Shown here one piece after another: positions 1 through 35,812 of a stretch of DNA of 35,812 bases (within the stretch, counting starts at the first letter, position 1; every line of letters begins with the position of its first letter). The translations under genes and the position numbers were made by a program. This DNA comes from a virus: positions 1-35,812 of IMG/VR virus record IMGVR_UViG_3300010885_023803; one strand, written 5' to 3'. Under the pieces are notes generated by a model, which saw only the letters and a program-made list of their open reading frames with translations, did not search any database and was not told the DNA's origin.

Positions 1-1
1 A

Positions 2-655
2 TCATCTATACCTGGTGTGCCTTACTATAACAATGTAGTTGATGATTGGGACGCTAAAGATTACCACAGCTGGAACGTAACTGAAAAAGCAATAGAGTAT
101 GCCGAGTATTTCAAAAAACATCCAGAGTCATTAGCCCAACTCAAGCCAATCATAGTATTGAACGGTAAATTTGAAGATGGCGCACACAGAGTATCTGCCA
201 TATGGTTGCTACAACAAAGAATGGATCCTAAAAATCCACTATGGGCTAATTTTAAATTAAATGTTCAATTTGTTAAGCAAGATGTAACAGAAGATGAGTT
301 AGAAGAAGATTGGAGATCTGCATTAGCTACTGGTGCAATGGCAGGTGCTATGGCAATGGGTGCTAAACGTTTGAAACTATTCAAGAATCTGTCAGAAAGT
401 CGAGACTACTATAATGTTATGTGTACCGATGCAAAGTCTTTACGTCAAGATTTTAATATGTCCAAAGATCGTCACGGTTGGTTTTTGAAAGAAGGATCTA
501 CGTCAAAACAAAAATTAGATGTATACAGAGCATTTGGTAGTCCAAAATTAAAAGAATATGATCTATCTGCATTCAGCGGAGGTACTCAGACCAAAGGCGA
601 TGATAATGTTATTAGTCCAGTTGGATCGCAAACTAGAGCACAATACAAAAAATGA
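2..655 (+). CDS. ParB/sulfiredoxin-like domain protein, 5'-truncated by the window edge
   Basis: The frame is open to the left edge of the window. A GTG at 17 could serve as a start, but the residues before it (SSIPG) read naturally into the protein, so I treat the gene as cut at its N-terminus. The motif IIVLNGKFEDGAHRVSAIWL resembles the ParB/Srx nucleotide-binding pocket, in which an acidic-Gly-x-His-Arg element binds phosphate. Such domains occur in phage DNA-binding, nuclease or small kinase-like proteins. The C-terminal third is polar and has no motif I recognise. It overlaps the next gene by ATGA, indicating translational coupling. The fold is moderately supported and the function is unknown. 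Confidence 0.55.
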   Translation, partial: SSIPGVPYYNNVVDDWDAKDYHSWNVTEKAIEYAEYFKKHPESLAQLKPIIVLNGKFEDGAHRVSAIWLLQQRMDPKNPLWANFKLNVQFVKQDVTEDELEEDWRSALATGAMAGAMAMGAKRLKLFKNLSESRDYYNVMCTDAKSLRQDFNMSKDRHGWFLKEGSTSKQKLDVYRAFGSPKLKEYDLSAFSGGTQTKGDDNVISPVGSQTRAQYKK

Positions 656-1080
656 GAAACTTAATTAATATTATGGAAGCAGTTAGCAAAGGATGTCCTG
701 TTGCTACACACGACATAGATGTCAATTTAAAAAATAGACAAACTGCCATAGACAAGTATAATTACGGGCCAGCCAATCCCAATAAGCCAGAAAAGTATTG
801 GGAAAGGGCAGCTAAAATTTTTAATGTGTCTACTGCCACAGCAAAAACTATGCAGTGTGCCAATTGCGGTGCATTTGATGTCAGCGATAGTATGAGACAA
901 TGTATGGCAGATGGCATTCAAGGCAACGAATCAAACATAGATGCAAATGCCAGTATTAATTTAGCCGATTTAGGATACTGTAATTTTTTACATTTTAAAT
1001 GTGCAGGCAGCAGAAGTTGTAAGGCTTGGATCACAGGCGGCCCAATTACTGAAAAAGATAAAAATAAAAAAGTTAAATGA
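652..1080 (+). CDS. Cysteine-rich conserved phage protein, probable metal binder
   Basis: This 142-residue protein has seven cysteines. Six lie in the second half (C69 and C72 as a CxxC pair, then C84, C110, C117 and C123), which suggests a zinc or iron-sulfur site. The segment DLGYCNFLHFKCAGSRSC is the most distinctive part. It looks like a protein family found in marine T4-like phages, but I cannot name a function. The start overlaps the upstream stop by four bases, and the stop overlaps the next start in the same way. A small redox or structural metalloprotein is possible. No signal peptide or membrane segment is visible. Confidence 0.6.
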   Translation: MRNLINIMEAVSKGCPVATHDIDVNLKNRQTAIDKYNYGPANPNKPEKYWERAAKIFNVSTATAKTMQCANCGAFDVSDSMRQCMADGIQGNESNIDANASINLADLGYCNFLHFKCAGSRSCKAWITGGPITEKDKNKKVK

Positions 1081-1634
1081 AATTAATTGAAAGTAGCGGA
1101 CCTAGTTTCTCAGGCAGTATTACACCTGACCTTATGATCAGTAAAATGTGGCTGGCTGAAAAACTGTTAGAATCTAATAGAAAATTTAGCAATATCTATA
1201 TACTAGGATCTTGGTATGGTAGTATGGCATATATACTCGATCGACTCAAGGTTCCGTATCAAAAAATTATTAATGTAGATACTAACAAAGATTGGTTAAA
1301 ATTCAGTCACGGACTGTTAACACACGCCGGCGTTAAAGATTTACAAAGCATGAGTAAAGATGCTAATAAATTAAGTTATCAACAAGCAGATAAAAATAGT
1401 TTAGTAATTAATACCAGCGAAAATGACATTGCCGGAAAAAAATGGTGGATTAACGTACCTTCAGGCGTTATGATAGCTATACAGTCCCGGGACCAAACTT
1501 CTAAGCAAACATATAAAAATCTTAAAGAATTTGATCAAGTTTATCCCATGGCTAAAACTTTTTTCTCTGGCAAATTAAATTTAACAGATCCGGAAACCGA
1601 TTATCAAAGATTTATGAAAATCGGAATCAAATAA
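1077..1634 (+). CDS. Rossmann-fold, class I SAM methyltransferase-like protein
   Basis: At 185 residues the protein has the layout of a small class I SAM-binding domain. A hydrophobic strand leads into a Gly-rich turn (IYILGSWYGSMAYIL), and a second strand ends in an acidic residue (INVDTNKDW), where the ribose of SAM would be held. A later strand-like segment (NSLVINTSENDI) sits where motif IV is expected, but it is Asn/Thr-rich rather than a clear catalytic motif. The fold is likely, and methyltransferase activity is unproven. It is translationally coupled to the Cys-rich protein upstream. Confidence 0.5.
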   Translation: MKLIESSGPSFSGSITPDLMISKMWLAEKLLESNRKFSNIYILGSWYGSMAYILDRLKVPYQKIINVDTNKDWLKFSHGLLTHAGVKDLQSMSKDANKLSYQQADKNSLVINTSENDIAGKKWWINVPSGVMIAIQSRDQTSKQTYKNLKEFDQVYPMAKTFFSGKLNLTDPETDYQRFMKIGIK

Positions 1635-1637
1635 ATA
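1631..1637 (+). promoter_or_regulatory. Late-promoter-like ATAAATA upstream of dps
   Basis: The heptamer ATAAATA overlaps the stop of the preceding gene, 20 bases before dps. T4-type phages start late transcription at TATAAATA-like boxes, and marine relatives use shortened forms. In AT-rich DNA a heptamer is weak evidence on its own. Confidence 0.3.
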
Positions 1638-1656
1638 TAGTTAAAGGACACAGGTC

Positions 1657-2091
1657 ATGGATGAATTAATCAGAGCGATGAAGATTGCTTACAGCACAGA
1701 ATTTGCATTTTATTTAAAAGCTCACTTCTTTCACTTTAATGTAGAAGGTTCCGACTTTTACGAATATCATAAATTGTTTCAAGAAATTTACGAAGAAGTT
1801 TACGGCAGTATAGATACTTTTGGTGAAAATATTAGAAAATTAGGAAGTTATACTCCAGCTAGTTTTAGCAGACTTAGTATGCTAAGTCAAATCGACGACG
1901 AAACAGTAGTGCCACCAAAAGAAGCAATGGTGCAAGAATTACTAAACGACAGTGAAAAAATCGGCAAATTATTCAAAATGGTTTACGATTTAGCTGAGCG
2001 TGAAGGCAAGCATGGTATCAGTAATTTCTTAGCAGAACGAATGGATGCTCATGACAAGCACTCTTGGTTTCTTAGATCCTCATTGAAATAA
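1657..2091 (+). CDS. dps: Dps-like ferritin (DNA protection during starvation)
   Basis: Dps proteins form dodecameric cages that oxidise and store Fe(II), consume peroxide and can coat DNA. This 144-residue protein has the family core KAHFFHFNVEGSDFYEYHK. H26, H38, D53 and E57 have the same spacing (12, 15 and 4 residues) as the inter-subunit ferroxidase ligands of Listeria Dps, so the iron site looks intact. It has only a short N-terminal extension, so DNA binding through a basic tail is not evident. AAAGGA at 1643-1648 is the ribosome binding site. It sits between structural-looking genes and the sugar operon, apparently as an accessory gene. Confidence 0.85.
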   Translation: MDELIRAMKIAYSTEFAFYLKAHFFHFNVEGSDFYEYHKLFQEIYEEVYGSIDTFGENIRKLGSYTPASFSRLSMLSQIDDETVVPPKEAMVQELLNDSEKIGKLFKMVYDLAEREGKHGISNFLAERMDAHDKHSWFLRSSLK

Positions 2092-2129
2092 AAAACCTGT
2101 GCCTTGGGACCAAGTGGGCGGCTGCTGAC

Positions 2130-2158
2130 TTGACAAGTATGATTCGCTATCATATAAT
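2130..2158 (+). promoter_or_regulatory. Consensus sigma70 promoter for the sugar operon
   Basis: A perfect TTGACA (2130-2135) and a perfect TATAAT (2153-2158) are separated by exactly 17 bases, in the 116-base gap between dps and the cupin gene. This is the best sigma70 match in the window and implies strong early transcription by host polymerase. No factor-independent terminator is convincing upstream. Confidence 0.88.
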
Positions 2159-2180
2159 ATAGAGTGAAACTTATACATCA

Positions 2181-2187
2181 ATAAATA
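2181..2187 (+). promoter_or_regulatory. Late-promoter-like ATAAATA upstream of the cupin gene
   Basis: ATAAATA lies 20 bases before the cupin start and downstream of the sigma70 promoter, so the operon could have an early and a late start. Support is only the heptamer and its position. Confidence 0.3.
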
Positions 2188-2207
2188 TTGTAAATTCAAT
2201 TAATAAC

Positions 2208-2675
2208 ATGAGTATACAACATCAATCTCTAACCGAAACCAAAACCGTCATTAAACCTTGGGGCCAAGAAAAATGGATTCAACAAGGTCAAGATAATCAT
2301 TCTTATGTGCTTAAAGAAATTATCTTAAATGAAGGATTCAAAACAAGTTTACAAGTACACAAATACAAAGCCGAAACTAACTATATTTTAGAAGGCCATG
2401 GCCGTTTAATCTATAGTGATATTGCTTTTGACTGTGATCGATATATTACTGGAAACTACTCCGATCAAGAAATGGATAGTATTTTAGTTAATTTAAAAGT
2501 ACAATCGTACGGGCCCGGCAGTGTAATGTCTATAGAGCCAGGTACCATTCATAGAATGATAGCAGATACTAAACTACGTTTTGTAGAAGCTAGCACTTGC
2601 CACCTAGACGATGTTATTCGCTTACAAGATGACGCAAATCGTTCCCACGGAAGAATTGACTTAGAACACAAATAA
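2208..2675 (+). CDS. Cupin, mannose-6-phosphate isomerase type II-like
   Basis: This 155-residue protein is a single cupin. It opens with the KPWGQEKW-type motif typical of the isomerase part of GDP-mannose pyrophosphorylases. Cupin motif 1 is HKYKAETNYILEGHGRLIY and motif 2 is GPGSVMSIEPGTIHRM, with His residues suited to a metal site. Members of this group isomerise sugar phosphates or bind sugar nucleotides. It is the first gene of the operon and ends one base before the nucleotidyltransferase-kinase, which fits making or sensing a sugar phosphate. The exact substrate cannot be read from the sequence. Confidence 0.7.
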   Translation: MSIQHQSLTETKTVIKPWGQEKWIQQGQDNHSYVLKEIILNEGFKTSLQVHKYKAETNYILEGHGRLIYSDIAFDCDRYITGNYSDQEMDSILVNLKVQSYGPGSVMSIEPGTIHRMIADTKLRFVEASTCHLDDVIRLQDDANRSHGRIDLEHK

Positions 2676-2676
2676 T

Positions 2677-4212
2677 ATGCTAACAGTATTAATATTGGCT
2701 GCCGGTTTTGGCCGCCGCATGGGCCCATTTAGTAGAATGGTCAACAAAGCATTGATTCCTTATGACAACAAACCATTGATTAGTCATATTATGGAAAAAT
2801 TTGATTTAAATACCAAATTTGTCATTGCCTGTGGACACATGGGGCAACAAGTAAAAGATTATGTTAGTGCAGTACACACTAATAAACAAGTAGTCTATGT
2901 AGATATTCCCGATTATAGCGAAGGCAATACTGGGCCAGCAACCACTATTCAGCATTGTGCTCGACATATCAGTGGACCATTCTTTTGGTTAAGTTGTGAT
3001 ACCCTATTCGATTTTGACATCGCCAACAACTTAGATCACAATTGGATCGGAGTCCATCCAGTTAACAGTGACATTGCACAGGATTATTGTTGGGTTGAGC
3101 GCGAAGGTGAAACAATCACGTTAATTAAAAATAAACAACCCAGCAAATTGGCTGTGGATGCATTCATAGGCTTAATGTATTGCATGGATTCTACTTATAT
3201 AGATAACTTAAAATCCGTTAATGCCAAAGAAGCATACGAAGGATTTGACGCTAACTTAAAGCTGCAAGCACATACTGTTCGTGGGTGGAAAGATTTTGGT
3301 ACTTACAACAAATGGATTGAACTCAACGCTGGATTAAAAGAAATTAGTTTTCCCAAGCCCAACGAAATATTTTACTACGACAATAATAAAATTATTAAGT
3401 TTACCACAGACAGCACGTTAACTGATAGAAAAGCAAATCGCGCATTGTTAAATTCTACTTGTATGCCTTCTGGAATTAGACGTAGTGGGCAATTTCTTGT
3501 ATATGATTATGTGCAAGGTGATATTATTTACAGTCAATTAACTCTGGAATTATTTGATAAACTGCTAAATTGGAGCAGTGAATCATTATGGAAGCCTAAA
3601 TGGTTTCCTAATACCGAAAATATTTGTCATGACTTTTATGTCAAAAAAACACAGGACAGACTTAACCAATTTCGTATCAAATATAATGATTGGATTGAAC
3701 CTAATACTATTAACGGTGTTTCGGTCAAATCCATGGACGAATATTTAAAAATGATAGATTGGGATTGGTTATGTCGAGACACAGTATGGGCATTTATTCA
3801 CGGTGATTATCAATTTGAAAATATTATATATAACCCTGACTCTGATGTGTTTACCTGCATTGATTGGAGAACTGATTTCGCCGGTGATAGTTACGGAGAC
3901 TTGTATTACGATTTAGCAAAAATGCTAGGCGGAATTCTATTAGATTATCAAGCAGTTAAAGCAGATAAATTAAAATACCACGAACACAATGAAGTAGTAA
4001 CACTAAATGAATGCAGTATTCCTAACGCAGATCAATATACAAATCGATTAATGGATTTTTGTAAGTTGTCAGGTTTTAACTGGGATAAGATATCTTTGCT
4101 AGTACCTATCATTTATTTGAATATGAGTCCGTTACACGAAGCACCATTCGACAAATATCTATTTGCACTATCACAATTATGTTTTTCTAAGGTGTTCAAT
4201 GAAACTAAATGA
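2677..4212 (+). CDS. Bifunctional sugar nucleotidyltransferase fused to an APH/choline-kinase-like kinase
   Basis: The N-terminal half (about residues 1-230) is a nucleotidyltransferase with the signature ILAAGFGRRM and a downstream Lys. It also has an acidic metal-site candidate, DTLFDFD, near residue 110. The C-terminal half carries the kinase catalytic loop FIHGDYQFENIIYN (near residue 373) and CIDWRTDFAGDSYGDLYYDL, the HGDxxxxN and Asp-containing metal motifs of the aminoglycoside/choline kinase fold. One polypeptide could therefore phosphorylate and then nucleotidylate the same small molecule. LicA/LicC-type phosphocholine enzymes are a precedent for the two activities working together. 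The substrate is unknown. The gene overlaps the next one by 14 bases. Confidence 0.82.
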   Translation: MLTVLILAAGFGRRMGPFSRMVNKALIPYDNKPLISHIMEKFDLNTKFVIACGHMGQQVKDYVSAVHTNKQVVYVDIPDYSEGNTGPATTIQHCARHISGPFFWLSCDTLFDFDIANNLDHNWIGVHPVNSDIAQDYCWVEREGETITLIKNKQPSKLAVDAFIGLMYCMDSTYIDNLKSVNAKEAYEGFDANLKLQAHTVRGWKDFGTYNKWIELNAGLKEISFPKPNEIFYYDNNKIIKFTTDSTLTDRKANRALLNSTCMPSGIRRSGQFLVYDYVQGDIIYSQLTLELFDKLLNWSSESLWKPKWFPNTENICHDFYVKKTQDRLNQFRIKYNDWIEPNTINGVSVKSMDEYLKMIDWDWLCRDTVWAFIHGDYQFENIIYNPDSDVFTCIDWRTDFAGDSYGDLYYDLAKMLGGILLDYQAVKADKLKYHEHNEVVTLNECSIPNADQYTNRLMDFCKLSGFNWDKISLLVPIIYLNMSPLHEAPFDKYLFALSQLCFSKVFNETK

Positions 4213-4951
4213 TGCAGTCAACGAACAAACTAGACAAAAATTATTTGTAAGTCTTGCCAGCAGACCTGGAACCACTGGCACAACTTTCTATAATAAAATG
4301 TTTGATTATCATGACATTGATGCGGAATATGTAGCATGTTCTTGCACGGATCTTGCACAAGACATCGCTCTAGCCAGAGAAACGTGTGCAGGAGTAAGTA
4401 TTACGATGCCATTTAAATTAGAAGTGGTAGATTACATAGATGAGTGGGAATGTGATCCTGGACCTGTTAACACACTAAAAATTGAACAACATAGTTTAAT
4501 AGCATATAATTGTGATCAGCTGGGATTAGAGGACTCTATTAGCCAGTTAATCAACAACAAATCTGTTGTTATTCTGGGAGATGGTGCTATGAGTGAAAAT
4601 GTCATTGCCTTATGCAATGATTATAACGCCAGTTATCAACAGTTTAGCAGAAAGTTAGGCAATTGGGATCATCGACATATATCAGCTGATGTTCTTATTA
4701 ATTGTACCAGTGTCGGCATGAGCATTAAAGACTGCCCTGTAGATTCAATTGACCAAGTTTCTACTGTTATTGATTGTGTTATTGGTTCAACGAAATTATT
4801 TAATATGGCCAAACAATCTGGTCTTCACACGGTTAATGGTGCTGAAATTTATTTGTCACAATTCAATCATCAATTTAAAATTTATACAGGTCAAACACCC
4901 GACGAACGTATAGTTAAAGAACTATCCAAGAAAGTGTTTCCTTATGTTTGA
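4199..4951 (+). CDS. Shikimate dehydrogenase-like (AroE family) oxidoreductase
   Basis: I place the start at ATG 4199 (MKLNDAVNEQ), giving 250 residues, close to the family length. Family landmarks are intact: GVSITMPFK with catalytic Lys73, GPVNTL with Asn91, NCDQLG with Asp106, and a glycine-rich dinucleotide loop (LGDGAMSEN). INCTSVGM matches the conserved NaTsvGm region. True AroE reduces 3-dehydroshikimate, but no other shikimate-pathway gene is present and the neighbours are sugar enzymes. A related substrate such as an aminoshikimate, quinate or other cyclitol is more likely. It overlaps the HAD phosphatase gene by eight bases. Confidence 0.82.
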   Translation: MKLNDAVNEQTRQKLFVSLASRPGTTGTTFYNKMFDYHDIDAEYVACSCTDLAQDIALARETCAGVSITMPFKLEVVDYIDEWECDPGPVNTLKIEQHSLIAYNCDQLGLEDSISQLINNKSVVILGDGAMSENVIALCNDYNASYQQFSRKLGNWDHRHISADVLINCTSVGMSIKDCPVDSIDQVSTVIDCVIGSTKLFNMAKQSGLHTVNGAEIYLSQFNHQFKIYTGQTPDERIVKELSKKVFPYV

Positions 4952-5414
4952 GTATTTTATATCCGATGTTGACGGTTGCTTAAACGATGGTAAAATATAT
5001 TGGGCATCAGATGGTCAAAAACCGTTTAAAGCGTTTGGTAATTACGATCACGACGGAGTCAAACTACTTAAAAATCATATCAAGTTAATTTTTATCAGTG
5101 CTGACAAACATGGGTGGGATATTTTAAAAACTCGCATTGTTGATCATATGAAATGCGAACTGCATTACGTACCTGAAAAAGATCGATTTAAATTTGTCGA
5201 AAGCTACGGATTTGGCAAAGTTGCCTATATGGGAGACGGGATATATGATGCTAAAATATTATCAAGTGCCAAGTTAGGTATAGCTCCAGCTCAAGCAAGA
5301 ATAGAAGCTCGACAGTCAGCTGACTTTGTTACACCTAGTAATGGTGGTGAGGGTGCTTATTTGGATGCAGCTTTACATATTATGAAACTAATGGACCTCC
5401 AGTATGAATTTTAA
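4944..5414 (+). CDS. KdsC-like HAD phosphatase
   Basis: This 156-residue cap-less HAD phosphatase matches the small tetrameric KdsC group, which removes phosphate from KDO-8-phosphate and related keto sugars. Motif I is SDVDGCLNDGKIY (D8 nucleophile, D10 acid/base), motif II is FISADKH and motif III is MGDGIYD. The GGEGAYLDA tail is typical of KdsC, in which the C-terminus closes the neighbour's active site. It overlaps the genes on both sides. Its place beside an aldolase and a nucleotidyltransferase suggests it dephosphorylates an intermediate of the same pathway. Confidence 0.82.
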   Translation: MFEYFISDVDGCLNDGKIYWASDGQKPFKAFGNYDHDGVKLLKNHIKLIFISADKHGWDILKTRIVDHMKCELHYVPEKDRFKFVESYGFGKVAYMGDGIYDAKILSSAKLGIAPAQARIEARQSADFVTPSNGGEGAYLDAALHIMKLMDLQYEF

Positions 5415-6381
5415 ATTAGGCATGGGCCCAATGAGCTATCATATTAACGATATTTTAGCCAATTACGCAAAGGAACAACAACGGCCATTAATGATTATTG
5501 CCAGTAGAAATCAAGTTGATGCCGCCAGTGGTTATGTAATGACCACCGAGGAACTGTCACATCAATTGACTCCGTTACGCAGCGATTATTTAATGCTATG
5601 CAGAGATCATTGCGGGCCATATTTTTTAGATGCTGAAAAAAATCTTAATGTTAGGCAAGCAATAGAAGCAACTAAAAAAACAATAGCCTGTGATATAGAA
5701 AACAAATTTGATCTTATACACATAGATACTAGTAGATGTGAACAGCCTTACCAGATAGCAGACGAACTTTTTAATTTTTGTCTGTCACTGAACCCTAACA
5801 TCAAATTTGAATTTGGCACCGAAGAAAACGTAGGAGTTGCCGCAGGCATTAAAAAATATCAAGAAGATGTAAAGTTTGCCAGTCAATTTCCTAACATGCA
5901 ATTTGTTGTAGCACAAACTGGCAGTTTAACCATGGAAGATAGGCAAGTAGGTAGTTTTGATGTTCCAATGGTTAAAAAGTTAGTAAAGTTTGCAGAGGCT
6001 GCAGGAGTTAAATTAAAAGAACACAACGCAGATTACTTGACAGCCGACCAGATACAATTGCGTAAAAAAGCTGGAGTTCATGCCTGCAACATTGCTCCGC
6101 AGTTAGGAGTAATTCAAACTAAAAAAATATTAGAGCTAGCAAGAAAATTCGACGTTGACAGCGGCTATTTTGAAGCTGAAGTACTAGCCAGTGAAAAATG
6201 GCGTAAATGGTTGATTGATGGAGATAATTCTGTTAGAATTGCAATTGCAGGACATTATTGTTTTGGATCATCGGAGTACAAAGAGCTTGAAAACAAGCTT
6301 AGTTGGCATTGCGATGTTTATGACGAAGTAAAACAAGCTATAGAAGCTTGTTTAAATTTATACTATGAGAACTTATTATGA
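5404..6381 (+). CDS. GatZ/KbaZ-like class II tagatose-bisphosphate aldolase family protein
   Basis: The 325-residue protein resembles the GatZ/KbaZ family. The segments MIIASRNQVDAASGYVM and LMLCRDHCGPYF correspond to the family elements EATsNQVnqfGGYtGM and GGDHLGP, and KFEFGTEENVG follows as expected. In bacteria GatZ supports the catalytic aldolase GatY, which is absent here. This protein is also shorter than the usual 400 or more residues. It may act alone as an aldolase or synthase that builds a longer-chain sugar. A GatZ-like protein next to a KdsC-like phosphatase suggests keto-sugar assembly. It overlaps its neighbours by 11 and 4 bases. Confidence 0.75.
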   Translation: MNFKLGMGPMSYHINDILANYAKEQQRPLMIIASRNQVDAASGYVMTTEELSHQLTPLRSDYLMLCRDHCGPYFLDAEKNLNVRQAIEATKKTIACDIENKFDLIHIDTSRCEQPYQIADELFNFCLSLNPNIKFEFGTEENVGVAAGIKKYQEDVKFASQFPNMQFVVAQTGSLTMEDRQVGSFDVPMVKKLVKFAEAAGVKLKEHNADYLTADQIQLRKKAGVHACNIAPQLGVIQTKKILELARKFDVDSGYFEAEVLASEKWRKWLIDGDNSVRIAIAGHYCFGSSEYKELENKLSWHCDVYDEVKQAIEACLNLYYENLL

Positions 6382-7457
6382 TTGTTTGGTTTAACTGTAA
6401 AATTAGTGATATTCGCCCTAACCCCCAACCTAGGTATAATCTAAGACACGACGATAGATTTGACATAGCAAAATATAGCTTTGCTAGTTTTGCGCCGTTG
6501 TCTCCGTTGGTAAGTAAATTTATTTTTAATCTAGAAATGGCAGATGCTTATGTCGGACGTGAAGCTGATATGGAAGCGTGGTTAAAATCTGTTCTGCCAG
6601 CTGATAAATTAGAATTAAATTGGTTTCGATGTGATACCAAAGAACAATGGGAAGATCTGAGAAATCAAGTAAATGAGCTAGACGACGATTTAATTTTTCC
6701 AGCTGGGAATGAAGATCATGTGTTCATGGATTCTAGCATTACTGTATTTGAAGAATTGCTTGAATTAATAAAAAACGATTCTAGTAGAGAAGCAGTGTTA
6801 ATGACCAGCCATTGGCCAGAAAGCATTAGGGCTGCTCACCATTTTAATGGCATTCATGAAGGCCCTAGTGTTAGATATAACATAGGAAACAATGATGCAC
6901 TAAGGGTGATGAAGAAAGAATTTTTTAATTGGTATGTGGATCAATTAAAAGATAACATGACCGTATTTAGAACTGAAGATTGGAACGGAATCGTATTGCC
7001 AGAAAATACAATATATGTACCAACCAAAGAACAGTTTAGACATTTTGACGGGTACGGGCACGTTGGCATTGGCGTAGATTATTGCCCTCCTTTGGAAATA
7101 CCTCCAGGATTTTTTAATAAGTCAATAAAAATTAAATATGGATTCGAAGATTATGATCCAGAATGTTTGAATTTAAATCCGAGTGCAGACCATTTACACG
7201 CCAGTAAACCCAATGGCACTGATTATAAATGGTGTTTGGAAGATATTCCTGTATTTTTAAACAACTATATTTCTGACCGTGTTACAAATTCTCTGTCAGA
7301 CAACAATAAACTTAAAGAGGATCGGGACGTAAATTTACTGTTAACCAGTCGATTACATTTTAATTGGCCACATTTTGGTATTAGATTTACCGAAGCGAAC
7401 AATCCACCAGTTAATTGGTTGAATCCACATATGTTAGCGGTTGAGTTCACTGACTAA
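6378..7457 (+). CDS. Conserved protein of unknown function at the end of the sugar operon
   Basis: I do not recognise this 359-residue protein. It is aromatic-rich and acidic, with no signal peptide or membrane helix. The segment DDLIFPAGNEDHVFMD near residue 100 could be the acidic metal and nucleotide site of a GT-A glycosyltransferase, and position supports that, since it is the last gene of the operon and overlaps the aldolase by four bases. MTSHWPESIRAAHHF and GHVGIGVDYCPP are other distinctive blocks. A glycosyltransferase is my best guess, with low certainty. Confidence 0.4.
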   Translation: MIVWFNCKISDIRPNPQPRYNLRHDDRFDIAKYSFASFAPLSPLVSKFIFNLEMADAYVGREADMEAWLKSVLPADKLELNWFRCDTKEQWEDLRNQVNELDDDLIFPAGNEDHVFMDSSITVFEELLELIKNDSSREAVLMTSHWPESIRAAHHFNGIHEGPSVRYNIGNNDALRVMKKEFFNWYVDQLKDNMTVFRTEDWNGIVLPENTIYVPTKEQFRHFDGYGHVGIGVDYCPPLEIPPGFFNKSIKIKYGFEDYDPECLNLNPSADHLHASKPNGTDYKWCLEDIPVFLNNYISDRVTNSLSDNNKLKEDRDVNLLLTSRLHFNWPHFGIRFTEANNPPVNWLNPHMLAVEFTD

Positions 7458-7469
7458 CTCAGCTATAAT
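7441..7469 (+). promoter_or_regulatory. Sigma70 promoter ahead of the dsbA-frr-polymerase operon
   Basis: TTGAGT (7441-7446) and a perfect TATAAT (7464-7469) are separated by 17 bases. The -35 box matches four of six positions. The promoter overlaps the end of the preceding gene and sits directly before AGGAG (7478-7482) and the ATG at 7489. Confidence 0.7.
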
Positions 7470-7488
7470 ATACAACTAGGAGAAAAAA

Positions 7489-7755
7489 ATGAGCGATTAC
7501 AATCGAAGCTTTAACGGCGACGCAAAAATTAAACTTACTCAACTAATCAATGAAGGCATGGCAGTTCTTCAAGAAGTGGAAGATTTAAATGCCGGACTAA
7601 ATGAAACTATTAAGGCAATTGCTGAAGAACTAGAAATCAAGCCTGCTACTTTAAAAAAGGCTGTTAAAATTGCACATAAAGCCAAACTAGGCGAAACAAA
7701 TCGAGATCACGACGAACTTAATACTATTTTGGAAACAGTGGGCAAGACTCTTTGA
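7489..7755 (+). CDS. dsbA: DsbA-like double-stranded DNA-binding protein (T4 type)
   Basis: The 88-residue length, high charge and predicted helical character match T4 DsbA (89 residues), a dsDNA-binding protein linked to late promoters. The middle region (ETIKAIAEELEIKPATLKKAVKI) resembles the DsbA segment of the same layout in T4-like phages, so this is a family call from pattern and length. It is unrelated to the disulfide oxidoreductase also called DsbA. It has its own promoter and a good Shine-Dalgarno, and it overlaps the next gene by TTGA. Confidence 0.6.
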   Translation: MSDYNRSFNGDAKIKLTQLINEGMAVLQEVEDLNAGLNETIKAIAEELEIKPATLKKAVKIAHKAKLGETNRDHDELNTILETVGKTL

Positions 7756-8042
7756 ACGACTTGTTGTATAATACGTTTGCATGGATAAAAGATGATTGGC
7801 GTAGTAATAAGTTTCGTTTTGCTATTGAGTTGTTGGCTTGGGCTATTAGTATTGGCTGCTCAATCACCATGGCACTCACAGTCCCAAATCCTCCTCTTCT
7901 TGCTCTTTATCCTGTGTGGATTAGTGGTTGTGCCCTCTATGCTTGGGCTAGTTATACTCGGAAATCATTTGGGATGCTTGCTAACTATATACTGTTAACC
8001 ACTATTGACACAGTTGGACTAGTGAGGATGTTACTTAATTGA
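7752..8042 (+). CDS. Small membrane protein with about three transmembrane segments
   Basis: This 96-residue protein starts at a TTG that overlaps the upstream stop; no in-frame ATG lies near its N-terminus. An amphipathic start with the motif [15 protein letters not shown] is followed by hydrophobic stretches at roughly residues 26-44, 49-67 and 74-93. It should sit in the inner membrane. It lies between the DNA-binding protein and the ribosome recycling factor, with a second TTGA overlap at its end. The N-terminal pattern is familiar from small phage membrane proteins, but no function can be given. Confidence 0.6.
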
Positions 8043-8593
8043 ATCAAATCACATCGCAATGCGAATCTAAAATGTCTAAGAGCATTGACTCATTTAAAAC
8101 AGCACTTAGTAAGATTCGAACAGGTAGGGCTAGTACTAGTCTATTAGAGAATTTGTTAGTGGACTACTACGGTAGCCTCACGCTTATTAGTCAGGTAGCT
8201 AGTTTGACATTGGCCGATGCAAGAACTATTTCAGTTGTTCCATGGGAAAAAACTATGTTAGGTCCAGTGGAAAAAGCAATTAGAGAATCCAATCTAGGTC
8301 TTAATCCACTGAACAAAGGTACCGTTATTATGGTCCCGATGCCCTTACTGTCAGAAGAACGGCGAAATGAAATGGTAAAGATTGTTAAATCCGACGGCGA
8401 AGATGCTAAAATAGTTATTCGCAATCACAGACGAGACGCCAACGATCAATTAAAGAAATTAGTAAAAGCTAAAGAACTTACAGAAGATCAGGAAAAACAA
8501 GGGCAGGCTCATATCCAAAAACTAACAGATCATTTTATCGCAGAGATTGATCAATTAGTTGACAGTAAAGAAAAAGAAGTACTTAAAGTTTAA
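8039..8593 (+). CDS. frr: Ribosome recycling factor (RRF), phage-encoded
   Basis: RRF, with EF-G and IF3, splits the post-termination ribosome so that subunits can restart. This 184-residue protein matches the bacterial length (185 in E. coli) and aligns through the whole chain. [20 protein letters not shown] is the start of the three-helix domain I, and [16 protein letters not shown] lies in domain [22 protein letters not shown] and [14 protein letters not shown], with the conserved Arg cluster, follow in order. Nothing looks truncated. It starts at TTG, overlapping the membrane protein's stop by four bases, and lies eight bases before the DNA polymerase. It should modify translation during infection. 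Confidence 0.95.
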
Positions 8594-8601
8594 AGGATTA
8601 G

Positions 8602-11265
8602 ATGAGCTACGTTGACGCACTATTTGATAAACAAAAAGATCGCATTCATGTTGTTGAACGAGTCGACGGTGAACGGGTATACAAAGAATATCCGCCCAAC
8701 TATGTATTTTATCATGACGACCCCAGGGGCAAACATAGAACTATTTACGGAACTCCGGTAACTCGATTTACCACAAGAAACGGCAAAGAGTTTCAAAAAG
8801 AAATTAGAATGCATGGCAACACTCGCCTATGGGAGAGTGATGTCAAACCAGTATTCCGCTGTCTTGAAGAAAACTATCTGGGTGCAGAACCGCCAAGATT
8901 GCAGACTGCATTTTTCGACATTGAAGTAGATTTTGATCCGCAACGAGGGTTTAGTCCGGTCTCGGATCCTTTTAATAAAATTACTGCTATAAGTGTATAT
9001 CTAGATTGGTTAGACAAGCTAGTTACTTTAGCTATACCGCCTAGATCAATGAGTTGGGAAACAGCAGAAGAAATTTCTTTGAAATTTGATAACTGTTTCA
9101 TCTTCGATAGAGAAGAAGATATGTTAGATACTTTTTTGAATCTAATCGACGATGCAGATATATTGACTGGATGGAACAGTGAAGGTTACGACATTCCTTA
9201 CACTGTTGGACGAATCACTCGAGTAATGAGCAAAAACGACACACGACGTCTGTGTCTATGGGGACAGTTTCCTAAGCAAAGAGAGTTTGAAAGATTTGGC
9301 GCCACTAACGTAACTTTTGATTTAATTGGTAGAGTGCATATGGACTATATGCAGTTGTATCGAAAATATACATACGAAGAACGTCATAGTTATAGCTTGG
9401 ATGCTATCGGAGAATACGAATTAGAAGAGCGCAAGACTGCCTATGAAGGCACGTTGGATCAGCTTTACAATAAAGATTTTGAAAAATTCATTGTTTATAA
9501 TAGACAAGACACAAAACTAATTGCAAAATTAGATAAGAAGTTAAGATTTCTAGATTTAGCAAATACCATTGCTCACGATAACACGGTGTTATTGCAGACA
9601 ACAATGGGAGCAGTTGCAACCACAGAACAGGCAATTATCAATGAAGCACACAGTCAAGGATTGGTCGTTCCTAATAGGAAAAACAGAGAAGAAGATGGAG
9701 ACACACAAGCGGCAGGTGCCTATGTTGCTTACCCCAAAGCCGGTATGCACAAATATATCGGAGCAATTGACATCAACTCGCTCTATCCCTCGGCTATTCG
9801 AGCCCTTAACATGGGGCCCGAAACAATCGTAGGACAATTACGTCCTGTGATGACAGACAAATATATCAAAGATAAAATAGACAGCGGAGATAGTTTTGCA
9901 GCCTCATGGGAGGGATTGTTTGGCAGTTTAGAGTACGAAGCGGTGATGCGGGGAGATCCTGGAGTAGAAATTGCAATCGACTGGGAAGCAGATGGTACCA
10001 GTGACGTATGCAGTGCTGCCGATGTATGGCGTATTATATTTGACAGTAATAAGCCTTGGATTTTGAGTGCCAATGGTACAATCTTTACCTGCGAAAGCAA
10101 AGGTATTATTCCCGGCTTGCTAGAACGATGGTATGCTGAACGTAAACAGATGCAGACCAAACTCAAAGAATCTACTACGCCTGAAGATCAAGAGTATTGG
10201 GACAAAAGACAGCTAGTTAAGAAAATTAACTTGAACAGTTTATATGGCGCTATTCTTAATCCTGGTTGCAGGTTTTTCGACAACAGAATCGGCCAAAGCA
10301 CTACGTTAACTGGACGAGCTATTGCCAAGCATATGGATAGTTTCGTCAATGAATGTATTTTTGGAAAATATGATCATACTGGTGATGCAATTATCTATGG
10401 TGATACCGACTCTGTGTATTTCAGTGCTTGGCCTGCTGTACGAGCAGATGTCGAAGCCGGTCGTATGGAATGGAACAAAGACATTGCTGTTCAATTATAC
10501 GATAGTATAGGTGAACAAGTTAATCAAAGTTTTCCTGGTTTCATGGAAAAGGCTTTTCATTGTCCTCGACAGAATGGTTCTATTATCAAAGGCGGCCGAG
10601 AACTAGTAGCTATGTCTGGGTTATTCATTAAGAAAAAACGATATGCTGTTCTTATCTACGACAAAGAAGGTAAGAGGTTAGACGTCAATGGAGCACAAGG
10701 AAAAGTTAAAGCCATGGGCTTAGACTTAAAAAGAAGTGATACTCCCAAGGTTGTGCAAGACTTTTTAAGTGAAATTTTGTTGGATGTACTTACGAGTTCT
10801 GAACGTGAATCAATCATTGAAAAAGTAAAAGAATTTAAAATTAAGTTTCAAGAACGCCCGGCTTGGGAAAAAGGTACTCCTAAAAGAGTTAATAACTTAA
10901 CCAAGTACACTGCTGAAGAAGCTAGGCAAGGTAAAGCAAACATGCCTGGCCATGTACGGGCGGCTATGAATTGGAACAATCTACGCCGTATGCACAGCGA
11001 CAATTACAGTATGCAAATTGTAGACGGCATGAAAGTCATTGTTTGCAAACTAAGAAATAATCCACTAGGATATACCAGTGTAGCTTACCCCACAGACGAA
11101 AGTCATATTCCGCAGTGGTTTAAAGATTTGCCGTTTGACGATAACCTAATGGAAGAAGGTATTGTGGATCAAAAAGTAGAAAATTTATTAGGTGTTTTAA
11201 ATTGGAAAATTTCCGAGAACACAAACATCAATAGTACATTTAATGATCTTTTCAGCTTCGAATAA
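8602..11265 (+). CDS. 43: Family B replicative DNA polymerase (T4 gp43-like)
   Basis: This 887-residue polymerase has a complete proofreading domain: Exo I FFDIEVDFD (D106, E108), Exo II LTGWNSEGYDIPY, and Exo III YNRQDTKLIAKL. The polymerase motifs are also complete: motif A DINSLYPSAI (D390), motif B KKINLNSLYG (about 540-549), and motif C YGDTDSVYF (D601, D603). KKKRYA follows as in the family. The length is close to T4 gp43 (898). AAAGGA lies just upstream of ATG 8602. It would work with the clamp at 12272. No intein or split is seen. Confidence 0.97.
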   Translation: MSYVDALFDKQKDRIHVVERVDGERVYKEYPPNYVFYHDDPRGKHRTIYGTPVTRFTTRNGKEFQKEIRMHGNTRLWESDVKPVFRCLEENYLGAEPPRLQTAFFDIEVDFDPQRGFSPVSDPFNKITAISVYLDWLDKLVTLAIPPRSMSWETAEEISLKFDNCFIFDREEDMLDTFLNLIDDADILTGWNSEGYDIPYTVGRITRVMSKNDTRRLCLWGQFPKQREFERFGATNVTFDLIGRVHMDYMQLYRKYTYEERHSYSLDAIGEYELEERKTAYEGTLDQLYNKDFEKFIVYNRQDTKLIAKLDKKLRFLDLANTIAHDNTVLLQTTMGAVATTEQAIINEAHSQGLVVPNRKNREEDGDTQAAGAYVAYPKAGMHKYIGAIDINSLYPSAIRALNMGPETIVGQLRPVMTDKYIKDKIDSGDSFAASWEGLFGSLEYEAVMRGDPGVEIAIDWEADGTSDVCSAADVWRIIFDSNKPWILSANGTIFTCESKGIIPGLLERWYAERKQMQTKLKESTTPEDQEYWDKRQLVKKINLNSLYGAILNPGCRFFDNRIGQSTTLTGRAIAKHMDSFVNECIFGKYDHTGDAIIYGDTDSVYFSAWPAVRADVEAGRMEWNKDIAVQLYDSIGEQVNQSFPGFMEKAFHCPRQNGSIIKGGRELVAMSGLFIKKKRYAVLIYDKEGKRLDVNGAQGKVKAMGLDLKRSDTPKVVQDFLSEILLDVLTSSERESIIEKVKEFKIKFQERPAWEKGTPKRVNNLTKYTAEEARQGKANMPGHVRAAMNWNNLRRMHSDNYSMQIVDGMKVIVCKLRNNPLGYTSVAYPTDESHIPQWFKDLPFDDNLMEEGIVDQKVENLLGVLNWKISENTNINSTFNDLFSFE

Positions 11266-11266
11266 C

Positions 11267-12220
11267 ATGCAACTTAGTCAGTTAGTATCAATTAAAAAAA
11301 GTATCAAATCAATCGATTTGGAAGATTCTTCGGAAGCTCTTTCTGCATTATCTAAATCCATCGACATAGGATTATTAGATATTGAGCAAAACTACACAGA
11401 AGAGGCTGGGGCTCTGCGACAAACATATTCGACATTAGAAAACAATCTAAATAATGTAAAAGATAACATAAAAAATCTATTAGAATCAATTGATAAGGAA
11501 ATTCACCAACGTGCTTCACATTATTGCCGAAGAGGTGCTATCCTTGATGGTATTCCTGTAGTTGAAAAAATGAATGCCGAAGCAGAAATTCGAACCAGAA
11601 TAAGATTATTTTTACCCGAAATAAAATATGATATTTTTAGTATTATAAGGAAATTAACATCACCCCGATATCCTGCATTAGAACTAGGCCCAGGAAATGG
11701 ACAATTTACTCAGTATATGGTAGCCGGCGATCCTTTATACCTTGTTGACATCAATGAAGAGTTTTTAGTAAAAGCAGCAGACCAGTTTCCTTTTGAATAT
11801 AGAAAAAGAATTAGAACTTATCAAATTGATGCCCATGGATTTGGTGACAATGATTTAAGTTGTTTGCCACAAAATCAATTTGGTTTTGTACTGGCCATAG
11901 ACTTAATGGATTTTTACACTTGGGATTTTGTCAGTGATTATTTAAAAAACATCTACAATGTTCTGAGACCTGGCGGAAGTTTAATGTTCACTTATAACAA
12001 CTGCGATGAAGCTAGCGCGGTTATATCAGTTGAACGCGGATTACGGGGTTGGGCAACAGAAACTGATATGAAGAAAACATGCATTGATATCGGTTATGAA
12101 ATTGTGGAAACTAAAAACATACCAGGTCATACTTATTGGGCTGTGGTTAAAAAACCAGGAAATTTAGAAACAAATAAAATTCAACAAGCTATGGGCGAAA
12201 TAGTTCTGGCAGGTAGTTGA
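11267..12220 (+). CDS. Class I SAM-dependent methyltransferase with N-terminal coiled coil
   Basis: I place the start at ATG 11267, just after the polymerase stop; an in-frame ATG at 11243 inside the polymerase gene is possible. The first 100 residues of the 317 are charged and heptad-like, consistent with a coiled coil. The SAM domain follows: motif I ALELGPGNGQFTQYM, an acidic strand end LYLVDINEEFL, motif IV FVLAIDLMDFY, and VLRPGGSLMFTYNN near the end. A small-molecule, sugar or nucleic-acid target is possible. In a phage with 7-deazaguanine genes, tailoring of a modified base is one option among several. Confidence 0.75.
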   Translation: MQLSQLVSIKKSIKSIDLEDSSEALSALSKSIDIGLLDIEQNYTEEAGALRQTYSTLENNLNNVKDNIKNLLESIDKEIHQRASHYCRRGAILDGIPVVEKMNAEAEIRTRIRLFLPEIKYDIFSIIRKLTSPRYPALELGPGNGQFTQYMVAGDPLYLVDINEEFLVKAADQFPFEYRKRIRTYQIDAHGFGDNDLSCLPQNQFGFVLAIDLMDFYTWDFVSDYLKNIYNVLRPGGSLMFTYNNCDEASAVISVERGLRGWATETDMKKTCIDIGYEIVETKNIPGHTYWAVVKKPGNLETNKIQQAMGEIVLAGS

Positions 12221-12245
12221 TTTTTCTAAATAAAACATATATAAT
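12217..12245 (+). promoter_or_regulatory. Sigma70 promoter for the sliding clamp, with CTAAATA in the spacer
   Basis: TTGATT (12217-12222) and a perfect TATAAT (12240-12245) are 17 bases apart. The spacer also holds CTAAATA (12226-12232), a late-promoter-like heptamer, so the clamp may have early and late starts. CGGAGA lies before the ATG at 12272. Confidence 0.7.
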
Positions 12246-12271
12246 TAATTATTTCAACCATCGGAGAACAC

Positions 12272-13006
12272 ATGAAAGATCAGCTATTAGACATCGTACA
12301 ACACACGCACGGCTTGGGCAATATTAACTTAGTTAAAATTGTAGGAGCAGAAACAGACACAGCATTACAGGCTTCTGCAGAGGACCGAAGTGTTATTTTA
12401 CAAGCTAAATTTAAAGGACCAATTGCCGATTTTATCGGAACTTTTGGTATGCCAAATTTAGGAAAATTGCAAACTATTTTAAACATTCCCGAATATAAGG
12501 AAGATGCTAAAATTACTGTAAACACACAAAATCGCAACGGTGAACAAGTACCAGTCGGAGTTCATTTCGAAAACAAAGACGGGGACTTTAAAAACGATTA
12601 TCGTTTTATGAGCAGCGAAATGTTTACAGACGAACAGAAGAAGACTATCACCATGCGCTCAGTTAATTGGACAGTCGATATTGTTCCCACCGTAGCATCT
12701 ATTCAAAGATTAAAGTTTCAAGCTAGTGCTAACAGTGAAGAAAACAATTTTATAACTAAAATTGAAAATGGAGATCTAAAATTCTATTTTGGTGACCACA
12801 GTAGTCACGCAGGCAACTTTACTTTCCAGTCTGGGGTAAGTGGCAAACTTTCGAAATCGTGGGCCTGGCCTATTACTGTTGTTATTAGTATCCTGTCTTT
12901 GCCGGGCGATAAAACATTTAAAATCAGTGATGAAGGTGTGGCAATGATTACAGTAGACAGTGGAATTGCAGACTACCATTATTTGTTACCTGGACAACAA
13001 AAATGA
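12272..13006 (+). CDS. 45: Sliding clamp, DNA polymerase processivity factor (T4 gp45-like)
   Basis: The 244-residue protein is close to T4 gp45 (228). Clamp-like features are the early MPNLGKLQTILNIPEY segment, FRFMSSEMF-like YRFMSSEMF near the middle, and the C-terminal block TFKISDEGVAMITVDSGIAD followed by YHYLLPGQ. A PCNA-type clamp ends its second domain in this way. It forms a ring on DNA that holds the polymerase and, in T4, also activates late transcription. It has its own promoter. The call rests on fold-level pattern and on the replication-gene context. Confidence 0.8.
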   Translation: MKDQLLDIVQHTHGLGNINLVKIVGAETDTALQASAEDRSVILQAKFKGPIADFIGTFGMPNLGKLQTILNIPEYKEDAKITVNTQNRNGEQVPVGVHFENKDGDFKNDYRFMSSEMFTDEQKKTITMRSVNWTVDIVPTVASIQRLKFQASANSEENNFITKIENGDLKFYFGDHSSHAGNFTFQSGVSGKLSKSWAWPITVVISILSLPGDKTFKISDEGVAMITVDSGIADYHYLLPGQQK

Positions 13007-13031
13007 TTGCTAGATTTTGTTAGAAAATACC

Positions 13032-14543
13032 ATGACAGAAAAAATTGAACAAGATGACTTAACTGCCAAACAAAAAGACTATGCTGTATTTCTACCGGCA
13101 CTGAGCAGTTTTTATTCTACTTACGTGGGAAAGCAAAGACACAATCCCAATTATGTAGACTCTGCCAGAATCCCACAAAAATTTAATACGGGAATCGAAG
13201 GCATTAATTGGCTCAATGACAAACAGGGATATTTTCATTATAAATGGGCACTATATAGTGCAGGACATGCTAATTTAGACGTTAATAAGTTTGACCCCAG
13301 GGAAGACATGGTTCGTAATAGAGACCCTAATACATTTGTATTAGGGGACAGCGGAGGCTTCCAAATTGGTAAAGGCGTATGGGAAGGCGACTGGAAAGAT
13401 CCCAATTGTCCCAAGGCACAAAAGAAACGTGAACAAGTACTAGCATGGATGGATGCTTACATGGATCACGGAATGATTTTAGATATTCCCGCGTGGGTGG
13501 CCCGTAGTCCAGCTGGTCAAAAAGCTACAGGTATTAGCACTTATCAAGAAGCAGTTGATGCAACTTATATCAACAACGATTACTTTATGAAGAATCGTTC
13601 AGGTCGATGCAAGTTTTTAAATGTTTTACAAGGCGAAAATCATACCGAAGCCGACGATTGGTATGAACGTATGAAAAAGTTTTGTGACCCAAAACAATAT
13701 AGTCAGCATTTCAATGGTTGGGCTATGGGAGGTCAAAACATGTGCGACGTGCATTTGCTGTTACGTAGGCTAGTTGCTTTACGGTTCGACGGTCTATTAG
13801 AAGCTGGAGTTCATGACTGGATGCACTTCTTAGGCACTAGTAAATTAGAATGGGCTACTTTGTTAACTGATGTTCAACGTGCAGTACGTAAATATCACAA
13901 TGAAAACTTTACAATATCGTTTGATTGTGCTAGTCCATTTTTAGCCACTGCCAATGGTCAAATTTATTATGATGTAGTTACTCCGGATCGTGCCAAGTGG
14001 AGTTATCAAATGCAACCCAGTGTAGATAATAAAAAATATGCCACGGACACACGTACCTTTAGAGATGCAGTGTTACAAGATAAAATATTTGATAAGTTTC
14101 TAGAAAGTCCAATAAGCGAGCGTCTGTTAATTAATGATGTTTGTTACTACAAACCCGGGGATCTTAATAAGATTGGCAAAGAAGGTAAAACTAGCTGGGA
14201 TAGTTTTAGCTATACTCTGCAAATGGCACATAATGTTTGGACCCACATACATGCTGTACAGGAAGCTAATCGTCAATATGATAATGGAAAGTATCCTGCT
14301 ATGTTAATTGCATCCAGTGCTGACAAAAAAGTTATGCGTATGTATGATCAAAACTTTTTTAGAGACATAGTCAATGATATTTTTGCTACCAGCGACAGAG
14401 GACGAGCAGAAGAACTGGTTGAACATTACAACAAATATTGGATGAGTATTGTCGGTACACGTGGGGCCACAGGTAAGAAAACGGTGAACTCAGGTACTGT
14501 GTTTAACGCATTGTTTGAAGTAGAAGACGATGTTCCTCAGTGA
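13032..14543 (+). CDS. dpdA: DpdA-type DNA-guanine transglycosylase for 7-deazaguanine insertion
   Basis: DpdA enzymes are TGT relatives that exchange guanine in DNA for a 7-deazaguanine base. This 503-residue protein has the TGT base-recognition motif FVLGDSGGFQIG (D106 as general acid/base), the pocket motif GWAMGGQNM, and FLGTSKLEW. SFDCASP carries D298 as the likely nucleophile. It is longer than tRNA TGT and lacks a clear tRNA-TGT zinc cluster, as expected for DpdA. I prefer ATG 13032; a TTG at 13017 is weaker. FolE, QueD and QueE are 6-14 kb downstream and would supply the base. Confidence 0.88.
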   Translation: MTEKIEQDDLTAKQKDYAVFLPALSSFYSTYVGKQRHNPNYVDSARIPQKFNTGIEGINWLNDKQGYFHYKWALYSAGHANLDVNKFDPREDMVRNRDPNTFVLGDSGGFQIGKGVWEGDWKDPNCPKAQKKREQVLAWMDAYMDHGMILDIPAWVARSPAGQKATGISTYQEAVDATYINNDYFMKNRSGRCKFLNVLQGENHTEADDWYERMKKFCDPKQYSQHFNGWAMGGQNMCDVHLLLRRLVALRFDGLLEAGVHDWMHFLGTSKLEWATLLTDVQRAVRKYHNENFTISFDCASPFLATANGQIYYDVVTPDRAKWSYQMQPSVDNKKYATDTRTFRDAVLQDKIFDKFLESPISERLLINDVCYYKPGDLNKIGKEGKTSWDSFSYTLQMAHNVWTHIHAVQEANRQYDNGKYPAMLIASSADKKVMRMYDQNFFRDIVNDIFATSDRGRAEELVEHYNKYWMSIVGTRGATGKKTVNSGTVFNALFEVEDDVPQ

Positions 14544-14565
14544 GTGATAGATGACAACGGTTTAG

Positions 14566-14585
14566 ATTTATCTAATTAGATAAAT
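14566..14585. promoter_or_regulatory. Perfect 20-bp palindrome (possible operator)
   Basis: Two ATTTATCTAA half sites form a perfect inverted repeat with no spacer, 36 bases upstream of the -35 box of the next promoter. The stem has few GC pairs and no T-tract follows, so a dimeric repressor or activator site is more likely than a terminator. It is the only long perfect palindrome I noticed between genes. Confidence 0.5.
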
Positions 14586-14620
14586 TAGAAGAGATCGAAT
14601 AATAAGTTAAGTCAAATCAC

Positions 14621-14649
14621 TAGAAAATAAATTAATAATACTGTATAAT
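14621..14649 (+). promoter_or_regulatory. Sigma70 promoter ahead of the second carbohydrate block
   Basis: TAGAAA (14621-14626) and a perfect TATAAT (14644-14649) are 17 bases apart, in the 132-base gap after dpdA. The -35 box matches four of six positions. The palindrome at 14566-14585 lies just upstream. Confidence 0.65.
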
Positions 14650-14675
14650 TTATAAATTGTACAAGGGTTTTAACT

Positions 14676-14885
14676 ATGTACCAAAGTAAAATTAAAGATT
14701 TAGAAGAAAAATATCAGGCGTTAAGTGATAAAATTTTCCATATGGAAAAGTCGGGCACTGCCGACAAAGATCAAGTGTATAATTTAAATTGTACAAAAAA
14801 TGAAGTGCTCAATGAACTTCGTAGATTAAGAAAAAGTCAATGGGATCACGAGCACGAATATGTTAATTTAGACGATGACAGGTAA
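14676..14885 (+). CDS. Small coiled-coil protein of unknown function
   Basis: This 69-residue protein is highly charged, with heptad-like spacing through most of its length (for example IKDLEEKYQALSDKI and LNELRRLRKSQWDHE), so a helical hairpin or coiled coil is likely. It is first behind its own promoter, with AAGGG upstream of ATG 14676. It has no catalytic motif or membrane segment. A small regulatory or scaffolding role is possible but unsupported. Confidence 0.55.
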   Translation: MYQSKIKDLEEKYQALSDKIFHMEKSGTADKDQVYNLNCTKNEVLNELRRLRKSQWDHEHEYVNLDDDR

Positions 14886-14897
14886 TTGCATTAAAGA

Positions 14898-15773
14898 ATG
14901 AAAAGTTTAATTATAGGGATGGGCATCGGCCAATTATACAAATCGGTGTTGACTGAACTAGGGCACGAAGTTATTACCGTAGATTATAATCCAGCAGTTG
15001 GTGCAGATTTTCAGGATTATGGTATTGCATTTGCGGCTCATGAGCATTTTGATACTGTACATGTGTGTACTCCAAATTACACGCACTCAACCATTGCAAG
15101 ACATGCGGCTATACATCGAGCTGGCATTGTGTTTGTAGAAAAACCTGGAGTAGCAGATTCTGAATTATGGCACACCATGGTAAAAGAATTTGCAGGCACT
15201 ACACGCTTCATGATGGTTAAAAATAATCAATGGCGTAGTAATATCGAAGAAATGAAGCAACGATATAATCTTGCCAGCGAAATTAAGATTAAGTGGATTA
15301 ATAAAAATCGAGTACCTGGTCCTGGCAGTTGGTTTACTACCAAAGAACTAGCGTTTGGTGGTGTAAGTAGAGACTTACTTCCCCACTTGTTAAGTTTGTT
15401 TATGGTATTAGAGCCCGAGTATAAGACTACCAATTGGTTATTTAGAAAAACATGGCAGCGTTGGTCTCTTAACGATTTACCCGACACTAATTACGGGACA
15501 ATTAATCCAGATGGAATTTATGATGTTGATGATAAAGTTGAGTTTGACGGGATTATTAAAAGTAAAAAAGTTTTTATAACAGCAGATTGGCGAAGTAATA
15601 CCGAAGATGATATTGCCATTTATTTCGACGATTACAGAATCCCCCTAGGACTATGTCCCGAAGAAGCATATAAGAATATGATCCAAGAAGCTTTATCAAA
15701 TAAAGACAACGACAAATTTTGGCTAGATCAATTGAGTCACGACATTTGGATCCACAAAAAAATCAATTTATGA
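14898..15773 (+). CDS. Gfo/Idh/MocA-type NAD(P)-dependent oxidoreductase
   Basis: The N-terminus has a Rossmann nucleotide site (LIIGMGIGQLYKSVL), and the acidic strand end ITVDYNP suits NAD. VHVCTPNYTHSTIA and VFVEKPGVAD are family hallmarks; the Lys of EKP takes part in hydride transfer. At 291 residues it is a little shorter than the usual 330-390. Members oxidise or reduce sugars and inositols and are often paired with DegT aminotransferases, one of which lies at 18925. It overlaps the next gene by four bases. Confidence 0.8.
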   Translation: MKSLIIGMGIGQLYKSVLTELGHEVITVDYNPAVGADFQDYGIAFAAHEHFDTVHVCTPNYTHSTIARHAAIHRAGIVFVEKPGVADSELWHTMVKEFAGTTRFMMVKNNQWRSNIEEMKQRYNLASEIKIKWINKNRVPGPGSWFTTKELAFGGVSRDLLPHLLSLFMVLEPEYKTTNWLFRKTWQRWSLNDLPDTNYGTINPDGIYDVDDKVEFDGIIKSKKVFITADWRSNTEDDIAIYFDDYRIPLGLCPEEAYKNMIQEALSNKDNDKFWLDQLSHDIWIHKKINL

Positions 15774-16672
15774 ATAGAATTTTAGTAACTAATGGTAAAG
15801 GTTTTTTCGAAACCGTTTATCATTGTAATGACCCCACCGACAACGAAATTCAAGTCAACAATGTAATGACTGGAGTATGTCGCAGTGATATAGACATGAT
15901 GATGGGAAAGTTTGGTCCTTTTCCATTACATATGCAAGGCCACGAAGGGCTGGGACAAGTAGTTAAAATAGGCAAAAATGTTCAAGACGTTGTGCTAGGA
16001 GATTATGTTGCAACAAGAGGTGAGCCGGCTTATGCAGACACATACAATGTGAGATCAACAGAATATGTTAAAGTACCTGAAGCACATCCAAGATATATTT
16101 TAGAACCAGTGGCCTGCGGAATTAACGTAGTGACTCAACCATTAAGAGAAATTGCAGAACGAAGTGGTCCTGGTAAAAGATTATTAATTCTTGGCAGCGG
16201 ATTTCTTGCTTGGGTTGCTTACCACACTGTGTTACTAAATCATTTGGATTTTGAAATTACTGTTATTGGTAATAGTAATAAGAATCTATGGGGAGATAAA
16301 CTGTCCGATGTGTATCACGGAAAGTTTGATGTGGTCATTGACTTAAGTCCCCATCCGGATGTATTCACAGAAGATATTTTAAACAATGAATCTTTAGTGG
16401 TAATGGGTGTACAAAAAGATATTCAAACAAATTTTTCCAATTTACTTTGGAAAGCTTGCTCTATTGTATTCCCTAGTCCAAGAACTGACAAGTTTTACAA
16501 AGCAATGCAGGACGCTGAATATTGGATCACGAACGGTGATATCAACGTTGACATATTTTGGACAAAAAGCTATTATAGAGATACTGCATGGCAGCAGGCA
16601 TTCAATGACGGACACCTTAGGCCGCTGGGTTACAGTAGGGGCTACATTTATTGGAATAAAAATGGGAATTAA
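15770..16672 (+). CDS. Zinc-type medium-chain alcohol/polyol dehydrogenase
   Basis: I start the gene at ATG 15770 (MNRILVTNGK), overlapping the oxidoreductase stop. The 300-residue protein shows GVCRSDID with catalytic Cys37 and QGHEGLGQVVKIG with His58 and Glu59, the catalytic-zinc motifs of the MDR family. The NAD-binding region has LLILGSGFLAWVAYH. The four-Cys structural zinc loop is missing, as in several polyol dehydrogenases, and the protein is shorter than the usual 340-370. It probably oxidises a sugar or cyclitol hydroxyl. The downstream gene starts inside it. Confidence 0.75.
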   Translation: MNRILVTNGKGFFETVYHCNDPTDNEIQVNNVMTGVCRSDIDMMMGKFGPFPLHMQGHEGLGQVVKIGKNVQDVVLGDYVATRGEPAYADTYNVRSTEYVKVPEAHPRYILEPVACGINVVTQPLREIAERSGPGKRLLILGSGFLAWVAYHTVLLNHLDFEITVIGNSNKNLWGDKLSDVYHGKFDVVIDLSPHPDVFTEDILNNESLVVMGVQKDIQTNFSNLLWKACSIVFPSPRTDKFYKAMQDAEYWITNGDINVDIFWTKSYYRDTAWQQAFNDGHLRPLGYSRGYIYWNKNGN

Positions 16673-17189
16673 TACACAAAACCGCCAACAAGTAGACTAT
16701 TTTGTCGGCACAGAGGTTGAAAATACTATTATGAAGGGCGAAAAGACCTTGTTTGTAGTAGGCATTAAACCTATAGACGAAATTATCAAATTAGCGGAAG
16801 AACATAATATTCGACACATTTATTTTGGCACTAGTCAAAGTTTTCATCCCGCTAATCCATATGATTGGGCGTCTTGGAATGAAATGATTAAACCCTTGCT
16901 AATTAAAGATTATTTTGTTACACTAGACTTCGACGTACAATATTGTAAAGAGATTCACGAAGAATCGTGGTGTGAATACAAAACGTTCATTCCCATGATC
17001 AGTGTTAAGATTCCTTACATTAAGTTATATAATTATCATGCCACAGTTAAAATTGACGATAACACTTGGGGTGACACTAATACTGGAGTATGGTGTCACC
17101 CGTTAAATGAACTTATGACCAGAAACGCTTACACTGATTGGAAAGACTATGTCGGAGACACTACAGTTTTTCCCGAGGAACAAAAATGA
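16662..17189 (+). CDS. Conserved phage protein of unknown function
   Basis: The start is ATG 16662 (MGINTQNRQQ), overlapping the dehydrogenase by 11 bases and giving 175 residues. Segments such as VDYFVGTEVENTIMKGEKTL and HIYFGTSQSF look like a protein conserved in T4-like marine phages. An alpha/beta arrangement is plausible. There is no catalytic motif I can name. It overlaps the T-fold-like gene by ATGA, so the two are probably co-translated. Confidence 0.6.
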   Translation: MGINTQNRQQVDYFVGTEVENTIMKGEKTLFVVGIKPIDEIIKLAEEHNIRHIYFGTSQSFHPANPYDWASWNEMIKPLLIKDYFVTLDFDVQYCKEIHEESWCEYKTFIPMISVKIPYIKLYNYHATVKIDDNTWGDTNTGVWCHPLNELMTRNAYTDWKDYVGDTTVFPEEQK

Positions 17190-17632
17190 TTAATCAAGAA
17201 CAAAGAGAAACTATCGAACGAGTTAAACAACACGCCGAAAGAAAAATTTGGGTTACCTTCAAAAAAGAAGGTATGCACAGATATCCTGCGGCAGCAACTA
17301 ATCCCTTGCTTGCAACCGGAGATGAGTACGACGTTAGTTTTTTAGCTAACCCACATCGTCATATTTTTCATTTCCAAGTTTGGATTGATGTTTTCCACAG
17401 TGACAGAGACATCGAATTTATTCAGTTCAAACGATGGCTCGAAAACCTCTATCGTGACCGAACCCTTGAACTTGACTTCAAAAGCTGTGAAATGATTGCA
17501 GATGATCTGTATTTGCAAATCGCTGGTCGTTATCCAAATCGTGCAGTATGGATTGAAGTCTCGGAAGACGGTGAAAACGGAGCTCTTATCAAATACGAAA
17601 CTCACCAACCCACTCAACGTATTAAAATTTAA
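17186..17632 (+). CDS. Conserved phage protein with possible T-fold (QueD/QueF-like) architecture
   Basis: The start is ATG 17186, giving 148 residues. The order of elements is like a T-fold domain: an HxH pair at the start of a long strand (NPHRHIFHFQVWIDVFH), then DIEFIQFKRWLENLY where QueD has its GMVxDF element. SCEMIADDLYLQI follows in place of PTAENLA, and then VWIEVSEDGENGALIKY. The catalytic Cys residues of QueD and QueF are absent; its only Cys is in SCEM. Activity is therefore unclear. Similar proteins seem widespread in T4-like marine phages, so a link to the deazaguanine genes is tentative. Confidence 0.45.
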   Translation: MINQEQRETIERVKQHAERKIWVTFKKEGMHRYPAAATNPLLATGDEYDVSFLANPHRHIFHFQVWIDVFHSDRDIEFIQFKRWLENLYRDRTLELDFKSCEMIADDLYLQIAGRYPNRAVWIEVSEDGENGALIKYETHQPTQRIKI

Positions 17633-17643
17633 GGAAAATTGTA

Positions 17644-17856
17644 ATGGCACAGCCTAAATATATCGAAAAATATCTACGCATTAAACCCGAAGTTGATAAA
17701 ATTTTCGACGACTTAGAAGGATATAAAAACTTTTGTCGATTTAATATGCTTAAATTCGACGAACGAGATTTGTATAAATCCGAACAATATCGTAAATTTG
17801 AAAAATATCGTAACTGGCGAAATAAACAATTTGATAAACAACAAAACAATTTCTAA
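17644..17856 (+). CDS. Small basic aromatic-rich protein
   Basis: This 70-residue protein is rich in Lys, Arg, Tyr and Phe (for example YLRIKPEVDKIFDDLEGYKN) and probably helical. AAGGAA lies just before ATG 17644. Its charge would suit nucleic-acid binding, but no motif shows that. It sits two bases before the glycosyltransferase gene. Confidence 0.5.
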   Translation: MAQPKYIEKYLRIKPEVDKIFDDLEGYKNFCRFNMLKFDERDLYKSEQYRKFEKYRNWRNKQFDKQQNNF

Positions 17857-17858
17857 AA

Positions 17859-18956
17859 ATGGCTAAGATTTTTGTTGTAGATTTGGAGTCAGTCGAAACT
17901 AGGTACACTGCCCAATGGAAATCGCATGTACCTAATTTATTAAAGAAGGCAGGACACGATGTCCATGTTATTTCAGGTCCTACTAATATCCCAGACGCTA
18001 CTACTCCTGGTGCCTTTCTTAATTTTGGCGGCACCAACATCTACAAGGCTAGTCAGGTTGAGCAAATGGGTAGACTCTTCACCGAAGGTAAAGTGGTTGC
18101 TGGTGATCACTTTATCTTTACAGATGCTTGGCATCCTGGTATTATCAACTTAAAGTATATGAGTGAGTTACTGAATATTCCAGTAACTACACACGGTCTG
18201 TGGCATGCTGGTAGTTATGATCCTCAGGATTTTCTAGGACGCTTAGTTGGTAAGAAGAAGTGGGTCAGACATGCTGAAAAGAGTTTCTTTCACGCAGTTG
18301 ATCATAACTACTTTGCTACAGAGTTTCATGTTAAGTTATTCTTCGATGAACTCCTAGAAGATGGATGGCCTTCAGAGAATCCTTGGTACGAAGAAGACTG
18401 GGCTGAACGCTATGACAGTGGAAAAATTGTAAGGACTGGCTGGCCCATGGAGTATATGGAAGATACATTGTTGATGTATAAGAACATGCCCAAGCGTGAT
18501 CTTATCTTGTTTCCACATCGTATTGCACCAGAGAAGCAAGTTGAAATCTTCCGTGACTTAGCCACACAGTTACCACAATATGAATTCGTTGTATGTCAGG
18601 ATCAACAATTAGACAAACACGAATATCACAAATTGTTGGGCCGTGCTAAGATTGTGTTTAGTTGTAGTCTTCAAGAAACATTGGGAATAGGATGTTATGA
18701 AGGTGCGTTAGTTAATGCTTTGCCAATGGTGCCCGACAGACTCAGCTACAAAGAAATGTACTCTAATGGATTTAAGTATCCATCACATTGGACTGAAGAC
18801 TGGGCTTGTTATATCAATTTCAAAGAATATTTGATCAATCATATACAAGTAACAATGGATCATTACGAAACAAGGTTACCAGAACTAGAAATACTTAAAC
18901 ATAACCTAAACACGAATTTTTTTAGTGCAAAGGCCTTACTTGACAAATTTCAATAA
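17859..18956 (+). CDS. GT-B fold glycosyltransferase (GT4-like)
   Basis: This 365-residue protein has the two halves of a GT-B enzyme. The donor-binding half contains LILFPHRIAPEKQVEIF, then QYEFVVCQDQQ, and LGRAKIVFSCSLQETLGIGC followed by YEGALVNALPMVPDR. The ETLGIGCYE segment corresponds to the GT4 E-x7-E region that holds the nucleotide sugar. The N-terminal half has LLKKAGHDVHVISGP, typical of the acceptor domain. It would transfer a sugar made by the neighbouring enzymes to a surface, virion or DNA acceptor, which I cannot define. The next gene overlaps it by 32 bases. Confidence 0.78.
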   Translation: MAKIFVVDLESVETRYTAQWKSHVPNLLKKAGHDVHVISGPTNIPDATTPGAFLNFGGTNIYKASQVEQMGRLFTEGKVVAGDHFIFTDAWHPGIINLKYMSELLNIPVTTHGLWHAGSYDPQDFLGRLVGKKKWVRHAEKSFFHAVDHNYFATEFHVKLFFDELLEDGWPSENPWYEEDWAERYDSGKIVRTGWPMEYMEDTLLMYKNMPKRDLILFPHRIAPEKQVEIFRDLATQLPQYEFVVCQDQQLDKHEYHKLLGRAKIVFSCSLQETLGIGCYEGALVNALPMVPDRLSYKEMYSNGFKYPSHWTEDWACYINFKEYLINHIQVTMDHYETRLPELEILKHNLNTNFFSAKALLDKFQ

Positions 18957-19533
18957 AATTTTCGAATTTGAACAACAGTTAGCCGAATTTACTGGTGCAA
19001 ATTATGCCGTAATGACAGACTGCTGTACACATGCAATTGAACTCTGTCTACGAATTAATTGTGTAAGATACTGCGAATTTACGGCATTTACATACCTTAG
19101 TGTGCCAATGACCATGCATAAACTAGATATTACATATAAGTTAATGCCCGAATACTGGATTGGAGAATATCAATTCAACGGAACTAATATATGGGATAGT
19201 GCAAGACGGTTAGAAAAAAATATGCACAGAAAAGGCACGATGCAGTGTTTGAGTTTTGGTTGGGATAAACCACTGGCCATTGGCAGGGGTGGCGCTATTC
19301 TATTAGATGACAAAGATGCATATGATAGGCTTATTTTAATGCGCTATGATGGCCGCGACCTAAATACTATACCTTGGCAGGATCAAAAAACTTTTGTAGT
19401 AGGCTATCATTATAAACCAACAATTGAAGAAGCAATAAAAGGTTTGGAACTATTTCAATCCATTAAAGTTGACAACCCTACTCCTAAAAAAGTACAATAT
19501 CCTGACTTAAGAAAAATTACTATACTGGATTAA
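18925..19533 (+). CDS. Short DegT/DnrJ/EryC1-like aminotransferase domain protein
   Basis: With a GTG start at 18925 the protein has 202 residues, about half the usual DegT length. The PLP core is recognisable: TDCCTHAIELCLR where the cofactor phosphate is bound, IWDSAR with D91 at the pyridine-nitrogen position, and LSFGWDKPLAIGRGGAILL with K115 at the Schiff-base position. The C-terminal domain is reduced to about 60 residues. It could be a minimal sugar aminotransferase, a PLP-dependent dehydratase or a non-catalytic partner. The Gfo/Idh gene upstream is a common partner in amino-sugar pathways. The start is uncertain. Confidence 0.7.
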   Translation: MQRPYLTNFNKIFEFEQQLAEFTGANYAVMTDCCTHAIELCLRINCVRYCEFTAFTYLSVPMTMHKLDITYKLMPEYWIGEYQFNGTNIWDSARRLEKNMHRKGTMQCLSFGWDKPLAIGRGGAILLDDKDAYDRLILMRYDGRDLNTIPWQDQKTFVVGYHYKPTIEEAIKGLELFQSIKVDNPTPKKVQYPDLRKITILD

Positions 19534-19536
19534 TAT

Positions 19537-20283
19537 ATGACCGATAAAAAAGAAACAGCACTAGACGTTATGTACGGCGACAGCGGCTATCAAGAAGGCA
19601 CAGCACATAACTATTTGGGGTTTGTAATGAAACGTAATGGTAAAAGATTCTGGGCTGGAGATAACATCAGTGAATACCTTGATGACAAAATGAAAGAACA
19701 GCTAATCAATGAAACAACTCTAGCATTTGAAAAAGTGTTAGACTGCTTATTGATCGATCGTGAGACAGATCCTAATAGCAAAGGCACAGCAAGACGCCTT
19801 GCTAAAATGTATTTTAACGAAGTAATGGCGGGCCGATATGAGTCTCCCCCAGATTGTACAGCATTTCCAAATAATAGTGAGGATAGATATGAAGGCATGT
19901 TGGTTGTTCGTAGTGAGTTGCGTAGTATGTGTAGTCATCATCACCAACCCGTTACTGGTGTTGCTTATATTGGTATTATTGCCGCTGAGAAACTTATTGG
20001 CTTATCAAAGTACACACGTATCGCGCAGTGGTGCGCTAGACGAGGTACTCTCCAGGAGGAACTTGCTAATGATATTGCTAGGGAGATTCAAAAGTTCACA
20101 GAGGCAAAAGATGTAGGTGTTTACATACAGGCCACTCATGGATGTTGCGAAAATCGAGGCATTATGGCACATTCTAGTCTGACACAGACTACAGTGCTCA
20201 AGGGTGCTTTTAAAGACGATCCCGGCACTAAGAAAGAGTTTTTCGATAATATTAAACTACAACAAGATTTTGCTCCCCGATAA
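19537..20283 (+). CDS. folE: GTP cyclohydrolase I (FolE)
   Basis: FolE converts GTP to 7,8-dihydroneopterin triphosphate, the first step towards folate and 7-deazaguanine. This 248-residue protein has the zinc site in MCSHHHQPVTG (C132, H135) with a second Cys in THGCCENRG (C203/C204). KLIGLSKYTRIAQWCARR and TLQEELANDIA are the family's active-site blocks. The usual CEHH is CSHH here, and the N-terminus has an extra loop, so the enzyme is divergent but looks complete. With QueD and QueE it most likely feeds DNA modification by DpdA, since no folate genes are present. Confidence 0.92.
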   Translation: MTDKKETALDVMYGDSGYQEGTAHNYLGFVMKRNGKRFWAGDNISEYLDDKMKEQLINETTLAFEKVLDCLLIDRETDPNSKGTARRLAKMYFNEVMAGRYESPPDCTAFPNNSEDRYEGMLVVRSELRSMCSHHHQPVTGVAYIGIIAAEKLIGLSKYTRIAQWCARRGTLQEELANDIAREIQKFTEAKDVGVYIQATHGCCENRGIMAHSSLTQTTVLKGAFKDDPGTKKEFFDNIKLQQDFAPR

Positions 20284-20302
20284 TTAACTTAAGGAAACAT
20301 CA

Positions 20303-20512
20303 ATGGCTAAAAAACCAATCAATAAAATTGCAGACAAACTCAACAAAGTTAACGAGTCGTTTTCTGTTAACATGTATGACAACGGGTTCATGATCGAAGT
20401 CAGTGGGCGAGATAGTAATAACGAATACAAGACTGCTAAAGTCATGGTGGGAACCGTCGACGAACTTATTGCACTAGTTAAAGAAGTATCGGGCATGGAA
20501 AGGGACGAATGA
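20303..20512 (+). CDS. Small conserved phage protein
   Basis: This 69-residue protein follows AAGGAAA and starts at ATG 20303. Its centre, FSVNMYDNGFMIEVSGRD, and its end, TVDELIALVKEVS, suggest a beta-beta-alpha layout. The next gene has a similar arrangement (a strand with a Gly pair, then a helix near the C-terminus), so the two may be distant paralogs. It has no catalytic motif. Confidence 0.55.
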   Translation: MAKKPINKIADKLNKVNESFSVNMYDNGFMIEVSGRDSNNEYKTAKVMVGTVDELIALVKEVSGMERDE

Positions 20513-20796
20513 TGACTAATTGGTTAAGACGAAAACTAATAAATTTTTTGTACCCAGAAGATGTACCGGGATGTGCGACAAGTAGTAGATTAACTGTATC
20601 TTCTGCCGACGAATACGATGAAGACAACACACTGAGGTTTTCGGTTACTCCTGCAAGGGGAGGAGTTATTGTGTCTGTTCGAAATTACAATAGAAAAAAA
20701 GATACTTCCGACACTATCATCCATGTTATTCACGACGATGAAGATTTGGCGCATCGAGTGTCCGAAATTGTTAGTCTGAGTTTATTACGTAACTAA
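20509..20796 (+). CDS. Small conserved phage protein, possible paralog of its neighbour
   Basis: The 95-residue protein overlaps the previous stop by ATGA. The N-terminus (TNWLRRKLINFLY) is amphipathic. The middle, LRFSVTPARGGVIVSVRNY, and the end, DEDLAHRVSEIVSLSLL, echo the beta-then-helix layout of the gene before it. No function is assigned. It is the last gene before the lipoprotein pair. Confidence 0.55.
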   Translation: MMTNWLRRKLINFLYPEDVPGCATSSRLTVSSADEYDEDNTLRFSVTPARGGVIVSVRNYNRKKDTSDTIIHVIHDDEDLAHRVSEIVSLSLLRN

Positions 20797-20832
20797 CTGT
20801 TGTATTAAAACCACAGACAAAATTTAGGGTTC

Positions 20833-22575
20833 ATGTTAAAATTAGGCATGAGCTCTAATTTTACGACTTCAATTCTGTTAACTTTAGTACTAACTGCCTG
20901 CGGTGGGGGTGGCGCTGGCGACAGCGGAACTATGGTCCAACATGGAATTAATATTTCCGACTATGAAACTAAAAATGTTAAGTCATTATTGTCGATTATA
21001 GGCAATTGGAATATTAACATGTATCGACTTAAAACTGGTAATCCCACTGATCCAGTCGATTCTTATAATATAATTCGTTTTGGGGCAAACCAGTATGAAG
21101 GTGTGGTACTAGCCGGATGGGCCTACGATCCCAGGTTAGTCAATGAACGTTATCCTTATCAAGTTAATATAGCGTTATTAGAGCAACGAACTAGCGGAAG
21201 CTTGCGGTTAGCTACATCGGAGTATGTACTTCATTCTAATACAAACGGTGCTAGTAGTGTCATTGTTGCAGACTTCAATGGCGATGGTAGAGATGATATG
21301 TTTTTGCCTGCGTACAATGAAACACCTGCGTTGGGTGTTAGCAGTGCCGCATTTATTAGTAAATCGAACGGTAGTTTTAGCAAGCTAGGAACAAACTCAG
21401 TAGGATCTATATCCCTGTTATCCAACGGTACAGATGCGGTCATAATCAAAGACAGTAAACTAATTACCTTTGGCGGAAAGCCCTCTGTGTTAGTTACTGG
21501 AAATGATTCTACTGGTAATACGTTCAGTGGTGTCTACACCTACAACGGAAGTAAATTTGATTTTACTCGATTGCCTGGATCTGGGTTAAGCGTGGCCCGT
21601 GGAGACTTTTTACTCAATGGCACTGAACAAGTTATATATGCTGGCACTAGTCTAAGCATTGTTGGGGCACCTGCTCCTTATTTCAATAAAGCAGAATATT
21701 CTGCATATGTCAGTGAAGATCCATTGAACAAAACTAAACAACCAAAAATTTGGGTCGACGATATAAATCAAGATGGAGTTCCTGACATTATTGTGGGATC
21801 AGAAATTAATCCTGGTTGGAGAGCTCAGTTACAATTACTAGTTAACCAGGGCAATAACAGATTTGTTGATCAAACATATAAAATGCCGTTCAATGAAGGT
21901 GCGGGCTTAGATTACAGTATGCGTCTAATAGATGTGGACAATAGCGGGATTAAAAGCTATTTTTTAGCACAAACAGATGCATATTGTGAACCAGTGGGAT
22001 GTCGAGACAAAACATTACACGGTAATTACATTCTTGTAAATGACGGCACTGGCCAGTTTCATGTCGCCATGCATTCGGAATTTTTAAATCTAGGAGACCA
22101 AGTTATTTCTGTTATACGTGCCAATGCATTAAGCACAGATATCATGCCTATAACTTGGGCCGTGGCTGATCAAGAAGTTCCTAAATTTATAGCATATCGT
22201 TCTCCGGATGGAAACATTAATTTTATGGCTAAAGCCGTGACGTTGAGCAACACTGGAGAGACAGTGACTACCATGGTCAATGTTCCTTTAAAAATTAACT
22301 TAACCACTGACTTTAAAAAAGATATTGTGATAACTGACAGAAATAATAGTAAAAATATTCGAACATTTGCGGGTAATGACACTATTGCCGGTGGGTGCAT
22401 AGGATCTTGTAAAATTGACGGCGGGCTTGGTACTAATACCGTAGTGTTTTCTGGATTAAAAAACAGTTATACAATAAGCCGAACCACAGATGGGTTTATT
22501 GTATCTAATAGATTTGGTACAGAAACTTTAAAAAATATACAAATTCTTCGTTTTGCTGATGCAACTATCCAATGA
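20833..22575 (+). CDS. FG-GAP/VCBS-repeat lipoprotein with RTX-like C-terminus
   Basis: The 580-residue protein begins with a lipoprotein signal: a hydrophobic stretch ending in LTAC with lipidated Cys23, followed by a Gly-rich tether. FG-GAP calcium-loop repeats appear at about residue 145 (VADFNGDGRDDMFLP), 307 (VDDINQDGVPDIIVG) and 366 (LIDVDNSG). The last 75 residues (FAGNDTIAGG, IDGGLGTNTVVFSG, LKNIQILRFADATIQ) resemble the end domain of serralysin/RTX-type secreted proteins. It would be anchored in a membrane, facing the periplasm or the cell surface. Such a protein is unusual in a phage. It may modify or block host surface contacts. It overlaps its paralog downstream. Confidence 0.8.
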   Translation: MLKLGMSSNFTTSILLTLVLTACGGGGAGDSGTMVQHGINISDYETKNVKSLLSIIGNWNINMYRLKTGNPTDPVDSYNIIRFGANQYEGVVLAGWAYDPRLVNERYPYQVNIALLEQRTSGSLRLATSEYVLHSNTNGASSVIVADFNGDGRDDMFLPAYNETPALGVSSAAFISKSNGSFSKLGTNSVGSISLLSNGTDAVIIKDSKLITFGGKPSVLVTGNDSTGNTFSGVYTYNGSKFDFTRLPGSGLSVARGDFLLNGTEQVIYAGTSLSIVGAPAPYFNKAEYSAYVSEDPLNKTKQPKIWVDDINQDGVPDIIVGSEINPGWRAQLQLLVNQGNNRFVDQTYKMPFNEGAGLDYSMRLIDVDNSGIKSYFLAQTDAYCEPVGCRDKTLHGNYILVNDGTGQFHVAMHSEFLNLGDQVISVIRANALSTDIMPITWAVADQEVPKFIAYRSPDGNINFMAKAVTLSNTGETVTTMVNVPLKINLTTDFKKDIVITDRNNSKNIRTFAGNDTIAGGCIGSCKIDGGLGTNTVVFSGLKNSYTISRTTDGFIVSNRFGTETLKNIQILRFADATIQ

Positions 22576-23792
22576 AAAAAATTTTAATTTTTGCTATGTG
22601 TGTATTGGTCTCTGCTTGTGGCGGGGGCGGTGGTGGTGGCAGCGGTAATCCTTCTACTAATGGTGATTTAATTGGCGCAAGTACTCAAAATCTAATGCCA
22701 GGTATGGCCACTGGAGATTTTGTAGGAGATGGTGGTGTATACGTAATTGTTTCTGGTTGGTTGTTTTGGAACTTTTCATTCAATGATGCGCCTGTTAAAA
22801 TCTATAAAGTAAATGTCGCAGGCGGGGGCTCTGACGTTACTTCGCAGATTATCGGATCTAACATTAAAGCAAGCACTCATGTGCCGTTGGTTGCAGATTT
22901 TAATGGAGACAGGATAGATGATATCTTCTTGCCAGGTTTTTACGATACTCCTGTGGGAGTTGGACAAAGTTATGCATTTATTAGTCAGCGAGGAACTACA
23001 CATCGTCGTGTGACTTTACCACAAACTACATGGAGTCACGATGCAACTGTTGTTGACATTGACCGCGACGGAGACATTGATGTTGTCAATAGTGTGGGAC
23101 AAATGTGGATTAACGACGGTCACGGAAATTTTACATTTAGGACACACACATATCAATTTGATACACTTTGGATGAATGGCAATGGAATCTGCGCTGGTGA
23201 TTTTAATAATAGCGGCCGGCAACAAATAGTAATAACAGATTTATCTATTAACGGTCTTAAAGAACCAATTGCAGATACTGCAATTTTTGAATTAGATCAA
23301 AATATCAATGCTGTGGCCAGACATATTTTACCTCCACCCATCCTAGACAGAAAATCTACTGTAGAAGCCAGCCACGACTATACTTGCAGAGTTGCAGACA
23401 TAAACAATGACGGTCTATTAGACATTGTTGTGTTTAGTAGACCCTGGGACTCTGCACGAAATAATATATGGACTGAAGAAAGATATATTCAAACGTTAAT
23501 TAATCGTGGCAATTTTGTGTTTGAAGATACATCCTCTTTAAACAGTGTTTATTATCAAAAAATAGAGTCTGACTATATTCCCCAACTCAAAGATTTTAAC
23601 AAGGACGGTAAAATTGATTTGTGGATTGCACCCGACTTATTTCTAAATCAATCGGGGAGTTTAAAATTATCTGCTAGCAGACCAGGAACAAGCATAGTCA
23701 CATCTATGTTAATTGCTGTTAATAACAATTATGGATTATTTTATATCAAAGATAATAATGTGTATTTTACCAAATTAGATTATAAATTTTGA
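22572..23792 (+). CDS. Second FG-GAP/VCBS-repeat lipoprotein, paralog of the preceding gene
   Basis: The 406-residue protein has a short signal with VSAC (lipidated Cys16) and a seven-Gly tether. Five acidic calcium-loop repeats can be read, at about residues 108 (VADFNGDRIDDIFLP), 160 (VVDIDRDGDIDVV), 209 (AGDFNNSGRQQIV), 275 (VADINNDGLLDIVV) and 339 (LKDFNKDGKIDLW). This suggests a beta propeller. The first repeat is clearly related to the matching part of the upstream protein, but the RTX-like tail is missing. It is co-translated with that gene through an ATGA overlap. A surface or periplasmic binding role is likely. Confidence 0.8.
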   Translation: MKKILIFAMCVLVSACGGGGGGGSGNPSTNGDLIGASTQNLMPGMATGDFVGDGGVYVIVSGWLFWNFSFNDAPVKIYKVNVAGGGSDVTSQIIGSNIKASTHVPLVADFNGDRIDDIFLPGFYDTPVGVGQSYAFISQRGTTHRRVTLPQTTWSHDATVVDIDRDGDIDVVNSVGQMWINDGHGNFTFRTHTYQFDTLWMNGNGICAGDFNNSGRQQIVITDLSINGLKEPIADTAIFELDQNINAVARHILPPPILDRKSTVEASHDYTCRVADINNDGLLDIVVFSRPWDSARNNIWTEERYIQTLINRGNFVFEDTSSLNSVYYQKIESDYIPQLKDFNKDGKIDLWIAPDLFLNQSGSLKLSASRPGTSIVTSMLIAVNNNYGLFYIKDNNVYFTKLDYKF

Positions 23793-23837
23793 AATAGCAT
23801 GTATAATGTAAGTACAGGCATACTATAAGGATTTAAG

Positions 23838-24287
23838 ATGTTTCTTAAAATTTTAGATCGGTTAGGACGTAAACGAATCGTAATGGATCGAGTCAATGAT
23901 CAACCATATCTTGAAAGGTATTATATCTTTTTGAAAGATAGAAAGCGTTTTCCCTTTAATGTATTTTTACACAAATTCTTAAAATCAGATCCAGATGACT
24001 TACACGATCATCCTTGGCCTTACTTTACGTTAATCCTTCGTGGTGGCTATTGGGAATGGGTACCTCAGTTTAATTCCAAAGGCGAGAAATTTGGAGAAAT
24101 CTCCATATGGAGAAGTCCTGGACACTTTAGATTTTGCAAAGCATCTAGCTATCATAGAATCGAACTGGACCCAACTGTAACTTGCTGGACTTTATTTTGC
24201 CCGGGCCCACAACAAAAAGATTGGGGCTTTATGAGTAAAGGTCAATGGGTACAGTGGGAACAATACTTGGCTGGCAGAACTAAATGA
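23838..24287 (+). CDS. Cupin-like conserved phage protein
   Basis: This 149-residue protein has a cupin-type His cluster (DPDDLHDHPWPYFTLILRGG) and a second block WRSPGHFRFCKASSYHRIEL. Together these supply His residues for a metal site on a jelly-roll barrel. ARGNRRGH-type DNA contacts are absent. Similar proteins occur in marine T4-like phages, without a known role as far as I can recall. A dioxygenase, a sugar-phosphate enzyme or a sensor are all possible. TAAGGA precedes ATG 23838, and the gene overlaps the next by ATGA. Confidence 0.6.
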   Translation: MFLKILDRLGRKRIVMDRVNDQPYLERYYIFLKDRKRFPFNVFLHKFLKSDPDDLHDHPWPYFTLILRGGYWEWVPQFNSKGEKFGEISIWRSPGHFRFCKASSYHRIELDPTVTCWTLFCPGPQQKDWGFMSKGQWVQWEQYLAGRTK

Positions 24288-24622
24288 TAGCACTACCCCC
24301 AGGCTGTACTGTAGTATATCCCATATGGATAGACGTCGGTCAGTTAACTAAAAATATAATCGATTGGTACGAACAAATAGGCGGTCGTCAAAAAGTTGAC
24401 ACTTATTGGACTCACCGCGGGCGAGAACACTCTGACGTTTATATAGCATATGGTCGCGGCAAATGGTGCCATCATCATCAAAACGGACACGGCGGAACTA
24501 GGTTGCATTTTAATGGCGAAGATGCTAGTATTGCATCTATGTTTATTATAAAATTTTTAGATAACATAACCAATCACAATCTTAAAGAACACATGGAGAG
24601 AAAAGAAAATGAATATTACTAA
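24284..24622 (+). CDS. Small conserved protein of unknown function
   Basis: The 112-residue protein contains a His-rich stretch (GRGKWCHHHQNGHGG) near residue 65 that could bind a metal. The N-terminus (LPPGCTVVYPIWIDVGQLTK) is hydrophobic but not a signal peptide. It is coupled to the cupin gene upstream by ATGA and overlaps the phosphoribosyltransferase downstream by 14 bases. I do not recognise the family. Confidence 0.5.
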   Translation: MIALPPGCTVVYPIWIDVGQLTKNIIDWYEQIGGRQKVDTYWTHRGREHSDVYIAYGRGKWCHHHQNGHGGTRLHFNGEDASIASMFIIKFLDNITNHNLKEHMERKENEYY

Positions 24623-25130
24623 TAAAGAATATCACGGTCTTATTGCAAAAATTTGCAGAGATATCGCTGTCAGCAATTGGCGTCCAGACTACATTGTAGG
24701 CATGGTACAAGGCGGACTTATTCCAGCTGTGATGATTGGCAATTACTTTAATATTCCAGTGAATACCCTAAGCAAGGAAGAAAGTAATTTATGGATGGCC
24801 GAAGATGCATTTGGTTATGTATCATCATCTACTATGCCGCGGCCCGCTGGAGAAGTTACAACTGATCCAGCTACACGTAAAAATATTCTAATTGTTAATG
24901 ATATCAATGCTACCGGTAAAACCATTAATAATCTTATGGAAGACTGGAGTTCTGGATGCTTGCCCAACGATCCAGCCTGGGAAAACATTTGGAATAACAA
25001 TGTTAAGTTTGCTGTGATTTACGATAATGTCAGTAGCAAATCAAAAGTTACTGTAGACTTCTGCGGAGAAGAAATTACTAAGAGTAAAAAAGAACGTATA
25101 GTATTTCCTTACGAAAATTGGTGGGCATAA
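24609..25130 (+). CDS. Phosphoribosyltransferase, type I PRTase fold
   Basis: Type I PRTases move a ribose-5-phosphate from PRPP to a base, or in some cases act as regulators. This 173-residue protein has the PRPP loop ILIVNDINATGKTINNL, in which the usual acidic pair is Asn-Asp. It also has the PPi loop region DYIVGMVQGGLIPAVMI near residue 27. Length and layout fit xanthine/hypoxanthine-guanine-type enzymes, but the specificity hood cannot be read. Next to GMP reductase and the deazaguanine genes it could recycle purine bases or charge a modified base. Confidence 0.78.
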   Translation: MNITNKEYHGLIAKICRDIAVSNWRPDYIVGMVQGGLIPAVMIGNYFNIPVNTLSKEESNLWMAEDAFGYVSSSTMPRPAGEVTTDPATRKNILIVNDINATGKTINNLMEDWSSGCLPNDPAWENIWNNNVKFAVIYDNVSSKSKVTVDFCGEEITKSKKERIVFPYENWWA

Positions 25131-25133
25131 ATA
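25127..25133 (+). promoter_or_regulatory. Late-promoter-like ATAAATA upstream of queD
   Basis: ATAAATA overlaps the stop of the phosphoribosyltransferase gene at the start of the 91-base gap before queD. I see no sigma70-like pair in that gap, so this may be the local start, but the evidence is only a heptamer. Confidence 0.3.
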
Positions 25134-25221
25134 CTTGCTCAAGAGGACTTCTATGGCATTCATCCCTCTCTAAAAATTCTGCATGTCATCAAACTTGCTA
25201 CTTAAATAAAGGAGACTAGAG

Positions 25222-25776
25222 ATGGCAAAATCCTCAACCGCTGATTTAATCAGACACTTAGAAAACAACCTGCCTTACATAGGCCCAGTCAGTTACAAAT
25301 ATACTAGCACTAAAGAGTATCATGATGCTTTTCCCTGCGCCTATCGTCAGTGGCGAGCAGATAGTCATTGTAACTTAATCCACGGATACAGCTTCTCGAT
25401 GAAGTTCTACTTTGGTACCGACGAATTGGATGTTCGTAACTGGGCAGCCGACTATGGCGGTCTTAAAGAACTTAAAAAGATCTTAGAAGATCAATTTGAC
25501 CACACGCTTATCGTAGCCGCGGATGATCCAGACATGGAGACATTCAAGTTGCTACAAGAAAAGAATATGGCCAAGATTGTTGTACTACCTAAGTTAGGCT
25601 GTGAAGGCCTAAGTGACATGCTCTACAAGTATGTTAATGGTGTATACATTCCAGAAATGTGGGGCGAAGGCGAAGCCAAACGACTATGGTGCTATCGCGT
25701 AGAAGTTCGAGAGACACAGAGCAACATGGCGTTCCGTGAAGGTCATCGTGAATGGAATGAAGATTTATTTGCATAA
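25222..25776 (+). CDS. queD: QueD-like 6-carboxytetrahydropterin synthase
   Basis: QueD converts dihydroneopterin triphosphate to 6-carboxytetrahydropterin. The 184-residue protein has the catalytic Cys and His block (CAYRQWRADSHCNLIHGYSF), then ELDVRNWAADYGGLKELK, the catalytic region DQFDHTLIVA and LGCEGLSDMLYKYV, with RVEVRETQSNMA at the end. Two usual zinc histidines read as Tyr (AHRL to AYRQ, HGH to HGY). I believe this pattern marks a known QueD subgroup and is not damage. AAAGGAG precedes ATG 25222. It works between FolE and QueE. Confidence 0.88.
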   Translation: MAKSSTADLIRHLENNLPYIGPVSYKYTSTKEYHDAFPCAYRQWRADSHCNLIHGYSFSMKFYFGTDELDVRNWAADYGGLKELKKILEDQFDHTLIVAADDPDMETFKLLQEKNMAKIVVLPKLGCEGLSDMLYKYVNGVYIPEMWGEGEAKRLWCYRVEVRETQSNMAFREGHREWNEDLFA

Positions 25777-25927
25777 ACTTTGGCGACTTTGGGCAAAAAG
25801 TTTAGGAGAGAAAGCAGGTAGTACGGATTCTGAATCAGACCGTATTGCTTGCATTCGTACTTTAATTGTGTTATCATATATCATAACTAACTGCTTTATT
25901 GTGGCAGGTGTAATTCGACATTGGTAG
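25757..25927 (+). CDS. Small single-pass membrane protein
   Basis: I place the start at ATG 25757, inside the end of queD, giving 56 residues. The N-terminal half (LHKLWRLWAKSLGEKAG) is basic and amphipathic. A hydrophobic helix follows (IRTLIVLSYIITNCFIVAGV), and the end is IRHW. The pattern looks like a short membrane protein common in T4-like marine phages. It would be inner-membrane with a cytoplasmic N-terminus by the positive-inside rule. Function is unknown. Confidence 0.55.
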   Translation: MKIYLHKLWRLWAKSLGEKAGSTDSESDRIACIRTLIVLSYIITNCFIVAGVIRHW

Positions 25928-25931
25928 AAAA

Positions 25932-26213
25932 ATGGAATCAAAACAAGAAGAAATTCTAAATATCTTACAAGAAGAATGTGCAGAAGTAATACAAATGGTT
26001 TCTAAATGCCGCCGATTTGGATTAGATCAGCAACATTTAAAAGCAGACAAACCTAACCGAGATAAGCTCACTGAAGAAATTGGTGACGTTTTAGCCATGA
26101 TTAATTTATGTATAGAACATAACATTGTTAATCAAGATCAAGTAATGACTGCACAACAAAATAAATTTAAAAAATTAAAACAATGGTCAAATATATTTGA
26201 GATAGAAAAATGA
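25932..26213 (+). CDS. mazG: MazG-like nucleotide pyrophosphohydrolase
   Basis: MazG-fold enzymes cleave (d)NTPs to NMPs and PPi. This 93-residue, single-domain protein has the metal-binding helix pair [15 protein letters not shown] and [14 protein letters not shown], the family's ExxE and ExxD signatures. Phage MazG proteins are thought to clear host or unwanted nucleotides. The gene overlaps guaC by ATGA and follows queD, so it may help keep plain dGTP or intermediates low while modified DNA is made. That last point is inference. Confidence 0.8.
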
Positions 26214-27304
26214 GAATAGAAGAAGATATTAAATTAGACTTTAAAGATGTACTGATTCGACCGAAGCGTAGTACGTTATCAAGTCGTAAAGAAGTTGATC
26301 TAAATCGCACTTACAAATTTAAGCATAGTAGCAAGGAATGGTTTGGTGTGCCTATTATGGCATCAAACATGGACGGCGTGGGGACTATGGAAATGGCTGA
26401 AGCCTTGTATCGACATCGAATGTTTACTTGTTTGGTCAAACCTTACACCGAAGATCAATTTGGCGATACTATAGGGCGAATTGGTGGCAATTACCTAGCA
26501 GTCAGCACTGGTACTAGCACCAATGATTTCCAACGACTAAGTAGAATCATTAATAGCTATCCAGAAATACATTTTATCTGTATTGATGTAGCCAATGGTT
26601 ACAGTGAAGTCTTCGGTGATTATGTAGAAGAAGTAAGAAACGCATTTCCACACTGTACTATTATTGCCGGCAATGTTGTAACAGCAGACATGACACAGGA
26701 GTTAATTTTACGTGGCGCAGATATTGTTAAAGTGGGCATTGGCCCTGGTAGCGTTTGTACTACTCGTATCCAAACTGGTGTGGGCTACCCACAGCTTAGT
26801 GCTATTATTGAATGTGCCGATGCCGCTCACGGTCTTGGCGCTCATATTATTGCTGATGGTGGATGTGTTTGCCCTGGTGATGTTGCTAAGGCTTTCGGGG
26901 CTGGTGCGGACTTTGTAATGCTGGGCGGTATTTTGGCCGGGCATGATGAAGGTGGTGGGGAAATTATTCAAAAAATCACAGAGACTACAGAATTAGGTGC
27001 AATGGATCAAGGTGAACATTACCCTAGTAAAAAACTCAAAGTAGAAAAATATGTACAATTCTATGGTATGAGTAGTGATACGGCTATGGAAAAACACAGT
27101 GGCGGTGTTGCAGAGTATCGCAGCAGTGAAGGCCGCACAGTTGAAATTCCGTACAAAGGGCCAGTTAAAGACACAGTGTTAGACATGCTAGGTGGGTTAC
27201 GTAGTACTTGTACTTACGTTGGTGCATCAACTCTTAAACAATTACCCAAATGTACTACATTTATTCGAGTCAATCGACAAATCAATGATATTTTTTTAAA
27301 GTAA
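26210..27304 (+). CDS. guaC: GMP reductase
   Basis: GuaC reduces GMP to IMP with NADPH. The 364-residue TIM-barrel protein has the catalytic loop [12 protein letters not shown] with C183, the IMP-site segment [17 protein letters not shown], and the GuaC-type flap [18 protein letters not shown]. The ending, [13 protein letters not shown] with [14 protein letters not shown], separates it from IMP dehydrogenase, and there is no CBS domain. A phage GMP reductase would pull guanine nucleotides into the IMP/AMP pool. It sits between mazG and queE, each overlapping or a few bases apart. Confidence 0.92.
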
Positions 27305-27310
27305 ATTATA

Positions 27311-28201
27311 ATGTCTAAAATTAAAGTAAGTGAAATTTTTTATAGTGCTCAAGGCGAAGGTCGTTTTATAGGTGTGCCCAGTGTTTTCTTAAGAACGTTT
27401 GGTTGTAATTTTACCTGTTCGGGCTTTGGATGCGGCCCAGGGGTTAAAAGTACAGAAGCAGACGATGTTGCAAAAAACGTTCATTTGTACAAAGACTTCA
27501 ACAGTTTACCATTAGTAAATACTGGCTGTGACAGTTATGCCAGCTGGCATCCGGCATTTAAAGAACTAAGCCCGACCATTAATACAAATGACTTAGTGGA
27601 TCGTATGTTGAAACTTACACCCAATAATAAATGGGTGCAAGACAACGGCAATGACGTGCATCTTGTTATTACTGGCGGGGAACCCTTATTAGGTTGGCAA
27701 CGTGCATATGAAGAATTGTTGAGTAATTCTGCTATGGCTGATCTGCAAAATTTAACTTTTGAAACAAATGGTACTCAGGAACTACAACCTGCATTTAGGC
27801 ACTACTTACTTAATTGGACATTAAACTCTAAATTAAATTCTAAAGGTGAGCGTAGAACTTATAATAATCTCACCTTTAGTGTCAGTGCTAAATTAAGTGC
27901 CAGTGGAGAACGGTGGGAAGATGCTATCCGTCCCGAGATCGTTGCCAGCTATCAAAAAATTGGGCATACATATCTTAAATTTGTTGTTGAAACCGAAGAA
28001 CACTTTGCTGAAGTGGATCGAGCAGTAAAAGAATTCAGAGCAGGCGGATTTACTGGTGCTGTATACGTAATGCCGCAGGGAGGTGTTGTTACTCCCTACG
28101 AAAAAAATCGAGTTCGTGTGGCTGATTTTGCAGTCAGTAAAGGCTACTATTACAGTCCAAGACTACACGTTGACCTTTGGGGCAATGGGTGGGGGAAATA
28201 A
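27311..28201 (+). CDS. queE: QueE-like 7-carboxy-7-deazaguanine synthase (radical SAM)
   Basis: QueE uses SAM and a [4Fe-4S] cluster to turn 6-carboxytetrahydropterin into 7-carboxy-7-deazaguanine (CDG). The 296-residue protein opens with SEIFYSAQGEGRFIGVPSVF and has FGCNFTC (C32, C36). The usual third Cys two residues later is absent; candidates are C41 or C73 (NTGCDSYASWHP), as in the loop-extended phage-type enzymes I recall. LVITGGEPLLGWQ is the SAM-binding GGEP motif. It ends the FolE-QueD-QueE set, and QueC is not visible in this window. Confidence 0.87.
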   Translation: MSKIKVSEIFYSAQGEGRFIGVPSVFLRTFGCNFTCSGFGCGPGVKSTEADDVAKNVHLYKDFNSLPLVNTGCDSYASWHPAFKELSPTINTNDLVDRMLKLTPNNKWVQDNGNDVHLVITGGEPLLGWQRAYEELLSNSAMADLQNLTFETNGTQELQPAFRHYLLNWTLNSKLNSKGERRTYNNLTFSVSAKLSASGERWEDAIRPEIVASYQKIGHTYLKFVVETEEHFAEVDRAVKEFRAGGFTGAVYVMPQGGVVTPYEKNRVRVADFAVSKGYYYSPRLHVDLWGNGWGK

Positions 28202-28221
28202 TTTAAAGGAGATTTATTATA

Positions 28222-28422
28222 ATGGAAACGAAAAAAAGAACAATAGCCAGAATGATTAGTTATCGACTAACTGCATGGTCATTTACTATTCTTTGGACTT
28301 ATATGTTTACCGGTAATATTGCTAATGCCACTGGGTTTGCCACTGCCTTACACATTTTACTCAGTATTGATTACTACATTCACGAACGTATTTGGCTAAA
28401 AGTTAAGTGGGGATTAGAGTGA
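28222..28422 (+). CDS. DUF2061-type small membrane protein
   Basis: The 66-residue protein matches the DUF2061 pattern. A basic start (KKRTIARMISYRLTAW) is followed by a hydrophobic helix with a TG motif (YMFTGNIANATGF), and it ends with the family's YYIHERIWLKVKWG. It probably has two membrane helices. The biochemical role is not known. AAAGGAG lies before ATG 28222. Confidence 0.75.
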   Translation: METKKRTIARMISYRLTAWSFTILWTYMFTGNIANATGFATALHILLSIDYYIHERIWLKVKWGLE

Positions 28423-28652
28423 TGGGAATATCAACCAGCGACGAGATGACCCAATCATACGACCCGTTCAATGACCGTGCTCGATTTGAATATAAGTACA
28501 GTATTATTCCGCGTCGTTGCTACACTACTAATCGTTGGATATGGGGTTTATCAATGCGTGGTCGTAGAATTATTATGGGGCCTGGAGATCCAGTAATCAT
28601 GGATCGGTGGTATCATCGCAATGAAGCAATTATTAAGATGTTAAAAGGATAA
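28422..28652 (+). CDS. Small basic conserved phage protein
   Basis: I prefer ATG 28422, which overlaps the last base of the upstream stop, over a GTG at 28407. The 76-residue protein is Arg-rich. The distinctive block IIPRRCYTTNRWIWGLSMRG is followed by IMGPGDPVIMDRWYHR. It looks like a conserved family of marine T4-like phages, but I know no function. No signal or membrane segment is seen. Confidence 0.55.
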   Translation: MGISTSDEMTQSYDPFNDRARFEYKYSIIPRRCYTTNRWIWGLSMRGRRIIMGPGDPVIMDRWYHRNEAIIKMLKG

Positions 28653-28655
28653 GAT

Positions 28656-29069
28656 ATGGGAATATTCGATAAACTGTTTAGTAAAGAACAGCCTGTTAAA
28701 AAAGAAACAAAGATACCGGTCGGTGAATCAGCACCCAGGACTAAAAAAACTACACAATCTAAGAAAACACCTAAGCAAATTGCCACAGAAAAAGGCGAAC
28801 CTTACGTTAATATAATCAGTGTAGAATTGGACCCGGAGAATATTGGCAATGGTGCATTTGAATTAGATTGGAATGATTTTTTTGTAGCCAAATTGGTTCG
28901 ATCCGGTTATAAAGGTAAAGACGATCAGCAAATTGTTGATCAATGGTTCCAGGACGTTTGCAGAAATGTTGTTATGGAGACATTCGAACAATATGAAGCC
29001 AATAATCCCAGACCGCTATCTGGAATTCAACGTAAAGATCTGGGCGGTGGCAGAAGTGAAATAAGTTAA
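28656..29069 (+). CDS. Conserved protein with Lys-rich linker
   Basis: The 137-residue protein has an N-terminal helix (GIFDKLFSK), a low-complexity Lys/Thr/Pro linker to about residue 45, and a folded C-terminal part with FELDWNDFFVAKLVRSGY and IVDQWFQDVCRNVVMETFE. The layout suggests an adaptor that contacts DNA or a partner through its tail. I cannot name the family. It starts four bases after the previous stop. Confidence 0.5.
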   Translation: MGIFDKLFSKEQPVKKETKIPVGESAPRTKKTTQSKKTPKQIATEKGEPYVNIISVELDPENIGNGAFELDWNDFFVAKLVRSGYKGKDDQQIVDQWFQDVCRNVVMETFEQYEANNPRPLSGIQRKDLGGGRSEIS

Positions 29070-29079
29070 AAATAAATTC

Positions 29080-29772
29080 ATGATCAATTATTGGAACAAA
29101 GAAACTATTCCGTATAGTTGGAATCCTAAAAGCACACAAGCAAAATGGTCTGGCAGTGATACCATTGATAAATTTAAACAAAATCCAGAATCTTCTAAAT
29201 GGCAGAACATAGATATAACATATAACTATAGCTGCGAGGGATTCAGAACTTACGATTTTGACTCTTTAATAGGAAAAGAAATTGATGTAGCATTAGGCTG
29301 TAGTCATACTATGGGAGTAGGTAATCCTGTCGAATGTATATGGCCCAGTCTAATAGAAAAATCTAGACCATACCCTATGCTCAATTTAGGATTAGGTGCT
29401 GGAACAACAGACACGGTTGCTAGAATTTTAACCAACATTACTGGTTTATTTCAAATCAATACTGTATTCATCTTTTGGCCTGAGTTTGTAAGATTTGAAC
29501 TGTATACTGACGAAAGAGCAAATTTTATAATACCACAGAACAGTCAATTAGAGCAGATATGGAATATGGATCAACAAGTTTCGACACAACGATTTTATAA
29601 AAATAAACTAATTGTGGATTTACTGGGTCATAATACGATTAATTTAACAAATGGGTTAGTTTTTAAAGAACATCGAATATTAGATTGGGCACGCGACGGC
29701 ATGCATTTTGGTCCTGAAACTCATAAATTAATTGCAAAATTATTCTCAGAGAAGTTGACAAATATCGAATAA
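29080..29772 (+). CDS. SGNH-hydrolase-like protein
   Basis: The 230-residue protein has the SGNH layout. GCSHTMGVGNPVECIWPSLI (near residue 74) is the nucleophile block with Ser as the candidate, LNLGLGAGTTDTVARIL supplies the Gly, and DGMHFGPETHKLIAKLF near the C-terminus gives the catalytic DxxH. Such enzymes remove acyl groups from sugars or lipids. In a phage it could trim host polysaccharide or a decorated virion sugar. No signal peptide is seen, so it acts in the cytoplasm or on particles. Confidence 0.65.
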   Translation: MINYWNKETIPYSWNPKSTQAKWSGSDTIDKFKQNPESSKWQNIDITYNYSCEGFRTYDFDSLIGKEIDVALGCSHTMGVGNPVECIWPSLIEKSRPYPMLNLGLGAGTTDTVARILTNITGLFQINTVFIFWPEFVRFELYTDERANFIIPQNSQLEQIWNMDQQVSTQRFYKNKLIVDLLGHNTINLTNGLVFKEHRILDWARDGMHFGPETHKLIAKLFSEKLTNIE

Positions 29773-29783
29773 ACTGCTATTAT
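29755..29783 (+). promoter_or_regulatory. Sigma70 promoter for the exonuclease gene, near-leaderless
   Basis: A perfect TTGACA (29755-29760) and TATTAT (29778-29783) are separated by 17 bases. The expected start of transcription (about 29790) is two or three bases before the ATG at 29793, leaving almost no leader and no Shine-Dalgarno in the transcript. Confidence 0.7.
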
Positions 29784-29792
29784 TACTGTACT

Positions 29793-30764
29793 ATGCGATA
29801 TCTAATTGTTGACACAGCTAATACATTTTTTCGTGCAAGACACAGTGCCCATCGTCAAAGCGACACATGGGATAAACTAGGTTTTGCTATTCACGTAACT
29901 CTTGCCAGTGTAAACAAAGCATGGCGAGATCAAAAAGCAGACCATGTAGTATTCTGTCTCGAAGGTCGTAGCTGGCGCAAGGATTTTTATGAACCCTACA
30001 AGAAAAACCGTGCAGTTGCCCGGGCGGCGCTTACAGAAAAAGAAGCAGAAGAAGACAAATTGTTCTGGGAAGCTTTTGACGATCTTAAAACGTTCTTATC
30101 CGAACGCACCAATTGTACTGTTCTCCAGCACAAAGAGTTGGAAGCAGATGACTTGGTGGCAGGATGGATCCAAGCACACCCTCAGGATCACCACACCATC
30201 GTAAGCAGTGACACTGATTTTCATCAGTTGCTGGCTGACAATGTCAATCAATACAATGGTATCGCAGATGAATTACACACATTAGAAGGAATTCTTGACA
30301 AGAAAGGCAAACCTGTTATTGACAAGAAAACGAAACTGCCTAAATTGATCCCCGACCCCGAATGGATCTTGTTTGAGAAGTGTATGCGAGGAGATCCCAC
30401 AGACAATGTCTTTAGTGCATACCCCGGAGTTCGTAAAACTAAATTACAAGAAGCTTTCACCGATTTAAAAAACAAAGGATTCGCGTGGAATAATCTAATG
30501 TTAACGAAATGGGTTGACCATAATAAACAAGAGCACAAGGTACTAGACGATTATAATAGAAATCGTGTACTGGTCGATTTAACAGCTCAACCCGACAACA
30601 TTAAAGTTAAGATTGCAGAAACTATTGCACAAGGAAGTATAACACTTAGCAGACCAATGGTGGGTGCTCAATTTTTAAAATTTTGCGGCAAGTATGAACT
30701 TAACAAATTAAGCGAAAATCCTTCTGCTATTAGTTCAGTGCTGTCAGCGAGTTATCCAGTATGA
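29793..30764 (+). CDS. 5'-3' exonuclease / RNase H, FEN superfamily (T4 Rnh-like)
   Basis: T4 RNase H removes Okazaki RNA primers and flaps. The 323-residue protein has the acidic residues of the FEN/5'-exonuclease fold in order: IVDTANTFFRARH (D7), VFCLEGRSWRKDFYEPYKKN, ELEADDLVAGW, IVSSDTDFHQLL and RGDPTDNVFSAYPGVR, which starts the H3TH DNA-binding part. The length is near T4 Rnh (305). It would act with the polymerase and clamp at 8.6-13.0 kb. It has its own strong promoter and overlaps the next gene by ATGA. Confidence 0.9.
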   Translation: MRYLIVDTANTFFRARHSAHRQSDTWDKLGFAIHVTLASVNKAWRDQKADHVVFCLEGRSWRKDFYEPYKKNRAVARAALTEKEAEEDKLFWEAFDDLKTFLSERTNCTVLQHKELEADDLVAGWIQAHPQDHHTIVSSDTDFHQLLADNVNQYNGIADELHTLEGILDKKGKPVIDKKTKLPKLIPDPEWILFEKCMRGDPTDNVFSAYPGVRKTKLQEAFTDLKNKGFAWNNLMLTKWVDHNKQEHKVLDDYNRNRVLVDLTAQPDNIKVKIAETIAQGSITLSRPMVGAQFLKFCGKYELNKLSENPSAISSVLSASYPV

Positions 30765-31000
30765 ATATACGAATTCAAAAACTTGCCGAGCAGGCCACTG
30801 ATGTTATTGAGATTGTTAATCCGGACACAGGAGTTACTCACTCTCGAGAATTTTTTGACAAAGAAAAGTTTGCCAAATTAATTATAATCGAATGTGCTGG
30901 ATTATTTCCTAACGTTTATGTGTCACTCGAAACTGAGTGGGGACACACTCCTGTTATTGCAGAAGATTATATAAAAAATTATTTTGGAGTTGAAGAATGA
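30761..31000 (+). CDS. Small conserved phage protein
   Basis: The 79-residue protein has an acidic, probably alpha/beta make-up, with the block EKFAKLIIIECAGLF in the middle. Similar small proteins occur in T4-like marine phages, without a known role. It is coupled to the exonuclease gene and to the tiny membrane peptide downstream by four-base overlaps. Confidence 0.55.
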   Translation: MNIRIQKLAEQATDVIEIVNPDTGVTHSREFFDKEKFAKLIIIECAGLFPNVYVSLETEWGHTPVIAEDYIKNYFGVEE

Positions 31001-31086
31001 AGTTCATTCATAAGGTTATGATTACCCATGCTGTTATTATGATAGTATGGGCTTGTTATATTATAAATTTAGTCTTAGAGAATTGA
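30997..31086 (+). CDS. 29-residue membrane peptide
   Basis: ATG 30997 overlaps the upstream stop by ATGA, and the frame runs to TGA at 31084-31086, three bases before the bilin reductase. The peptide starts MKFIHKVMITH and continues with one hydrophobic helix (AVIMIVWACYIINLVL). The tight fit between two genes and the clear helix argue for a real small protein, although chance cannot be excluded at this length. Confidence 0.5.
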   Translation: MKFIHKVMITHAVIMIVWACYIINLVLEN

Positions 31087-31089
31087 AAA

Positions 31090-31764
31090 ATGACCACTAA
31101 TATTTGGCAACGAATCTCAAAAGTAGCAGAATTCTTTGAATCACGTTTCAAAGAAACAGGCACACCCATTGTAGATGTGGCTGAATCCTACGACTGGTAT
31201 AATCGGCTATACACCAGCTCTACATATCGCAGAGCGCACGTTGAGATTGTAGACAAAACTGCCAGTCACAAGATTCTTGTGTTACATTGCACAGTATTTC
31301 CGCACTACAATGACCCTAGTCCAATTTGGGGATTTGATGCAGTGTGTGGTCCAAGCAAGATCACAGGAGCATTTCATGATTTCAGCAACGGTGGAGATCC
31401 CAACCATTTTATGATGAAACATTTTGCCGAAACCGTAAAAGATGTAACTTGGAATAAGCCCAGAGTATTACCACAGTGGGCATCCGAAATTTTTAGTTCA
31501 AACATTGTGGCTGCAGGTAATGTTAGCGACGAAGCTGAATTAGACAACTTGTGTCAGCTAGCCGAATCAAACTTGGATTACTATCTAAACAATGTGGGCA
31601 AAACTGCACAGTCTGAAATTGATTATTGGCCAATTCAAAGTCGGTACAATGCCAATAACAAATTGAATCCACATGTGGCTCGTAGCATGATTTCCATGGG
31701 CGTAGAAGAAGCTGTAATTAAAAAGTTTATCGACGAAGTATTATATCCAGAACATAGACTATGA
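31090..31764 (+). CDS. pcyX: Ferredoxin-dependent bilin reductase (PcyX-like)
   Basis: These enzymes reduce biliverdin to phycobilins with electrons from ferredoxin. The 224-residue protein has the family's core: ILVLHCTVFPHYN with H66, SPIWGFDAVCGPSKITGAFH with D83 (17 residues on, the spacing I expect for the H88/D105 pair of PcyA), LPQWASEIFSSN, and NNKLNPHVARSMISMGVEEA near the C-terminus. PcyX, from marine viral contigs, is the closest match I recall and makes phycoerythrobilin. PebS is the other phage type. No heme oxygenase to make biliverdin is in the window, so it must come from elsewhere in the phage or the host. Confidence 0.85.
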   Translation: MTTNIWQRISKVAEFFESRFKETGTPIVDVAESYDWYNRLYTSSTYRRAHVEIVDKTASHKILVLHCTVFPHYNDPSPIWGFDAVCGPSKITGAFHDFSNGGDPNHFMMKHFAETVKDVTWNKPRVLPQWASEIFSSNIVAAGNVSDEAELDNLCQLAESNLDYYLNNVGKTAQSEIDYWPIQSRYNANNKLNPHVARSMISMGVEEAVIKKFIDEVLYPEHRL

Positions 31765-31771
31765 GTCAAGA

Positions 31772-31897
31772 ATGAAACTATACAAACACAGCAACGGTAA
31801 GACACATTTCTTTCCTGAAACAATTCCAAAAGGATGGGAAGTTATGTTGAACCCAAATACATTTAATGTTATATGGCGGCGAATTCGGAGCAGATAA
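31772..31897 (+). CDS. 41-residue basic protein
   Basis: The frame from ATG 31772 to TAA 31895-31897 fills the gap between the bilin reductase and the next gene almost exactly. The product starts MKLYKHSNGKTHFFPETIPK and ends in a basic tail (IWRRIRSR). The spacing and codon use resemble the neighbours. No function is known. Confidence 0.5.
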   Translation: MKLYKHSNGKTHFFPETIPKGWEVMLNPNTFNVIWRRIRSR

Positions 31898-31900
31898 AGT

Positions 31901-32137
31901 ATGAACAAAGAACTATTAAAGAAATTTCAATTAGAGGCAGGCGGTAGTCATTACCCTGGCATTAATCCAGATATGCAGTTGTCTTTTGCTCGACAAATTG
32001 TTAACGAATGTATCGATGCTGTTCGTAATACAGATACTAGGCATGCGTACACTACTTTCGACAAAGGCTTAATTGATGCCACTGTCCAACGATCCATCAA
32101 ATCGATTAAAGAAAGATTTAATCACGATGTCGTTTAA
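31901..32137 (+). CDS. Small conserved phage protein
   Basis: The 78-residue protein contains LEAGGSHYPGINPDMQLSFA and FARQIVNECIDAVRNT, a pattern I associate with small proteins in marine phages. The GGSHYP start is distinctive. It is probably helical. No function is known. It overlaps the next gene by 11 bases. Confidence 0.55.
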   Translation: MNKELLKKFQLEAGGSHYPGINPDMQLSFARQIVNECIDAVRNTDTRHAYTTFDKGLIDATVQRSIKSIKERFNHDVV

Positions 32138-32363
32138 AATTCATCAAAGTCGATTTCGAACTTTGCGATCAAAAGATCCCAACTTTAATTTAATAGATGG
32201 ATTATTGATTACCCCTCGAGCAGGATTTGAGATCAGCAAAGGTTGTCCAAAAGAATACAAGATGATTATCAGTGAATGTATTAATAACGGTTGGATTAAA
32301 CCTGTAGCAAATGTTTACGACCATGAATTAACTTTTGACTTATTAAAGGAGATAACTGTATGA
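32127..32363 (+). CDS. Small hypothetical protein
   Basis: I choose ATG 32127, which gives 78 residues and a short overlap; an upstream in-frame start would overlap the previous gene much further. The sequence has SKDPNFNLIDGLLITPRAGF and ISECINNGWIKPVANVYDH. It has no recognised domain, and it overlaps the next gene by ATGA. Confidence 0.5.
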   Translation: MSFKIHQSRFRTLRSKDPNFNLIDGLLITPRAGFEISKGCPKEYKMIISECINNGWIKPVANVYDHELTFDLLKEITV

Positions 32364-32746
32364 AACTTATCGATGTAATCGTGGCCGCCCAAGGCCGAGT
32401 CAGCGGCGGCAGTGAATACTGTTGGATCTGCTGGGGGGATGATGCAAGATTCATGGAATTTGCGGATGTTGACGGGCAAGAATTTTGTACAGTGATATTT
32501 GACTGCAAAACCTATAATGTCTATGACATTCAAATTTTTGTACCAGGGTACGATCAATGTTTTATTTGGTGGAATCCTGAGTTTAAAGAATCTCATCACA
32601 ACGAATCAGAGGTTCGTAACATTGACCCACTGAGGGCCTACGATGATGTATTTTTTACTGAAGTAGATGAAAAAACTATAATGGAATATCTTAGAGATGT
32701 AACAGCCACTTACTATGACAATTTACCTGTACCGGAGTCCGCATGA
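32360..32746 (+). CDS. Acidic hypothetical protein
   Basis: The 128-residue protein is acidic and rich in Trp, Tyr and Phe. YCWICWGDDARFMEFADVDG near residue 20 and QIFVPGYDQCFIWWNPEF near residue 57 suggest an all-beta fold. AAAGGAG lies before ATG 32360. The gene is coupled by short overlaps on both sides. Function unknown. Confidence 0.5.
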   Translation: MKLIDVIVAAQGRVSGGSEYCWICWGDDARFMEFADVDGQEFCTVIFDCKTYNVYDIQIFVPGYDQCFIWWNPEFKESHHNESEVRNIDPLRAYDDVFFTEVDEKTIMEYLRDVTATYYDNLPVPESA

Positions 32747-32904
32747 AATCATTTAGAGCGTGGTTGCAAGAGTTATGGTATGCAAACTGCGAAGAACGTA
32801 TGAGTTGGGGCAGTAAAAAACTTTCACTGAGTGAATACTTTAATCAGTACAAATGGTGGCTGCGGCGGGAATACAGATTCCAACAAAGGAATAAAAATGA
32901 TTGA
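32743..32904 (+). CDS. 53-residue basic, Trp-rich protein
   Basis: ATG 32743 overlaps the previous stop, and TGA ends at 32904, eight bases inside the next gene. The product (starting MKSFRAWLQELWYANCEERM, later KWWLRREYRFQQRNK) is basic and amphipathic. The two overlaps are the main evidence that it is real. Confidence 0.5.
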   Translation: MKSFRAWLQELWYANCEERMSWGSKKLSLSEYFNQYKWWLRREYRFQQRNKND

Positions 32905-33265
32905 AACTCTTCTTTTTATACTTGTTTTGTTTCAGATTAAACACTGGTACATTGATTTTGTAAATCAAAACGATGAAGAAGTAAAACACAAAGGCATTTA
33001 TCTTGACTGGCTAGGACTAAAGCACAGTCTTAAACATGGTATTGGAACCTTTGCTTGCCTTTGGACTGTAACTGGATGGACTAACATTGAGTTTGCTTTT
33101 TTTATTGGTGTATTAGATTTTATGTTACACTACCACATCGACTGGGCTAAAATGAATTACGGTAATAGAGATATTACTACACCCCAATTTTGGAATCACT
33201 TGGGCATGGATCAAATGGCACACCAGCTTTGCTATATATTATTTGCAGGACTTACATTATTATGA
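32897..33265 (+). CDS. DUF3307-like membrane protein
   Basis: With ATG 32897 (AAAGGA upstream) the protein has 122 residues. It has a hydrophobic N-terminal helix running into the DUF3307-type motif QIKHWYIDFVNQ, then LKHSLKHGIGTFACLW, FAFFIGVLDFMLHYHIDWAK and a final helix. The repeated His and Asp on helices suggest a membrane metal site. DUF3307 proteins are common in phages and bacteria and have no firm function. Confidence 0.65.
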   Translation: MIETLLFILVLFQIKHWYIDFVNQNDEEVKHKGIYLDWLGLKHSLKHGIGTFACLWTVTGWTNIEFAFFIGVLDFMLHYHIDWAKMNYGNRDITTPQFWNHLGMDQMAHQLCYILFAGLTLL

Positions 33266-33732
33266 ATGAACTAATTGCCAAACCTATTTTAAAAAACAAA
33301 TATTGGATCGTAGAACAACAAGGATTTAAGGTAGCAACTATTCAAGCCATCGACGACGGTGGCTTTGTTTATGTGCAAGAAAACAAAAGAGAAAAATTTT
33401 CTACTATTAAATTACTCAGTAAAGCTTATAATTTAATATTTGATCATGGCGTAAAAAAAGAAAAAGCACTTCTCGAAAATCATAATGTATATGATTACCC
33501 TGTGATCAATAAACCATGGAATATACTTTGGGACGTCAAACACCAATTTCCAGTGTATACTAAAACCAGTAAAAGCAAAAGCTTTTATTGTGCAGGGTAT
33601 TATATCATCAAATTTAACAATGGGTGGGTTAAGAGTCATTGCCCAAAATTTATTACTCTGAACAGATACCTATTCCAAGGTCCGTTTAAGACTAAAGAAG
33701 AAATGAACGAAGCGCAAAAGGCTGCAAAATGA
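33262..33732 (+). CDS. Conserved phage protein of unknown function
   Basis: The start is ATG 33262 (MNELIAKPIL), giving 156 residues. The conserved-looking block is PVYTKTSKSKSFYCAGYYII followed by WVKSHCPKFITLNRYLFQGPF. I recall proteins of this pattern in T4-like marine phages, without a function. It is basic and probably all-beta. It has short overlaps with both neighbours. Confidence 0.55.
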   Translation: MNELIAKPILKNKYWIVEQQGFKVATIQAIDDGGFVYVQENKREKFSTIKLLSKAYNLIFDHGVKKEKALLENHNVYDYPVINKPWNILWDVKHQFPVYTKTSKSKSFYCAGYYIIKFNNGWVKSHCPKFITLNRYLFQGPFKTKEEMNEAQKAAK

Positions 33733-33962
33733 ACGAGTTAAATCTAAGTCTTCATTTAAAGAATTACAATGATAAAGTCAAAGTTATGAACCAAACGGGC
33801 GGAAAACAACTTACATTAAGTGCCAACGAAGCTCGTAGTTTACATGCTGATATTTTTGATTTACTTAATCACTGTGCTGAATTAAGTAAAAAATTAGAGA
33901 TTCGAAATAATGCTAACGACAGCGTTATTAGTATCTCCGTTGACGGTGGGGGGTTTAAATAA
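33729..33962 (+). CDS. Small hypothetical protein with coiled-coil segment
   Basis: The 77-residue protein has an N-terminal beta-like part and a helix (LSANEARSLHADIFDLLNHC, then AELSKKLEIR), ending in VISISVDGGGF. No known family. A GC-rich hairpin overlaps its stop codon. Confidence 0.5.
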   Translation: MNELNLSLHLKNYNDKVKVMNQTGGKQLTLSANEARSLHADIFDLLNHCAELSKKLEIRNNANDSVISISVDGGGFK

Positions 33963-33966
33963 ACCC
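33951..33966 (+). terminator. Hairpin over the stop codon of the preceding gene
   Basis: GGGTTT and AAACCC form a six-pair stem with an AAAT loop; the stop codon lies inside. The T-tract needed for a standard intrinsic terminator is missing. It may be a weak terminator or an RNA-stability element. Confidence 0.35.
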
Positions 33967-33978
33967 AGTATATTCAGA

Positions 33979-33985
33979 CTAAATA
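33979..33985 (+). promoter_or_regulatory. Late-promoter-like CTAAATA
   Basis: CTAAATA, running into TATAAT (33984-33989), lies 18 bases before ATG 34004 in a 41-base gap. No -35 box is visible at 17 bases, which suits a T4-type late promoter better than a sigma70 promoter. Confidence 0.4.
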
Positions 33986-34003
33986 TAATAGAGTCAATTA
34001 ACT

Positions 34004-34291
34004 ATGAGTAGACCTAAACCAAATGTGCTGGTCGAGCACGTAAATAAAATCAATTACAAATCTGATCAAATTCTGAGCAGTGAAGGCATTTGGGCGGTCT
34101 TTTACGACAATAACCCAATCAATCTTAAAAGTAGTAATATGTTGGTCAGCTATCCTGGTCCAAAATATAAAAAGACAAGTTTTAGCAATCCAGGTCACGC
34201 TATCAATCTTGCTAAAAAATTAAACAGTTTATTCAAAACTGATTTGTTTACAGTTGTTCTTTTAAAAAGCGGCGATAGAATTTATCCTTGA
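34004..34291 (+). CDS. Small hypothetical protein
   Basis: The 95-residue protein is basic, with GIWAVFYDNNPINLKSSNML and a helix NPGHAINLAKKLNSLFKTDL before a final strand FTVVLLKSGD. The layout suggests a small alpha/beta domain. No family recognised. It lies behind the late-promoter-like box. Confidence 0.5.
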   Translation: MSRPKPNVLVEHVNKINYKSDQILSSEGIWAVFYDNNPINLKSSNMLVSYPGPKYKKTSFSNPGHAINLAKKLNSLFKTDLFTVVLLKSGDRIYP

Positions 34292-34303
34292 TTTTGAATT
34301 ATT

Positions 34304-34684
34304 GTGTCTGACAGATTAATTGCCAGTTCAAAACGTTTTAATCAATCTCAACTTACAAAAATTTTTTCAGAAATGGCTGGAGTTCATTCTAGCAAGCTAT
34401 TATATCAAATTTGGAACAATCCCAAAGACAATAACAGCCTAAGACTTAGTCTGGCTGGTTATAAATTGCTTGTTCAAGATTTAAAATTAAAATCTTATAA
34501 ATTCGAATTTGATAAACCATTGGCTAATAAACATCTACTTCAACTTGAAAGAGTATTTCAAAGCATGTATTACCTAATAGGTGCTTATAAGATAGTAGTG
34601 TTTGATGAGCAAGAAGCTGCCATGCTAAGTCTCATGGACGGCGATCTTAAAAAATATCTAAGTAATCTAGAAAGTAATACTTAA
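34304..34684 (+). CDS. Hypothetical helical protein with GTG start
   Basis: The 126-residue protein starts at GTG 34304 (MSDRLIASSKRF); no in-frame ATG lies near the N-terminus. It is mostly helical and basic, with ERVFQSMYYLIGAYKIVVFD in the second half. No family recognised. It is the last gene before the module of individually promoted small genes. Confidence 0.45.
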   Translation: MSDRLIASSKRFNQSQLTKIFSEMAGVHSSKLLYQIWNNPKDNNSLRLSLAGYKLLVQDLKLKSYKFEFDKPLANKHLLQLERVFQSMYYLIGAYKIVVFDEQEAAMLSLMDGDLKKYLSNLESNT

Positions 34685-34697
34685 TTACTAGTGCATT

Positions 34698-34715
34698 TGT
34701 TGTAAAAATACAACA
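34698..34715 (+). terminator. AT-rich hairpin upstream of promoter module 1
   Basis: TGTTGTA and TACAACA form a perfect seven-pair stem with an AAAA loop, followed by four T residues. It is weak for an intrinsic terminator but lies between a gene end and a promoter, as does a similar hairpin at 35060-35083. Confidence 0.4.
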
Positions 34716-34724
34716 ATATTTTGA

Positions 34725-34753
34725 TTGCTCGAAATTCCGAATTTTGTTATACT
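34725..34753 (+). promoter_or_regulatory. Promoter module 1 with operator-like palindrome in the spacer
   Basis: TTGCTC (34725-34730) and TATACT (34748-34753) are 17 bases apart. The spacer holds AAATTC-C-GAATTT (34732-34744), a perfect 13-base palindrome around a central base. A protein bound there would cover the promoter. A 20-base stretch after the -10 (34763-34782) is repeated exactly in module 3. Confidence 0.7.
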
Positions 34754-34783
34754 ATTGGAATAGTAAACAAAACGGAGTTCAAA

Positions 34784-35068
34784 TTGAATCAACTGACCCA
34801 AATCCAGCAAGTTAATCAAGCAATTATGTTTGGCGATTTCACTGACGTAGAACTCACCAGCATCCTGAGCGCTGTTCAATTTGCACGGACCCAGCTTCGC
34901 AAGGACAAAATCCGTTCTATCAAATTGGGCGATTCTGTAAAATTTACCAGCACCAAACGTGGAATGACCATTACTGGCACGGTGAGCAAGATTGCTATTA
35001 AATTTGTAACAGTTCGTAGTACTCAAGGACTGTGGAAAGTGCCCGCTAACATGCTGGAAGTTGTGTAA
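34784..35068 (+). CDS. Small SH3/KOW-like protein with TTG start
   Basis: I start the gene at TTG 34784 because the same leader (CGGAGTTCAA) precedes the ATG of the gene at 35382 at the same distance. The 94-residue product has a helical N-terminal half and a beta-rich end: IKLGDSVKFTSTKRGMTITG and KFVTVRSTQGLWKVPANML, a small barrel often seen in nucleic-acid or ribosome-binding proteins. Function unknown. Its codons use more CTG and CAC/CGC than the genes upstream. Confidence 0.6.
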   Translation: MNQLTQIQQVNQAIMFGDFTDVELTSILSAVQFARTQLRKDKIRSIKLGDSVKFTSTKRGMTITGTVSKIAIKFVTVRSTQGLWKVPANMLEVV

Positions 35069-35083
35069 AAACAACACATTTTT
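35060..35083 (+). terminator. Hairpin plus T-tract between small genes
   Basis: GTTGT (35060-35064) pairs with ACAAC (35071-35075) across a six-base loop, and five T residues follow at 35079-35083. The stop codon of the preceding gene lies in the stem-loop. The -35 box of the next promoter starts three bases later. Confidence 0.45.
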
Positions 35084-35085
35084 GG

Positions 35086-35114
35086 TTGTCCAAAAATCCC
35101 AATTTTGCTATAAT
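35086..35114 (+). promoter_or_regulatory. Promoter module 2
   Basis: TTGTCC (35086-35091) and a perfect TATAAT (35109-35114) are 17 bases apart. The spacer site at 35093-35105 differs from that of module 1 at two of 13 positions, which breaks the palindrome. This copy may be a weaker or unregulated version. Confidence 0.7.
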
Positions 35115-35144
35115 AATGGTATAGTAAGTAACAAGGAGCACTAA

Positions 35145-35318
35145 ATGCAAATCGCAACAGCAATCAAACATCTTCAAAAAGAAGCAGAATTTCTGGGTAT
35201 GCCCTTGCTGGAAACCTTGCAATTTATCCAAAAAAATCCTCTTGCCCAGCCACAAAAAACCATGGACGCATATAGGGTTTTTATGGCCGCAGGCGCTACA
35301 ATGTTTAGCCCAGTCTAA
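35145..35318 (+). CDS. 57-residue small protein
   Basis: ATG 35145 follows AAGGAG (35133-35138) and its own promoter; TAA ends at 35318. The product (starting MQIATAIKHLQKEAEFLGMP) is helical and near neutral and carries no motif. The dedicated promoter and strong ribosome binding site make it a convincing gene despite its size. Confidence 0.65.
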   Translation: MQIATAIKHLQKEAEFLGMPLLETLQFIQKNPLAQPQKTMDAYRVFMAAGATMFSPV

Positions 35319-35322
35319 ACGG

Positions 35323-35351
35323 TTGTCCGAAATTCGGAATTTTGCTATAAT
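35323..35351 (+). promoter_or_regulatory. Promoter module 3 with operator-like palindrome in the spacer
   Basis: TTGTCC (35323-35328) and a perfect TATAAT (35346-35351) are 17 bases apart. AAATTC-G-GAATTT (35330-35342) sits at exactly the same place relative to the -10 box as in module 1. Confidence 0.75.
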
Positions 35352-35381
35352 ATTGATATTGTAAACAAAACGGAGTTCAAC

Positions 35382-35732
35382 ATGGCATACATGAGTCAAG
35401 AGCATAAAGCAAAACTGGCGCCCACTATCAAAGCCATTTGCAAAAAGTACGGTGTTAAAGCCACTCTTTCTGTTCGTAGTCACAGCTCGCTGGTGCTGAC
35501 TGTTAAGCAAGGTGATATTGACTTCGGTGACAATTATATCCAAGTTAATCCATATTGGTATCACGAGCACTTTACTGGCCGCGCCAAAGAGTTCCTGTCT
35601 GAGGTAATTCCAGCTATGTATGGTCCCGACTATTTCGACGAGTCCGATGCTCAGACTGATTACTTTCATTGCAGTCATTACATCGACGTCAACGTTGGTC
35701 GATGGGATCAACCTTACGCTTTTGTAAAATAA
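35382..35732 (+). CDS. Conserved phage protein of unknown function
   Basis: The 116-residue protein has a helix then strands (IKAICKKYGVKATLSVRSHS), IQVNPYWYHEHFTGRAKEFL, and a His/Asp-rich end (DYFHCSHYIDVNVGRWDQPY). I recall relatives in many phages and plasmids of Gram-negative bacteria, without a function. It has its own promoter and CGGAG ribosome binding site. Codon use is less AT-biased than in most of the window. Confidence 0.65.
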   Translation: MAYMSQEHKAKLAPTIKAICKKYGVKATLSVRSHSSLVLTVKQGDIDFGDNYIQVNPYWYHEHFTGRAKEFLSEVIPAMYGPDYFDESDAQTDYFHCSHYIDVNVGRWDQPYAFVK

Positions 35733-35735
35733 CAA

Positions 35736-35764
35736 CAGACAATAATTCAGTTTTTAGGTATAAT
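35736..35764 (+). promoter_or_regulatory. Sigma70 promoter for the last gene
   Basis: CAGACA (35736-35741) and a perfect TATAAT (35759-35764) are 17 bases apart. The spacer lacks the AAATTC palindrome found in modules 1 and 3, so this gene is probably outside that control. Confidence 0.6.
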
Positions 35765-35792
35765 ATAATTTTACATACAAAGGAGTTTTTAA

Positions 35793-35812
35793 ATGGGTAA
35801 AGAGACTGTAAC
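35793..35812 (+). CDS. Start of a gene cut by the window edge
   Basis: ATG 35793 follows AAGGAG with good spacing and reads MGKETV before the window ends. It has the same promoter-plus-single-gene layout as the genes before it. Nothing can be said of its function. Confidence 0.55.

Follow-up and report, generated by a model that had tools for sequence, protein, structure and literature searches.

The stretch of viral DNA analyzed here, 35,812 nucleotides of IMG/VR record IMGVR_UViG_3300010885_023803 (the window), carries a gene that probably codes for a functional PcyA-type bilin reductase giving phycocyanobilin, gained by single-gene capture from a cassette in which heme oxygenase (HO) precedes a ferredoxin-dependent bilin reductase (FDBR). 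We assign a probability of roughly 0.7 to this reading as a whole.

The ORF at 31090-31764 on the plus strand has an ATG start and codes for a protein of 224 aa. It matches the Pfam family Fe_bilin_red (PF05996) with an E value of 1.7e-12 and 48 bits against a curated cut-off of 31, as well as PHROG 7278, annotated as ferredoxin oxidoreductase (1.7e-17). An AlphaFold2 model built from 30 relatives has a mean pLDDT of 92.3, and its best structural match is PcyA 2d1e (VIA Z 25.4, 2.4 Å over 215 residues). The dN/dS values of 0.035-0.056 obtained against 12 near-identical cassette copies indicate strong purifying selection on the gene. Judged by profile, predicted fold and placement in a tree, this is a real member of the ferredoxin-dependent bilin reductases, as the preliminary description had proposed.

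The gene also proves to be a single-gene insert, which that description could not see. By blastn against near-identical loci, homology to the window is confined to 31087-31769. Six close relatives (L119-L124), which are 86-93% identical to the window on both sides (about 90% at the nucleotide level), lack a segment of 775 bp at 31002-31776, a length that includes one copy of a flanking repeat. In these relatives the site is empty, with window position 31004 joining 31768 with a 12-nt overlap by blastn. The 9-bp direct repeat, AAGAATGAA, stands on the plus strand at the insert edge (30993-31001) and again at 31768-31776, and L119-L124 have a single equivalent stretch. The left joint of the captured ORF lies at its start codon. 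At the other end, plus-strand positions 31761-31769 hold a scar, ATGAGTCAA, identical to the opening three codons of a tail-completion-like gene, the one found after the reductase in HO-FDBR cassettes. The 11-nt context of this scar, CTATGAGTCAA, is identical in L008, L009, L010, L011 and L012. In the window it is followed directly by GAATGAAAC, and at the same place in L008, L009, L010 and L012 it is followed by ATG, the start of the next gene, which codes for the tail-completion-like protein. The scar thus points to a cassette locus as the source of the captured ORF, with HO not taken.

The insert lies in a variable slot whose left border is a 5'-3' exonuclease-like gene (29793-30764, plus strand; 5_3_exonuc_N 1.7e-19; PHROG 107). 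Backbone relatives were found via this gene and a downstream gene at 33190-33732, and among 132 relatives the distance between the flanking genes ranges from -12 to 7223 bp, with various other ORFs inside. No FDBR was detected by tblastn in the loci from both flanking-gene searches, and the reductase occupies this site in one record only. Directly before the reductase, and inside the insert, a small hydrophobic ORF of 29 aa was read from the sequence (30997-31086, plus strand); neither this ORF nor the stretch of ~90 bp before the reductase has a convincing match in any locus examined. Directly after the insert comes another small ORF read from the sequence (MKLYKHSNGK..., 31772-31897, plus strand), the equivalent of which adjoins ORF 30761-31000 in the empty-site relatives. 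We propose that the source was a related large phage with an HO-FDBR cassette, from which the reductase ORF alone was captured. HO would have stayed behind, the opening codons of the donor's following gene would have been retained as a scar, and the ORF would have entered the variable slot between the exonuclease-like gene and the small conserved ORFs. Biliverdin would then be supplied by the heme oxygenase of the host, or by an HO elsewhere in the phage genome.

The HO context of related loci bears directly on this proposal. The Pfam Heme_oxygenase profile has no match in the 35.8-kb window, and no HO, whether hidden or frameshifted, was found when the region upstream of the reductase was searched; the upstream ORF is 79 aa long and matches no family. 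The earlier remark that no heme oxygenase lies nearby is thus true of the window, but it does not describe the system. Using a profile built from cassette HOs, HO was found directly upstream of the reductase in 91 of the 94 related phage loci that have upstream sequence (five contigs being counted twice), mostly with an overlap that ranges from a few nucleotides to some tens; in one of the exceptions HO lies 586 nt away, and in the other two there is none in the vicinity. HO also comes first in all of the 92-95% identical copies with upstream DNA, and the Pfam profile has a match in 13 of 15 records tested and is lacking only in the window and in a contig that breaks off at the gene. The window reductase therefore lacks the upstream HO that defines the phage HO-FDBR cassette, and comparison of the loci suggests that HO is missing as a result of having been left behind when the reductase was captured. 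At one related locus (L203, 4427-5005) an ORF between HO and the reductase resembles, by eye, an alpha/beta hydrolase.

The window represents roughly one tenth of the genome of a jumbo-type phage, and an HO may therefore lie elsewhere in it. The DNA polymerase of the window has its closest counterparts in two jumbo myoviruses of >460 kb, Sinorhizobium phage Phosso (51%) and Agrobacterium phage Atu_ph07 (47%), which makes the earlier label of a T4-like genome loosely right. The RRF gene claimed earlier is present at 8039-8593, and the DNA modification noted earlier is matched by GTP cyclohydrolase I, QueD-like and QueE-like genes (19537-20283, 25222-25776 and 27311-28201, respectively) of a 7-deazaguanine pathway, which probably serves this purpose. 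The window also contains an IMP dehydrogenase/GMP reductase-like gene (26210-27304; PF00478, 1e-68) and a ferritin-like protein (1657-2091; PF00210, 6.5e-19) that is 85% identical in the 338-kb contig G024 and is a possible link to iron.

Most window ORFs have a match in G024, and the structural region of G024 is in turn largely colinear with that of G001, a 157-kb contig that bears a cassette, their proteins being roughly 30-85% identical. The window and the cassette phages are thus members of a single broad group, of which they represent different genome parts. An earlier view of the window and G001 as unrelated phages, with almost only the reductase matched, was dropped because G024 links both, and with it the claim of transfer between unrelated phages. 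These relationships give some credence to a tentative alternative in which the phage has its own HO. The window reductase would then be an additional copy that has relocated, and the HO-FDBR cassette would lie in the structural half of the genome, outside the contig. The G001 cassette, which sits in that structural half, is outside the region covered by the window, and the contig G065 has a lone reductase plus an HO-FDBR pair 26 kb away. However, the site of the G001 cassette is empty in G024, and neither HO nor FDBR was found in 30 window-backbone records, most of them fragments, although they include records of 338, 374 and 157 kb. Six long records hold an HO-FDBR cassette together with the orthologue of the window exonuclease, and in these the reductase genes are at one locus each. 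Single-gene capture remains our preferred account of the absence of HO from the window.

The residues of the active site bear on the predicted product. The preliminary description noted a conserved H66/D83 pair, and these residues (codons at 31285-31287 and 31336-31338, plus strand) do align with His88 and Asp105 of PcyA, with conservation in 114 of 116 aligned rows, a count that includes partial rows with gaps. It overlooked residue 52 (codon 31243-31245, plus strand), the position at which PcyA-type and PcyX-type enzymes differ. When aligned to 2d1e and 5owg, this residue is a Glu equivalent to PcyA Glu76 and to PcyX Asp55, so that the window enzyme has the full PcyA triad of Glu76/His88/Asp105 as E52/H66/D83; the PcyA numbering was confirmed by the PDB mutants E76Q (3i95) and D105N (3f0l). 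Glu76 is absent from PcyX (PMC10151467), where Asp55 is the catalytic residue particular to PcyX, and the enzyme of freshwater phage CB_2, which does not have Asp55, was shown to make phycocyanobilin (PMC11480375). Glu52 together with this precedent leads us to predict that the window enzyme converts biliverdin to phycocyanobilin, a blue pigment, rather than to the pink pigment first suggested. The triad would take biliverdin IXalpha and four electrons from reduced host ferredoxin, and reduce the D-ring vinyl first and the A ring second. Glu52 is a single residue, and the product could differ, given that residues 187 and 190 are both Asn in the window and Cys and Gln in PcyA, and that PcyA Asp220 is replaced by Pro194.

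The label of a PcyX-like enzyme given earlier implies a true PcyX that forms phycoerythrobilin from biliverdin via 15,16-dihydrobiliverdin. We regard this as unlikely, although PcyX_EBK42635 (5owg) is the best solved match by sequence (E 5e-39) and the closest fold by rmsd (VIA Z 22.3, 1.5 Å over 173 residues), and the window and PcyX have in common a C-terminal block NPH that PcyA does not have. Against it, PcyX from both 5owg and Mosig has Asp at the place occupied by Glu in the window and in almost every member of its clade, and the CB_2 enzyme argues for the other product. The window clade is also separate from that of PcyX. In a tree of 89 proteins the window falls in a Glu-type phage clade of 37 rows (support 98/89), and the characterized PcyX enzymes (5owg, Mosig) fall in an Asp-type phage clade of 46 rows (support 98/94). 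The window protein is therefore PcyX-like only in the broad sense of being a member of the AX clade; it stands among the bilin reductases, but in a sister clade to the characterized PcyX and with the catalytic Glu of PcyA. Two Glu-bearing rows (L271, L274) are placed by the Asp clade without firm support, and two members of the Glu clade have Gln (L206, 5004-5672) or His (L239, 4998-5666) at the catalytic Glu position.

Like the window reductase, PcyX of EBK42635 (5owg) and of pelagiphage Mosig is a phage enzyme with equivalents of His66 and Asp83 and the same fold, and in Mosig it adjoins HO. It shares 35-39% identity with the window protein, has Asp for Glu52 and gives phycoerythrobilin. Cyanobacterial and cyanophage PcyA share the Glu/His/Asp triad and the fold (Z 25), although identity is only ~21-23% over the aligned part and PcyA Asp220 and the Cys/Gln of the C-terminal block are not kept. 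PebS of cyanophage P-SSM2 has a phage bilin reductase fold (Z 18) but 17% identity, and it has Asn at the PcyA His88 place, where the window keeps His66. A further close system is the CB_2 'PcyA*', an AX-clade reductase without Asp55 from a large freshwater phage, which differs in that CB_2 also encodes HO and alaS in a broken cassette (PMC11480375). Among 21 records alaS is found in only three (G011, G012, G061).

Copies that are 92-95% identical to the window reductase occur in 13 contigs of IMG/VR, with a further fragment that is 96% identical. For the wider family, at least 574 stretches encode a relative. Whether the window copy nests within the cassette copies was not settled by FDBR trees, nor by a tree built from the DNA of the near-identical copies. 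A scan of cellular genome contigs gave six loci only, mostly short metagenome bins, and no cellular origin could therefore be named.

Several related contigs carry more than one reductase. A tandem HO-FDBR-FDBR arrangement occurs in three records, at the loci L019 (5321-6666, identical in L020 and L222) and L221 (4322-5663), in which the first reductase is Asp-type and the second Glu-type, both open and with synonymous change far above non-synonymous change; L019 and L020 are loci of G011 and G012, two of the contigs with alaS. In the 118-kb G065 the lone reductase near 53 kb is Asp-type (L302, 5024-5719), and the HO near 79 kb is paired with a Glu-type one (L303, 3634-4302). A lone Glu-type reductase that is 68% identical to that of the window is present in G045 (L304, 15382-16056), and no HO was found around it in this 30-kb contig. 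It is conceivable, though doubtful, that large lake phages combine Asp-type and Glu-type reductases in one infection, in tandem or scattered, with the window gene being half of such a set and the rest in the unseen part of the genome. If this were true, the Asp-type enzyme would give phycoerythrobilin or dihydrobiliverdin and the Glu-type enzyme phycocyanobilin, in a two-pigment or two-step pathway. The lake habitat is taken from taxon ids 3300020151 and 3300020159, which are tied to a freshwater bacterioplankton study, and from literature of the CB_2 type.

The empty site could also reflect ancestral presence of the gene in the ancestor of the window and L119-L124, with deletion in the latter via the 9-bp repeats. 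Direct repeats do flank the segment, and the synonymous distance of the FDBR to sampled cassette copies (0.63-1.0) exceeds that between the window and L119 exonucleases (0.35). However, an unsampled donor accounts for this difference, and more distant relatives also lack the gene, so that one gain is simpler and ancestral loss is improbable. An assembly artefact that joined reductase reads of a co-occurring cassette phage into the contig is very improbable even though the junction is seen in one record only, since the window copy is 11-14% divergent at the DNA level from each of the cassette copies, its GC content is 0.41 as against 0.375 for the window and 0.43-0.46 for three donors, overlapping stop and start codons are kept at the left and right joints, and the ~90 bp between the left joint and the gene occur in no other locus.

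In regards to the electron donor and the use of the pigment, neither a Fer2 ferredoxin nor a phytochrome PHY domain was found in 17 records (the window and 16 related ones), and pmoC, a marker for methanotroph hosts, had no match in 21 records. Electrons presumably come from host ferredoxin. The host of CB_2 is cited as a methanotroph, and phytochrome, globin and iron roles have been discussed (PMC11480375).

With its joint sequences, the window offers a clear example of a phage metabolic gene copied alone from an operon into another phage. Should reductase genes be maintained in phages that have no HO, biliverdin must come from the host, a constraint that would narrow the possible roles of the pigment. 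More broadly, the phage reductases called PcyX-like comprise two clades with different catalytic residues, so best hits should not be used to assign a product. For the large Glu-type clade the predicted product is phycocyanobilin, a chromophore of phytochromes.
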